From Oscillospiraceae bacterium (lineage in GTDB: Bacteria; Bacillota; Clostridia; Oscillospirales; Acutalibacteraceae): DNA of 53,937 nt. The position numbers were made by a program, and so were the translations under genes. Positions within the stretch are counted from its first letter, which is position 1, and each line of letters starts with the position of its first letter. The notes under the pieces are model-generated. The model did no database searches and had not been told where the DNA came from. It saw only the letters and a list, made by a program, of their open reading frames with translations. Below are positions 1 to 53,937 of this stretch, in pieces. Where the stretch lies: the NCBI GenBank assembly GCA_015065725.1, contig SVPV01000013.1:1-53937 (forward strand), written 5' to 3'.

Positions 1-1280
1 TCTGCTGTTAATAAGAACGCTTTCGATGTACGTAATTCCAAAATTCTAGGCGAACTAATGGTTACTTCTTCATTATCCGGAGATTCTATTGATAAACCCT
101 TTTCCCCTTTTATGATAAACAACAAACCGTAATTATCCTCGTCGACCTTACCAATATTAATATAGAAATTATCTTTTGCGTCTTTAGAACTCAACCTATC
201 CACAATCAAGCCGAATTCTTCAAGATTGTTAACCGTCACCCATTCGCCGTTCTTTAGAATTTGTACTGCAAAGCAATCATCAGCGTTCATAACAACTCTT
301 TGATTGCCTGCACGGTTAATAGCTACAAAACCGTCAGTATGATTTATTGAAACGTTACTGTATTTTTTACCCTGTTGTACCGAATTATTAGCGACGTTTT
401 GAGCGTTATTAGCGATACGGTCGGTTTCTATCGCCAGTGATGCATTATCCCGTACAAAAACGCCTACGGTCACCCGGTTTTCTCTTGGGTCGCCACATTC
501 TGTATAACTAATAATTCTTTTACTCATTGTTGTGTTAGCCAAAGAGTCATAAACTGTTATGGTGTCGCCCAAATTAAACTGATAATTCTCATATCCCGCT
601 TTTTTCTGAAGGTCAACTATTTTAATATCATAACTCCAACCATTGTTTTTTTGCCAGGTACGATGCACACCGTTAAGATTCACGCCGTATTCAAATTTTA
701 TTCCGTCATCTGTACCAAGCCGCTCGGGCAGATTAATTATAAAATTATCAAAATCAACCTCTAGACCAAGTTTAGACATTGCTATTAAAGCCTCACGTGC
801 TGTTACGTTTGTTGAGCCGTGCATACCAAAACTTACGATACCAATATCGACGGTTTCGCCTATAGAAAAAACTGTATTTGCGGGTGTTCCGTCAAGCAGC
901 TTTGCCTCTGCCAAAATATCCTCAGCTATCTGCTTTATGGTACCTGCAAAGCTATATCCGTCAGGAATAGTGTATTCCGACAATCTATACGATATATGCT
1001 CGGCAACAACCTGCGTAATGTTTTGGGTGCCGCTATCACCGTCAATTCCCGCAATATCAAACAACTGTCCGTTATACTTAAAAATTGAATTTTCTTTTAT
1101 AAGGTTAAAGACACTGTCGTTATTCGCTATAGAAAAAGATAACGTATAATCTCGCATAAGCTCCTTGCACTTTGCTACGTTAAACGCGTGCGTTGTGCTT
1201 CCTGATGCACTACCTAAAGTAAGTTTTTCATTGTTTTCGTATACTTTTATTCTTTCGGACATATCAAATGGATTTCTCAT
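1..1280 (-). CDS. Phage tail-associated protein, partial (runs off left edge)
   Basis: An open frame of about 426 codons runs from 1280 to the window edge without a stop, so the C-terminus is missing. The N-terminal half resembles the prophage tail endopeptidase or minor structural protein family: a beta-rich start, a region reading QVVAEHISYRL, and later SYDIKIVDLQKKAGYENYQF followed by a LGDTITVYD segment typical of these proteins. Its likely role is at the tail tip, in host contact or tail fibre attachment. Two in-frame ATGs exist, at 1280 and 1262, and neither has a good ribosome-binding site. The expected distal-tail and tape-measure genes are not upstream. The family assignment is from remembered sequence features, not a search. 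Confidence 0.75.
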   Translation of the reverse strand, partial: MRNPFDMSERIKVYENNEKLTLGSASGSTTHAFNVAKCKELMRDYTLSFSIANNDSVFNLIKENSIFKYNGQLFDIAGIDGDSGTQNITQVVAEHISYRLSEYTIPDGYSFAGTIKQIAEDILAEAKLLDGTPANTVFSIGETVDIGIVSFGMHGSTNVTAREALIAMSKLGLEVDFDNFIINLPERLGTDDGIKFEYGVNLNGVHRTWQKNNGWSYDIKIVDLQKKAGYENYQFNLGDTITVYDSLANTTMSKRIISYTECGDPRENRVTVGVFVRDNASLAIETDRIANNAQNVANNSVQQGKKYSNVSINHTDGFVAINRAGNQRVVMNADDCFAVQILKNGEWVTVNNLEEFGLIVDRLSSKDAKDNFYINIGKVDEDNYGLLFIIKGEKGLSIESPDNEEVTISSPRILELRTSKAFLLTA

Positions 1281-1471
1281 ATAATGAACTTATTGCTATT
1301 TATGGTGCTGTAAAACAAACCCGAGATACAACCAATGAACTTCTTTCCAAAATGGACTTGTTAGACCCAGATAGAGAAGGCTCAAAAAAACTTATTGCTA
1401 CTTGTAATTCGGTTTTACGTAAATTAAACGCAACATTTAAAGAAAACAACCTTAAAAAACCTAATATTTAA
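1268..1471 (+). CDS. Small hypothetical protein, 67 aa, antisense to the tail gene start
   Basis: The product is hydrophilic, probably helical, with no cysteines apart from one near residue 46 and no membrane segment. Its amino-acid mix looks like real protein rather than a shadow frame. However, no Shine-Dalgarno site precedes the ATG, and its 5' end overlaps the start of the minus-strand tail gene by 13 bases. Its 3' end overlaps the end of a 48-codon minus-strand frame (1461-1607). A plus-strand terminator lies about 950 bases downstream, at 2411-2446, so a rightward transcript here is conceivable. I do not recognise a family, and it may not be a gene. Confidence 0.4.
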   Translation: MDFSYNELIAIYGAVKQTRDTTNELLSKMDLLDPDREGSKKLIATCNSVLRKLNATFKENNLKKPNI

Positions 1472-1607
1472 AATATTTATTTGTATTTTTTATTAGTTTT
1501 CTGATTTTTTGTTTTTTCAAATTTCTAATACGGTCAAACATATTTTTTAAAGCTTCGATGAATTCTTTTGGGTTTTCTTCGTTGCTTTTTTTATATATTA
1601 ACTTCAT
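1461..1607 (-). CDS. Small basic phage protein, 48 aa
   Basis: A 48-residue lysine-rich frame begins with ATG at 1607. The ATG overlaps by four bases (ATGA) the TGA that closes the reading frame running on from the cysteine-rich gene upstream, which is a usual sign of translational coupling. A strong GGAGG lies about 22 bases upstream of this ATG. It is better spaced for an earlier ATG that would give only four codons. The sequence has a predicted amphipathic helix and no recognised motif. It would be the last gene of the leftward small-gene cluster before the tail gene. No function is proposed. Confidence 0.45.
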   Translation of the reverse strand: MKLIYKKSNEENPKEFIEALKNMFDRIRNLKKQKIRKLIKNTNKYFKY

Positions 1608-1699
1608 TTAATTTTCATTTTCCTTTCCTCCAATACCGTCTGTGCGGCTGCTAACCGTATCTGATAACTTCGGCGGATTTCCTTGTCTTCACACTTTAA

Positions 1700-1975
1700 T
1701 TACCTACGCCTCATTTCGTCAATTAAGGCTATAAGCTCAGGCATATCCAATCGGTCATACTTTGCCCTGTTTTCTTTTATTACTTCGGGCGACACTAAAT
1801 ATGAGCCTATCGGGAAATAACTCTTTTTGCAGTGTTGACCGTTTGGAAGTAAAGACTTGCTGTAGTTTTCACACAATTCTTCGCATTGTTTACAAACGAA
1901 TTTACGCCTTATATCGCAAAAACGCCAGGTATCACGCTCTTCATTGGTAGCACCGCACGCACAACATACGGCCAT
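1700..1975 (-). CDS. Cysteine-rich phage protein, 91 aa, possible zinc-binding
   Basis: The N-terminal 35 residues hold seven cysteines, starting VCCACGAT and continuing FVCKQCEELC, in a spacing that suggests one or two zinc sites. The C-terminal part is helical and charged. The start lies two bases after the stop of the membrane/coiled-coil gene upstream, so the two are co-transcribed. The same frame continues for 31 more codons after the TAA stop (to 1604), with protein-like composition, and ends in a stop that overlaps the next start. That suggests a nonsense change or readthrough in a once longer gene. Family not recognised. Confidence 0.6.
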   Translation of the reverse strand: MAVCCACGATNEERDTWRFCDIRRKFVCKQCEELCENYSKSLLPNGQHCKKSYFPIGSYLVSPEVIKENRAKYDRLDMPELIALIDEMRRR

Positions 1976-1977
1976 CT

Positions 1978-2364
1978 TTAAGCCTCTGCCGTTTCGTCGG
2001 TAGGCTGACAGTCAGTTTTCTCGTCCACATCCGAACGTACTGCGGCAAGTGCTTTATGTAGCCTGTCCTCAAGGTCCATTTTTTCAAGTTCTTCACTTGC
2101 CTTTTCGCTTCTTATCTCTGCTAAGTTTTCAGTTTCCTCGACAACACGACTCAGCAAAAAGCCGTTTCTCGCCTTAAGGCTCTCTATCTCTAACGACTGA
2201 ATACGTACTTTGCTATGTAATATGTTATTCAAAGCCCTTGTTTTTTTAAGCTCTTTTTCGCTCAAAAGCCAACCAACCGAGCAAAACGCACCTGTTACTG
2301 TCAGTCCGCTTAAAATAAATATTGCTAACTTTAAAATCCAAGAATAATATTCTAACATTGACAT
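1978..2364 (-). CDS. Phage membrane protein with coiled coil, 128 aa
   Basis: A single membrane helix at about residues 10-32 is followed by a heptad-rich, highly charged region from about 35 to 110 that is likely a coiled coil, and an acidic tail. Two ATGs, at 2364 and 2358, are possible. AGGG stands nine bases from the second, so 2358 may be the true start. The gene sits in the leftward cluster just upstream of the cysteine-rich gene. This topology is seen in phage spanin-like, holin-like and superinfection proteins, but nothing here identifies which. No function is assigned. Confidence 0.6.
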   Translation of the reverse strand: MSMLEYYSWILKLAIFILSGLTVTGAFCSVGWLLSEKELKKTRALNNILHSKVRIQSLEIESLKARNGFLLSRVVEETENLAEIRSEKASEELEKMDLEDRLHKALAAVRSDVDEKTDCQPTDETAEA

Positions 2365-2410
2365 TTACCCTACTTTCGTATATAATTTAATAAAGATATT
2401 TTTTCTTTTT

Positions 2411-2446
2411 CGCTTTACGGATGCCTGTCCGTAAGGCGATTTTTTT
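2411..2446 (+). terminator. Intrinsic terminator pointing rightward
   Basis: An 11-bp stem (2411-2421 with 2428-2438, one G-T pair) and a 6-base loop are followed by a run of seven T on the plus strand. On the minus strand, where the neighbouring genes are read, the hairpin has no T run behind it. It would therefore stop a rightward transcript antisense to the small phage genes. Confidence 0.7.
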
Positions 2447-2473
2447 GTTTTAATTGCATTTTTATCACCAAAA

Positions 2474-2779
2474 TTAACTTACTATACCTAGTCTTGCTTT
2501 TAAGGCGGCAAAATACTCGGCATCTTTTTCGCAACGTGCAATAATATCATCAAATGCGTAATCAATAGCCCTTTGCAAATCTGCACGGTTTTTTGTGCGT
2601 TGTTCTGCATCAGTTTTCCTTGTGTATGAAACAACTATTGGTCCACCTTCGCGAAATTTATCGGTTATATTTACAACCTCGGCATCTTCCGGGATGTCGA
2701 GTGCCTGCCGTGCCGTTTCAGAAAGCTCGGTTAAATAATCAAACTCTTTAAGCCTTTTCATACCTTTTTCTACCGCCAT
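2474..2779 (-). CDS. Hypothetical phage protein, 101 aa
   Basis: The start is the ATG at 2779, because AGGAGG stands eight bases before it. An in-frame GTG nine bases upstream is less likely. The product is soluble, acidic and mostly helical. It has a short beta-like stretch around residues 40-55 and a C-terminal helix rich in Ala, Asp and Glu. It lies immediately downstream of the Cro-like gene in the leftward early transcript, the usual place for early phage regulators or replication accessory genes. No family is recognised. Confidence 0.6.
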   Translation of the reverse strand: MAVEKGMKRLKEFDYLTELSETARQALDIPEDAEVVNITDKFREGGPIVVSYTRKTDAEQRTKNRADLQRAIDYAFDDIIARCEKDAEYFAALKARLGIVS

Positions 2780-2847
2780 ATATAACACCTCCTTCTATGC
2801 TATGTAGAATTTAATTTGTCCTATGCAGTTGACTGCAAAAGTAACTA

Positions 2848-3042
2848 CTAGCCCTTTGCCGAAATTATTTCGTTAATTGCAGTCATGAATATGTCAGGAG
2901 CTTCCTTTGGTGTTTCCTTGCCGTTAAGTACTCGACATACCCATTCACGCGACTTACCTATTTTTTGAGCCAATTCTGTTTGGCTAATGCCATAAATGTG
3001 CATTTTTGAAACAGCCTCTCCCGTCCATTCCTTTACGCTCAC
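2848..3042 (-). CDS. Cro-like helix-turn-helix regulator, 64 aa
   Basis: The reading frame contains a classic helix-turn-helix, SQTELAQKIGKSREWVCRVL, in the XRE/Cro family. A GGAGG seven bases before the GTG at 3042 sets the start there rather than at the first in-frame codon at 3075. The gene is divergent from the CI-like repressor at 3255 and shares a control region with three operator palindromes. One of these (3074-3091) lies just upstream of this gene. The arrangement is that of a lambda-type lysogeny switch, with this gene the first of the leftward lytic transcript. Binding to those operators is inferred, not shown. Confidence 0.8.
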   Translation of the reverse strand: MSVKEWTGEAVSKMHIYGISQTELAQKIGKSREWVCRVLNGKETPKEAPDIFMTAINEIISAKG

Positions 3043-3073
3043 GTTCACACCTCCAAAATTTACACTTGATTTC

Positions 3074-3091
3074 ACTTCACAAATGTGATAT
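3074..3091. promoter_or_regulatory. Operator O1 of the prophage switch
   Basis: ACTTCACAAATGTGA matches the left half and centre of the palindrome seen at O2 and O3. It is the most degenerate copy on its right side. It lies 31 bases upstream of the Cro-like gene start. Confidence 0.65.
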
Positions 3092-3134
3092 ATTATTAAT
3101 GCTACATAACAACTAAATTTAAGTTTTTAAATTT

Positions 3135-3152
3135 ACTTCACATTTGCGAAGT
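3135..3152. promoter_or_regulatory. Operator O2 of the prophage switch
   Basis: The 18-base palindrome ACTTCACATTTGCGAAGT starts 61 bases from O1 and 63 bases from O3. It overlaps the -35 box of the rightward promoter, so a repressor bound here would block or regulate its own operon. Confidence 0.75.
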
Positions 3153-3165
3153 GCATTTTTATACT
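3137..3165 (+). promoter_or_regulatory. Promoter of the repressor-to-integrase operon
   Basis: TTCACA (3137-3142), a 17-base spacer and TATACT (3160-3165) form a good vegetative promoter. Each box differs from consensus at one base. The -35 box lies inside operator O2. Confidence 0.65.
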
Positions 3166-3197
3166 ACATTGATTTTGCGATGTTGTCAAGAGATTTT

Positions 3198-3215
3198 ACT
3201 TCACTTTTGCGAAGT
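3198..3215. promoter_or_regulatory. Operator O3 of the prophage switch
   Basis: ACTTCACTTTTGCGAAGT repeats O2 with one base changed. It lies 40 bases upstream of the repressor start and downstream of the rightward promoter, where binding could act as a roadblock. Confidence 0.75.
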
Positions 3216-3254
3216 TTGTTATTGTTGCATAAATTTTATTAGAGGTGTTTTGTT

Positions 3255-3599
3255 ATGTTTTACGAAACTTTTAAAGATTTATGTAAAGTAAAAAACATAA
3301 AACCAACTCACGTAGTGCAAGAGCTTGGTCTATCGTCGGCTAATATGTCTAATTGGAAAAGCGGAAGAAATCCTAAAACAGATATACTAAATAGAATCGC
3401 CGACTACTTTGATGTATCCGTTGACTATCTTCTCGGTAATGAGCCAAAAGAAAACCCAGCCGCTAACAGCGACGAGGCATTACGGTTTGCTCTTTACGGA
3501 AGCGATAGCCAAGACATCACAAAAGAAATGTTAGATGAAATTCGAGAAATAGCCGCAATTAAAAGAGAGATGAACAGAAGAAAGAATGGTACTAAATGA
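3255..3599 (+). CDS. CI-like XRE-family prophage repressor, 114 aa
   Basis: The N-terminal 60 residues form an XRE helix-turn-helix, including HVVQELGLSSANMSNWKSG and the common ending DYFDVSVDYLLG. The C-terminal 50 residues are charged and helical and probably dimerise. There is no LexA-like self-cleavage domain. AGAGGTG stands before the ATG. It is the first gene of the rightward operon and overlaps the ImmA-like gene by 14 bases. Such pairs (ImmR/ImmA of ICEBs1) hold an element silent until the protease cleaves the repressor. The three operator palindromes upstream are its likely targets. Confidence 0.9.
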   Translation: MFYETFKDLCKVKNIKPTHVVQELGLSSANMSNWKSGRNPKTDILNRIADYFDVSVDYLLGNEPKENPAANSDEALRFALYGSDSQDITKEMLDEIREIAAIKREMNRRKNGTK

Positions 3600-3981
3600 T
3601 TTGTATGCTTTTGCAGAACAACACGATATTGATGTTGACTGTATGAAGCTTAAAACAATGCAGTGCGTTACACTTTCGCTTGACGGAAGTAACTGCATAA
3701 TCATCGACCCTTTTCAGTTAAAATCAAGCATTGATGAAATGGTTAAGCTCGCCCATGAGATAGGACACTGTGTTACAGGCTCGTTTTATAACGAATACTC
3801 TCCGCTCGACATAAGAGCAAAGCACGAACACCGTGCCGATAAATGGGCAATAAAAAAACTCATCCCAGAGGATGAGTTAAAAAACGCACTTGCATTTTGC
3901 ATAAACCGTTACGAACTTTCCGAACACTTCGGCGTATCAGAGGATTTTATGCAAAAAGCACTTGACTTGTATTTGCAATAA
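3586..3981 (+). CDS. ImmA/IrrE-type metalloprotease, 131 aa
   Basis: The zinc protease motif HEIGH is at residues 57-61, with a likely third ligand in KHEHRAD at about residue 81, as in the ImmA/IrrE family. The known role of such proteins is to cleave the neighbouring repressor in response to a host signal and so induce the element. The start overlaps the end of the repressor gene by 14 bases, so the two are translationally linked. The family assignment is firm. Cleavage of this particular repressor is inferred from the gene pairing. Confidence 0.9.
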   Translation: MVLNDLYAFAEQHDIDVDCMKLKTMQCVTLSLDGSNCIIIDPFQLKSSIDEMVKLAHEIGHCVTGSFYNEYSPLDIRAKHEHRADKWAIKKLIPEDELKNALAFCINRYELSEHFGVSEDFMQKALDLYLQ

Positions 3982-3987
3982 AAGGAT

Positions 3988-5031
3988 TTGATAGGCTTGA
4001 TAAATAAAGATTTTACAACCATTACAAAAGTTGTGGGTGTTACTAAATTTAATGAAAACAACTATCCCATACAAATGATACTACAAAATTTGTGTCACGG
4101 TGATAAATTGGTTTTTATAAGGGATTATAGTAATCCCTATGATGAAAATGCAATAAAAGTTTATGCTTGGTGCGAAAAACAATTAACACATATAGGTTAT
4201 ATTTCAAAAGAACTTACCGCTAACCTTTCACCTTTTCTTGATGATAACTCTGATTTAGATTTAGATGGTATAGTTAAAGAAATAACGGGTGGCTATGACG
4301 GTAAATCCTACGGATGCAATATAGAAATATGGATTAATAACCCTAACGAGCCTGATTATTGGGAAGCTAAAGCTTTTGCAGATTGGATGGTAAATCAAAC
4401 TTACACGTCCGTAAACGAAAGTTCGACACCTCAAAAAACGAGCAACGAATCCTATGATAGCACGTATAACAACTATAAGAATGAAAAAGCAATTAAGGAA
4501 AACCGCTCAATTTTGATTATCAGTTGTATTATTGTATTTCTTTTGGTTATGGTATTGATGCAGATTATACTTAATATAAACGATAGCGAAACGTACGATA
4601 TTTCTTCACCTAATCTTTCAAACTCGAATCAAAATAATTATGATAATACTTATTCTGATTATTCTTCGACTACATCAAATTACAAACCGCCCATAACGAT
4701 GGAAAATATTGACATCGCATATAATATACTCCCACCAAATTTAATTAATACGGTTTATGTAGAAGCAACTTACACAAACAATTCAAGTTTAACTATAACA
4801 AATTTTTCTTTAAAGATATTGTTAAGGGACAAAAATGATACTTCGTACCTTTCTTGTTCTGATACTGTTTTGCCGGGCGGAACCTCTTATAAATTTAAAA
4901 CATTCGGTCCCAACACACAGTTATACGAAGATGTAGAATTTTTAAAATGCTCTTTAACCGTTATGGACCCACACAAAGGCGAAATTCACATTGATTACGA
5001 TTACAAATTAGATACTTATGAAACATGGTAA
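3988..5031 (+). CDS. HIRAN-domain protein with one membrane helix, about 347 aa
   Basis: Residues 10-100 match a HIRAN domain: HGDKLVFIRDYSNPYDENAI (37-56) followed by HIGYISKELTANL. HIRAN domains are known to bind DNA ends or sit in DNA-repair proteins. After a low-complexity Asn/Ser/Thr linker comes one membrane helix at about 175-196, a second Asn/Ser/Tyr-rich linker, and a C-terminal domain of about 110 residues that looks beta-rich. Codons 1 and 4 are both TTG. AAAGGA is too close to the first, so 3997 may be the start. It lies in the lysogeny operon between the protease and integrase. The domain pairing is unusual and its function is unknown. Confidence 0.75.
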   Translation: MIGLINKDFTTITKVVGVTKFNENNYPIQMILQNLCHGDKLVFIRDYSNPYDENAIKVYAWCEKQLTHIGYISKELTANLSPFLDDNSDLDLDGIVKEITGGYDGKSYGCNIEIWINNPNEPDYWEAKAFADWMVNQTYTSVNESSTPQKTSNESYDSTYNNYKNEKAIKENRSILIISCIIVFLLVMVLMQIILNINDSETYDISSPNLSNSNQNNYDNTYSDYSSTTSNYKPPITMENIDIAYNILPPNLINTVYVEATYTNNSSLTITNFSLKILLRDKNDTSYLSCSDTVLPGGTSYKFKTFGPNTQLYEDVEFLKCSLTVMDPHKGEIHIDYDYKLDTYETW

Positions 5032-5047
5032 TATATGAGGTGATTAT

Positions 5048-6553
5048 ATGCCCGAACTATTAACAGCTATATATTTAAGAAAGAGCCGAGCGGATGAGCA
5101 GAGCGAATCAACCGAAGAAACTCTACGCCGTCATAAAGAAACCTTACTTGATTTTATTGGCAAACAACCGACGATGCACGTTTATGCTCTATATGAGGAC
5201 GTGGTTTCTGGTGACAGCCTTTACGCTCGACCTCAAATGCTAAAGCTCTTACAGGATGCAGAAGCCGAAAAATTTAACGCCGTTCTATGTATGGATATTG
5301 ATAGATTAGGCAGAGGCTCTACTAGTGAGCAGGGACTAATACTTGAAACCTTTAAAGCTCACGATATTAAAATTATAACCCCGAGAAAGTTTTACGACCT
5401 TAACAACGATACTGACGAAGAGTATGCCGAATTTGAAAGCTTTATGGCAAGACGAGAACTCAAAATGATTAAAAGGCGTCTACATAACGGAACGCTTAAA
5501 AGCATATCAGAAGGTTGCTATCTTGTTAATGCTCCTTACGGTTATAAAAATGTCCGTATAAATAAAAAAGCTACCCTCGAAATTAACGAGGATGAGGCTA
5601 AATTTGTCCGTATGGCATTTGATTTATATGTTAATTCGGGATTAGGTACCCAAGCTATTGCTCACACATTAAACGGATTAGGTGCACACCCGCACCGCTC
5701 TGACCACTTCAACCGCACCTCAATTGCCGCGATGCTTCGCAATAAAGTATATATCGGTAAGGTCGTTTGGAATAAAAAGCACACTATTAACCGTGGTGCT
5801 GTTGATAAAAAAATTAAAACTATTTATCACGATAAATCCGATTGGATGGTTTACGACGGTCTACACCCTGCTATAGTGGATGAGGAACTATTTAACCGTG
5901 CTAATGAAATTCTTTCAAGCAAATACCATAAACCTTACAATGACGGCACTATACAAAATCCGCTCGGCAGTATTCTTAAATGTAAAAATTGCGGTTACGG
6001 TATGCAACGCCGACCATATGGCAGTAGAAAATATCAAAGCACTCATTTGCTTTGTGCTACAAAAGGCTGTTGTTCTTCCTCCCGTCTTGACTATGTTGAG
6101 CAGGCGGTTATTGATAACATCAGAGCAAAGCTTGACGAACTTAAGGCTAATAAAGGTGTATCAAAAACCCCTCCCGATTTTTCCTCTGTGTTGTTAGGAA
6201 TAGATAAGGAATTAAATAATCTTCTAAAACAAAAAAACAGCCTGCACGACCTATTAGAACGCGGAATTTATGATATTGACACATATCTTGAAAGGTCAAA
6301 AATCATTGCCGAACGTTTAAAGGAACTCGAAACACAAAAGCATAGCATACAAGCAAAGCAAGAAATTTCTTCAGTACAAAACACCGAGGCAATAATAGAA
6401 AAAATGGAAAATGTGTTAAAGCTTTATTGGAACTCCGCTCCACCGCAGCGTAACAAACTGCTCAAGGAAATAATTATAGACGGAACATATTACAAAGAAA
6501 AAGGTTGGAAACCCAACCAATTCCTAATCTCGCTTAATTACCGAGATTTATAA
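5048..6553 (+). CDS. Large serine integrase of the prophage, 501 aa
   Basis: This is a full-length large serine recombinase. It has an N-terminal resolvase domain with nucleophile Ser13 in YLRKSRADE and a DIDRLGRGS region, then a recombinase domain (about 150-290). A zinc ribbon starts at CKNCG near residue 311, and a coiled coil lies at about 375-440. Proteins of this type join attP and attB without other factors and need a directionality factor for excision. A GAGGTGATTAT site precedes the ATG. It is the last gene of the lysogeny operon, and its stop lies about 10 bases from resumed host coding sequence, as expected beside an attachment site. Confidence 0.95.
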   Translation: MPELLTAIYLRKSRADEQSESTEETLRRHKETLLDFIGKQPTMHVYALYEDVVSGDSLYARPQMLKLLQDAEAEKFNAVLCMDIDRLGRGSTSEQGLILETFKAHDIKIITPRKFYDLNNDTDEEYAEFESFMARRELKMIKRRLHNGTLKSISEGCYLVNAPYGYKNVRINKKATLEINEDEAKFVRMAFDLYVNSGLGTQAIAHTLNGLGAHPHRSDHFNRTSIAAMLRNKVYIGKVVWNKKHTINRGAVDKKIKTIYHDKSDWMVYDGLHPAIVDEELFNRANEILSSKYHKPYNDGTIQNPLGSILKCKNCGYGMQRRPYGSRKYQSTHLLCATKGCCSSSRLDYVEQAVIDNIRAKLDELKANKGVSKTPPDFSSVLLGIDKELNNLLKQKNSLHDLLERGIYDIDTYLERSKIIAERLKELETQKHSIQAKQEISSVQNTEAIIEKMENVLKLYWNSAPPQRNKLLKEIIIDGTYYKEKGWKPNQFLISLNYRDL

Positions 6554-6563
6554 TTATGTATAA

Positions 6564-7331
6564 AGTGTTTGGTGTTGCGATAGGGACTGCCTTGAAGATT
6601 TAAGATGTTTTTTCTCGGCAGAAGCACAAGCCTATGTTGAGCGTGCAATAAGCGTAAGACTTAAATCTGCAGAGGTTTTAAACGTATACATTGACGTTGA
6701 ACCCGTAAACTTCAACAAGGGATTTTATTCCTGTGATTTAACCTTTTTCTTCAAACTTGAATTTGATTTGTTTATGTCGCCGCATAGCTGTCCTGTAACA
6801 GTTAAAGGAATTTCGTCCTTTAACAAAAAGGTTATACTTTTCGGCAGTGAAGGTAACGTAAAGGTATTCTCAAGCAAATCCCCAGAAAACGACTACGAGC
6901 GTTGTGAAAAAGCCGCAAGAGAAACCTCAAATATGCCAAAATGTGTTGTACAAAGCGTTGAGCCTGTAACCCTTAGTGCCAGAATTGGTGAGATAAGAGA
7001 TTGCTATGAAAACGTACGTCCGATACCTGAGAGTGTTTGTGAGTGCATAGGCGGTTCTATAGTGACCGACCTTGATGCCGGCACACCTACAGTTTATGTA
7101 ACTCTAGGATTATTCACAATAGTTCAATTAATACGAAACGTACAAATGCTTATACCTGTATATGATTTTTGTATACCCGAGAAACAATGCGAGGATACCA
7201 CCGACCAACCTTGCGACGTATTCCGCAAAATAAAATTCCCAACAGACGATTTCTTCCCACCGCGTCCTTGCGATATAGAGGGCAGTGACTGTTTTGCTTG
7301 TTGCAACACACCAAGCGATGAAGATTGCTAA
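6564..7331 (+). pseudogene. 3' part of a conserved clostridial gene interrupted by the prophage
   Basis: The frame is open from 6564 to a TAA at 7329-7331 but has no proper start. It begins right after the integrase with CDRDCLED, and continues through LNVYIDVEPVNFNKGFYSC and KKVILFGSEGNVKVF. I remember these features from an uncharacterised, cysteine-rich protein family widespread in spore-forming Clostridia. In that family about 30 further residues precede this point. The missing 5' part should lie beyond the left end of the prophage, outside the window. An alternative start is the TTG at 6768, which would give 187 residues. Precise excision of the prophage would rebuild the gene. The family memory is not backed by a search. 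Confidence 0.75.
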
Positions 7332-7341
7332 ACACCTATAA

Positions 7342-7470
7342 TTAAAGCTCACCAGATAGTATTCCTGCAGAAAAATAACCAATAAGCAACAATGCAATAA
7401 TTGATACCGTAAGTATCAAAGACTTTAAAAATTTTTTAAAGCTTTGACTCTTAAAGAAGTCTTTTGACAT
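7342..7470 (-). CDS. Small single-pass membrane protein, 42 aa
   Basis: The ATG at 7470 is preceded by AGGTGAT at good spacing. The product has a basic N-terminus (about 16 residues with five Lys) followed by one hydrophobic helix at about residues 17-37, giving a likely N-in orientation. It lies between the interrupted gene, which it faces tail to tail, and rpe. The frame is too short to name. It could be a sporulation or stress membrane peptide, but nothing supports that beyond its shape. Confidence 0.6.
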   Translation of the reverse strand: MSKDFFKSQSFKKFLKSLILTVSIIALLLIGYFSAGILSGEL

Positions 7471-7517
7471 AAAATCACCTACATTGATTTTTATCAATTA
7501 TTGCATAATTATACAAA

Positions 7518-7557
7518 AAAAGCTGTCACACTTTAAAATTCAAGCGTGACAGCTTTT
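7518..7557. terminator. Bidirectional terminator after rpe
   Basis: A 12-bp perfect stem, AAAAGCTGTCAC with GTGACAGCTTTT, encloses a 16-base loop. The A/T ends serve both strands. It lies four bases beyond the rpe stop. Confidence 0.85.
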
Positions 7558-7561
7558 ATAA

Positions 7562-8206
7562 TTATAGTGCTTTAAGCTCGGCAATTTTTTCGTTCATATT
7601 GCCCGAATCAAACACAAAGCTTCCTGCAACAAGAACATCGACGCCTGCATTTACAGCTAAAGGTGCGGTTTGTGCATTAATACCACCGTCAATTTCTATT
7701 AAAAACTGAAGTCCTTGACGGTCACGCTCAGCCTTTAAAGCGGCAACTTTTGAAAGTGATGATTCCATAAATTTTTGTCCGCCAAAGCCAGGCTCAACCG
7801 ACATAACAAGCACCATATCGCAAAGCGGTAAAAGATGAAAAATCTCTTCAGCATTAGTATTGGGTTTAATCGTAATGGTAGATTTAACACCCAGTTCTCT
7901 GATTTTTTTAAGGGTTGCTACTGGGTCCGAGCCTGCCTCATAATGAAAGCCGAGCCAATCAGAATACTTTGCAAACTCTTCAATATACCTATGCGGCGTA
8001 TCTATCATAAGATGAGTATCTATGGGTATATCTGTATATTTACGTATAGATTTAATAATAGGTACACCAAAAGAAATATTAGGAACAAAATTACCGTCCA
8101 TAACATCAATATGAAGCATATCTACACCCGAAGCTTCAAGCTGCGGCAGTAAATCCCTAAAGCTTAAAAAATCACAAGTAAGTACAGACGGTGAAACTAT
8201 TGCCAT
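7562..8206 (-). CDS. rpe: Ribulose-phosphate 3-epimerase
   Basis: The 214-residue product is the usual length for this cytoplasmic enzyme, which interconverts ribulose 5-phosphate and xylulose 5-phosphate in the pentose phosphate pathway. The hallmark HIDVMDGNFVPN is at residues 32-43, giving the metal-binding His32 and Asp34 and catalytic Asp37. Later come THLMI with another metal His, EPGFGGQKF, and EIDGGIN with the second catalytic Asp. It lies 18 bases downstream of the CapD-like gene and is probably co-transcribed with it. A strong terminator follows. Confidence 0.97.
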   Translation of the reverse strand: MAIVSPSVLTCDFLSFRDLLPQLEASGVDMLHIDVMDGNFVPNISFGVPIIKSIRKYTDIPIDTHLMIDTPHRYIEEFAKYSDWLGFHYEAGSDPVATLKKIRELGVKSTITIKPNTNAEEIFHLLPLCDMVLVMSVEPGFGGQKFMESSLSKVAALKAERDRQGLQFLIEIDGGINAQTAPLAVNAGVDVLVAGSFVFDSGNMNEKIAELKAL

Positions 8207-8224
8207 TTTATTATTCCTTTCAAA

Positions 8225-10054
8225 TTAATATCTGTATGTATCTACTATCTGCTTAACTATAGCCCTTGCGTCAACGCTATCGTTATACATCATAGCACGC
8301 ATATCGTCTATAGATTTCCAAAAAGCGTCCTCATCAAAATCTATCGGTTTTCCTATGTGAATTAGCTGATTTTCGGTACTTGTAAGGCCCTCTTCATCCA
8401 TAAGCATTTCCTCGTAAAGCTTCTCGCCCGGACGAAGACCTGTAAACTCAATTTTAATATCAGCATAAGGGGTCAGCCCCGAGAGACGAATTAAGTTTTC
8501 AGCCAAATCAAGTATCTTTACAGGGTTGCCCATATCAAGCACAAAAATTTCGCCTCCCTTAGCCGTTGCACCTGCTTGTAACACAAGCGAAACTGCTTCT
8601 GGTATGGTCATAAAGAAGCGTATAATATTAGGGTCTGTTACCGTAACAGGTCCGCCCTTTGAAATCTGTTCCTTGAAAAGCGGAATAACGCTACCGTTAC
8701 TGCCTAGCACATTACCAAAGCGTACTGCTACAAACTCGGTTTTAGACTTGCGGTTATAGCTTTGAACAATCATTTCACAAATACGCTTGCTAGCTCCCAT
8801 AATATTTGTTGGATTGACAGCCTTATCGGTTGAAATTAGAACAAACTTTTCAGCACCGTACTTATGAGAACATTCAACTGTTTTTAAAGTACCGAAAACA
8901 TTATTCTTTATAGACTCATTAGGGCTGTCCTCCATAAGCGGAACATGCTTATGTGCAGCAGCATGATAAATTATTTGGGGCTTGTACTTATTGAATATAC
9001 AATCAAGACGCTTTGAGTCACGCACAGAGCCAATAAGCACCACTAAATCAAGTTCGGGATAGTCCCTTTTAAGCTCGTTTTGAATATCATAGGCATTATT
9101 CTCATAAACATCGAAAATTATTAGCTTACGCGGTGAATAACCAGCTATCTGACGGCAAAGCTCACTACCTATTGAACCGCCGCCGCCTGTAACCATTACA
9201 ACCTTATTATTAACGTAGCCCATAACACTTTCTAGGTCAATAGAAACAGGTTCACGACCCAAAAGGTCCTCAATTTCAACATTGCGTATAGCAAGTGTCG
9301 GTATTGGCGAATCATCAATAAGAGTTTTAAATATTGAAGGAATTATTTTTAACTTACAGCCTGTCTGTTGACAAATTCGTAAAAATTCCGCCTTTGTCTC
9401 ACCCGTACAGGACGGAATTGCAAAAACAATAATATTGATATTATATTTTTTTACCGCACCAATTATCTCGTTTCTATCACCAATAATTTTAATGCCGTTA
9501 ATAAAAGCACCCTTTTTAGCAGGGTCATCATCTATAACACACTTCACTGAGCAGGTGTGCTTTTTATTATTACGGTTAATATCACTAATAACCTCATTAC
9601 CTGCAGAACCACCGCCTATAATCATAATATTACCTTTAAGGTATTTATCATAATCATATTCGTCATTGTAATTTAAAAAGAACTGCAACAGATATCTAAA
9701 AATACAAACAACCAAACAGATGAGGGTAAAGGTTAGGAAATACACCTGCAGAGCATATGTACCGCTATTTACAGCAGACTGTGCTACATATAATGTAGCA
9801 ATAGAGCAACCGCAACCTAAAAACACTTTAAAATAATCCTTAAAGCGTGCATATTTCCAAATAATACCGTAAATTTTCAGTATGTAATTAAAAAGAACAT
9901 TCATTATAGGGAACATTATAAAAGGATACAGCGATAAAAATGTATCTCCGTAAAAATCCTCTTTGCATATTATTAAAGAGCCTATTAAAGCCACAGCTGC
10001 CACTATCGCATCTAAAAATACCGACGACAGAAATTTTAAAGGCTTGTTATTCAT
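8225..10054 (-). CDS. Membrane nucleoside-diphosphate-sugar 4,6-dehydratase (CapD/FlaA1/PglF type)
   Basis: About 125 residues with four membrane helices are followed by two Rossmann regions. The first has IIGGGSAGNEV. The second is the catalytic domain, with the NAD motif VTGGGGSIGSELC and the signature STDKAVNPTNIMGASKR, where Met replaces the usual SDR tyrosine as in PglF and FlaA1. These enzymes convert UDP-GlcNAc to its 4-keto-6-deoxy form for capsule, glycan or protein glycosylation. The ATG at 10054 is chosen because GGAGG stands just upstream; the frame is open 51 bases further. The product is 609 residues. The substrate is inferred from family, with no other glycan genes nearby. Confidence 0.93.
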   Translation of the reverse strand: MNNKPLKFLSSVFLDAIVAAVALIGSLIICKEDFYGDTFLSLYPFIMFPIMNVLFNYILKIYGIIWKYARFKDYFKVFLGCGCSIATLYVAQSAVNSGTYALQVYFLTFTLICLVVCIFRYLLQFFLNYNDEYDYDKYLKGNIMIIGGGSAGNEVISDINRNNKKHTCSVKCVIDDDPAKKGAFINGIKIIGDRNEIIGAVKKYNINIIVFAIPSCTGETKAEFLRICQQTGCKLKIIPSIFKTLIDDSPIPTLAIRNVEIEDLLGREPVSIDLESVMGYVNNKVVMVTGGGGSIGSELCRQIAGYSPRKLIIFDVYENNAYDIQNELKRDYPELDLVVLIGSVRDSKRLDCIFNKYKPQIIYHAAAHKHVPLMEDSPNESIKNNVFGTLKTVECSHKYGAEKFVLISTDKAVNPTNIMGASKRICEMIVQSYNRKSKTEFVAVRFGNVLGSNGSVIPLFKEQISKGGPVTVTDPNIIRFFMTIPEAVSLVLQAGATAKGGEIFVLDMGNPVKILDLAENLIRLSGLTPYADIKIEFTGLRPGEKLYEEMLMDEEGLTSTENQLIHIGKPIDFDEDAFWKSIDDMRAMMYNDSVDARAIVKQIVDTYRY

Positions 10055-10142
10055 CAAACCCCTCCCAAACATACTTATACAATTTAATAATATAACATTT
10101 ACCAAGCAAAATCAAGATAAATATTTTTATTGCAAAGAAAAC

Positions 10143-10171
10143 TTGAAATATTAATTAATATATCATATAAT
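10143..10171 (+). promoter_or_regulatory. Vegetative promoter of mtaB
   Basis: TTGAAA (10143-10148), a 17-base spacer and TATAAT (10166-10171) lie 33 bases upstream of the mtaB start. Confidence 0.8.
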
Positions 10172-10204
10172 AATATGGTAATTACTTCTAAACGAGGTGG
10201 AAAA

Positions 10205-11491
10205 ATGTCAAAGCTTTCGGTGCATACACTCGGTTGTAAGGTTAATCAGTACGAAACAGAAGCTATAATCGAACAGTTTTTAAATGGCGGTTATACCCTG
10301 TCGGATAATGAGTCAGCTGATGTAATAATTATAAATTCCTGCACCGTTACTGCAGAAAGCGACCGAAAGACCAGACAAATTTTACGCCGTTCAAGACGTG
10401 AAAACCAAAACTCCGTTATTGTGCTTACAGGCTGTATGGTGCAAGCCTTTAGCGAAAAATCGGCAGAGCTTATTGATGCTGACCTGCTTATAGGTAACAC
10501 TGAAACACATTTGATATATGAAAAAGTAGAACGTTATTTAAAAACTAAAGAAAATCTTAATGACGTTCTTCCTCACACGAGTGACGAGGAGTTTTGTCCG
10601 CTTACTATCAACAACTTTTCGGATAGAACGAGGGCTTTTATGAAAATTGAGGACGGGTGTGACAGATACTGCACATACTGCATTATACCCTTTGCACGTG
10701 GCAGAATACGTTCTAGAAGCTTAAAGTCGATAAAAGAAGAAGCTCTAAATCTTGCAAGCAGTGGTTTTAAAGAGATAGTTTTAGTTGGCATTAACCTTTC
10801 TTCATACGGAAAATTTGATGATTTTGACCTTTGTGACGCAGTAGAAACCGTAGCGTCTGTAGAAGGCATAAAGCGTATACGTTTAGGCTCGCTTGAACCT
10901 GATTTAATTACCGATGCTATGCTAAATCGGCTAGCGGCAGAGGAAAAGTTCTGTCCGCAGTTTCATTTATCTCTTCAATCGGGTTGCAGTAGCACATTAA
11001 AGCGTATGAACAGACACTACGATGCTGTATTTTATTATGATTTAGTGTTAAGAATACGAAAAGCCTTTAAAAACCCCTCAATTACTACCGACATTATGGT
11101 GGGTTTTGCTGGCGAAACAGAGGAAGAATTTAAGGAAAGTCTTGCTTTTGTAGAAAAGGTCGGTTTTGCAAAATCACATATATTCAGCTATTCAAGACGT
11201 GAAGGCACGGTTGCTGCGGCACTTAAAAATCAGGTAAGCAAGAAAGAAAAGCTTGCACGCAGTAAACAAATGATTGCACTAACCGAAAAAACCGAAAAAG
11301 AATTTTTAAGAAGTCAGCTCCATACTGTTTCACAGGTTTTATTTGAAACAGAGGAAAACGGATATTTTGTAGGCTATACACCTAACTACACAAAGGTTTT
11401 TTTGAAATCTAATAAAAATATTTCAGGTGAAATTTTGCCCGTAAATCTTAAAGAAATAAAAAATGACGGTTGTTTAGGTATAATGGTGTAA
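10205..11491 (+). CDS. mtaB: tRNA N6-threonylcarbamoyladenosine (t6A37) methylthiotransferase
   Basis: The 428-residue radical-SAM enzyme opens with the MiaB-type N-terminal cluster region (LGCKVNQYETEA, with further Cys in NSCTV and TGCM). It continues with the radical-SAM motif GCDRYCTYCIIPFARG near residue 150, and ends in a TRAM-like region. The LGCKVNQYE form and RTRAFMKIEDGCDRYCTYC segment point to MtaB, which makes ms2t6A in tRNA, rather than MiaB or RimO. The ATG at 10205 follows GAGGTGG; an upstream in-frame start would include the promoter. It is monocistronic or leads into the hydrolase-MurF-Ddl group, which appears to have its own promoter. Confidence 0.93.
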   Translation: MSKLSVHTLGCKVNQYETEAIIEQFLNGGYTLSDNESADVIIINSCTVTAESDRKTRQILRRSRRENQNSVIVLTGCMVQAFSEKSAELIDADLLIGNTETHLIYEKVERYLKTKENLNDVLPHTSDEEFCPLTINNFSDRTRAFMKIEDGCDRYCTYCIIPFARGRIRSRSLKSIKEEALNLASSGFKEIVLVGINLSSYGKFDDFDLCDAVETVASVEGIKRIRLGSLEPDLITDAMLNRLAAEEKFCPQFHLSLQSGCSSTLKRMNRHYDAVFYYDLVLRIRKAFKNPSITTDIMVGFAGETEEEFKESLAFVEKVGFAKSHIFSYSRREGTVAAALKNQVSKKEKLARSKQMIALTEKTEKEFLRSQLHTVSQVLFETEENGYFVGYTPNYTKVFLKSNKNISGEILPVNLKEIKNDGCLGIMV

Positions 11492-11572
11492 TATTTTATA
11501 AAAAGTCTTTTAATCTTACTACTTATTTGCTATAATTATTTTTAATGTTTTTAGTGAAAGTGCGGTTTATAT

Positions 11573-12334
11573 ATGGAAATTGTTATTGACGGACTTAAAA
11601 TTGAATATACCGACACAGGCACAGAAAAACCACCCATTCTGTTGTTACACGGTTGGGGGTCTTCCTTTGATGTGTACAAAGGAGTTATCGCTACCCTTTC
11701 CGACCGCTCTAGGATGATTGCACTTAATTTTCCAGGTTGCGGAAACAGCGACACTATGAGCGAGCCTTGGACTGTTGACGACTACTGTAATCTAGTTGTT
11801 AAATTTCTTGATGCTTTAGGTGTTGAAAATCCGATACTATTCGGTCATTCACACGGTGGCAGAGTTATTATGAAGCTTGCAGGTACTGGTATGTTAAATC
11901 CGCCTAAAATCGTATTTTTAGATGCGGCGGGACTTATACCTAAAAAGACTTTTAAACAAAAATTCCGTGCTAAAAGCTTTAAGACAATAAAGAGTGTTTT
12001 AACACTACCCCTAATCAAAAACTATTCGGGTAATTTGCTCGAAAAAGCAAGGAATTATTATGGTTCGGCTGACTATAATGCCGCACCCGAAGTGTTAAGA
12101 AAAACTTTAGTATCGCTTGTAAATACCGACCTTCGCGATTTGTTGCCTAACATTTCCTGCCCTACCCTTTTAATTTGGGGCGAAAATGACACCGCAACAC
12201 CACTTGAAGATGCTAAAACTATAGAAAAACTAATACCCGATGCGGGCCTTTGTGTTATAAAAGGAACGGGCCATTACTCTTTTTGTGAGCGTCCTTTTGA
12301 AGCACACGCAATACTTAAAAGCTTTATTAACTAG
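11573..12334 (+). CDS. Alpha/beta hydrolase, 253 aa
   Basis: This is a standard alpha/beta hydrolase: oxyanion segment LLLHGWGSS, nucleophile in GHSHGG near residue 92, an acid in WGENDTATP, and the catalytic His in GTGHYSF. There is no signal peptide, so it is cytoplasmic. Its stop is 12 bases from the start of the MurF-like gene, with the ddl gene after that, so the three probably form an operon. That suggests a link to peptidoglycan precursor metabolism, but the substrate cannot be read from the sequence. A TATAAT at 11531-11536 is a likely -10 box. Confidence 0.9.
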   Translation: MEIVIDGLKIEYTDTGTEKPPILLLHGWGSSFDVYKGVIATLSDRSRMIALNFPGCGNSDTMSEPWTVDDYCNLVVKFLDALGVENPILFGHSHGGRVIMKLAGTGMLNPPKIVFLDAAGLIPKKTFKQKFRAKSFKTIKSVLTLPLIKNYSGNLLEKARNYYGSADYNAAPEVLRKTLVSLVNTDLRDLLPNISCPTLLIWGENDTATPLEDAKTIEKLIPDAGLCVIKGTGHYSFCERPFEAHAILKSFIN

Positions 12335-12345
12335 GAGGTTTTGGT

Positions 12346-13923
12346 TTGAATATTTTAATTACAATAAGCCTTATTCTAGCAGCTGCCTCCTCAATATGCA
12401 CACTTGTAAGGCAATATCAAATGCTACAGCAAAATTCCTATTACCCTTCTAGATATTTTAAATGGGTAAAAGAAAGCTACAGCGTATTGTTAGCGGTAGA
12501 GTGTATGGTTTTTTGTTTTTCCTCTACCTTGTATCTAGGAAAAAATTATATATCACAGCTAGTCCTTTACTCTATAATGTTTATATCAAGACTTGTAAGT
12601 GCCATACACACACATAAAAGATCTATTAAAAAGTTGGTTTTTACCGCTAGAATAAAAAGACTTTTTGCTACAGTAATAATAATTTTCATATTACTTATTA
12701 GTTTGTTTTTAGGATTCGGTGATAAATTACTTGGCGAAATTTCTAGTATTTTACTCTTTATGTTTGCCTCTGTTTCTCCGCTTACAGTTTTACTTGCTTG
12801 GACACTTACCTATCCGCTTGAAAAAGCCGTTTCTAATTGGTATATTAACGATGCTAAAAGGATTTTAAAAGCACACAAAAATCTTACAGTTGTTGGTATT
12901 ACGGGCAGTTACGGAAAAACCACCACAAAATTTATACTTAACAGAATTTTAAGTGAAAAATTTAATGTTGTATGCACACCGCAAAGCTTTAACACACCAA
13001 TGGGTGTAGTTCGCACCGTTCGTGGCGACTTAAAACCGCAAACCGAAATTTTTATTTGCGAAATGGGTGCTAAAAATGTTGGTGATATTAAAGAGATTTG
13101 TGATATTGCTAATCCCGATTTTGCTATTATAACCTCGGTAGGACCGCAGCACCTCGAAACCTTTAAAAGTATTGAAAATGTATACAAAACTAAGTTTGAG
13201 TTAGCTGACGCCGTAACAGATAACGGCGGAAAAGTATTTATAAACGGTGACAACAAAGAAATTAAAAGCCGTACCGAAGACGGTAAATATATACGCTTTG
13301 GACTCGAAAGCTACAACTCTTATTATGCCGAAAACATAAGTTATGGCCGTTCAGGCTCAAAATTCACACTGGTTTTAGGCGATGAAAGAATTGAAGTTTC
13401 CACAAAGCTTTTAGGTCTTCACAGCGTGGCAGATATTGTTGCGGCGGCGGCAGTTGCACACACCTTAGGTGTTTCACTTGAGGATATTGCCTTTGCTATA
13501 TCCACACTAAAGCCTTATGAACACCGATTAGAACTGAAATCATTTAAAAATTCTTCTCTTTTAATTGATGATGCTTACAACGCTAACCCCGAAGGCTCTT
13601 TAGAGGCGGTACGTATTTTATCACACTTTGAGGGTATGCACAAAACCGTTATTACCCCAGGTCTTATTGAGCTTGGTGATAAAGAATACGAATGTAACTA
13701 TCAATTAGGTGCTGAGGCGGCAAAATACGCCGACAGAATTATTCTTGTAGGTGAAAACCGTTCAAAGCCGTTGCGTGCGGGTGTCGAAAGCACAGATTTC
13801 TCCCTCAAGAATCTCTTTGTTGTAAAAAGCTTTAGTGAAGCTATTGCTATACATTCAAGTGACGTAACCTCCAATAGCGTGGTGTTGCTTGAAAACGATT
13901 TACCCGATAATTATCTTAATTAG
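12346..13923 (+). CDS. MurF-type Mur ligase with N-terminal membrane domain
   Basis: The 525-residue protein begins with about 165 residues of membrane helices, absent from ordinary MurF. A complete Mur ligase follows: P-loop GITGSYGKTTTK near residue 185, an EMGAKNVGDI segment typical of MurF, the central domain, and a C-terminal domain starting around DDAYNANPEGS. MurF adds D-Ala-D-Ala to UDP-MurNAc-tripeptide in the cytoplasm. The next gene makes D-Ala-D-Ala. The start is a TTG preceded by AGGAGG. It may be the sole MurF, tethered to the membrane, or a paralogue. The membrane fusion is seen here; its purpose is unknown. Confidence 0.88.
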   Translation: MNILITISLILAAASSICTLVRQYQMLQQNSYYPSRYFKWVKESYSVLLAVECMVFCFSSTLYLGKNYISQLVLYSIMFISRLVSAIHTHKRSIKKLVFTARIKRLFATVIIIFILLISLFLGFGDKLLGEISSILLFMFASVSPLTVLLAWTLTYPLEKAVSNWYINDAKRILKAHKNLTVVGITGSYGKTTTKFILNRILSEKFNVVCTPQSFNTPMGVVRTVRGDLKPQTEIFICEMGAKNVGDIKEICDIANPDFAIITSVGPQHLETFKSIENVYKTKFELADAVTDNGGKVFINGDNKEIKSRTEDGKYIRFGLESYNSYYAENISYGRSGSKFTLVLGDERIEVSTKLLGLHSVADIVAAAAVAHTLGVSLEDIAFAISTLKPYEHRLELKSFKNSSLLIDDAYNANPEGSLEAVRILSHFEGMHKTVITPGLIELGDKEYECNYQLGAEAAKYADRIILVGENRSKPLRAGVESTDFSLKNLFVVKSFSEAIAIHSSDVTSNSVVLLENDLPDNYLN

Positions 13924-13935
13924 TGAGGTCTTGTT

Positions 13936-15129
13936 ATGAAAACAAATATTGCTGTATTTTTTGGTTGTCGCTCGGTTGAGCATGAGGTTTCAATAATCTC
14001 GGCTGTGCAGGCTATGAAATCCATAAACCGTGAAAAATACGATATTACCCCCGTTTATGTTGCAAAGGACGGAGGTATGTACACAGGCTCTGCTCTATTT
14101 GAAATCGAGAGCTTCAAAAATCTGCCCGAGCTTCTAAAAAGCTGTGAAAAGGTAACCTTTTTACGCGAAAATGACAGCGTTGTTATGAAAACACTTAAGA
14201 GCGGATTGTTTGCAAAGAATAAATCTCTATCAATAGACCTTGCATTCCCTATTGTACACGGCACCAACTGTGAGGACGGCACAATGGCAGGATTTTTTGA
14301 GTTTTTAGGTCTACCATATATCAGCTGTGATATACTTTCTGCTGCTGTCGGTATGGATAAAGCTATTTTTAAAGATGTATTAAAATCGGCAGGCTTGCCC
14401 GTACTTGACTGTGTAAAATTCAGAGCTAGAGAATACGCAAAAAACAAGACTGCAATTTGCGAAAAAATCATAAATGAAATCGGTCTTCCCATTATCATTA
14501 AGCCTGTAAATTTAGGCTCAAGCGTTGGTATAAGCAAGGTATCAACTGCCGAGGCTTTGGACAGTGCCATAAACGATGCTTTTTCATTCGCTGACGAGGT
14601 TTTAGCCGAAAAGGCAATTACATCTCTTCGTGAAATAAACTGCTCTGTAATAGGCGATGCAGACGAATGTGAGGCAAGCGTATGCGAAGAGCCGTTTATG
14701 AACGATGAAATACTTTCATACGCTGACAAGTATTTACAAAACGCCGATAAAACAGGTGCATCAAAGGGTATGGCGTCCTTAAGCCGTAAAATCCCTGCTG
14801 ATTTACCTGCCGAGAAGAGCGAGGAAATAAGACAACTTGCTGTCGACACCTTTAAGGCTCTTGGTTGTAGCGGTGTAGTTAGAATTGATTTTATGATAGA
14901 CAAGGAAACAGATAAGGTTTATGCCAACGAAATTAATACAATCCCAGGTTCGTTAGCCTTTTATTTATGGGAGGCTACAGGTCTTAAATACACTGATATG
15001 ATTGACCGATTAGTAAATATAGCATTTAAAAGACAGAGAAACCGCGAAAACCTGTCCTTTACTATTGATACAAACATTCTTGAGGGTGCATCTTTTGGTA
15101 GTAAAGGTGCAAAAGGCAGTAAATTTTAA
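13936..15129 (+). CDS. ddl: D-alanine--D-alanine ligase
   Basis: This ATP-grasp enzyme joins two D-alanines for peptidoglycan. Visible motifs are the N-terminal VEHEVSIISA, the central IIKPVNLGSSVGISKV, EINC, the omega-loop region SYADKYLQ with the Tyr typical of dipeptide (not D-Ala-D-Lac) ligases, and the metal-binding EINTIPGS near the C-terminus. At 397 residues it is somewhat longer than usual, with a basic, Gly-rich tail. It starts 13 bases after the MurF-like gene behind GAGG and ends the operon at a strong terminator. It should give normal vancomycin-sensitive precursors. Confidence 0.95.
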   Translation: MKTNIAVFFGCRSVEHEVSIISAVQAMKSINREKYDITPVYVAKDGGMYTGSALFEIESFKNLPELLKSCEKVTFLRENDSVVMKTLKSGLFAKNKSLSIDLAFPIVHGTNCEDGTMAGFFEFLGLPYISCDILSAAVGMDKAIFKDVLKSAGLPVLDCVKFRAREYAKNKTAICEKIINEIGLPIIIKPVNLGSSVGISKVSTAEALDSAINDAFSFADEVLAEKAITSLREINCSVIGDADECEASVCEEPFMNDEILSYADKYLQNADKTGASKGMASLSRKIPADLPAEKSEEIRQLAVDTFKALGCSGVVRIDFMIDKETDKVYANEINTIPGSLAFYLWEATGLKYTDMIDRLVNIAFKRQRNRENLSFTIDTNILEGASFGSKGAKGSKF

Positions 15130-15139
15130 TATTAATAAA

Positions 15140-15180
15140 AAAATTACGGCTGTTCGAATAATCCGAACAGCCGTAATTTT
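15140..15180. terminator. Bidirectional terminator between ddl and rpsR
   Basis: A perfect 17-bp stem (15140-15156 with 15164-15180) and a 7-base loop have A/T-rich ends on both strands. It serves the two convergent genes. Confidence 0.92.
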
Positions 15181-15186
15181 TAACTA

Positions 15187-15432
15187 TTAATCATTAACAT
15201 AAGGAAGCAATGCTGCCTGACGTGCACGCTTAATAGCTACTGTAAGCTCACGTTGGTGAGCAGCACAGGTGCCTGTTGCACGGCGAGGTAAAATCTTAGC
15301 ACGTTCAGAAATAAATTTACGAAGACGTGCTACATCTTTATAATCAATTGCTTCTACACGGTCAGCACAGAAATGACAAACCTTTTTACGAGGCTTTCTG
15401 CGAGCCGGTCTTTCAAGCTTTTCCTTATCCAT
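15187..15432 (-). CDS. rpsR: 30S ribosomal protein S18
   Basis: The 81-residue protein has the S18 core, including [20 protein letters not shown] and the ending [18 protein letters not shown]. It also has CHFC and a later TGTC, a cysteine set found in zinc-type S18 proteins. S18 pairs with S6 on the small-subunit platform. It is the third gene of the rpsF-ssb-rpsR operon, with AGGAGG before its start, and stops just before the shared terminator. Confidence 0.97.
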
Positions 15433-15469
15433 TATGAAAGCTCCTCCTTTTTATATTTTGAAGGAATCA

Positions 15470-15895
15470 TTAAAAGGGTAAATCATCATCAGTGCCGCCG
15501 ATTTCGGTAAAATCGTTAGCATCTACATTACTGAACGAAGCGGGTTCATCCATACCTGTAGGTGCGGAAGCACCGTCCCTTTTAGATTCTACGAACTGGA
15601 CATTATTAGCAACAACCTCAAACGCTGTACGGTTGTTACCGTTCTTATCGACATACTTACGGGTTTGAATAGAACCCTCAATGCCAATCATACTGCCCTT
15701 TTTGAAATATTTAGATACAAATTCCGCAGTCTGACGCCAAGCAACTATATTGATGAAATCAGCCTGTGTTTCCTCACCCGCACGATAACGGCGGCTGACT
15801 GCAATGGAGAACGATGTAACCGATATACCGTTGGGAGTGGTTTTAAGCTCTGGGTCGGCAGTAAGACGACCTGTTAGAACAACTAAATTAAACAT
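15470..15895 (-). CDS. ssb: Single-stranded DNA-binding protein
   Basis: The 141-residue protein has an N-terminal OB fold (FNLVVLTGRLTADPELK, later INIVAWRQTAEFVSKYFKKG), a flexible linker, and the acidic tip DDDLPF that binds partner proteins at the replication fork and in repair. Its place between the S6 and S18 genes is the conserved order in Firmicutes and shows that this is the main chromosomal SSB rather than a phage copy. Confidence 0.97.
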   Translation of the reverse strand: MFNLVVLTGRLTADPELKTTPNGISVTSFSIAVSRRYRAGEETQADFINIVAWRQTAEFVSKYFKKGSMIGIEGSIQTRKYVDKNGNNRTAFEVVANNVQFVESKRDGASAPTGMDEPASFSNVDANDFTEIGGTDDDLPF

Positions 15896-15912
15896 TCTCT
15901 TTTAAACCTCCA

Positions 15913-16194
15913 TTACTTTTTGATTACCATTACGCGAAGAACGCCGTCGGTAATTTTTGCGATACGCTCAAGCTCTGCAGGGAAAGTAGGCTCACTTTCA
16001 AATGTTGTGAACACATAGAAACCCTCAGCCTCATCGTTGATAAGGTATGCCAAGCGACGCTTACCCCATTCATCAACGTTAAGAACCGTACCGTTTTTGG
16101 CAATTAATTCATTGAATTTTTCCTTAACAGAATTTACAGCTTCTTCGCCGCCTGTTACAGAATAAATCATAAGTGCCTCATACTTATTGGTCAT
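15913..16194 (-). CDS. rpsF: 30S ribosomal protein S6
   Basis: The 93-residue protein has the S6 pattern NKYEALMIYSVTGGEE, the WGKRRLAYLINDEAEGFY strand region and a short C-terminus ending VMVIKK. It binds S18 on the small subunit. It is the first gene of the operon, with AAGGAGGTGC before the ATG, a perfect promoter (16280-16308) and a leader hairpin (16246-16272) that may let the S6:S18 pair repress its own synthesis. Confidence 0.97.
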   Translation of the reverse strand: MTNKYEALMIYSVTGGEEAVNSVKEKFNELIAKNGTVLNVDEWGKRRLAYLINDEAEGFYVFTTFESEPTFPAELERIAKITDGVLRVMVIKK

Positions 16195-16245
16195 TTCGTT
16201 GCACCTCCTTCTGGACTATTGGCTTCACATTTTGTAAAGCAAGGA

Positions 16246-16272
16246 GCTAGTTTCGGGATTTTCCCGAATAGC
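16246..16272 (-). ncRNA. Candidate S6:S18 autoregulatory leader hairpin
   Basis: The leader of rpsF can fold into a closed hairpin with inner stem TTCGGGA/TCCCGAA, an internal mismatch and an outer GCTA/TAGC pair, starting at about the first transcribed base. Known S6:S18 leaders in bacteria use a stem with a CCG motif bound by the protein pair. A CCG is present here. The identity is inferred from position and shape. Confidence 0.5.
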
Positions 16273-16279
16273 ACACAAT

Positions 16280-16308
16280 ATTATAGCAATAAACAACTAA
16301 TATGTCAA
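16280..16308 (-). promoter_or_regulatory. Perfect-consensus promoter of rpsF-ssb-rpsR
   Basis: Read on the minus strand, TTGACA (16303-16308), a 17-base spacer and TATAAT (16280-16285) match the vegetative consensus at all 12 bases. Confidence 0.92.
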
Positions 16309-16332
16309 GTATTTTTTAATATTACATAAGCC

Positions 16333-16869
16333 TTATTTATTGGGTTTTCTATCCAAGCGGAATAAGGCGATAATAATTGATGTAAGTATAAAAATTTCGC
16401 AAAAAATTGCACCTATTGCAAAATTCACACAGTTATAGATAAGCCAACACGGCGAACTAATTAAACCATATTTACGAACTACTGAAGCATCTTTTTTAGA
16501 AAAACTAATTGTGGCGGCAATCATAGCAATAAGCGGCAATAATTCAACAAGCAAATTTAAAACAGTAACTTCTTTTTTGAAAACGGCAAATACCGAAAAA
16601 TAAGATATTATGTATAAAACCGTAAATCCATATAACCAAAAACGTTTTTCAGCTTTAAAAAAATTTTTGTTTGAATATATGACTGCTCTGACTACACCTA
16701 TAGCGTTTAACAAAGCACCCATATATGCACCAAGCATATAAAAATTTATAGCAAAAAACATACTGCCGAAAAGCTGCATAAAAATCACTTTTCTTTGAGT
16801 TTTACACTGATATGACAGAACATTCATGAGCATTCCAAAAATACCGAAACCCTGTGCTATTAACTGCAT
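16333..16869 (-). CDS. YgjV-like inner membrane protein, 178 aa
   Basis: The protein is almost all membrane helices, about five or six. The N-terminus reads GFGIFGMLMNVLSYQCKTQR, and a conserved-looking NFYMLGAYMGALLN segment follows, both as in the YgjV family of bacterial inner membrane proteins. The function of that family is unknown to me. The gene starts 11 bases after apbE behind GAGGTG, so it is the last gene of the long Rnf transcript. It may have a role in the membrane redox system by association, but nothing in the sequence shows it. Confidence 0.75.
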   Translation of the reverse strand: MQLIAQGFGIFGMLMNVLSYQCKTQRKVIFMQLFGSMFFAINFYMLGAYMGALLNAIGVVRAVIYSNKNFFKAEKRFWLYGFTVLYIISYFSVFAVFKKEVTVLNLLVELLPLIAMIAATISFSKKDASVVRKYGLISSPCWLIYNCVNFAIGAIFCEIFILTSIIIALFRLDRKPNK

Positions 16870-16880
16870 ATAATCACCTC

Positions 16881-17921
16881 TTACTTATCATAATAATCAA
16901 CATAATTTTTAAAGCCTTTGGAAGACTTTACAGTACCATCATTCAACACCCAGATTGCCTCTACAACATTAAGCTTTTCAACAAGTTTTAAGCCGTCGCT
17001 AAGTTCGGTTAAAAACAATGCTGTTGAAAGAGCATCTGCCATTCCCGAATCCTCAGCTATTACCGATACCGATTTATATTTTTCAGCAGGCATAAGGGTA
17101 TCAGGGTCAATTATATGATGATAATCTTTACCGTCTACCGTATAATAACGCTGATATCTTCCGCTAGTTACCACCGACATATCTTTAATTTTTAAGTATT
17201 CTAAGTATTCTTCGGTGTTGTCGGGATTTTCTATTCCAACAAGCCATTCACTGCCGTCGGCTTTTGCACCTATAGCACGCACATTTCCGCCGACATTTAA
17301 AAGGTATCCTGTTATTCCCTGTTTCGAGAGAAAATCTGCCACACATTCGACAGCATATCCTTTAGCAATAGCACCTACATCTAATGACATATCACTGTCA
17401 GAAAGTGAAACGGTACTATTTTCTTTATCAATTATAAGATTATTTATGTCTGTATGTTCTGATGCTGATTTAAGCTTATCCATTGGAGGTAATTTTGCAT
17501 TTTGTAGATTATTTAAGCCTTCTTGTCGGTAGGTATGCCAAATTGATAAAACACTGCCCATAGCAACATTAGTTTTACCGCCTGTAAGATTATACATTTC
17601 TTTTGAAAACACGAGCAAATCAATTAATTTTTCATCAACTTCTATAGCCTTATTAGGTGAAGAATTAACCGTTACTAAATTATTTTTTTCATACCGTGTG
17701 TATATATTATACAGTTTATGATATTCCTCTAAAAGTGATTTGATTTTAGAACAAACCGCCTGAAACTCTGACTTATTAGTTTCAAAACCAACAATTGTAG
17801 TTACAGTATCAAAATAATCAAAGCTATAATCGGTAAACTTTTGTTTTTTGGATTTATTGCACCCCGCAAAAACCGAAGTTATAAGAACAATTATAATTAA
17901 TATACAAAGCAGTTTTTTCAA
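16881..17921 (-). CDS. apbE: FAD:protein FMN transferase (ApbE), lipoprotein
   Basis: ApbE attaches FMN covalently to threonine in SGAT-type motifs of Rnf and Nqr subunits outside the cytoplasmic membrane. The TTG at 17921 is the likely start: it has AGGTG at the right spacing and gives a clean lipoprotein signal with lipobox Cys21 (TSVFAGC). Family features include the GAIAKGYAVECVADFL region, LLNVGGNVRAIG, and HHIIDP near the C-terminus. The context fits well: RnfD and RnfG, encoded upstream in the same unit, carry three motifs that ApbE would modify. A hairpin separates it from the lipoprotein gene upstream and may lower its expression. Confidence 0.95.
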   Translation of the reverse strand: MKKLLCILIIIVLITSVFAGCNKSKKQKFTDYSFDYFDTVTTIVGFETNKSEFQAVCSKIKSLLEEYHKLYNIYTRYEKNNLVTVNSSPNKAIEVDEKLIDLLVFSKEMYNLTGGKTNVAMGSVLSIWHTYRQEGLNNLQNAKLPPMDKLKSASEHTDINNLIIDKENSTVSLSDSDMSLDVGAIAKGYAVECVADFLSKQGITGYLLNVGGNVRAIGAKADGSEWLVGIENPDNTEEYLEYLKIKDMSVVTSGRYQRYYTVDGKDYHHIIDPDTLMPAEKYKSVSVIAEDSGMADALSTALFLTELSDGLKLVEKLNVVEAIWVLNDGTVKSSKGFKNYVDYYDK

Positions 17922-17951
17922 ATCAATCACCTACCTTCAATAAACTTCACA

Positions 17952-17976
17952 AAAGGGATGCTTAAAGCATCCCTTT
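17952..17976 (-). terminator. Hairpin between lipoprotein gene and apbE
   Basis: A 10-bp stem, AAAGGGATGC with GCATCCCTTT, and a 5-base loop are followed on the minus strand by only four T. It is more likely a partial terminator or processing site than a full stop. Confidence 0.55.
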
Positions 17977-17989
17977 CAAATTTAAAAAA

Positions 17990-18994
17990 CTATTTTGCCG
18001 ACTTAACAAGTGCCTTAACCATTTCGCTTACAGCTATGGTGCAACCTGCAGTTTGCAGTTCTTCAGATGCAGTACCGTCTTTTGCGGCTAATGCAGAAAT
18101 TTGTTTAGAAGTCTTGCCAATACAAGCTTTATTAAGAATTTCAGACTGCTCAAACCACTCTTTTTTAGCATTGCCGTATGCTACCATACCGTAGCTTTCG
18201 CCTCTTTCAAATTTGGTTAGTATATTAGCGGATAAATCCGTCTTAATAGCACCAGTACTATCAAAAGTAATATCAAAGTTCAATTCATCATTACGTGCAG
18301 CAGTCACCTTTTTATCTTTATTAACAGTGGTAGCAGCAACAGTCAGGGTAACACCGTTTTTGCCATCGGCTTCTGCTGTAGCGGCACTGTTTTCACCCTG
18401 TGAAGCTATAATAGCAACATTAATTTCATCTTCTGACATAGCAACGCATTTTGTAGCGTTGTTTACAGCTTTTTCAAGTGCTTTTACAAAATCAGCTATA
18501 TTAATTGTACATCCTGCTTTTATAACATCATCATTGCCCTTGCCGTCTTCAACCATTAAAGCCTTAACCTCATCAAAGGTTTTGCCCTTTGCCAAGGCTT
18601 CAAAATTATCAACCTGTTTATACCATTCATCCTTTGCATTACCGTAAGCAACCATTCCATAGTTGTCGCCAAGTTCACGTTTTGTTTTGAACTCACTTGC
18701 GGGTACAGCGGTACCTGTAGAAGTAAATTCAACAGTTGCAGAAATTGAGTCAATATCAGACTTTAAAATTTTGCCGTCTTTATCAAGCAAAACGGCAGCA
18801 ACGGTAGTTACAACCTCACCCTTACCATTCTTTTCGGCAGTAGCAGAAGCATTCTCTCCGACATAGCTGTAAACACCCATACCAAACTTTAATCCTTCAC
18901 CAGTGAGTACCTCTTCTTTATCACCGCAACCAACTAAAGAACCAAGTGATAAAACCGTTAAAACTACGAGAACAACAGATAAAAACTTTTTCAT
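17990..18994 (-). CDS. Lipoprotein with two copies of an unnamed extracellular domain, 334 aa
   Basis: A signal peptide ends in lipobox Cys23 (GSLVGC), so the protein is anchored outside the membrane. Two related domains follow, about residues 34-178 and 180-334. Each has an ATAE...GK start, an AA-x-x-x-x-KD-K strand, an F-S/T-TG turn, and the nearly identical YGMVAYGNAK-EW before an alanine-rich, Cys-containing end (AGCTI). I recall tandem-domain lipoproteins like this in other Clostridia but no assigned function. Its place between the Gx transporter gene and apbE in the Rnf unit suggests extracellular redox or flavin work. No SGAT site is present, so it is not an obvious ApbE target. Confidence 0.75.
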   Translation of the reverse strand: MKKFLSVVLVVLTVLSLGSLVGCGDKEEVLTGEGLKFGMGVYSYVGENASATAEKNGKGEVVTTVAAVLLDKDGKILKSDIDSISATVEFTSTGTAVPASEFKTKRELGDNYGMVAYGNAKDEWYKQVDNFEALAKGKTFDEVKALMVEDGKGNDDVIKAGCTINIADFVKALEKAVNNATKCVAMSEDEINVAIIASQGENSAATAEADGKNGVTLTVAATTVNKDKKVTAARNDELNFDITFDSTGAIKTDLSANILTKFERGESYGMVAYGNAKKEWFEQSEILNKACIGKTSKQISALAAKDGTASEELQTAGCTIAVSEMVKALVKSAK

Positions 18995-19005
18995 AAATAG
19001 ACTCC

Positions 19006-19515
19006 TTAAAAATAAAAATTTTTATTAGATAAATATTTTAATACAAGTGACGAAAGCAAACCGACAGCAACACCTGCAACCGTACCGCTTACTATCAACA
19101 CAGGTATATAATAACCTATTTCTACCGTTTCAAGAATTAGTATTGCAGCAATAATTTGACCCAGATTATGAGAAACCGCTCCCGCAACACTAACACCTAC
19201 GGCACTAAACAAATTTGATTTCTTTAAAAGCACCATAACAACAAGACTTAATAGCCCCCCTGCGAGACTATAAAGGAGGCTTACGGCATTACCAAAAAGC
19301 AATGCTACCATAATAATTCGCACCGCAGAGCATAAAGCCGCCTCTTTAAAAGAAAACTTATACAGTAAAAACAATACCGCCATATTTGGCAAACCAATTT
19401 TAATTGCAGGCAAAGTCGCAAAAATCGGAGGTAACAGCAATTCAACATAAGCTAGTACTAACGCAAAGGCGGTCATCACGCCGATAAAAGTAACTTTTTT
19501 TGTTTTACTGTTCAT
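19006..19515 (-). CDS. Gx transporter family protein, 169 aa
   Basis: About five membrane helices include LPPIFATLPAIKIGLPNMAVLFLLY and a mid-membrane NLGQIIAA segment, as in the Gx transporter family, once labelled heptaprenyl diphosphate synthase component I. Such genes are often next to NusG-II and apbE genes in Clostridia, and a substrate role in flavin or quinone-like cofactor supply has been suggested by context only. The ATG at 19515 has GGTGA upstream. It is co-transcribed with the NusG-II gene before it and the lipoprotein gene after it, which starts 12 bases further on. Confidence 0.85.
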   Translation of the reverse strand: MNSKTKKVTFIGVMTAFALVLAYVELLLPPIFATLPAIKIGLPNMAVLFLLYKFSFKEAALCSAVRIIMVALLFGNAVSLLYSLAGGLLSLVVMVLLKKSNLFSAVGVSVAGAVSHNLGQIIAAILILETVEIGYYIPVLIVSGTVAGVAVGLLSSLVLKYLSNKNFYF

Positions 19516-19542
19516 AGTATTCACCAATTTTTTAAAAATAAG

Positions 19543-19941
19543 TTATGCCGCCATGTCCACACCGTTAGAATGTAAGTTTGATTCAACCGTAACTGCAAGC
19601 TTATGCGGAAGACAAATAATACTCTCCCCTGTTTTTGAAATGGGTTTATACTTTGCACAAAGCTTGTCGGGACAGTCGGCATTACTTATAAACGCTTTAC
19701 CGTCCTTTATTATAAGCGTATTATTGCCCGACGCAGTTTTAATTTCTTTAACAATATCAGTATCAAGCGGATATTTGCTAACTACCTCGCCATCAACAGT
19801 AACCGTCACAGTATTGCCGTTTTTTTGGGTAATCTTAAAGACAAAAAATACACACAGTGCCAAAAACAAAACAGCAATCAACAAGATTAAATCATTTAAA
19901 ACACGGTTTCGTTTGGTAAACGTAGAAAAAACACTCTTCAT
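19543..19941 (-). CDS. NusG domain II-containing membrane protein, 132 aa
   Basis: One N-terminal membrane helix (about 17-38) is followed by a domain of about 90 residues with the NusG-II pattern: VDGEVVSKYPL, NTLIIKDGKAFISNADCPDKLC and ESIICLPHKLAV. Despite its name, this stand-alone form is not the transcription factor. It faces outward, and the two conserved Cys in DCPDKLC may bind a ligand or form a disulfide. It starts two bases after the rnfB stop, within the same unit. Confidence 0.88.
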   Translation of the reverse strand: MKSVFSTFTKRNRVLNDLILLIAVLFLALCVFFVFKITQKNGNTVTVTVDGEVVSKYPLDTDIVKEIKTASGNNTLIIKDGKAFISNADCPDKLCAKYKPISKTGESIICLPHKLAVTVESNLHSNGVDMAA

Positions 19942-19943
19942 AA

Positions 19944-20759
19944 TTAGTTTATTACCGAAGTATACAGGTCTACCCTATGAATACATTTTGTGGGGCAAAC
20001 CTCAGCACAAATACCGCAGTCAACACATTTTCCGTAATCAATAACCGCTAGATTATCTATAACCTTTATAGCACCGTGCGGACAATTAAGCTCGCACTTT
20101 TTACAAGCTATACAAGCATTCTTACAAGCTTTGCGTGCAACTGCACCCTTTTCTCTATTATGGCATAAAACCAAAGTTTTTCTATTCTGCTCTACTAGTT
20201 CAATTACAGATTTCGGACAAATCTTTGCACACACGCCGCAACCAATACATTTACGTGTATCAATATTAGCTATACCGTCCTTAATAGTTATTGCATCTAC
20301 GGGACAAATTTTTGCACAGTCACCACAGCCTACACAACCGTATTTACATTGGTTTGGTCCACCATAAATAAGGCTAGCTGCCTTACAACCGTTAACACCA
20401 TCATAAATTGCACTTTTATTCGCAGCCTCACAAGTACCGTTGCATTTTAAAGTAGCAACCAAATCTTTGGGTGTTTCTACCTCTATACCAAGTATTTCCG
20501 AAATTTTTTCTGCGGTGTCGGTGGAACCCGGAACACACAAATTCGGCTCTGTTTTGCCCTCTGCTAGAGCCTTTGCATATTCGTCACAGCCCGTATATCC
20601 GCAAGCACCACAATTAACACCTGGCAAACATTCGCGAAGCTGCTTTTCGGTTTCATCCTCAGGTACGCTGAAAAAATATGAAGCCAAGGTTAAAATGACT
20701 CCCGCAAGCACACCAACCGCACTAACCACAAGCAATGCAATTAATATATCAATTACCAT
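19944..20759 (-). CDS. rnfB: Rnf complex iron-sulfur subunit RnfB
   Basis: A short N-terminal membrane helix is followed by a four-Cys cluster region (LPGVNCGACGYTGCDEYAKA) and several ferredoxin-type CxxCxxCxxxCP motifs: CVGCGDCAKICP, CIGCGVCAKICP, CIACKKCELNCP and CVDCGICAEVCP. RnfB accepts electrons from reduced ferredoxin at the membrane. At 271 residues it has the longer form seen in Clostridia. GGAGGGTGAG precedes the ATG. It is the last of the six rnf genes, as in Clostridium and Acetobacterium. Confidence 0.97.
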   Translation of the reverse strand: MVIDILIALLVVSAVGVLAGVILTLASYFFSVPEDETEKQLRECLPGVNCGACGYTGCDEYAKALAEGKTEPNLCVPGSTDTAEKISEILGIEVETPKDLVATLKCNGTCEAANKSAIYDGVNGCKAASLIYGGPNQCKYGCVGCGDCAKICPVDAITIKDGIANIDTRKCIGCGVCAKICPKSVIELVEQNRKTLVLCHNREKGAVARKACKNACIACKKCELNCPHGAIKVIDNLAVIDYGKCVDCGICAEVCPTKCIHRVDLYTSVIN

Positions 20760-20771
20760 AATCTCACCCTC

Positions 20772-21371
20772 CTAACCGAACAGATTATCTACAATGCCTG
20801 AAAATCCGAAGAAAGCGAGCGAGATGAAAGATGCAGTAATAAGTGTTATGGGCAAGCCCTTAATGCTTTCGGGTATATTGGTTTCATCAATTTTAGAGCG
20901 TATGCCAGAAAACAACACCATAGCAAGCAAGAAACCAAGTCCGCAACCGAGTGACGAAACCATAGACTCTAAAAAGCTATAACCGTCAGAAATGTTGTTG
21001 ATTGTAACACCCAAAACCGCACAGTTTGTAGTAATTAGCGGTAAATATACACCAAGACTTTTATGAAGTGCGGGTATTAGCTTTTTAAGGAATATTTCTA
21101 TAAATTGCACCAAGGTAGCAATTACAAGAATAAACACGATAGTCTGCATATAGGAAAGGTCATTTTTATCAAGCACATAGTATTGTATAGGCCAAGTAAC
21201 TGCAGTTGCCATAAGCATTACAAATATAACCGCAATGCCCATACCCACAGCTTGATTAAGTTTTTTAGAAACGCCAAGGAAAGGACAAATTCCTAAAAAT
21301 CTGCTTAAAACGTAGTTATTAATAAGCACCGAGGACATAAGAATAACTATTAAACTTTTAAATGTATCCAT
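20772..21371 (-). CDS. rnfA: Rnf complex membrane subunit RnfA
   Basis: The 199-residue protein has six membrane helices. It has the RnfA/NqrE signature INNYVLSRFLGICPFLGVS and a central TNCAVLGV segment whose Cys helps hold an iron-sulfur centre between RnfA and RnfE. Its start overlaps the rnfE stop (TAATG). It works with RnfE as the paired, oppositely oriented core of the ion pump. Confidence 0.97.
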   Translation of the reverse strand: MDTFKSLIVILMSSVLINNYVLSRFLGICPFLGVSKKLNQAVGMGIAVIFVMLMATAVTWPIQYYVLDKNDLSYMQTIVFILVIATLVQFIEIFLKKLIPALHKSLGVYLPLITTNCAVLGVTINNISDGYSFLESMVSSLGCGLGFLLAMVLFSGIRSKIDETNIPESIKGLPITLITASFISLAFFGFSGIVDNLFG

Positions 21372-22063
21372 TATGCTTCCTCCTTAACTCTGTCACGGCA
21401 AAGCTCGGGATTGCAAAGTCCCTTAGACGGACAGCCTGCACACGAAAAGTCCTTTTTATAGGGTGCTCTGCCTTTGGTGAGCTTTATAACTACGGCAATC
21501 ATAATTCCGTAAACCAAAAGTCCGCCCGGGGCTTTTACAAAAAATTCAATTTTATAATTGCTTATAAAAGGAATTTCTATTCCCGCAAAACTGCCTGCAC
21601 CCAAAATTTCACGGATAGTAGAGATTGACAAAAGTGCCAAGGTAAAGCCTATACCCATACCTACGCCGTCTAACACCGATTTACCTACAGAATTTTTACC
21701 CGCAAACATTTCGGCTCTGCCTAAAATTATGCAGTTAACCGTAATTAGTGCCAGATATACGCCTAAAAGGTCATAAATTGCGGGCAAAAAGGCTTGCATA
21801 AACATTTGAACAAGTGTTACAAAGCCTGCTATTATAATGATATAGCAAGGTATTCTTGCGGTATCTGGTATAACCTTACGAAGCAATGAAATAACAGCAT
21901 TTGAGCAAATTAAAACCACCGCTGCCGCCAAACCCATACTAAAAGCACCTATAACAGTAGTTGTAGTAGCTAACGTGGGGCAAGTGCCGAGTATTAGAAC
22001 AAATACAGGGTTTTCAAGCAAAATACCCTTTAAAAGAATTGACAAATTATTATCTTTCTTCAT
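21371..22063 (-). CDS. rnfE: Rnf complex membrane subunit RnfE
   Basis: The 230-residue protein has the RnfE/NqrD pattern: an N-terminal NPVFVLILGTCPTLATT, six membrane helices and a VNCIILGRAE segment, the inverted partner of RnfA. A C-terminal extension of about 25 residues carries four Cys (FSCAGCPSKGLCNPELC), more than in many RnfE proteins, and might bind metal. It is translationally coupled to rnfA. GGGGGAAG precedes the ATG. Confidence 0.96.
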   Translation of the reverse strand: MKKDNNLSILLKGILLENPVFVLILGTCPTLATTTTVIGAFSMGLAAAVVLICSNAVISLLRKVIPDTARIPCYIIIIAGFVTLVQMFMQAFLPAIYDLLGVYLALITVNCIILGRAEMFAGKNSVGKSVLDGVGMGIGFTLALLSISTIREILGAGSFAGIEIPFISNYKIEFFVKAPGGLLVYGIMIAVVIKLTKGRAPYKKDFSCAGCPSKGLCNPELCRDRVKEEA

Positions 22064-22064
22064 A

Positions 22065-23249
22065 TCACACTTCCCCCTTTAAAATTTTGATTGCCTCGAA
22101 TATCTTTGAAATTGCAGTCTTATAACCGTTTGTTGTAATGGTAGCACCGCTTATTGCATCAATTTCGCCATAGTTTTCTTCGGTTTTACCGTCAAACTGT
22201 GAGTAGAATTTTTTATCTGCACAAGCATCTCCAATGCCCTCGCTTTCCTTTTGAGAAAGGGTTTTAACGGCAATTATTTTGCCGTCAGCCGAGGCGGAAG
22301 CTTTAATATAAATATATTCTCCCGAAGCCGGATGCCACTGATTACCGCCGTTTATGCCGTAACCTGCCGCACGAAGTTCAAAAACAAAATTACCATTATT
22401 GGTTTTATATGCCTTTTGTATCTGTGCGGGCATATTTTGATAGGCGGTTATATCAATTTCAGTAAGCTTTGATGAAATTAACATTTTAATTTCGTTTGAA
22501 ATTTCAACAACAGTAGCATCGCTGTTTTCAGGAACATTTCCGTCCTTATCGGTTGCTATATAATTATTGCCGTCAAGTGACAAGGTGTATGCAACATAGC
22601 CTGTTTCGTTATCAGCCTTAAAGAGTGCCTTTATATGAGTTACATTCTCGGTTAAAAACACCTCTGTGAACTTACCGTCTGCCGAGGGCAGAGCCTTCGA
22701 AAGCTCATCATTTAAGATTTCTTCCTCACTTCTAAGGTCTACCGAACCGCCGCCCATAATTACAAAGGCGTTAAGCGAGTCTTTTACTGCAGTTTTATAT
22801 GCCGCGGTAGTTTTTGTAGCACCCGATATAGTATCTACTGCATCAATAGTTTCAAGGGTTGCACCCGAAAGTTTTTCGCCATAAGTGTTTTCATAGCCTA
22901 GTGTTTCCGCTGATGCTATTGGCAAGGTTCCTGTAACAGTGCCGTTTTTATCAACACCGCACATAATTATAAGTCCCGAAGAATAGCCTGTAACCTCAAC
23001 GGTAAACACATAGCCACCGTTTTTTTCACTAAAAACAGAGCTTACAGATTCGGGCAATTTATATTTTGTTATATCTACCTCTTGAAACTCCTCACCGTCA
23101 GGCATAACAACCTTTAATGATTCGTTTGCGGCAGATGCTTGATTTTTTTCAATAATAGGTGCCGTAATACTGTTACCAAGTGCCAAAAGTGCGGAAATTA
23201 CAGCACAGATAACTGTTAAGGAAACAATAGTTTTTATATAATTTTTCAT
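22065..23249 (-). CDS. rnfG: Rnf subunit RnfG with two FMN-binding domains, 394 aa
   Basis: RnfG carries covalent FMN on the outer side of the membrane and passes electrons through the Rnf complex. One N-terminal membrane helix (about 7-27) anchors it. Unlike the usual protein of about 200 residues, this one has two FMN-binding domains in tandem. The first has DTISGATKTTAAYKTAV at about 139-155, the second DAISGATITTNGYKTAI at about 364-380. Each should receive FMN through its SGAT threonine by ApbE. The second also has the family's HPASGEYIYI-like stretch and a QKESEGIG segment. The gene overlaps rnfD by four bases. A duplication and fusion is the simplest explanation. Confidence 0.93.
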   Translation of the reverse strand: MKNYIKTIVSLTVICAVISALLALGNSITAPIIEKNQASAANESLKVVMPDGEEFQEVDITKYKLPESVSSVFSEKNGGYVFTVEVTGYSSGLIIMCGVDKNGTVTGTLPIASAETLGYENTYGEKLSGATLETIDAVDTISGATKTTAAYKTAVKDSLNAFVIMGGGSVDLRSEEEILNDELSKALPSADGKFTEVFLTENVTHIKALFKADNETGYVAYTLSLDGNNYIATDKDGNVPENSDATVVEISNEIKMLISSKLTEIDITAYQNMPAQIQKAYKTNNGNFVFELRAAGYGINGGNQWHPASGEYIYIKASASADGKIIAVKTLSQKESEGIGDACADKKFYSQFDGKTEENYGEIDAISGATITTNGYKTAISKIFEAIKILKGEV

Positions 23250-24175
23250 CTTTTATTGCCTCCAAAAAGCTTTCTTGTAGTCCACAAATCAATATATGGG
23301 TCAAGAATATTTGCAAGAAGTATTGCAAAGGATACACCTTCTGGGTAACTACCAAAAAATCTTATAAGTACTGTTATAACGCCTGCAATAAGACCGTAAA
23401 GCAATTTACCAAAGCGGCTTGACGGAGAGGTTGTATAATCAGTAGCCATAAATATTGCACCAATAAACAGTCCGCCCGACATTGTCCAAGATAGAGCCGC
23501 ATTAAAGTCAAATCCCTCTATAGCCAAAGACAGCAAAAACACACTGCCAATAAAGGACACAGGAATTTGCCAAGTAATTACCTTTCTTATAAGCAGATAT
23601 ACAAAGCCTATTAACAAAGCGAGTACACAGGTTTCACCTATTGCACCGCCACGCTTGCCTAAAAACAAATCAAGTAAATCAACTGCTTTATTCTCAGAAA
23701 TTAAAACCAGCGGTGTGGCACCCGACGACGCGTCCACTATAGTAGGATATGCCGCCTTTGCCATATTACCAAAAGCTACAAGCATAAACACACGTGCAGC
23801 TATTGCAGGGTTAAAGAGGTTTTTACCAATACCGCCGAAAAGGCACTTTACAACAATAATTGCAAAAACCGAACCTATAGCCGCCTGCCACAACGGAATA
23901 TTAGCAGGTAAATTAAGACCGAGCAAAAGTCCTGTTACAACCGCACTTAAATCAAAAATGGTCTGCTCCCTTTTAAGCAAAAGGTTGAATATATATTCAG
24001 AGCCTATAGAAAACACTATACAAACCGCAACCACTGTCAAAGCGGGTAAGCCAAAAAGGATTATACCTGCTATCAACGCGGGGATAAGTGCTATTATAAC
24101 ATCAAGCATTATGCCTTGTGTATTACGCTTGGCATGAATATGCGGTGATGGAGAAACATGAAGCAGATTTTCCAT
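23246..24175 (-). CDS. rnfD: Rnf complex membrane subunit RnfD
   Basis: The 309-residue protein has about eight to ten membrane helices, the family motif GGIGKNLFNPAIAARVF, and a flavin site VDASSGATPLV, with SGAT at about residues 151-154 whose threonine carries covalent FMN. ATDYTTSPSSRFGKLLYG is typical of RnfD/NqrB. The ATG overlaps the rnfC stop (TAATG) and the end overlaps rnfG, so the genes are tightly coupled. Confidence 0.97.
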   Translation of the reverse strand: MENLLHVSPSPHIHAKRNTQGIMLDVIIALIPALIAGIILFGLPALTVVAVCIVFSIGSEYIFNLLLKREQTIFDLSAVVTGLLLGLNLPANIPLWQAAIGSVFAIIVVKCLFGGIGKNLFNPAIAARVFMLVAFGNMAKAAYPTIVDASSGATPLVLISENKAVDLLDLFLGKRGGAIGETCVLALLIGFVYLLIRKVITWQIPVSFIGSVFLLSLAIEGFDFNAALSWTMSGGLFIGAIFMATDYTTSPSSRFGKLLYGLIAGVITVLIRFFGSYPEGVSFAILLANILDPYIDLWTTRKLFGGNKR

Positions 24176-25488
24176 TACTTGTTACCCTCCTTATTAGTTT
24201 TTTGAAATTCAAGAAGTTCTAACTTTGCAAGTTTATTATTTTGAACTATGGGAAGCTTTGCAGGGCAAACGTATGAACAACAACCACACTCCATACAAAG
24301 TGTAATGCCGGTTTTTTCAAGAGCTTCCATATCCTTATTACGCAGAGCCTTTGCCGCAAGTGGCGGATTAATGCCAAACGGACAATGATTAGCACAGGAA
24401 CCGCAGCTAATACAAGCTGTGGATTTTGGATAAAGAGAATCTTTTTTGTTAAATGCTAAGATTGCATTTGTATTTTTAATTACAGGCAAATCGAGTGACG
24501 GAACACTTATACCCATCATAGGACCGCCGTAAAGCACCTTGTGAGGTTCTTCCTTAAAGCCGCCCGCAAACTCAAACACCTCAGAAAGAGCAGTACCTAT
24601 CGGTACTATAACATTCTTAGGCGAAGCTATCGCACTGCCGTCAACAGTAACACATTTATGGGTAAGGGGAATACCTGTTTTAAGAAACGCACCGATTTCT
24701 GCTATTGTTGTAGAATTTGAAACAACACAACCAACATCAATCGGTAGTTTACCCTCCATAATAGTTCTGCCTGTGGTATGATAAACAAGTACTTTTTCGC
24801 CGCCCTGTGGGTACATTGATTTTAAAACCTTAACGGTTACACCGTCGATATCTTGAGCCAACTTTTTCATAACGCTAATGGCTTTAGGCTTATTTTTTTC
24901 AATACCTATTATTACATTCTTAATATCAAAGAATTTCATTAGTGCCTTTATCGCTAATGCTATATTTTCGCTTTTTTCGACCATTGTAATCGAATCGCTT
25001 GTGATATACGGCTCACATTCAGCACCGTTTATAATCAAATACTCAATAGGCTTATCTGTTGAATATTTTACATATGTCGGAAATCCTGCTCCGCCAAGAC
25101 CTACAATACCGCTTTCTTTCAGTGCATTCACAAAATCCTCGCGATTATTTATTTGCGGTGCTTTAATTTCGGGGTCGGGTGTGTTTTCACCGTCCGACTC
25201 TATAACTACAGCAGGTACATTATGTCCGCCAACTACAAGTATATCGGTAATTTTTGTAACGGTACCCGAAACGCTTGAATGAACATTTGAAGAAACAAAG
25301 CCGTCTTGAGTACCGATTTTAGTACCGACAAACACCTTATCACCCGCCTTTACACAAGGTACAGAGGGTTTACCTATATGCATAGACATAGGTATTGTAA
25401 CAGTCTTTGGTGAGTCCATTTTAAGAGCCGACATTTCTGCCGTATTTTTTCTGTGCGGAACGTGTACTCCGTTTAGTGAAAATAGCAT
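24175..25488 (-). CDS. rnfC: Rnf complex NADH-side subunit RnfC
   Basis: RnfC is the peripheral subunit that reduces NAD with electrons from ferredoxin. The 437-residue protein opens with GVHVPHRKNTA and has a Gly-rich nucleotide region GIVGLGGAGFPTYVKY, the NGAECEPYITSD segment, and two 4Fe-4S motifs near the C-terminus (CISCGSCANHCP and CMECGCCSYVCP). The start at 25488 is chosen because AAAGGTGG stands nine bases upstream. It is the first gene of the unit, just behind a perfect promoter. Confidence 0.97.
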   Translation of the reverse strand: MLFSLNGVHVPHRKNTAEMSALKMDSPKTVTIPMSMHIGKPSVPCVKAGDKVFVGTKIGTQDGFVSSNVHSSVSGTVTKITDILVVGGHNVPAVVIESDGENTPDPEIKAPQINNREDFVNALKESGIVGLGGAGFPTYVKYSTDKPIEYLIINGAECEPYITSDSITMVEKSENIALAIKALMKFFDIKNVIIGIEKNKPKAISVMKKLAQDIDGVTVKVLKSMYPQGGEKVLVYHTTGRTIMEGKLPIDVGCVVSNSTTIAEIGAFLKTGIPLTHKCVTVDGSAIASPKNVIVPIGTALSEVFEFAGGFKEEPHKVLYGGPMMGISVPSLDLPVIKNTNAILAFNKKDSLYPKSTACISCGSCANHCPFGINPPLAAKALRNKDMEALEKTGITLCMECGCCSYVCPAKLPIVQNNKLAKLELLEFQKTNKEGNK

Positions 25489-25546
25489 TTTATAAATCCA
25501 CCTTTTAATAAAAAAATCCAATAATAATATCATTTACCAAATATAT

Positions 25547-25575
25547 ATTATACATACGAATAAAACTACTGTCAA
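25547..25575 (-). promoter_or_regulatory. Perfect-consensus promoter of the Rnf operon
   Basis: On the minus strand, TTGACA (25570-25575), a 17-base spacer and TATAAT (25547-25552) match consensus fully. The start of rnfC is about 59 bases beyond. This implies strong constitutive expression of the ion pump. Confidence 0.92.
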
Positions 25576-25636
25576 CGATTTGGGCCCGTTTACTTTTTAA
25601 CAATGTTTGTTAAAAAAACTACTATTTTACTATCCT

Positions 25637-27400
25637 TTAGAGTGCCGAATACATTTCGTATAGCCCTGCATATATACCGCCTTTTGAAATCAGCTCATCG
25701 TGACTGCCCATTTCCTCAATGCCGTTTTCGGTAAGAACTAAAATACGGTCGGCATTTTTAATAGTAGTAAGTCTATGTGCTATTGTAAAGGTTGTTCTGC
25801 CCTTTGCTAATTTTTCAAGCGACCTTTGAACCAAACGCTCGCTTTCGTTATCAAGAGCACTTGTAGCCTCATCAAGAATTAAAACAGGCGGGTTTTTAAG
25901 GAATACCCTTGCTATTGAAATTCTCTGTTTTTGACCGCCCGAAAGCTTAACTCCACGCTCACCCACATAGGTATTATATCCATCGGCAAAATCAGATATA
26001 AATTCGTGTGCACCCGCAAGTCGTGCAGCTTCAATAACCTGCTCGTCTGTAGCCTCCTCCATACCGTAAGCAATATTTTCTCTTATACTGCCCGAGAAAA
26101 GATAAACATCCTGTGCTACTACACCTATATTTTCACGAAGTGATTTAAGAGTTATTGAATTAATAGGCTTTCCGTCAAGCAAAATTTCACCGCTTGATAC
26201 CTCATAAAAACGCGGTATTAATGAGCAAAGCGTAGTCTTACCGCCACCCGACGGACCTACTAAGGCAATACTCTCTCCTGATTTTACAGAAAGGTTTAGG
26301 TGTGTGATAACATCCTTAGAATCGCTTTCGTATCTGAAAGAAATATCGCGAAACTCTATATTACCCTCTACCCTACCTATATTCTCGGCGTCAGCAGCAT
26401 CGGTAATTTCAGGCTCGACATCCATAACTTCACAAAAACGTTCAATACCCGTCATACCACGCTGAAACTGCTCGGCAAATTCCACTATTCTTCTAATAGA
26501 GGTAAGCAGTGTAGTGACAAACATTAAATATGCAATATAGTCTGCCGCGTTTATTGAGCCGTTCATCATAAATAAGGCACCCGCAACCACAACCACTATA
26601 TACATTAGACCGTCAAAGAAACGTGTGGACGACTGAAATCCTGCCATATAATGATAAACTCGTCTCTTTATAGAAAGAAATCTCTGATTGCCCTTTTCAA
26701 ATTTTTTCTCCTCAAGCTTTTCTTTAGCAAAGGATTTTACAACACGAATACCTAAAAGGCTATCCTCGATTTGTGAATTAAGCTCACCCACCTGCACGCG
26801 TGATTCACGAAAACCCGCACGCATTTTACGGTTAAAGACCGAAAGCACCAAAATCATAGGAGGAATTACAGAAAAAACTATCAGCGTAAGAGGTACACTC
26901 ATAGTACACAAAATTGCAAACGAGCAACAGATTTTAATACCCGCAATAAAGAACTCTTCAGGACAGTGGTGGGCAAACTCTGTCACATCGAACAGGTCGC
27001 TAGTAATTCGTGACATAAGCGAGCCTACCTTGGCATTATCGTAATAAGAAAACGAAAGCTTTTGAAGATGCGAGAAAAAGTCACGTCGCATATCGGTTTC
27101 AATTTTACAGCCCATAATGTGACCTACCGATGCCATATAATAGTTAGCTACGGTATCCACCACACGTAAAGCAAGGTATAATATTCCAAGCCGTAGCACA
27201 ACGCCTACTGTAAGAGCCAAGCCCTCATCAGTAGCAGAATTAGTAATCTGCCTTACTATCATAGGTAAAATAAGCTCACAAACAGTAGTAAGCGATGCAC
27301 AAAAAAGGTCTAGCACCATAATCCATTTGTATTTTTTGTAATAGGGTAAAAAGCGTTTAATTAGGGTTGATACACCGTTGTTTTTAGATTGTTTTTTCAT
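25637..27400 (-). CDS. ABC exporter, fused permease and ATPase, 587 aa
   Basis: An N-terminal six-helix exporter domain (about 1-310) is joined to an ATP-binding domain with Walker A GPSGGGKTT, signature LSGGQKQR and Walker B VLILDEATSALD. It is a half-transporter that would work as a homodimer, since no partner gene is adjacent. The start at 27400 follows GGAG; a TTG 12 bases upstream overlaps that site and is less likely. The export substrate (lipid, drug or peptide) cannot be told from the sequence. Confidence 0.93.
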   Translation of the reverse strand: MKKQSKNNGVSTLIKRFLPYYKKYKWIMVLDLFCASLTTVCELILPMIVRQITNSATDEGLALTVGVVLRLGILYLALRVVDTVANYYMASVGHIMGCKIETDMRRDFFSHLQKLSFSYYDNAKVGSLMSRITSDLFDVTEFAHHCPEEFFIAGIKICCSFAILCTMSVPLTLIVFSVIPPMILVLSVFNRKMRAGFRESRVQVGELNSQIEDSLLGIRVVKSFAKEKLEEKKFEKGNQRFLSIKRRVYHYMAGFQSSTRFFDGLMYIVVVVAGALFMMNGSINAADYIAYLMFVTTLLTSIRRIVEFAEQFQRGMTGIERFCEVMDVEPEITDAADAENIGRVEGNIEFRDISFRYESDSKDVITHLNLSVKSGESIALVGPSGGGKTTLCSLIPRFYEVSSGEILLDGKPINSITLKSLRENIGVVAQDVYLFSGSIRENIAYGMEEATDEQVIEAARLAGAHEFISDFADGYNTYVGERGVKLSGGQKQRISIARVFLKNPPVLILDEATSALDNESERLVQRSLEKLAKGRTTFTIAHRLTTIKNADRILVLTENGIEEMGSHDELISKGGIYAGLYEMYSAL

Positions 27401-27537
27401 TATTTTCTCCAATTTTTTATATTTTCATAATAAATAAAATAATATACGAAAATTATAGCATAATTTTTCCTTTTTGTACAGTAAAAAGATATTGACAAAA
27501 CAAAGCCGTTATAATATTCTTAGTGAGAGGTGTTGTT

Positions 27538-27834
27538 ATGGTTAAACATATGATTATTTGGAAATTTAAGGAAGATTTAGAAGACACTCATAAGCTCGCA
27601 GAGGATATTAAGAATTCACTTGAAGGCTTAGTGAGTAAAATTGACGGACTTCTTACTATGAATATTATAATAGAAAAACTGCCATCGTCATCAGGTGACA
27701 TTATGATGGACTCTGCCTTTGAAGATGAGCAGGCATTAAAGGATTACCAAGTACACCCTCTACACCTAGAAATTGCAAACAATTTGGTAAGACCTTATAT
27801 GGAAACACGTCTTTGTGTAGACTATAAAATTTAA
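27538..27834 (+). CDS. Dabb-domain protein, 98 aa
   Basis: The protein is a single Dabb (dimeric alpha-beta barrel, stress-responsive A/B barrel) domain: it opens MVKHMIIWKFKED and ends with a PYMETRLCVDY strand. The family forms small dimers, and its members range from stress proteins to polyketide cyclases, so no exact role is assigned. The ATG at 27538 has GAGAGGTG before it. A TTGACA lies just upstream (27493-27498) but its best -10 box is weak. It stands alone between divergent and convergent neighbours. Confidence 0.85.
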   Translation: MVKHMIIWKFKEDLEDTHKLAEDIKNSLEGLVSKIDGLLTMNIIIEKLPSSSGDIMMDSAFEDEQALKDYQVHPLHLEIANNLVRPYMETRLCVDYKI

Positions 27835-27852
27835 AACGTTTTTTGTATAAAG

Positions 27853-27883
27853 AAAAGTGCGTGATTAAAAATCACGCACTTTT
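27853..27883. terminator. Bidirectional terminator
   Basis: A perfect 13-bp stem, AAAAGTGCGTGAT with ATCACGCACTTTT, encloses a 5-base loop. It lies between the convergent Dabb and acyltransferase-like genes. Confidence 0.92.
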
Positions 27884-27893
27884 AATATGTATT

Positions 27894-28736
27894 TTATAAT
27901 TCAGGGTCAGTTAAGACCTTCTCGGGCGGTGTCTCTAAAAGTTTAGGATTTTTCAAATATTTCTTAAGTTCCCTAAACGCCATAGAAAAATAAGCACCAC
28001 TGCATATTCTTTCATCCATTACAAGACCTATTGGAATACAACGTTCAAAAACGATATCGTCGCCCTTGCGTTTTGCAACTTCACGAAGATTTCCCATAGT
28101 CAGCACAAGACTTGTTGTACCAAACTCATAGCAATGATGATAAATATGATTAGTACGAATTGAAGCCAAATTAGAAACAACCATACTACTGTGGAACGGA
28201 GAGGCATCAATAATCGATTTTGGCAACAAACCGTGCTTATCCATAAATTTAAAAATCCCTACACCAATCGGTAACACACCTGGGAAACTAAGCAAAAACT
28301 TAATGATTTTTTCGGTTCCGTTCTTTTCGGGTGCTTCTCTGTTTTCAGTTACATATTTTTCAATAGTATCATGAACTTGAAATATAGTATAATCCGGCGA
28401 AAAATACATTTTAGACATAGTCTCTTGATTCATATCACCAGGTTTTAATACAACCATAGCTATACAAAATTCATTTCTGGTATATACCTTGCGATTAACA
28501 ACAAATCTGTTCAGTGCAGGATAACTCGCCGCAGTTCGAAGATACGCCGCAATTATAACATCCATATGGGACATGATAATTCCCTGTTTGCGTTTCTCAT
28601 TAATATAGCTCTGTATAGGATCAACAGGTATATCCAAAGTTATCATATTCATAGCGTCATATCGCTTATCCATTATGTAGGCTGCAACGGTATACATAGG
28701 GTCAGTATGCTTAAGTCTTTTTCCGTCTGCTCTCAT
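27894..28736 (-). CDS. Stand-alone E2-like acyltransferase domain, catalytic His lost, 280 aa
   Basis: The fold resembles the catalytic domain of 2-oxo acid dehydrogenase E2 or chloramphenicol acetyltransferase: SHMDVIIAAYLRTAASYPALNRF, a VVSNLASIRTNHIYHH segment and a LTMGNLRE strand. There are no lipoyl or peripheral-binding domains. The active-site motif, normally DHRxxDG, reads DERICSG at residues 241-247, so the catalytic His and the Asp are both gone. It is therefore probably not a normal acyltransferase; it may be a binding protein or use other residues. No dehydrogenase genes are nearby. Confidence 0.8.
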   Translation of the reverse strand: MRADGKRLKHTDPMYTVAAYIMDKRYDAMNMITLDIPVDPIQSYINEKRKQGIIMSHMDVIIAAYLRTAASYPALNRFVVNRKVYTRNEFCIAMVVLKPGDMNQETMSKMYFSPDYTIFQVHDTIEKYVTENREAPEKNGTEKIIKFLLSFPGVLPIGVGIFKFMDKHGLLPKSIIDASPFHSSMVVSNLASIRTNHIYHHCYEFGTTSLVLTMGNLREVAKRKGDDIVFERCIPIGLVMDERICSGAYFSMAFRELKKYLKNPKLLETPPEKVLTDPEL

Positions 28737-28855
28737 AAATATCCCCCAAAATACAATTATTAATTTATTTTACCACAAAAAGTTTAAAAAAACAACATTT
28801 TTTTAATAAACTGTTAACAAAACATTTTTTATTTAAAAATTCTTAATTCTTTTAG

Positions 28856-28884
28856 TTGACTTTTAAAATTAATTGTGATAATAT
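28856..28884 (+). promoter_or_regulatory. Promoter of the tRNA-Ser pair
   Basis: TTGACT (28856-28861), a 17-base spacer and TAATAT (28879-28884) lie 15 bases upstream of the first tRNA gene. Confidence 0.6.
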
Positions 28885-28899
28885 ATTATAGTCGCTTAT

Positions 28900-28986
28900 G
28901 GAGAGGTGTCCGAGCGGTTTAAGGAGCTGGTCTTGAAAACCAGTGACTCGCAAGAGCCAAGGGTTCGAATCCCTTCCTCTCCGCCA
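28900..28986 (+). tRNA. tRNA-Ser (anticodon UGA)
   Basis: The gene forms a full cloverleaf with a long variable arm as expected for serine, anticodon TGA at 28934-28936, acceptor stem GGAGAGG/CCTCTCC, the GGTTCGAATCC T-arm, and an encoded CCA. The second tRNA-Ser gene lies 44 bases downstream. Confidence 0.97.
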
Positions 28987-29030
28987 TTTTTTAAAAATTG
29001 CATATATGTATTAAAACAGTTCATCTATTT

Positions 29031-29121
29031 GGAGTAGTACTCAAGTTGGTGAAGAGGCGCCCCTGCTAAGGGCGTAGGTCGGGTAACCGGCGCGAGAGTT
29101 CGAATCTCTCCTACTCCGCCA
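29031..29121 (+). tRNA. tRNA-Ser (anticodon GCU)
   Basis: The gene has a serine-type long variable arm, anticodon GCT at 29065-29067, acceptor stem GGAGTAG/CTACTCC and an encoded CCA. Its 3' end from the T-loop onward is repeated exactly at 29272-29301, after a hairpin-rich segment. Confidence 0.97.
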
Positions 29122-29301
29122 AGAAAAAAGAAAATCGTACCGCATGGTATGGTTTTCTTTTTTTATTTAATTTGGAGAGATTCGAAAAGACCGATTCGGC
29201 TTAGCCGAATTGCGACCTTTCGGTGAACGGTTGCAAAGGTCGGGTGCGTGCCACAAGCGGTAGCGAGTGGGCGAATCTCTCCTACTCCGCCAAGAAAAAA
29301 G
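29101..29301 (+). repeat. tRNA-Ser 3'-end duplication enclosing a hairpin-rich segment (element A)
   Basis: A 30-base sequence covering the tRNA T-loop end, T-stem, acceptor stem, CCA and nine following bases occurs at 29101-29130 and again at 29272-29301, 171 bases apart. Between them lie a terminator, an inverted copy of the T-arm 3' half (29174-29186, 13 bases), a perfect hairpin ATTCGGCT/AGCCGAAT (29194-29210), the stem GACCTTT/AAAGGTC (29214-29241) and a CCAC/GTGG hairpin. No open frame of note is present. The layout resembles attL and attR flanking a very small tRNA-targeted element. Confidence 0.85.
29124..29165 (+). terminator. Intrinsic terminator after tRNA-Ser(GCU)
   Basis: A stem of more than 11 pairs, with two G-T pairs and a GCAT loop, runs into TTTTCTTTTTTT. 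It lies inside the element enclosed by the two copies of the tRNA 3' end. Confidence 0.75.
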
Positions 29302-29325
29302 CACTTGCATCTGCAAGTGCTTTTT
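29295..29325 (+). terminator. Second terminator downstream of the tRNA-Ser element
   Basis: The stem GCACTTGC/GCAAGTGC, with flanking A and T runs, directly follows the second copy of the tRNA end. It was probably the original terminator of the tRNA operon before the element arrived. Confidence 0.85.
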
Positions 29326-29327
29326 CA

Positions 29328-29390
29328 GTTATATTCGCCTTATGGAAAGTTATATTCGCTTCGCGAGTTTTGTTAGCGAATATAATATAA
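29328..29390. repeat. Palindromic repeat near the tRNA-Ser genes
   Basis: GTTATATTCGC occurs twice in direct orientation (29328-29338, 29349-29359). The second copy pairs with AGCGAATATAA (29375-29385) in an 11-bp perfect stem. With 29301-29445 it makes up the gene-free stretch before the pseudouridine synthase; I see nothing else in it. Confidence 0.65.
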
Positions 29391-29445
29391 CTTCTGCTAT
29401 CGGCAAAAATATCACTAAAAGCCATAAGTGTTGAAACACATATTT

Positions 29446-30108
29446 TTACAATTCAAGATTAAATTCTTGAAACGCAGGTGTGTTATCTGGCGTAGCGGAA
29501 AACTCACAGATTTCCTTAGTAATGGGGTGAGAAAATTTAATACAGCTTGCCCAAAGTGCTAAATTTTTAGAGTCATCGCGTCCGCCGTAGCGTTTATCAC
29601 CTAAAAGAGAATGACCACGTGAGGCAAACTGCACCCTAATTTGATGTGTTCTACCCGTTTTTAGCACTATACGCAAAAGTGAAAACTCACCGTCATCACG
29701 TACTATATGCGATATTTTTTCATAATAAAGCTCGGCTTCTTTTACACCTTTTCTAACACGTTTTACCACATAGGATTTATTTTTACTCTTATCCCTAAAC
29801 AAAAGGTCTTTAAGCACGGCACTATTAGGAGAAACATTATTATGAACTAGTGCTAAATATTCCTTCGAAAATCTGCCGTCTGTGATTTGATTAGATAAAT
29901 CTGCGGCGGCTTTTTTAGTTTTAGCAAAAACCATAAGTCCGCCCGTTTCCTTATCAAGTCGATGAACGGGAAAAATCGTTGACTCTAACATTTCTTCAAG
30001 AAGTGATACCATATTGTTTTTACCGCTTGAATCCGATTGTGAAATTATTCCTTGCGGTTTTACGCAGACAACTAAATCAGCATCATTGTAGAGTATTTTA
30101 ATATCCAA
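29446..30108 (-). CDS. RluA-family pseudouridine synthase, 220 aa
   Basis: The RluA-family core is clear: HRLDKETGGLMVFAKT with catalytic Asp52, the central RFSKEYLALVH strand, GRTHQIRVQFASRGHSLLGDKRYGG near the C-terminus. There is no N-terminal S4 RNA-binding domain, so this is the short form. It converts a uridine in rRNA or tRNA to pseudouridine; the target site is not predictable. Its 5' end overlaps the mgtE stop by 11 bases, so the two are co-transcribed. Confidence 0.93.
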   Translation of the reverse strand: MDIKILYNDADLVVCVKPQGIISQSDSSGKNNMVSLLEEMLESTIFPVHRLDKETGGLMVFAKTKKAAADLSNQITDGRFSKEYLALVHNNVSPNSAVLKDLLFRDKSKNKSYVVKRVRKGVKEAELYYEKISHIVRDDGEFSLLRIVLKTGRTHQIRVQFASRGHSLLGDKRYGGRDDSKNLALWASCIKFSHPITKEICEFSATPDNTPAFQEFNLEL

Positions 30109-31459
30109 TTAAAACACCTGCCACAACGAAGTAAATAAACAGTGACACCGCATCAAGTACAGTTGTTACAAGCGGACTTGCCATTACTGCGGGGTCCAAC
30201 TTTATTTTTTTTGCAACAATAGGCAATATTGAGCCAACAAGCTTTGCGACTATAACCGTAAAAAACAAGGTTATACAAACAGCAAACATCTCAGTAATTT
30301 CCCTACCGCTATCAAAATTATTCAAAAGCTTGTAATCTACAAAATAAAGCTTTAAAAGGTTCACAAGGCATAAAACTGCACCGCATACAATACCAACACA
30401 CAGTTCCTTCCAAACAACCTTAAATATATCCTTAAATTCGATGTCACCCAAAGAGAGTGCACGAATAACAGTAACTGAAGACTGACTACCCGAATTACCG
30501 CTTGTACCCATAAGCATTGGTATATAAGAAATAAGTGCAGGAAGCATAGTAAGCTTATTTTCGTAAGAAGAAATTATACCGCCCGTAATGGTTGCGGATA
30601 TCATTAAAAACAAAAGCCAAGGAATTCTTGACTTGAAAGTCTCAAAAACACCGGTTTTAAGATAGGAACGCTCACTAGGCAAAATAGCTGCCATCTTTTC
30701 AATATCTTCGGAAGCCTCTTCCTTTAGAACATCGATAGCATCATCGACTGTAACGATACCGACTAAACGGCTTTCTTTATCAACAATCGGCAACGCCAAA
30801 AAGTCGTATTTATCAAAAAGTCCTACAACTTCTTCCCTGTCATCGTAGGTATTAGCGTATATTACATTTGTATCCATAATATCGCCTATAAGATTTGTTT
30901 TTGGCGATAATAATAAATCCTTTACAGTAACGATGCCTAAAAGTCTGCGTCCTGCATCTATTACATAACAAGTGTATATTGTTTCAGAATCAAGACCTTT
31001 TTTTCTGATTTTATCAAAAGCATCTTCTACCGTCATATTGATTTTTAAATCAATATACTCGGTGGTCATAATACTTCCTGCACTGTCCTCAGGATATGCC
31101 AAAAGCTGATTTATAAGTGCCCTTGTTTTTTTATCAGTTTGATTTAAAATACGCTTTGCAACAGAGGCAGGCATTTCGTCAATAACGTCAACCGTATCAT
31201 CCATAAAAAGCCTATCCATAACTTCTTTAAGCTCTTTATCGCTAAAAGCAGTAATTAGTGTTTGTTGCATATCGCTGTCCATTTCAACAAAGGTTTCGGC
31301 AGCAAGCTCTTTTGGCAAAATTCTAAAAGCCACCGTAAGCTCGCTTTCAGAAAACTCATTGAATATTTCTGCTATATCGGCAGGATTCATTTCGGATAAA
31401 ATTTCACGCAATCGCCCGTATTTTTTATCTTCCATAAGCTCTAAAATTTGTTTTTCCAA
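30098..31459 (-). CDS. mgtE: Magnesium transporter MgtE
   Basis: The 453-residue protein has the full MgtE layout: a cytoplasmic N domain (about 1-125), two CBS domains (about 130-250) that sense Mg2+, and five C-terminal membrane helices with the pore motif LMGTSGNSGSQSS. It imports Mg2+ or Co2+ and closes when internal Mg2+ is high. Only about 100 bases separate its start from the spoVAD stop, with a hairpin in between, which leaves no space for an M-box riboswitch. Confidence 0.96.
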   Translation of the reverse strand: MEKQILELMEDKKYGRLREILSEMNPADIAEIFNEFSESELTVAFRILPKELAAETFVEMDSDMQQTLITAFSDKELKEVMDRLFMDDTVDVIDEMPASVAKRILNQTDKKTRALINQLLAYPEDSAGSIMTTEYIDLKINMTVEDAFDKIRKKGLDSETIYTCYVIDAGRRLLGIVTVKDLLLSPKTNLIGDIMDTNVIYANTYDDREEVVGLFDKYDFLALPIVDKESRLVGIVTVDDAIDVLKEEASEDIEKMAAILPSERSYLKTGVFETFKSRIPWLLFLMISATITGGIISSYENKLTMLPALISYIPMLMGTSGNSGSQSSVTVIRALSLGDIEFKDIFKVVWKELCVGIVCGAVLCLVNLLKLYFVDYKLLNNFDSGREITEMFAVCITLFFTVIVAKLVGSILPIVAKKIKLDPAVMASPLVTTVLDAVSLFIYFVVAGVLIGY

Positions 31460-31490
31460 AACGCATCCTCCTTTTAAGTAACAAATACTA

Positions 31491-31519
31491 AGGCCCTCGT
31501 CCTTTCAAGACGAGGACCT
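31491..31519. terminator. Hairpin between spoVAD and mgtE
   Basis: An 11-bp stem with one mismatch-tolerant pair (AGGCCCTCGTC with GACGAGGACCT) and a 7-base loop lies just after the spoVAD stop. The T run is weak on the minus strand. Confidence 0.6.
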
Positions 31520-31544
31520 CTTTATTATTTTATCATTTTTTAAA

Positions 31545-32561
31545 TTACTTGTCAATTTTTTTAATATTAACAAGATGTGCTATTCCAGGTATACTCTCAC
31601 CCTGCATAGTTGAGGTCGGCGACATAAGTGCTCCTGTTGATACGAATAAAATATTATTAAAATCTCCGCTTTCAAACCTGTGCATTATAAAAGAACACAG
31701 TACCGATGCACTGCAGCCGCAACCCGAACCGCCCGCATGAACATCCTGTCCCTCTTTATCGTATATAAGCATACCGCAATCATTATGACGGCAACGTATA
31801 TCAATTTTTTCACGCTCAAGAAGCTCGTACAAAAGCTCTGTGCCTACATACCCTAAGTCACCCGTATAGATAATATCGTAATCATCAGGGCTAGTACCTG
31901 TATCAGAAAAATAATGCTTTAATGTTGCGGCTGCAGCAGGTGCCATTGCAGCACCCATATTATTAGCGTCAGTTATATTATAGTCCTCTATTTCACCTAT
32001 AGTGATTGCATTTATACACGGCAATTCGTAGCCCTCGCCTAACACAACCGCACCCGCACCCGTAACTGTCCACTGTGCTGTAGGCGTCCTTTGAGACCCG
32101 TATTCAAGTGGAAAGCGGTATTGTCTTTCTGCCGAACAAAAGTGTGATGAGGTAAGTGCTACGGCTCTTTTTGCACCGCCGCCATCAAGCATAATAGACG
32201 CCATAGACATACTAAGTGCCATTGTAGAGCAAGCTCCGTAAAGTCCCACAAAAGGAATACCAAGTTCACGAAGACCGAAAGAACTTCCAATACACTGATT
32301 TAACAAATCTCCTGCAAAAATACAATCAATATCTGTTTCCTTTAAACCGCTTTTCTTTATAGCAAGTCTTGCGGTATTGGTTTGCAGTCTACTTTCTGCC
32401 TTTTCAAATGTTTTTTCACCAAATCGACAATCTTCATCATAATCGTCAAACTCATCGCCAATAGGTCCTTCATGCTCTTTTTTTCCTACTATAGAGGCAT
32501 ATCCTATTATAGAAGGTTTATTTTTTAATAAAATTGTTCTTTTTCCTATTCTTACAGCCAT
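31545..32561 (-). CDS. spoVAD: Stage V sporulation protein AD
   Basis: The 338-residue thiolase-fold protein has the SpoVAD features SIIGYASIVGKKEHEGPIG, LYGACSTMALSMSMASIML and ALTSSHFCSAERQYRFPLEY. With SpoVAC and SpoVAE it moves dipicolinic acid into the forespore, and it binds that ligand itself. The ATG at 32561 follows GAGGTG; the frame is open 57 bases further but lacks a site. Its spoVAC and spoVAE partners are not beside it here. A CATACTA at 32588-32594 upstream, on the minus strand, fits a forespore (SigF/SigG) -10 box with a weak -35. Confidence 0.95.
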   Translation of the reverse strand: MAVRIGKRTILLKNKPSIIGYASIVGKKEHEGPIGDEFDDYDEDCRFGEKTFEKAESRLQTNTARLAIKKSGLKETDIDCIFAGDLLNQCIGSSFGLRELGIPFVGLYGACSTMALSMSMASIMLDGGGAKRAVALTSSHFCSAERQYRFPLEYGSQRTPTAQWTVTGAGAVVLGEGYELPCINAITIGEIEDYNITDANNMGAAMAPAAAATLKHYFSDTGTSPDDYDIIYTGDLGYVGTELLYELLEREKIDIRCRHNDCGMLIYDKEGQDVHAGGSGCGCSASVLCSFIMHRFESGDFNNILFVSTGALMSPTSTMQGESIPGIAHLVNIKKIDK

Positions 32562-32650
32562 AATTAACACCTCAAAAATATTTTTATTAGTATGCCCGAT
32601 AGAAAGCAAAAAGACCACAAAAACCTTTTTTGTTTTAATTTTCTATGTTT

Positions 32651-32681
32651 GTCATATTGTCCTAAAATTTTTCATACCATT
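32651..32681 (+). promoter_or_regulatory. Probable SigE promoter of spoIVA
   Basis: GTCATATT (32651-32658), a 14-base spacer and CATACCATT (32673-32681) closely match the mother-cell SigE consensus. The site is 36 bases upstream of spoIVA, a known SigE-regulon gene. Confidence 0.75.
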
Positions 32682-32716
32682 TTATAAAGAAGTTTTTTGA
32701 GTCGGAGGAAGCTTTT

Positions 32717-34195
32717 ATGACAAACACAAACATATATAAGGATATCAGTGCTAGGACCGGCGGTGATATTTACATAGGAGTTGTAGGTCCGGTAAGAACA
32801 GGAAAATCCACATTTATAAAGCAGTTTATGGATAAGCTTGTTATGCCTAATATGGCAGAGGAATATCAAAGGGAAAGAGCCAATGATGAGCTTCCTCAAG
32901 CATCTTCAGGCAGAACAATTATGACAACCGAGCCTAAATTCATACCTGAAAAGGGGGCTTTAATAAACATTGATGACACAGCTAACATGAACGTACGCCT
33001 TATTGACTGTGTAGGATATATAGTACCAAGCTCACTTGGGTACATAGAGGGTAATGAACCACGTATGGTAATGACGCCTTGGTATGATGAGCCTATCCCC
33101 TTTAATATGGCGGCTGAAATAGGCACCAAAAAGGTTATTACCGAGCATTCAACAATAGGTCTTGTAGTTACTACCGACGGCAGTATAAGTGACATTCCGC
33201 GTGAAGAATATGCCGAAGCTGAGGCTAGAGTTATAAGCGAGCTTAAAGGCATTAACAAGCCGTTTATTGTGTTGCTTAACTGTATGTACCCTGAATCCGA
33301 AGCGGCATATAATTTATCGGAGGAATTATCACAAAAATATTCAGTTCCTGTAATTCCTGTTAATTGCCTAGAATTAAATGAAAACGATATTAAGAAAATA
33401 TTATCAAAGATACTGTTTGAATTCCCTGTTCGCGAAATATCTGTAAGCTTTCCTAAATGGATAAACAGTCTTCCAATAGAGCATTGGTTACGTTCTGCAG
33501 TTACCGAAGCCATTAAAAACGCTGCCGAGGACGTTAGCCGTATTAGAGATGTTATTAATTTTTCTAAAGCATTTGAAGATAGCGACAACATAGAAAATGT
33601 AGAGGTTGAGGGCATAGATTTAGGCACAGGCAACGCGGAAATTAATATGAGCATAAAGAACAGCCTTTTCTATAAAGTACTTGCCGAAACGACAGGTCTT
33701 AATGTAGAAAACGAGCAAGAGCTTATGTCTACCGTAACCGAGCTTGCAAAAATCAAAAAAGAGTATATGAGGGTTAAGGATGCACTTGACGAGGTAGAGG
33801 CTACAGGTTATGGAATTGTTATGCCTGCCATTGAAGAATTATCGCTTGAAGAACCCGAAATTGTAAAACAAGGCGGCAGATACGGTGTAAGACTTAAAGC
33901 CTCTGCACCATCAATACATTTAATGAAAGCAAACATTACAACAGAGGTAAGCCCCATTGTAGGCAGTGAAAAACAATCCGAAGATTTGATTATGTATTTA
34001 CTGAAAGAATTTGAGGAAGACCCTGTAAAAATTTGGGATTCAAATATATTCGGCAAATCCCTGCACGAGCTTGTAAACGAAGGACTACATACAAAGCTTT
34101 CACGTATGCCTATGGACGCCCGTATGCGAATAGGCGAAACTATTGAGCGTGTAATAAACGACGGTTGCAACGGTCTTGTGTGCATTATATTATAG
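32717..34195 (+). CDS. spoIVA: Stage IV sporulation protein A
   Basis: The 492-residue coat morphogenetic ATPase has Walker A GPVRTGKST at about residues 24-32, the conserved DIYIGVVGPVRTGKSTFIKQ start, and a C-terminus ending in CNGLVCIIL close to the usual one. It polymerises around the forespore using ATP and forms the base on which the spore coat is built. GGAGGAAG precedes the ATG. It is divergent from spoVAD and stands alone, ending in a strong terminator. This gene is found only in spore formers and so marks the organism as one. Confidence 0.98.
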   Translation: MTNTNIYKDISARTGGDIYIGVVGPVRTGKSTFIKQFMDKLVMPNMAEEYQRERANDELPQASSGRTIMTTEPKFIPEKGALINIDDTANMNVRLIDCVGYIVPSSLGYIEGNEPRMVMTPWYDEPIPFNMAAEIGTKKVITEHSTIGLVVTTDGSISDIPREEYAEAEARVISELKGINKPFIVLLNCMYPESEAAYNLSEELSQKYSVPVIPVNCLELNENDIKKILSKILFEFPVREISVSFPKWINSLPIEHWLRSAVTEAIKNAAEDVSRIRDVINFSKAFEDSDNIENVEVEGIDLGTGNAEINMSIKNSLFYKVLAETTGLNVENEQELMSTVTELAKIKKEYMRVKDALDEVEATGYGIVMPAIEELSLEEPEIVKQGGRYGVRLKASAPSIHLMKANITTEVSPIVGSEKQSEDLIMYLLKEFEEDPVKIWDSNIFGKSLHELVNEGLHTKLSRMPMDARMRIGETIERVINDGCNGLVCIIL

Positions 34196-34202
34196 CATTA
34201 AA

Positions 34203-34231
34203 AAAGATGTGTAGAAATTCTACACATCTTT
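34203..34231. terminator. Bidirectional terminator after spoIVA
   Basis: A perfect 13-bp stem, AAAGATGTGTAGA with TCTACACATCTTT, encloses a 3-base loop. It lies between spoIVA and the convergent ABC exporter gene. Confidence 0.92.
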
Positions 34232-34235
34232 TACT

Positions 34236-36050
34236 TTACTGTAAAGCCTGTAATTTATAAAAAGCACCTTTTTTAGCCATTAATTCATCATAACTGCCAC
34301 ATTCAACACATTCACCCTTATTAATAACTACAATACGGTCAGCATTTCTAATTGTAGAAAGCCTATGTGCTACAATAAAGGTTGTTCTATCCCTTGTAAG
34401 ATAATCAATAGCTTTTTGAATTTCACGCTCGGAAGCACTATCAAGTGCACTTGTTGCTTCATCAAAAATTATTACTTGCGGATTACGTATAATAGCCCTT
34501 GCAATAGAAATACGTTGACGTTGACCACCCGAAAGTTTGTCACCGTGCTCGCCGATTTCGGTATCAACACCATCCGGCAAACGTTCTATAACGCTTTCAA
34601 GTTGAGCCGCTTTAATTACATTGCTAAGTTCCTCATCACTGATATGGTCGCTACCGTAGGTAATATTGTCGCGTACGCTACCTGAAAAAAGTATAGTTTT
34701 TTGTGGTACAACCGAAATAAAACGGCGATAACTATGCAAATTAATATCATTAATATCTTTATCGTCAACCAAAACCCGACCTTCGTTAGCCTTATAAAAG
34801 CCTACCGCAAGGTTAATTACTGTGGATTTGCCCGAACCAGATTCACCCACAAAAGCAATAGTTTCGCCCTTTTTAACCTTAAGGTTAAAGTTTTTAAGTG
34901 CGGGAGAATTTTCATCATATCTAAAGGAAACATTCAAAAATTCATATTCGCCCTCAAGTTTTTCTACACGTGTTTTATTCTCGGTGTTTTCAACATCTTT
35001 AGAGGAAAGCACCTCGCTCATTGAAGAAATAGCGTCGAATCCCGAAGTAATTGCCGGTAAAAGTCCTAATATTCCGTTCGCATATCCAAGCAATGAAGAA
35101 AAATAACTTTGGTAAAGTGCTATATCACCAATATCGGTAATTTGCCCCTTATACGCTAAAAAAGACGTAAAGCCTAGACATAAAAGTTGTATTGCCGTTA
35201 GTGCCGACCACGAAATACTGCCAAGATAACTTACAGTAATATCATAGTTATGTGCTTTTTGGGCTTGATTAATTGAGGTATCTGTAAGTTTATATATTTC
35301 CTTTTGTTCAAGTGCGTGGGCACGTGACACCGGCATATATTCAAGCATATTAACAATTTCTGAAGAGGTTTTTTCTACCGAATGTCTATATTCAATTGCA
35401 CCATTTTTAATAGAAGTTTTGAAGACCTTATTAATTAACATACATATAGGTATAGTAATTAAGAACATTAAAAAAACATATATGTTTTTATTTATTACAA
35501 TAGCAAGAGTTATTATTAGACCTAAACCTATATTAAGTACGGAAGTAAAAACGTGTAACGTTAAGCTTTCAAATTTTTCAACATCACGCATAACTTTTGA
35601 ATGCAACGTACCAGCCGGTACTTCCTTATGATACGCAATAGATAGTTGTTGAAGTTTTCTAATCATAGCACCACGAACACCAACTTCAACATTATGCCGT
35701 GCTTTATTCAAATTAATTGAATGACCTGTATTTGTGATTGGGTGTTGCAATACGATAACAACACCCACAATTATATTAATTATAATTTGATAAAGAAAGT
35801 TACTCGGTTGCTTTTGAATTAATGTAATAATATTTGCAGTTATAATTGGCAATATCCAAGTGGGTAAAGACTTTAAAAAGAACAAAAATGCGGACAAAAA
35901 CAAATACCAATAATATCCTTTAAAAAGGTGAAAAAACAGTTTTATCTTTTTATCACCATATTTATTAAAACTGTAAATAAAGTGTTCCTCACGCTTTAAA
36001 ACATCTTCAATTTTAATATTAAGTTTTGTAGCTTTTTTCATAATTGACAT
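34236..36050 (-). CDS. ABC exporter, fused permease and ATPase, 604 aa
   Basis: The exporter domain (six helices, about 35-330) is joined to an ATPase with Walker A GESGSGKST, signature LSGGQRQR and Walker B VIIFDEATSALD. It is a homodimer-type half-transporter, not closely similar to the one at 25637. The start at 36050 (M6 of the open frame) has a modest GAGAGTG upstream; 36065 is possible. No accessory gene identifies its cargo. Such exporters carry lipids, peptides or drugs. Confidence 0.92.
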   Translation of the reverse strand: MSIMKKATKLNIKIEDVLKREEHFIYSFNKYGDKKIKLFFHLFKGYYWYLFLSAFLFFLKSLPTWILPIITANIITLIQKQPSNFLYQIIINIIVGVVIVLQHPITNTGHSINLNKARHNVEVGVRGAMIRKLQQLSIAYHKEVPAGTLHSKVMRDVEKFESLTLHVFTSVLNIGLGLIITLAIVINKNIYVFLMFLITIPICMLINKVFKTSIKNGAIEYRHSVEKTSSEIVNMLEYMPVSRAHALEQKEIYKLTDTSINQAQKAHNYDITVSYLGSISWSALTAIQLLCLGFTSFLAYKGQITDIGDIALYQSYFSSLLGYANGILGLLPAITSGFDAISSMSEVLSSKDVENTENKTRVEKLEGEYEFLNVSFRYDENSPALKNFNLKVKKGETIAFVGESGSGKSTVINLAVGFYKANEGRVLVDDKDINDINLHSYRRFISVVPQKTILFSGSVRDNITYGSDHISDEELSNVIKAAQLESVIERLPDGVDTEIGEHGDKLSGGQRQRISIARAIIRNPQVIIFDEATSALDSASEREIQKAIDYLTRDRTTFIVAHRLSTIRNADRIVVINKGECVECGSYDELMAKKGAFYKLQALQ

Positions 36051-36171
36051 AAAAATCACTCTCAACCAAAAGGCATATTTTCTAGATTCACCTACAGTAT
36101 AACAAACGGCATTAATTTGTCAAGCGATATTTTAAATCTTATAAATAGTTTTTTACTGTAAAAGAGAAAAA

Positions 36172-36197
36172 AGCCCCGCAACTTTTGTTGCGGGGCT
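36172..36197 (-). terminator. Terminator of the prfB transcript
   Basis: An 11-bp GC-rich stem, AGCCCCGCAAC with GTTGCGGGGCT, and a 4-base loop are followed on the minus strand by TTTTTTCTCTTTT. Confidence 0.92.
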
Positions 36198-36284
36198 CGT
36201 AAAACGACAAGATTATTACCTTATCGCCAAAAAACTAAAGAATGTAATTTTATTTTACACATTTTTCTAAAATTGTCAAGATTT

Positions 36285-37406
36285 TTATTGTTCTTCAAGC
36301 TCGCCCTTTGATTGAGCCTTTAAATAAGCATTTATAAATCCGTCTAAATCGCCATCCATAACGCCATTAATATTACCAGACTCAAAACCTGTGCGGTGGT
36401 CTTTCGCAAGAGTGTATGGCATAAATACATACGAGCGTATTTGCGAGCCCCAAGCAATTTCCTTTTGAACGCCCTTGATATCCTCAATCTTTTCTAAATG
36501 CTCGCGTTCCTTAATTTCCAAAAGCTTTGACTTTAGCATACGAAGTGCCTGTTCTTTATTTTGGAACTGACTACGCTCATTTTGGCACGCCACCACAATA
36601 CCCGTAGGAATATGGGTAAGACGTACCGCAGAGGAGGTTTTATTAATATGCTGACCGCCCGCACCTGACGAACGGAAAACATCCATTTTAATATCCTCTT
36701 CCCTAACCTCAATGTTCATATCGTCGGTAATTTCAGGCATAACCTCAAGCGATGCAAAAGAAGTATGGCGTCTGCCCGAAGCATCAAACGGTGACACACG
36801 CACAAGGCGGTGCACTCCCGATTCACTACGCAAATAACCATAGGCATTCTCGCCCTCAATTAACATTGTGGCACTTTTAAGTCCTGCCTCGTCGCCGTCT
36901 AGAAAATCGAGTAGCTTTACGCTAAAACCGTGACGCTCACTCCAACGGGTATACATTCTTACCAGCATCTGCACCCAGTCCATAGCCTCGGTACCGCCCG
37001 CACCTGCGTGAAAGGTTAAAATTACATTATTAGCGTCATACTCGCCCGTTAAAAGCGTGCGAAGTCTCTGTGTATCAAGATTTTTTTCAAGCTCATCTAC
37101 CGAGGCGGTTATTTCGTCTATTAAAGACAAATCCTCTTCTTCGTCGCCCATTTCAATAAGCACGCCCAAATCCTCAAAAGAGGATAAAAGATTATCATAA
37201 CTTTCTACAATATTTTTTAGCTTACCCGTTTTTTGAAGTATAGCCTGTGAAGCCTCAAGGTCGTCCCAAAAGCCCTCTGCCGCAGCTTTCATTTCAAGCT
37301 CCTCTATCTCACGCACTATGCCGTCATAGCCTATAGCATCGCGAAGCTCATATATATCAGCCTTATAAGAATTAAGTCTTAACGCCAACTGCTCAAATTC
37401 AAGCAT
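36285..37406 (-). CDS. prfB: Peptide chain release factor 2
   Basis: The 373-residue factor ends translation at UGA and UAA. It has the SPF stop-codon recognition motif (VRVSPFDASGRRHTSFAS) and the GGQ motif in GAGGQHINK near residue 250 that triggers release. The frame is open from the ATG at 37406 (behind GGAGG) to the end. The in-frame UGA and +1 frameshift near codon 26 that many bacteria use to autoregulate RF2 is therefore absent. prmA lies 27 bases upstream in the same unit. Confidence 0.97.
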   Translation of the reverse strand: MLEFEQLALRLNSYKADIYELRDAIGYDGIVREIEELEMKAAAEGFWDDLEASQAILQKTGKLKNIVESYDNLLSSFEDLGVLIEMGDEEEDLSLIDEITASVDELEKNLDTQRLRTLLTGEYDANNVILTFHAGAGGTEAMDWVQMLVRMYTRWSERHGFSVKLLDFLDGDEAGLKSATMLIEGENAYGYLRSESGVHRLVRVSPFDASGRRHTSFASLEVMPEITDDMNIEVREEDIKMDVFRSSGAGGQHINKTSSAVRLTHIPTGIVVACQNERSQFQNKEQALRMLKSKLLEIKEREHLEKIEDIKGVQKEIAWGSQIRSYVFMPYTLAKDHRTGFESGNINGVMDGDLDGFINAYLKAQSKGELEEQ

Positions 37407-37433
37407 TAAAAATCCTCCGTTTATTGCTTTAAA

Positions 37434-38354
37434 TTAATTTTTAGTCAAAATATATGCACGCCAATTATCGCGTTCAAGCATTTTTTCGATATTAAAGCCG
37501 TGTGCCTTTGCCTCTTGTTCTACTTCCTCTGCCCTAATATCGATTATGCCCGAAATTATTAGTTTAGCATTCGGTTTCATATAATCGGCCACATTACCGA
37601 AAAGACGGATAATAACGTCTGCTACTATATTGGCACAAACAATATCGTATTTACCGTTGATTTTTTCTGCAAGGTCGCCCACTAAAAACTTAACCTTGTC
37701 GGATACCTTATTAATTTCAGCATTTTCGGTAGCAGTTTTAACAGACTGTGCATCAATATCAACACCAATAGCGTTATTAGCACCCAAAAGCACCGATGCA
37801 ATAGCCAATATACCGCTGCCCGAGCCGATATCAAGCACGCTCATACCGTCTTTTATTTGGCTTTCAAGCACCGAAAGGCAAAGTGAGGTTGTAGCGTGTG
37901 TACCTGTGCCGAAAGCGGCACCGGGGTCAATTTGAAGTACAGTTCTGTTTTCTTTATTTTCGTATTTTTCCCAGCTAGGACAAACCGCAAGACGCTCGCC
38001 CACCTCAAAAGCCTTAAAATACTTTTTCCAGTTCTCGTTCCAATCCTTATAGTCAACACCGACAGACGCCGCCTCAAAGGGAATATTTAAAGCCTCGAAT
38101 CTTTCCTTTAAAAAGCTGAATGCCTCCAAAGCATTATCACATTCAGAAATATAAATATGAATAATTGCTGTGTTTCTATCCTTTAAAACTAATTCTTCAT
38201 CAATAAGGTCAATATGTGCTATTTCTTCTGCACCCTGCTCTAAATCCGAATAATCTTCAATATAAATTCCGTATGGTACGGTCATATTAGCAACCGCCGC
38301 CGCAGTTTCAGAATGTAAAACCGGTACCTTTACGGTAATTTCAGTCCAATTCAT
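37434..38354 (-). CDS. prmA: Ribosomal protein L11 methyltransferase
   Basis: The 306-residue protein has an N-terminal substrate-recognition domain and a C-terminal SAM methyltransferase domain with VLDIGSGSGILAIAS, preceded by IDPGAAFGTGTHATTSLCL, the PrmA hallmark. It trimethylates lysines and the N-terminus of L11. It lies in a leftward run murC-alaX-prmA-prfB with gaps under 45 bases. Confidence 0.96.
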   Translation of the reverse strand: MNWTEITVKVPVLHSETAAAVANMTVPYGIYIEDYSDLEQGAEEIAHIDLIDEELVLKDRNTAIIHIYISECDNALEAFSFLKERFEALNIPFEAASVGVDYKDWNENWKKYFKAFEVGERLAVCPSWEKYENKENRTVLQIDPGAAFGTGTHATTSLCLSVLESQIKDGMSVLDIGSGSGILAIASVLLGANNAIGVDIDAQSVKTATENAEINKVSDKVKFLVGDLAEKINGKYDIVCANIVADVIIRLFGNVADYMKPNAKLIISGIIDIRAEEVEQEAKAHGFNIEKMLERDNWRAYILTKN

Positions 38355-38396
38355 AAAAAACTCCTAAAAATATACTTTTTGCATTTTAACATAAAA

Positions 38397-39542
38397 TCAC
38401 ACATTATTAAAGTGTAATTTTATTTTTTCACACTCGCCTATAACGGTACCCTGCACCATACCGTTTCTGCCCCCGCCGCGTACATTAAATTCTTTGCGGA
38501 AGTCAGCAAAAAAGCTGTTTAGTGCATTTTCTTCACCGCAAATTGCAAAGCTATATACACCGTTCTCAGTTTCAGAAAAAGCACCTCTAATACCGCCGAA
38601 ACGGCGATAGAGTCCGTCCGATAACATTTGAAGTTCTCGAACATCAAGTCCGTTTTCAAAAAAGACATTTTGATTACTGTCAGCAGAATTTATAAGCATT
38701 TTTATAAATCGTTTTTTAAGCTCGGTATTAGCGGCTTTAAGTTCTGCCGTTTTAGTATAAAGCATTTTAACGCCGTCAACAATTTCGTTTTGCTTTACCG
38801 ACATCAAATTTCCTATAGAAAGCTCATTTTTATATCTTTCACCATAATCGGCTAATGCTCTTATACCGCATTTTATGTATATACGGATTCCGCCGCGAAG
38901 CCGCTCGGTATCAAGCATTTTTATAATACCTATCTCCCCTGCTGATTTTACGTGCGGTGCACAGCAAGCACACATATCGCAGTCTTCTATTTCAACTATT
39001 CTAATGTCACCGTCTATTTCCTTTTTACTGCGGTACGAAAGGTTTTTAAGCTCTTCCCTTGTTGGATAATAGGTTTTAAACTCAGAATTACGCCAAACAA
39101 CCTCATTTGCAAGGCGTTCAACTAGACTGAGTTGTTCTTCTGACAGTTCACCGTCAAAATCAAGCGTTACGGTGATGTCCGACAAATGAAAGCCTACATT
39201 TTCATAACCGTAAAGGCGATGCACTATACCAGAAATTATATGCTCACCCGAATGGTTTTGCATACGGTCATACCTACATTCCCAACAAAGCTCACCTTTT
39301 ACTGTGCTGCCTACCTCAAGCGGATTTCCAAGATAGTGATATATACCATCTGCTTCTTCCCTTACGTCTAAAACCTGAACCCCGTCAAGAGTACCCTTAT
39401 CGGCAGGTTGTCCGCCACCCTCTGGAAAAAATGCAGTTTTATTAAGCAATACTTTAAATTTATCTTCACACTTTAAACATTCAAGCACAGTCGCTTCAAA
39501 ACTTTTTAAGTGCGAATCAATATCGTATAATTTTTCAGTCAT
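38397..39542 (-). CDS. Alanyl-tRNA editing protein (AlaX type) with DHHA1 domain
   Basis: The 381-residue protein resembles the C-terminal half of alanyl-tRNA synthetase without its catalytic core: an FFPEGGGQPADKGTL segment, the zinc and editing motifs NHSGEH and CACCAPH, and a C-terminal DHHA1-like domain ending in RGGGRNGMVQGT. It removes Ser or Gly wrongly attached to tRNA-Ala. It begins directly after murC with overlap-range spacing. The long form suggests AlaX-L. Confidence 0.93.
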   Translation of the reverse strand: MTEKLYDIDSHLKSFEATVLECLKCEDKFKVLLNKTAFFPEGGGQPADKGTLDGVQVLDVREEADGIYHYLGNPLEVGSTVKGELCWECRYDRMQNHSGEHIISGIVHRLYGYENVGFHLSDITVTLDFDGELSEEQLSLVERLANEVVWRNSEFKTYYPTREELKNLSYRSKKEIDGDIRIVEIEDCDMCACCAPHVKSAGEIGIIKMLDTERLRGGIRIYIKCGIRALADYGERYKNELSIGNLMSVKQNEIVDGVKMLYTKTAELKAANTELKKRFIKMLINSADSNQNVFFENGLDVRELQMLSDGLYRRFGGIRGAFSETENGVYSFAICGEENALNSFFADFRKEFNVRGGGRNGMVQGTVIGECEKIKLHFNNV

Positions 39543-39543
39543 T

Positions 39544-40917
39544 TTACTTCAGTTCTTCCATAATTATATGTGCCGCCTTATAAATATCGCCGCCGCCCAT
39601 TGTAATTACAAGCTCATCATTTTTGGCGGTATTTATAATATGTTCGGCTATATTTGAAAATCCGTCTATAACTACGGCATTATTAAGCTTTTCGGCTATA
39701 TCCTCTGACGATATTCCGTAGGTGTTAACCTCACGTGAACCCATAATTGGCGTTAAAACCACCCTATCAGCAATAGATAAAGCATCAATAAACTCGTCTT
39801 TTAAGAGAGCTGTACGCGAAAAAGTAAAGGGTTGGAAAACAACCGTTACGCTATTATAATCAAGGTCTTTTGCAGCGGTAAGGGTTGCCTTTATCTCGGT
39901 CGGGTGATGTGCATAATCGTCGGCTAATGTAAAATCATCATACCTTGCTAAAAACTCAAAGCGTCTGCCTGCACCCGTAAAGGTTTTTAAAGCTTCGGCA
40001 ATACCGTCGGCAGAAACACCTAAATCATAGCAGACAGAAAATGCCGCCAAAGAATTAAGCACGTTGTGTTTACCTGGGGTATGAAGCTCTATTGTAGTAA
40101 GCTTTTTACCGCCCGACATTACGTCATAGCAAAAACCGTATTTACCGTTTTTAATATTTTCGGGATAATAATCATTTTTATCAGCAAAGCCAAAGCTTAC
40201 TACTCTGCCACCAAAGCCGTTTAAAGCCTTTTTCGAAAGTGCATCGTCACCGTTATAATAGCAAGCCTTTGACATACCTACAAACTTACCGAAGGAAGCC
40301 ACAAGATTATCCATTGTTTTAAAATAATCAAGATGGTCGTTATCAATATTAAGAAGAACACTGATATCGGGTGAAAGCTCTAGAAAAGTATCGACAAACT
40401 CACAAGACTCGCAAACCATAATATCAGAATTACCTGTAATACCGTTAGAATTTATAAGCGGCAACAGTCCGCCGATAACTGCAGTAGGTTCCATCTTGTT
40501 TAAAACTAAAATTTGTGTTATCATAGAGGTAACGGTGGTTTTACCGTGTGTACCGCAAACACCGATTACGTTATCATAAAGGCGTGTAAGAGCACCTAAA
40601 AGATGCGAACGCTCCATTGTGGGAATATTTAGTCTTGCCGCCTCTAAAAGCTCAGGGTTTTCTTTAGAGATTGCCGCCGAATAAACAACAAGCTCGGCAC
40701 CCCTTACGTTTTCGGCACTATGTCCCATACTTACCTTGACACCTAAATTCTTAACCCTTTTAAGCGGTGCAGACTCATTATTGTCGGAGCCTGTAAGGAC
40801 ATATCCCTTTGAATGAAGTATCTCGGCCAAGGGACACATACCGCTACCGCCGATACCTATCATATGGATATTTTTTACATTTAATATAATTTTATCTTCT
40901 TCGCGAAGTGTTTTCAC
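39544..40917 (-). CDS. murC: UDP-N-acetylmuramate--L-alanine ligase
   Basis: The 457-residue Mur ligase has HMIGIGGSGMCPLAEIL at the N-terminus, P-loop GVCGTHGKTTVTSMI, a HPTEIKAT segment with the conserved active-site His, and the C-terminal VTMGGGDIYK. It adds L-Ala to UDP-MurNAc in the cytoplasm. GTG at 40917 is used, with GGGAG eight bases before. It is the first gene of the leftward run and divergent from the CCA-adding enzyme gene. Confidence 0.97.
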   Translation of the reverse strand: MKTLREEDKIILNVKNIHMIGIGGSGMCPLAEILHSKGYVLTGSDNNESAPLKRVKNLGVKVSMGHSAENVRGAELVVYSAAISKENPELLEAARLNIPTMERSHLLGALTRLYDNVIGVCGTHGKTTVTSMITQILVLNKMEPTAVIGGLLPLINSNGITGNSDIMVCESCEFVDTFLELSPDISVLLNIDNDHLDYFKTMDNLVASFGKFVGMSKACYYNGDDALSKKALNGFGGRVVSFGFADKNDYYPENIKNGKYGFCYDVMSGGKKLTTIELHTPGKHNVLNSLAAFSVCYDLGVSADGIAEALKTFTGAGRRFEFLARYDDFTLADDYAHHPTEIKATLTAAKDLDYNSVTVVFQPFTFSRTALLKDEFIDALSIADRVVLTPIMGSREVNTYGISSEDIAEKLNNAVVIDGFSNIAEHIINTAKNDELVITMGGGDIYKAAHIIMEELK

Positions 40918-41012
40918 AAAATCAACTCCCGATATTTACAAAATGCAACTATACATATTATATTGCTTTTTAAAGAAAAAATAAACCCCTATTTTTACAA
41001 AGGAGGGAAAAA

Positions 41013-42182
41013 ATGCCTTATTTTTACACAAAAGAAGCCGAATTTGTACTAAAAACACTCAAAAACGCAGGTTTTAAGGCTTATTTAGTGGGTGGTTGTG
41101 TACGTGATATGCTGCTTAATATACCTGTACACGACTATGATATCACCACCTCGGCAAAGCCCGATGAAGTAGTTGCTTTATTTGAGAACACCGTTTCTAC
41201 AGGTGCAAAGCACGGCACTATTACTGTTTTAGTAGAGCATATTCCCATTGAAGTAACCACCTTTAGATGTGACGGCAAATACGCTGATAGCAGAAGACCC
41301 GACGAGGTTATATATGTCAGTGACATTAAATACGACTTATCCCGCCGTGATTTTACGGTTAATGCTTTGGCATACAACAAAGATGATGGACTAATTGACC
41401 TTTTTGGCGGAAAAACCGATTTAGAAAACCGTATATTAAAGGCGGTAGGCGATCCTAAAAAGCGTTTTTTAGAAGATGCACTTCGTATTCTAAGACTTTT
41501 TAGATTTGCAAGCGTGCTTGATTTTAGTATTGAACAAAACACCCTTGACGCCGCTTTAGAATGTAGCGATACACTTAAATTTGTAAGCCGTGAGAGAATA
41601 TTTTCAGAGCTTACACGTGCTGTTTGCGGTGTTAATACCTCGGTGCTTAATTCTCTTTTAGAAAAAGATGCACTTGAATTTTTAGGCATTAAAGGTGGCG
41701 AGGATTTAAAAGCACTCGCTTTACTGCCCGAAAACAGTAAGCTTCGGCTTTTTGCCTTTTTATATCTTACAAAATCCGACAGTGATTTGGTGCTTAAAGA
41801 ACTCAAAGCCTCAAACAAGCAAAAGAATTACTGTGCCGCACTTAAAAATCTTTTGACATACGGTAATTTTAAAACAAAGGAAGAAATAAAGACTGCTTGT
41901 CGGATTTACGGTGAAGAAGAATTTTATGACTTTACAGTATTTAAAGAAAATATTTTAAATACTTCGGCAAAAACCGAGCGTGAAATGCTCAATGAAATCA
42001 AAACAAACCGCGAGCCGTATCTTTTAGGCGATTTAAAGCTTAACGGAAACGATTTAAAGCAATTAGGCTTTATGGGTGAAGAAATAAAACTAAAGCTAGA
42101 AGAATTGCTTGAAGCGGTAACCGAAAACCCAAAACTTAATAAGAAACCAATTCTTTTAAAAATTATTTCAAAAGACAGGTAA
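41013..42182 (+). CDS. cca: CCA tRNA nucleotidyltransferase
   Basis: The 389-residue class II enzyme has LVGGCVRDMLL (27-35), the two catalytic Asp in HDYDITTSA (41 and 43), RRDFTVNALAY and the nucleotide-choosing EDALRILRLFRFAS region. It has no HD domain motif visible. It repairs or adds CCA at tRNA 3' ends, although the tRNAs in this window encode CCA. AAAGGAGGG precedes the ATG. Confidence 0.95.
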   Translation: MPYFYTKEAEFVLKTLKNAGFKAYLVGGCVRDMLLNIPVHDYDITTSAKPDEVVALFENTVSTGAKHGTITVLVEHIPIEVTTFRCDGKYADSRRPDEVIYVSDIKYDLSRRDFTVNALAYNKDDGLIDLFGGKTDLENRILKAVGDPKKRFLEDALRILRLFRFASVLDFSIEQNTLDAALECSDTLKFVSRERIFSELTRAVCGVNTSVLNSLLEKDALEFLGIKGGEDLKALALLPENSKLRLFAFLYLTKSDSDLVLKELKASNKQKNYCAALKNLLTYGNFKTKEEIKTACRIYGEEEFYDFTVFKENILNTSAKTEREMLNEIKTNREPYLLGDLKLNGNDLKQLGFMGEEIKLKLEELLEAVTENPKLNKKPILLKIISKDR

Positions 42183-42192
42183 CTAAATAATA

Positions 42193-42235
42193 AAGAGTGC
42201 CATACAATGTATTGAGTTACATTTATGGTACTCTT
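42193..42235 (+). terminator. Hairpin terminator after cca
   Basis: AAGAGTGCCATA pairs with TATGGTACTCTT through one G-T pair and is followed by AATTTTATG. A CATACAAT inside the stem resembles a SigE -10 box for dpaA, but no convincing -35 accompanies it. Confidence 0.55.
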
Positions 42236-42259
42236 AATTTTATGTAATGGTGCGGTTTT

Positions 42260-43054
42260 ATGAAAAAAATTACTATTATAGGCGGCGACCGCCGACTGCG
42301 TATTGCTAAAGAAGAATTAGAAAATAACGGATTTTTGGTTGACACAATAGGTCTTTTTGAAAAGGACGACGGAAATATTGAAAATTCTGACGTTTTACTT
42401 TTCCCCGTACCAACCACAAGGGATAAAATAACCGTTTTTTGTCCTTTGACTGAACGAATAATAAAACTAGAAGACTTTGAAAACATAAATGACAAATTAG
42501 TTTTAACAGCTAATTACAGTTTCCAAAAAACAGAATGTATAGACTACTGCAAAACCGACAGTTATTCGCTTTTAAACGCTGTACCAACTGCCGAGGGAGC
42601 CATAAGCTTTGCAATAGAAAACACACCCTTTACCCTTTGGAAAAGCCGAGTGTTAGTAATAGGCTACGGCAGAACGGGTAAAATTTTAGCCGACCGATTA
42701 AAGTCACTTGGTGCGGATGTTACGGTAAGTGCGAGAAAGCAACGCGATTTTGCACTTTTAGATGCACTTAATATAGATTACTGCAACACTCTTCTACTTG
42801 ACAGTATTCCGCTAGACTTCGATATAATTTTTAACACTATAGACTTTGTTTATATAAATAAAAATCTTAAAAATCTTAAAAACTGCCTTATCGTTGACCT
42901 TTCGAGTAAAGGCGGCTTTGATTTTGAAAAGGCAAAGGCATTAGGGATTGTATGCCGAAAGCTACCAAGTATACCAGGTAAATGTGCACCTAAAACTGCG
43001 GGTGAAATATTGGCAAAAACGGCAATTAATTTAATAGAGGGAGAGAAAATATGA
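42260..43054 (+). CDS. dpaA: Dipicolinate synthase subunit A
   Basis: The 264-residue Rossmann-type protein has an N-terminal region specific to SpoVFA/DpaA (TIIGGDRRLRIAKEEL) and a nucleotide-binding segment SRVLVIGYGRTGKILADRLK. It ends with the conserved LPSIPGKCAPKTAGEIL. With DpaB it makes dipicolinic acid in the mother cell during sporulation, the compound that gives spores heat resistance. It overlaps dpaB by four bases. Confidence 0.96.
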   Translation: MKKITIIGGDRRLRIAKEELENNGFLVDTIGLFEKDDGNIENSDVLLFPVPTTRDKITVFCPLTERIIKLEDFENINDKLVLTANYSFQKTECIDYCKTDSYSLLNAVPTAEGAISFAIENTPFTLWKSRVLVIGYGRTGKILADRLKSLGADVTVSARKQRDFALLDALNIDYCNTLLLDSIPLDFDIIFNTIDFVYINKNLKNLKNCLIVDLSSKGGFDFEKAKALGIVCRKLPSIPGKCAPKTAGEILAKTAINLIEGEKI

Positions 43055-43623
43055 ACGGTATTACGCTTGGATATGCATTTTGCGGCTCTTTTTGCACCAT
43101 CAAAAAATCGGTTGAAGCACTAAAAGAGCTTTCAAAATTTGATATAAAAATTATTCCAATTATGTCAGATATAGTTTATAAAACCGATACTCGTTTTGGC
43201 GAATGTAAAGAGCTTATAAAGACGGTCGAGGATATATGCGGCAACAAAATTATTCACGATGTTGTAGCCGCCGAGCCTATCGGACCTAAAAATTTGCTTG
43301 ATATTATAGCTGTAGCCCCTTGTACAGGCAACAGTCTTTCAAAAATAGCACTTGGAATTACCGACACAGCCGTTACAATGGCTGTAAAAGCTCATTTACG
43401 TAACAACAAGCCCGTAGTTTTGGGTATTGCCACAAACGATGCTTTAGGTGCCACCGCTAAAAACATAGGAATTTTAAACAACACTAAAAACATTTATTTT
43501 GTACCCTACGGTCAAGACGACCCCGAAGGTAAGCAAACCTCACTTGTATGCGATTTTAAAAAGCTACCCGAAACAATAGAGTCGGCTTTAAACCACAAAC
43601 AATTAGAACCGATGATAATTTAA
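43051..43623 (+). CDS. dpaB: Dipicolinate synthase subunit B
   Basis: The 190-residue flavoprotein-like subunit has the SpoVFB start TLGYAFCGSFCTIKKS, an AEPIGPKNLLDIIAVAPCTGNS segment and ends with a short Lys-rich helix. It works as a complex with DpaA. GGGAGAG precedes the ATG, which overlaps the dpaA stop. The pair ends in a strong terminator, so it is a two-gene sporulation operon. Confidence 0.96.
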   Translation: MNGITLGYAFCGSFCTIKKSVEALKELSKFDIKIIPIMSDIVYKTDTRFGECKELIKTVEDICGNKIIHDVVAAEPIGPKNLLDIIAVAPCTGNSLSKIALGITDTAVTMAVKAHLRNNKPVVLGIATNDALGATAKNIGILNNTKNIYFVPYGQDDPEGKQTSLVCDFKKLPETIESALNHKQLEPMII

Positions 43624-43631
43624 TAAATATT

Positions 43632-43671
43632 AAAAAAGTTTGGTAGAAAATAAGTCTTACCAAACTTTTTT
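43632..43671. terminator. Bidirectional terminator after dpaB
   Basis: A perfect 14-bp stem, AAAAAAGTTTGGTA with TACCAAACTTTTTT, and a 12-base loop lie between dpaB and the convergent ABC gene. Confidence 0.9.
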
Positions 43672-43680
43672 ATTTTTCTT

Positions 43681-46284
43681 TTATTCAGTTCTAAGTGCGG
43701 TTACCGGGTCCTTTTTAGCGGCTATTTTTGATGGTATAAGCCCTGCTATAAAGGTAAGGCACATACTTATAACTACAAGTATTATTGCCCCCGCAGTCGG
43801 CAGAAGTGCCAAGCCCTCTATGCTTGTAATAGCGGCAATAATTGCATTTATAGGAATAAGCAAAAGTATTGTAACAAGTATACCTATAGCACCCGCCGTA
43901 AAGCCGACAATAAGTGTTTCGGCATTAAACACACGTGAAATATCCTTTTTAGATGCACCCATTGCACGTAAAATACCGATTTCCTTTGTACGCTCAAGCA
44001 CAGAAATATAGGTTATAATTCCTATCATAATCGAAGAAACAACAAGTGAGATACTTACAAAGGCTATCAGTATATAGCTAATAGCGTTAATTATTGTAGT
44101 AACAGATGAAAGCATTAGTCCAATATAATCTGTATATGTGATTTTATGACTTTCGTCCACTTTAGAATTATACTTTTCAATAGCATCACTTATAATTTCT
44201 TTAGCCTCAAAATCCTTTGGGAATATACTTATACGGCTTGGTACATCTAAATCAGATACACCTAAAAGCTTAAGGTTACCGTCATAAGTTGAGTCGCTTT
44301 TGGTTTTTTCAAGGTACTCTGAGAATTTTAAAACAATCTGCTCATCGGTCATACCCTGTGACTTCATACCCATTATATAACCGCCGATTTGCTGCTGTTC
44401 CGCTGCGGGCAGAGTTGCTATATAGCTTTCCAAATCTGCCATTGTATAGGCTTCGTCGCCTGTTTTAAAGGGCAGACCTGTTATTACGTCTATTTCCTTG
44501 TTTGCTTTTTGTTGTTTTACGATTTCGCTATCATTAACCTCGTTAATAAGGTGTGTCATAAGTCCGCCTACATAACCTATTGTACCGCCCACAGATGACG
44601 CCGACTCGCTATCGGCACGAAGTATACCGACAACATCTACCTTTTCCGACTTTTCGATAACAGACATCATATAAATCTCATCATCACGCATATCTGTATA
44701 GCTGCCGTCATCGTTTTTCTTGAAGTAATCACTATTAACAACCAATCTAAAGGATAAATCTAAAAGCTCGTCATAGGTGTAGCTTTTGGTTTCGGGTTTT
44801 GGTAGCTTTTCACCATTCATAGCGGCTTCCATTTGTTTTGAAAGCTCGTTAGAATCAAGAAGTCCCAAGCTATAAAGTGTATAGTCGCTTATTTGATTGT
44901 TTTTATCAACTATAAGCACAACCTCGTTATATTTTTCGGGCCATTTTCCTTTTACCAACTCGTACTGTTCGTGTAAAAGCGTATCGTTATCAAGTAATTC
45001 CTGCCAAACCTCTGTATTGCTAAATGCCATCATACCGGAGTTTGCGGTTTCTCCCTCGCTAGCAAAGCCTAGTTTTTCAAAAACCTCACTTGGATTAACC
45101 CTAACACCCGTCGGTGTATACACATTTAACTGTGTAGAATAGGAATATTTAATATCGGTAGTGTAATCTGATATTTTTTCAGGGTTTTCGCTGATATATT
45201 TTTTAAACGCCGCAAGGTCGTTAGCTGTAGCACCGTTTACAAGGGTGGTCATCATTTCACCCATAATATTATTAGAGTAAATCTTATTTTTATCTCTATC
45301 GGCATTGCCCTTATTACTTTCCATAAGCGTACCTGTAAGTGAGCTTACGTCTGTTGTAGCCTGCTCTATCATAATAGGATAGCTTGAAAGGGTATCCTCC
45401 TCAACGCTGTTGATATAGGCATCAACACCGTTTGAAAGAGCTAGTATTAGAGCTATTCCTATAATACCTATTGAGCCTGCAAAGGCGGTAAGAATAGTCC
45501 TGCCCTTTTTAGTCATAAGGTTATTAAGGGAGAGTGAAAGTGCAGTTAAAAATGACATTGAGGTATGTTTAGTCTTCTCTAGTTTAGCAACATCCTCCTG
45601 CTCGGAATTATACGGGTCGCTATCATCAATAACCCTTCCGTCAAGCAGCTTAATAATTCTTGTAGAATACTCCTCTGCCAAATCGGGATTATGTGTTACC
45701 ATAACAACCAGACGATCTTTAGCTATTTCCTTTAATAGCTCCATAATTTGAAGACTTGTTTCACTGTCTAATGCACCTGTAGGCTCATCAGCTAAAAGAA
45801 TATCGGGGTTATTTACTAATGCCCTTGCAATAGCAACACGCTGCATTTGACCGCCCGACATCTGATTAGGCTTTTTAGAAAGCTGGTCGCCAAGTCCCAC
45901 ACGCTCAAGTGCCGCCTTTGCCCTTACCCTACGCTCTGCACGGGAAACACCCGAAAGGGTTAGAGCCAATTCTACATTAGAAAGCACGCTTTGGTGCGGA
46001 ATTAAATTATAGCTTTGAAAAACAAATCCTATTGTATGGTTACGATAGGTATCCCAATCAGCGTCCTTATATTCCTTTGTAGATTTTCCCCTAATAACAA
46101 GGTCGCCGTCGGTATACTTATCAAGACCGCCTATAATATTAAGCAGGGTTGTTTTTCCGCAACCCGACGGTCCCAAGACCGATACGAATTCCGACTTTCT
46201 AAATTCTATACTAACGCCCTTTAAGGCCTCAACCTTATTGTCGGATATACGGTATTCCTTTGTGATGTTTTTAAGCTTAAGCAT
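43681..46284 (-). CDS. MacB-like ABC protein, ATPase fused to FtsX-type permease, 867 aa
   Basis: An N-terminal ATPase of the LolD/MacB type (about 1-225: Walker A GPSGCGKTT, signature MSGGQMQR, Walker B LLADEPTGALD) is fused to an FtsX-type permease. The permease has one membrane helix near 265-285, a large extracellular domain of about 450 residues, and three helices at the C-terminus. Such fused proteins use ATP to drive conformational change outside the membrane, and in Firmicutes often handle antimicrobial peptides or cell-wall functions. No sensor kinase pair is adjacent, so the role is open. Confidence 0.93.
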   Translation of the reverse strand: MLKLKNITKEYRISDNKVEALKGVSIEFRKSEFVSVLGPSGCGKTTLLNIIGGLDKYTDGDLVIRGKSTKEYKDADWDTYRNHTIGFVFQSYNLIPHQSVLSNVELALTLSGVSRAERRVRAKAALERVGLGDQLSKKPNQMSGGQMQRVAIARALVNNPDILLADEPTGALDSETSLQIMELLKEIAKDRLVVMVTHNPDLAEEYSTRIIKLLDGRVIDDSDPYNSEQEDVAKLEKTKHTSMSFLTALSLSLNNLMTKKGRTILTAFAGSIGIIGIALILALSNGVDAYINSVEEDTLSSYPIMIEQATTDVSSLTGTLMESNKGNADRDKNKIYSNNIMGEMMTTLVNGATANDLAAFKKYISENPEKISDYTTDIKYSYSTQLNVYTPTGVRVNPSEVFEKLGFASEGETANSGMMAFSNTEVWQELLDNDTLLHEQYELVKGKWPEKYNEVVLIVDKNNQISDYTLYSLGLLDSNELSKQMEAAMNGEKLPKPETKSYTYDELLDLSFRLVVNSDYFKKNDDGSYTDMRDDEIYMMSVIEKSEKVDVVGILRADSESASSVGGTIGYVGGLMTHLINEVNDSEIVKQQKANKEIDVITGLPFKTGDEAYTMADLESYIATLPAAEQQQIGGYIMGMKSQGMTDEQIVLKFSEYLEKTKSDSTYDGNLKLLGVSDLDVPSRISIFPKDFEAKEIISDAIEKYNSKVDESHKITYTDYIGLMLSSVTTIINAISYILIAFVSISLVVSSIMIGIITYISVLERTKEIGILRAMGASKKDISRVFNAETLIVGFTAGAIGILVTILLLIPINAIIAAITSIEGLALLPTAGAIILVVISMCLTFIAGLIPSKIAAKKDPVTALRTE

Positions 46285-46384
46285 TTTTGCCGCCTCTCTT
46301 GATATGGTATCATCTATATTCTAGCATTTATTACCATTATTATATACCATATTTATAGACTAATTATGAACAAAATAAAATAAA

Positions 46385-46413
46385 TTGATTAATTTAGAAA
46401 ATAGTGGTATAAT
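46385..46413 (+). promoter_or_regulatory. Vegetative promoter of the penicillin-binding protein gene
   Basis: TTGATT (46385-46390), a 17-base spacer and TATAAT (46408-46413) lie 44 bases upstream of the start. I see nothing else in 46285-46457. Confidence 0.75.
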
Positions 46414-46457
46414 GAACATAACTGTTAAATGTTTTATTTTCTAACGGAGATGTGTCT

Positions 46458-48751
46458 ATGGAAAAATTTATGAAAATTACTGCCATATTATTGGTTATGC
46501 TTATTATAGCATCTTCTGTAACCTTGGGTATTGAAGCGTCAAAGGAAAACGCTTTTGACTTTTTTGGTTACAAAGATATAGTAAACAACATAAAGAATCT
46601 TGAAATTAATATGACGTCGATAGTTTATGCCAAAAACGAAGATGGCGAGTGGGAGGAATACCAACGCCTACACGGCGAAGAAAATCGTATTTGGGTAGAT
46701 TACGAAAAGATACCGCAAACCCTTATTGATGCCTTTATATCGATTGAAGACGAGCGTTTTTATTCACACGTGGGTGTTGACTGGAAGCGTACAGGCTCTG
46801 CCTTTTTAAATCAGTTTGTAAAAATTTATTCTTCAAACCAAGGCGGCTCAACTATTACCCAACAGCTAATTAAAAACCTTACAGGAGATAAAAAACAAAC
46901 TCCTAAAAGAAAGCTACGTGAAATAGCACGTGCTATACTTATTGAAAAAAAGCTTAGTAAAAAGCAAATTCTTGAATCGTACCTTAATACTATCTCTTAG
47001 GTAACGGAATTTGCGGCGTTCAGGTAGCTGCAAACTACTATTTTAACAAGGATGTCGGCGACCTTACTCTTTTAGAATGTGCAAGTATTGCAGGTATTAC
47101 CAAAAATCCGTCTGCATATAATCCTGAGGATAAACTTGAAACCAACAAGGAAAGATGCAAAACCGTACTCAAAAAAATGTATGAGTGCGAGAAGATTACA
47201 TATGAAGAATATATGGCTGCCCTAAACGACGATTTAGTGCTTGATGATTCACAGCGTGACAATCTTGAAGCACCTGTTAATAACTATTTTATAGACACTC
47301 TTATAAGCAATATTGTTGAAGATTTAAGTGAAAAGTATAACTGCTCGGAAAAAACCGCTTCTGCTATGCTTTATAACGGAGGCTATAAAATTTATTCAAC
47401 AGTTGATTTAAGGGTACAGGAAATTATGGAAGAGTATTACGAGGATATGAAATACTTTTCGCAAAAAGCAAGTAAAACAAAGAAAAATGTTCAGTCGGCT
47501 ATGACTATTATGGACTATGAAGGTCATATAATAGGTGTTGTCGGCGGTGCGGGTGAAAAAACCGTAAACCGCGGTCTTAACAGAGCGGTTGATTCACCCC
47601 GTCAGCCTGGATCTACAATGAAGCCTATAGGCGTATATGCACCCGCTATAGATTTAGGAATTGCTACATATTCATCTGTTTATGAGGATTCTCCTCTTGA
47701 AAACTATTATCCCGACGGTAAAAAGGGCCCTGCTGAATGGTATGGATATTACGCAGGAAATATGAGCATTCAAAAGGCTATTGAACGCTCGGCGAATACT
47801 ATACCCTGTAAAATATTAAAGGATATGGGAATAGAAACCTCTTATAAATTCCTAACCGAAAAGCTCGGATTTAAGCATTTAAACGATATAGACAAAAACT
47901 TGGCATCCTTAGCACTTGGCGGATGTGCCTACGGTATTACCACTACCGAATCTGCTGCTGCATATGCAATATTCGGAAACTCTGGTAAATATTATAAACC
48001 CGTAACCTATACAGTAATTAAAGATACTAACGATAAAACCGTTTTAGAGGACGGCAGAGTCGTACAGGCTATAAAACCCGCTACTGCAACTATTATGAAC
48101 AAGCTTTTACAAAACGTTGTATATGGCGGAAGCGGTACAGGTAGAGGAATTGCCAGCTACAGCAAAATGAAGGCTTATGCAAAAACAGGTACCTCAAGTG
48201 AATCTAACGATCTTTGGATGGTAGCAGGCACACCGTACTATGTAGGCTCTGTATGGTACGGCTTTGACAAACCACAGCAAATTTCGAATCAATCCGCCGC
48301 CGCTACACTTTGGAAAAATATTATGAAAGACGTTCATAAAGGTTTAGAATTTAAAGAATTTGAGTTAAGCGAAGATGTTGTAGAGGAAAAATACTGTGCC
48401 TACACAGGCAAGCTTGCAGGCAAAAAATGTTATTGGAAAAAAGACGGTATTTATCTTCCCGACATAGAGGGCGTGGTTTGTGACGGAAAGCACAGCGGTG
48501 GAGCACCCGACACAAAGAAACCTGCCGAGAGTTCCGAGTCCCAAAGCTCATCAACCCCCGCACCGTCAACACCCTCAACTCCTGATACTCCATCTACACC
48601 CACTACGTCCGAGGGCGGTACTAGTGCCGAGCCACAAACGCCTAGCACACCAACCACACCCGAAACACCACCAACACAGCAACCCTCAACCCCCGAAAGC
48701 AGTTCTACCCCACCACAAAATCCAAGTGACACTAGTACACCAACCAACTAA
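46458..48751 (+). pseudogene. Class A penicillin-binding protein (PBP1A-like), broken by one frameshift
   Basis: The ATG at 46458 follows GGAG. The first part has a membrane helix (about 6-24) and most of a glycosyltransferase domain (IEDERFYSHVGVDW, GGSTITQQLIKN). It stops at a TAG at 46998-47000, just after ESYLNTIS. The -1 frame continues without interruption as LGNGICGVQVAANYYF and on through a transpeptidase domain with PGSTMKP (active Ser), a SAN motif (ERSANT) and KTGTSS. It ends in a Pro/Ser/Thr-rich tail of about 90 residues. One missing T near 46996 explains the break. It could be a real mutation, a sequencing error or, less likely, recoding. Confidence 0.88.
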
Positions 48752-48770
48752 ACTATATAATGCATATATT

Positions 48771-48802
48771 AAAAACGGCGGTCAAAAAAGACCGCCGTTT
48801 TT
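48771..48802. terminator. Bidirectional terminator after the penicillin-binding protein gene
   Basis: A perfect 13-bp stem, AAAAACGGCGGTC with GACCGCCGTTTTT, has an A6 loop. It also serves malQ on the other strand. Confidence 0.92.
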
Positions 48803-48825
48803 ATAATATAATTTTTTAGTTTGTA

Positions 48826-50280
48826 TTATTTTCTGTTAGATAATTGTTTCATAACCGATACTAGCTCATCGGTATAATAATCCTTTTTCATTCGCCATTC
48901 CCAATTACCTTCCTTTGTGCCTGGGAAATTCATTCTGCCGCCTTCATCAAGGCAGAGCCAATCCTGCATAGGAATTATAACCGTAGACGCTCTTGAACGC
49001 ATAGCAAGCCAAATCATTTGATATGACGGCTCTAGAAATCCGCTTGACTGGACAGTTTTTTCAAACATATCACGCTCGTGCGGTGTGGCATTATTAAACC
49101 AACCAAGTGCGGTATTGTTATCGTGTGTTCCTGTATAGCAAACGCAGTTTCTATTGTAATTACGCGGCAAAAATTTGTTTTGCAAATCACTGTCAAATGC
49201 AAACTGCAAAACCTTCATATTAGGAAATTCTGTATCGGCTACCAGCTTTTCAACCTCGGGACTTGCCTCACCTAAATCTTCAGCTATAATTCTAAGTCTG
49301 CCGATTTTAGACTCCATAAGATGCCAAAACGGAAGTCCTACACCCTTTTCCCAACTGCCGCTACGTGCATTTTTAGAGCCATAAGGTATTGTAAAATAAT
49401 CTGCAAAGGCTCTAAAGTGGTCTATTCTTAAAACATCATAGATATTGAGGGAAAATTCAAGACGCTTTCTCCACCAAGCATAATTGGTGCATTTTTGATA
49501 GTCCCAATCGTATATAGGATTTCCCCAAAGCTGACCGTCTGACGAAAAAGCATCGGGCGGTACACCCGCCACAAGCACAGGTGTCATATCGTTACCAAGC
49601 CTAAAATTATCGGGTGATTTCCACACATCAGCACTATCAAGCGACACGTAAAAAGGTAAATCCCCTATTATACGAACGCCGTTTTTTGCCGCATACGCTT
49701 TGAGCGTAAAATATTGACTGTAGAAAAAATACTGAATTATCTTTTTTTCTTCAATTTCATCAAAATATGCCGCCTTGAAATTTTCAAGAGCTATAGGTTG
49801 TCTATGCAAAAGCCCCTCTTCAAAATCCGAAAGCTTTTCTATTTTGCCAACCTCAAGCACTGTCATAAAAACAGCATAGTCGGTAATCCAAAATTCGTTT
49901 TTCTTTAAAAACCTAATATAATCAATTTTAGTCCTTTTGAAATTCGCCGCCGCCTTTTTTAAAAGCGGAAGCTTAATGCTACGCACCTTATCATAATCTA
50001 CACTACTATCCCCAAAATTTTCGGGCAGGTCTGACGCCTCTAAAAGTCCGTCACGCACCAATAACTCTAAATCTATAAGCAACGGCTCACCCGCAAAGCA
50101 AGAAGGTGATTTATAAGGAGAATTGCCCTCACCTATAGGGCAAAGCGGTAATATCTGCCAATAACGCTGTCCGCTCTGCTTTAAAAAATCTACAAAACGG
50201 TATGCCTCATAACCAAAACTGCCTATTCCGTAATCTGATGGCAGTGATGTTATATGCAACAAAACGCCGCTTTCAAGCAA
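48826..50280 (-). CDS. malQ: 4-alpha-glucanotransferase (amylomaltase)
   Basis: The GH77 enzyme has LLHITSLPSDYGIGSFG at its start, the nucleophile Asp in YDVLRIDHFRAF, the acid Glu in IIAEDLG, and the late active-site pair in YTGTHDNNT. It moves glucan units between maltodextrins, which lets the cell use maltose and maltotriose taken up by the transporter encoded upstream. The start is uncertain. TTG at 50280 best matches the family N-terminus and avoids the overlap that an earlier TTG at 50313 would cause with the permease gene. It is about 484 residues. Confidence 0.95.
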   Translation of the reverse strand: MLESGVLLHITSLPSDYGIGSFGYEAYRFVDFLKQSGQRYWQILPLCPIGEGNSPYKSPSCFAGEPLLIDLELLVRDGLLEASDLPENFGDSSVDYDKVRSIKLPLLKKAAANFKRTKIDYIRFLKKNEFWITDYAVFMTVLEVGKIEKLSDFEEGLLHRQPIALENFKAAYFDEIEEKKIIQYFFYSQYFTLKAYAAKNGVRIIGDLPFYVSLDSADVWKSPDNFRLGNDMTPVLVAGVPPDAFSSDGQLWGNPIYDWDYQKCTNYAWWRKRLEFSLNIYDVLRIDHFRAFADYFTIPYGSKNARSGSWEKGVGLPFWHLMESKIGRLRIIAEDLGEASPEVEKLVADTEFPNMKVLQFAFDSDLQNKFLPRNYNRNCVCYTGTHDNNTALGWFNNATPHERDMFEKTVQSSGFLEPSYQMIWLAMRSRASTVIIPMQDWLCLDEGGRMNFPGTKEGNWEWRMKKDYYTDELVSVMKQLSNRK

Positions 50281-50287
50281 ATCGTTA

Positions 50288-51121
50288 TTAGCCCTTAATC
50301 GCACCTGCCGCAACCCCTTTAATAATATATTTTTGACACGATAAATAAAAGATTATCACAGGCACAATAGCTAAGACCAGCATTGCCATCATAGCTCCCA
50401 TATCAACAGAACCGTATCCACCCTTTAAATACTGTATTGCAATAGGAATAGTTTTATAATCACTACCAATTACAAGATATGGCAGCAAATAGTCATTCCA
50501 AATCCACATGGTGTTAAGAATAGCTATAGTGATTGCCGTTGGGCGTAATAGGTGAAAAACAACCCTCCAAAAAAGTTGGAAGGTGTTGCAGCCATCAATT
50601 ATAGCTGCCTCTTCAACGCCGCGTGGTACGGTTTTTACAAAGCCTGCAAACATAAAAACCGAAAGTCCTGAACCGAACCCTAGATATAATAACACAATAC
50701 CAATAGGATTATCAAGTCCCAAAACATTTGCTACCTTTGACATTGAAAACATAACCATTTGGAAAGGCACTATCATAGAAAACACAAAAAGATAATACAT
50801 CACTTTTGAAAAAATATCTTTACTTCTCACAATAAACCAAGCGGTCATTGAAGTAAAAATAACAATCACCGCTACCGAGCAGACAGTTATAAAAAGTGAC
50901 CAAAAAAACGCCGTTAAAAAATCCGTATCAATAATACCCGTAGAATAGTTATCCAAGCGTACAAATGTATCGCTATCGGGTAATAAAAACGGGGTTTGGC
51001 TAATAGAAAAACGGCTTTTAAAGGAATTCATAACCACAACCGCGACAGGTGCTAAAAAGACTAGCGATATAAAAGCCAAAATCAGAAAAAGTGTAAAATT
51101 AAAGGCTTTTTTTCTTAACAT
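50288..51121 (-). CDS. malG: Sugar ABC transporter permease, MalG type
   Basis: The 277-residue protein has six membrane helices and the EAA motif EEAAIIDGCNTFQLFWRVVF that docks the ATPase. It ends in KYIIKGVAAGAIKG, typical of MalG-family permeases. It pairs with the MalF-type protein encoded just upstream, overlapping by one base. The symbol rests on the neighbouring malQ; the transported sugar could be another oligosaccharide. Confidence 0.88.
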   Translation of the reverse strand: MLRKKAFNFTLFLILAFISLVFLAPVAVVVMNSFKSRFSISQTPFLLPDSDTFVRLDNYSTGIIDTDFLTAFFWSLFITVCSVAVIVIFTSMTAWFIVRSKDIFSKVMYYLFVFSMIVPFQMVMFSMSKVANVLGLDNPIGIVLLYLGFGSGLSVFMFAGFVKTVPRGVEEAAIIDGCNTFQLFWRVVFHLLRPTAITIAILNTMWIWNDYLLPYLVIGSDYKTIPIAIQYLKGGYGSVDMGAMMAMLVLAIVPVIIFYLSCQKYIIKGVAAGAIKG

Positions 51122-51966
51122 TAGCTTTCAACCTCCCGCCTTCGTGTAAGAAAAAGCTGTAAAAGTGCTATTGTAGCCACTATAATAAAAAACATAACCG
51201 CTTTAGCCTGACCTACACCCTCATAGCCAATTTTTCCGTAAAAGGTGCTATAGATATCAAGAGCAAGCATACGTGTTTGCTTTGCGGGGGCACCTGCTGT
51301 AAGAGCTAAATTTTGGTCAAACAGCTTAAAAGAATTTGTAATAGTTAAAAACAGACAGATTGTTATTGACGGCATAACCGACGGAATTATAATAGTTCGC
51401 AAGGTCTTAAAGGGTGTGGCTCCGTCAACGCGTGCCGCCTCGATAAGCTCGTCGGGTACATTTTGTATTCCTGCGATATATATAATCATCGTGTACCCTA
51501 TCATCTGCCAATTCATCAGCACTATAAGACCAAGAAAACCGAACTCCCATTTAGAAGTTATAGAATATCCGTAATTGTATAAAAAACCGTTAATTATTAA
51601 CTGCCATATATAGCCTAGCACTATTCCGCCTATTAAATTAGGCATAAAAAACACCGTGCGGAAGAAATTTGTACCTCGAATACCCCTAGTAAGAGTTAAT
51701 GCCAACAAAAAACCGAAAAGATTTATTGTTATTACCGAAACCAATGAGAAAAGCACAGTAAAAATTAAGGCATTTAAAAAATCAGAATTACCCTTGAAAG
51801 CACTTATATAATTCTCAAAGCCTACAAATTTTGCATCCGACACCGTACGGAACTCACAAAAAGACAGATAAAGTCCCATAACAAACGGTATCAAAAATGC
51901 TATCAAAAAAGCTATAAATGTTGGTAACACAAAAATCGGAAACCATTTCCTAATGCTTCGCTTCAT
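51121..51966 (-). CDS. malF: Sugar ABC transporter permease, MalF type
   Basis: The 281-residue protein has six membrane helices and the EAA motif IEAARVDGATPFKTLRTIII. It starts at the stop of the binding-protein gene and overlaps malG by one base, so the three are translated together. It lacks the large periplasmic loop of the enteric MalF, as usual in Firmicutes. Confidence 0.88.
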   Translation of the reverse strand: MKRSIRKWFPIFVLPTFIAFLIAFLIPFVMGLYLSFCEFRTVSDAKFVGFENYISAFKGNSDFLNALIFTVLFSLVSVITINLFGFLLALTLTRGIRGTNFFRTVFFMPNLIGGIVLGYIWQLIINGFLYNYGYSITSKWEFGFLGLIVLMNWQMIGYTMIIYIAGIQNVPDELIEAARVDGATPFKTLRTIIIPSVMPSITICLFLTITNSFKLFDQNLALTAGAPAKQTRMLALDIYSTFYGKIGYEGVGQAKAVMFFIIVATIALLQLFLTRRREVES

Positions 51967-53309
51967 TAATCTCGCTCACTCTTCCAAGTGTCAGTAATTA
52001 TTCTGTTTACGTCTTCCCATTTTTTGTCGCCTTGGGCATAATCAAGCAAGGCACTACCGACCTCTGTTTTAAAGGTTTCGCTTGGGAATGAGGTAAATAT
52101 CCAAGGTACTGCGGTAATCTCACCGCTATTCATATAACGTATAACTTCACGTGCCAGTGGGTCGTTCGGTTGCTCGTTTTCACCAAAAGTATTAAAGGGT
52201 GTTATAAAATCAAGTTCTTCAACTACATATTTTTTACCCATCTCGCTTGAAAAAAGCCAATCAAGGAAATCAAGCGATGCCTGCTGACTCTCGCTAGTGG
52301 CATTTTTATTAATAGCAAGATAATTTTCGGTGCCTATGCAAAGACCTTGATTTTCTTCACCCTCAACGCCAATATAAAGAGGTAAAAATTTAATGTTCTT
52401 TTCCTCCACCTTGTTGCCCTGTACGTCGGAAATCTGTGACCACGCCCAGTTTCCGTTTTGCACCATTGCAGCCTTACCAAGAGCAAATTCCGCCATAGAA
52501 TCAGCAACTGACTTTGAGCCTAACAAATTTTTCGCTGTTACAGAATTATTTATATATAAGTCAAAGATGTTTTTAAAATTTTCAGAATATTTGAACGCTA
52601 TTTTATTAGCATCTAACCCTGCAAGAGTCGGGTTATCAAAACCGTCAAGTGCATTAAACTCGTAATAAAGCGGTACATTTAAAAGGTGTGTCTGCCAACG
52701 CCAGTCCTCACCCGATGACAAAGAAGTAGAGGCAAATACGCCCTCAATACCGAGTTCGTTTTTATTAGCAGTCATATCCTCAACAACGCTTTTCAGAGTG
52801 CTAAAATTTTTAATTTCTTCTACACTTTTAACGTCACTTTTTTTGGATTTTAATGAAAAATATTTTTGCATAACGGCATCATTATAAATTATACCGTATC
52901 CCTCAACAACATAGGGTATAGCATACACACCGTCACCCTCGGTAATTGCCAAGGTTTTATCACTTAAATAGGAATAAAGCTTGCTATCCTTAATATCTAG
53001 ACAGTAATCTTTCCAAGAATTATAGCCAATAGGTCCGTTGACCTGAAAAATTGTAGGTGCATTAGCCTTAGCAATTTCAGATTTTAACGTTTGCTCATAG
53101 GTGTTAGCTGCGGCAGTTACCACCTTAACAGTTACTCCCTTTTCTTTCTCATAGTCATCTGCGATTCTTTCGTAAACCTTTGCTGATTCAGGCTTGAAGT
53201 TTAAAAAATACACAGAAGCGGTCTCATCCTTCTTTCCGCAACTCGCCATAAACATAGCCGCCAGTATAGATACAAGAGTCAAAAATAACGCCGTGATTTT
53301 GTTTTTCAT
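51966..53309 (-). CDS. malE: Extracellular sugar-binding lipoprotein, MalE type
   Basis: A lipoprotein signal ends in lipobox Cys24 (MFMASC), so the 447-residue protein is tethered outside the membrane. The rest is a family 1 solute-binding protein: KVYERIADDYEKEKGVTVKV, a central FALGKAAMVQNGNWAW segment and a SQQASLDFLDWLFSSE helix. The ATG at 53309 has GGAGG nine bases before it; the frame is open 54 bases further. It is the first gene of malE-F-G-Q. No ATPase gene is included, so a shared MsmX-type ATPase elsewhere is expected. Confidence 0.92.
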   Translation of the reverse strand: MKNKITALFLTLVSILAAMFMASCGKKDETASVYFLNFKPESAKVYERIADDYEKEKGVTVKVVTAAANTYEQTLKSEIAKANAPTIFQVNGPIGYNSWKDYCLDIKDSKLYSYLSDKTLAITEGDGVYAIPYVVEGYGIIYNDAVMQKYFSLKSKKSDVKSVEEIKNFSTLKSVVEDMTANKNELGIEGVFASTSLSSGEDWRWQTHLLNVPLYYEFNALDGFDNPTLAGLDANKIAFKYSENFKNIFDLYINNSVTAKNLLGSKSVADSMAEFALGKAAMVQNGNWAWSQISDVQGNKVEEKNIKFLPLYIGVEGEENQGLCIGTENYLAINKNATSESQQASLDFLDWLFSSEMGKKYVVEELDFITPFNTFGENEQPNDPLAREVIRYMNSGEITAVPWIFTSFPSETFKTEVGSALLDYAQGDKKWEDVNRIITDTWKSERD

Positions 53310-53412
53310 CAATAAAAACCTCCGTTTTTGAATTCTTTTACTATATTTCCGCAAACAAAACAAAAAATACGGTTAAAAATCAAATATATTTTTAAATTTT
53401 TCAAATTTGTGC

Positions 53413-53441
53413 TTGACATTGTCCATTCTTTATGGTATATT
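53413..53441 (+). promoter_or_regulatory. Promoter of the tRNA-Thr/tRNA-Tyr unit
   Basis: TTGACA (53413-53418), a 17-base spacer and TATATT (53436-53441) lie 19 bases before tRNA-Thr. Confidence 0.82.
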
Positions 53442-53460
53442 ATCTAGGCGTTGAAAATTT

Positions 53461-53536
53461 GCTGGTGTAGCTCAGTTGGTAGAGCAGCTGATTTGTAATC
53501 AGCAGGTCGGGGGTTCGAGTCCGTCCACCAGCTCCA
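53461..53536 (+). tRNA. tRNA-Thr (anticodon UGU)
   Basis: The gene forms a full cloverleaf: acceptor stem GCTGGTG paired with CACCAGC, D-loop AGTTGGTAGA, anticodon TGT at 53494-53496, T-arm GGTTCGAGTCC and an encoded CCA. Its 3' end recurs exactly at 53679-53701. Confidence 0.97.
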
Positions 53537-53701
53537 TTTTTCAGGTAGGACGAGTTTTCGGACTCGAAGCCTGAGAGGGTGAGCAACGTTAAAAAAATAT
53601 CACGGTGTGATATTTTTAGTTGCGAAGTGTGAAGCGGCTATGCCGCAAGCACGGCAAACTTTTCGAAGAAAAGGTTGCGTCCGTCCACCAGCTCCATTTT
53701 T
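53519..53701 (+). repeat. tRNA-Thr 3'-end duplication enclosing a hairpin-rich segment (element B)
   Basis: A 23-base sequence running from the T-stem of tRNA-Thr through CCA and five T occurs at 53519-53541 and again at 53679-53701, 160 bases apart. Between them lie an inverted copy of the T-arm (CGGACTCGAA, 53559-53568), a CGAGT/ACTCG hairpin, an 11-bp hairpin AAAAATATCAC/GTGATATTTTT (53593-53617) and a GCGGC/GCCGC hairpin. It contains no credible gene. The design is the same as at tRNA-Ser(GCU), with mostly different sequence. Confidence 0.85.
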
Positions 53702-53735
53702 TGTTTAAAAGGTGGATTTCAACAAAACTTAATAT

Positions 53736-53820
53736 GGGAGAGTTCCCGAGTGGCCAAAGGGGGCAGACTGTAAATCTGTTGCTTTCAGCTTCGATGGTTC
53801 GAATCCATCCTCTCCCACCA
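53736..53820 (+). tRNA. tRNA-Tyr (anticodon GUA)
   Basis: The gene has a long variable arm, as expected for bacterial tRNA-Tyr, anticodon GTA at 53770-53772, acceptor stem GGGAGAG/CTCTCCC and an encoded CCA. It is 199 bases downstream of tRNA-Thr, with element B between. Confidence 0.97.
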
Positions 53821-53829
53821 AAGTCAAAT

Positions 53830-53867
53830 AATCCGAACATTGTCATCAATGGTGACACGTTCGGATT
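53830..53867 (+). terminator. Terminator after tRNA-Tyr
   Basis: AATCCGAAC pairs with GTTCGGATT, with a further GTCA/TGAC pairing inside, and the stem is followed by a T-rich stretch. Confidence 0.8.
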
Positions 53868-53937
53868 TTTGATTTTTATAAGCTTTTTATCTGCTTGAAA
53901 TCATATTATTTTAATGCATACCTTTATATACTATTGC

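Follow-up and report, generated by a model that had tools for sequence, protein, structure and literature searches.

Does the serine integrase at the edge of this prophage mark a host gene that the insertion has split, and could the split be undone when the cell sporulates? The window, by which we mean the whole 53,937-nucleotide stretch analyzed here, is contig C3 of a 22-contig, 1.46-Mb draft genome (G000), and it opens within the prophage. The contig begins inside a tail-tip (endopeptidase tail) gene (positions 3 to 1280, minus strand; Pfam Prophage_tail, 1.8e-07, and Prophage_tailD1, 2.9e-07; PHROG tail/structural families). Next on the same strand are four small open reading frames from the ORF list in the position of early phage genes (1700 to 3075), among which the HTH-like 2848 to 3075 alone has PHROG matches, weak ones to regulators (0.0001 and 0.00095). 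The plus strand then carries a phage-type HTH repressor (3255 to 3599; PHROG regulator, 4.1e-19), an M78/IrrE-like metallopeptidase (3586 to 3981; PF06114, 1.1e-08; phrog_87, 8.1e-26), and, as element cargo between these repressor genes and the integrase, a HIRAN-domain protein with a hydrophobic stretch recognized by eye (3988 to 5031; Pfam HIRAN, 2.8e-12). The 501-amino-acid product of 5048 to 6553 (plus strand), whose 3′ end points toward the split gene, is by its domains a large serine integrase of predicted activity, having the Resolvase (2.7e-17), Recombinase (8.4e-24), and zinc ribbon (2.1e-05) Pfam domains at the expected length of ∼500 amino acids and matching phrog_95 at 9e-103. It scored below the curated cutoffs of the XisF, CcrB, and CcrC equivalogs (110 versus 375, 94 versus 900, and 103 versus 900 bits, respectively).

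Beyond the integrase, the frame from 6564 to 7331 is open throughout (255 amino acids, with no stop or frameshift) and encodes the C-terminal nine-tenths of a conserved family of ∼275 amino acids. Family homology begins at 6573, starting CCDRDCLEDLRCFF, and extends to 7331 on the plus strand (model positions 32 to 269 of 271; E value of 9.9e-109 to the family model; 83% identity to the homolog in genome G025). The earlier note had placed the resumption of host coding sequence about 10 bases after the integrase stop; the resumption is indeed close by, but the distance is 20 bases. Full-length homologs start upstream of the cut, typically as M...KEAVCIDAGRVYDS|CCDRDC, and the protein in the 28 printed homolog loci typically reads M...KEAVCIDAGRVYDSC-x-D-[RK]-DC..., with variants, of which the window keeps CCDRDC onward only. 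The suggestion that the frame lacks a start and begins mid-protein was therefore borne out, as the homologs begin upstream of 6573 rather than at TTG 6768. When this genome was searched with a homologous N terminus, the missing 5′ part turned up on another contig, at positions 62038 to 62139 of C2, where it reads MSNIKANCPGDDVCFKEAVCIDAGRVYDSCC and ends ...RVYDSCC at the matching codon before giving way to other, phage-like DNA. Neither a start at TTG 6768 nor the absence of a 5′ fragment beyond the other prophage end was found, and the observation of a split gene is confirmed: a host gene is divided, both parts are present, and a recombinase lies inside. The search of this genome's assembly returned these two pieces and no rejoined copy.

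Contig C2 ends 1.7 kb past the 5′ gene part, after a holin-like open reading frame and an M23-type lysin on the minus strand (names read from sequence). The inferred order is thus 5′ part, holin, lysin, gap, tail-tip gene, early-type genes, repressor, integrase, and 3′ part. In the window, the tail-tip gene adjoins the early-type genes (3 to 3075), as though head and packaging genes had been deleted. A search for the head family PF04860 (portal) found no member in the bin, in which both contigs end inside the element. The visible prophage therefore looks partial and may be inert.

The two phage flanks of a serine integrase insertion should mirror each other. The phage arm at 6555 to 6577 mirrors the arm on C2 at 18 of 23 bases. 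The C2 arm scored 13.0 against the reversed C3 arm, higher than all 426 control pairs, which combined arms of genomes whose cuts lie at different sites (mean, 6.1; maximum, 9.5); when the comparison was made over 26 genomes, 14 exceeded every control and 12 did not. A putative crossover dinucleotide, GA, lies at 6579 to 6580 and forms positions 1 and 2 of the codon for Asp in C-x-D-R-D-C. In 13 of the 15 printed genomes cut at the same site, GA borders the cut on either side, within the codon for Asp in C-x-D-[KR]-D-C, a count in which the C-side search pattern itself demanded that codon; the pattern had no match in the remaining two, G310 and G531, and the N side of G531 also differs. The flanks on the two contigs thus look like mirror halves of one attP of the serine-integrase type, an inverted repeat around a 2-bp crossover, as judged from sequence rather than from a reaction.

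What kind of gene has been cut? When 19 members were searched, nothing in Pfam or NCBIfam corresponded to the family (Pfam gave three stray matches at 0.02 to 0.07, each to a single member; NCBIfam gave zero), and the family had no sequence relative in the PDB and no clear fold match. Upstream of the gene start, the form AC-N15..18-CATANNNT[AG], whose −35 element we take to be that of sigma-K, was present in 60 of 75 regions of 160 nt each, which come from related genomes and are not independent. Dinucleotide shuffles of these regions gave a mean of 1.3/75 (maximum, 4), and the upstream regions of other open reading frames in the same loci gave 23/852. The same promoter form is retained on the 5′ part in G000 and on 18/28 split copies, G000 included. 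The −10 form CATATTAT has been called canonical for the mother-cell sigma factors of C. difficile (PMC3789822). On the basis of this conserved sigma-K-type promoter form, the target appears to be a sporulation-linked, late mother-cell gene. As for the host, which the earlier note had taken to sporulate, it is likely a spore former, given a spoIVA ATPase domain in the window (32717 to 33427, plus strand; PF09547, 5.8e-119) and a sigK match in a single 230-amino-acid frame at C15:86914 that is barely above its cutoff.

The arrangement recurs in related genomes. In the window's order, 394 genomes were surveyed and 310 had a family match. We re-examined 38 of these, comprising all others with two or more matches and seven with weak or shortened ones, and found 30 split and 8 not split or ambiguous. 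With the window's genome, at least 31 of the 310 carry a split copy, which is a lower bound because the rest were judged on match counts alone, among the matches listed; one of the 31, G069, has an intact copy as well. The cuts fall at model positions ∼32 to 37 (site A; 16 genomes, the window's among them), ∼74 to 81 (site C; 5 genomes), and ∼152 to 160 (site B; 10 genomes). Pieces from both sides of the cut were found in 29/31 (the exceptions are G104 and G284), and a serine recombinase is located no more than 150 bp from a junction in 27/31 and no more than 4 kb away in three more (G065, G069, and G246), with none seen for G084. The inserts range from 1.4 kb to about 56 kb. As a control, spoIVA was undivided in 28/31 of these genomes, matched over a shortened length in one (G084), and without a match in two incomplete ones. 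In G037 (L141/L142; tallied under A), the gene is apparently cut at both A and C, with the middle piece on the opposite strand; in G504 (L183 to L185), it is apparently cut at two positions; and a partial serine recombinase in L176 (G115; 2 to 1294) ends by a gene piece stopping at ∼211, a possible fourth cut position.

Other samples gave further cases. Among 80 named-genome loci kept from 570 relatives, two (L061 and L095) are split at the window's codon, and the 5′ parts missing from them were found in the same genomes, that of L095 on the same contig ∼56 kb away. Similar-looking lysins, compared by eye, lie by the 3′ part in L061 (1 to 1900) and by the 5′ part at the C2 end of G000 (L034), a placement that corresponds to opposite orientation at the same site. 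The ∼56-kb insert of L095 includes ligase-, carboxyltransferase-, and phosphopantetheinyl-transferase-like genes (146 to 5789; names read from sequence). All five viral-contig loci, three of them near-identical, hold partial genes beside a serine recombinase. Outside the order, a sample of the class comprised 148 genomes, 86 with a match, some weak; seven (G531, G463, G503, G446, G552, G504, and G508) are clear splits with a nearby recombinase, whereas G476 has two gene pieces but showed no recombinase in the region that was read, and G439 is ambiguous.

The recombinases involved are diverse. In a tree of 38 rows, 12 belong to site B; 10 of these group in a single clade (100/99), and the other two cluster with four site-C rows (100/100). 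Site C is also represented by a second clade of two rows (97/96), in one of which the site is uncertain, and by a long branch, L121, while the site-A rows are scattered over several weakly resolved lineages; the window integrase groups with seven further rows from site A, with support of 94/94 that falls short of the starred level. Across related Clostridia, this one gene is interrupted by numerous distinct serine-recombinase elements. The smallest of these, L131 (G378), L132 (G390), and L180 (G503), are inserts of ∼1.4 kb, each with a serine recombinase of ∼290 amino acids, which in L131 has Resolvase and Recombinase domains and no zinc ribbon match. In the 3.8-kb inserts of L127, L128, and L129 (G049, G230, and G161), nagB- and nagA-like genes (read from sequence) lie beside the serine recombinase and would be carried away with the excised element.

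Do the divided copies remain under selection? Among G049, G230, and G161, which share the 3.8-kb insert, the gene parts have dS values of 0.58 to 0.81, with dN/dS of 0.02 to 0.03 for the first part and 0.06 to 0.09 for the second; for the nagA-like gene that the insert carries, dS is 0.47 to 0.48. These dS values together with the low dN/dS suggest that the split was probably inherited and that both parts were kept under strong purifying selection meanwhile. The corresponding ratios were 0.02 to 0.10 in 10/11 comparisons of intact pairs (the other was saturated) and 0.04 to 0.08, where unsaturated, in the site-C trio G354, G419, and G257. Higher ratios were obtained for other split copies: 0.25 to 0.90 for G072 versus G049/G230/G161, 0.13 to 0.31 for G121 or G175 versus G367, and 0.14 to 0.34 for G071 versus the site-C trio. 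In relative-rate tests of the window copy against the intact G025 homolog, unique changes numbered 12 versus 12, 9 versus 16, and 10 versus 11, with no acceleration, while dS of the main part was saturated, and the constraint on the window copy may predate the insertion. The open frame of 255 codons and the lack of excess change agree with the claim of the earlier note that the C-terminal part keeps its protein character, and its central claim, that a prophage with a serine integrase splits a conserved gene, held up in the 5′ part, the junction, the recombinase domains, and the repeated arrangement in related genomes.

Our preferred reading, to which we assign a probability of about 0.65, is that a serine-integrase prophage, probably partial, sits in a cysteine-rich, apparently late mother-cell gene and that the insertion is reversible. 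The integrase, with a putative directionality factor, would run the reaction backward in the sporulating mother cell; excision would restore the gene there, where it is needed; and the forespore, hence the lineage, would retain the element. A search for the directionality factor found none. For timing, we looked for a sigma-E-type site, defined as ATA-N14..17-CATANNNT at most 250 nt upstream of the recombinase. Such sites were found in 5/10 small elements, three of which (L127 to L129) share descent and are not independent, and in 6/33 elements overall, versus 61/1404 controls (4.3%). Since neither a sigma-E- nor a sigma-K-type site lies in the 250 nt upstream of the window integrase, we infer sporulation-timed excision in this genome from the family pattern.

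The lack of such a site would also fit ordinary lysogeny, with a phage residing in a dispensable gene and leaving on lytic induction only, while lysogens sporulate without the protein. The gene has no match in 17 of the 36 other same-genus genomes sampled (some incomplete) and so may be dispensable, while SpoIVA is present in 52/60 relatives, and prophage-sized inserts of about 37 to 40 kb, as sized from coordinates, occupy the same site. However, both gene parts are under strong selection around an insert inherited over a dS of 0.6 to 0.8, and the insertions recur in this one gene, whereas spoIVA is mostly undivided in the same genomes; we regard lysogeny of this kind as unlikely. It is improbable that a partial prophage broke the gene for good and left the C-terminal part as a decaying pseudogene. 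The juxtaposition of tail-tip and early-type genes and the lack of a PF04860 portal in the bin would fit such a remnant, and one related split copy, in G084, looks decayed, as its second part contains stops and is shortened, stopping near model position 159 to 167. Against this, the window's fragment is uninterrupted and evolves no faster than its intact homolog, the integrase is full-length, and the arms mirror each other.

Separate expression of the two parts as a two-piece protein that functions without excision is conceivable, as the recombinase frame in some small inserts runs into the beginning of the C-terminal part and could allow read-through, but the first part at site A is only ∼32 residues long and the cut positions vary among lineages, which makes this a very improbable account. 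Hardly any weight falls on an assembly or binning artifact: the gene parts do lie on separate contigs of a draft genome, but the mirror arms tie C2 to C3, and splits at the same site are found on single contigs in G060, G121, G175, G365, G367, G310, and G065. Beyond this genome, reversible insertion would extend to a broader proposal, for which we see the odds as evenly balanced. The late mother-cell gene may be a docking hotspot across the class Clostridia, at which several serine-recombinase lineages converged on three main positions with inserts from prophage size (about 37 to 40 kb, and one of 56 kb) down to 1.4 kb with little beyond the recombinase, some with sigma-E-type sites; many gut bacteria would then carry it as a programmed-rearrangement gene, which some lineages keep in a stably split state, with the window as a phage-stage example.

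Mother-cell genes reported to be split by elements that leave during sporulation include sigK, spoVFB, spoVR, spsM, gerE, and yabG, and most of the cases in those reports come from a single species or a few of them, skin having a broader distribution (PMC4191935, PMC10747680, PMC5595907). Among the titles and abstract openings searched, with subscription papers and preprints outside the scope, none described such a gene being struck by insertions again and again at more than one site; our gene has no name that could serve as a search term. In the present survey, a single gene without a name has been split many times, within an order and outside it, at multiple positions and by recombinases that are only distantly related. 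Should excision be confirmed, mother-cell programs of DNA rearrangement would be common in uncultured gut spore formers, and the loci would offer many natural recombinase-target pairs to work on and would point to a new late sporulation gene.

The closest parallel in construction is SPbeta in spsM of Bacillus subtilis, a large-serine-recombinase prophage whose excision in the mother cell restores a sporulation gene (PMC4191935). The window case is built alike, with a large serine recombinase prophage splitting an apparent sporulation gene, but the target is unnamed, excision is known there and predicted from sequence here, and the window integrase is only ∼30% identical to SPbeta-type phage integrases (29.6%, SPbetaL7). 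The yin element in yabG of Clostridium botulinum, for which excision was observed at one site in one strain, is likewise prophage-like, encodes a recombinase, and sits in a gene under SigK regulation in a member of the Clostridia (PMC10747680); here, in contrast, many lineages, several sites, and another gene are involved, and excision is a prediction. As with skin, a prophage-like element between two parts of the mother-cell gene sigK (PMC5025042), an element separates two parts of an apparent mother-cell gene, although the target is not a sigma factor and the sigK match in this genome is in one frame. The gin element in gerE of Bacillus cereus, a 28.6-kb nonphage element with three serine recombinases in a late sporulation gene (PMC5595907), is comparable to the cargo-bearing inserts in related genomes, whereas the smallest inserts here are 1.4 to 7 kb, with one recombinase detected in each of those listed. 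The window element thus resembles the sporulation gene-intervening elements skin, SPbeta, yin, and gin, in what would be a multisite hotspot within an unnamed gene.
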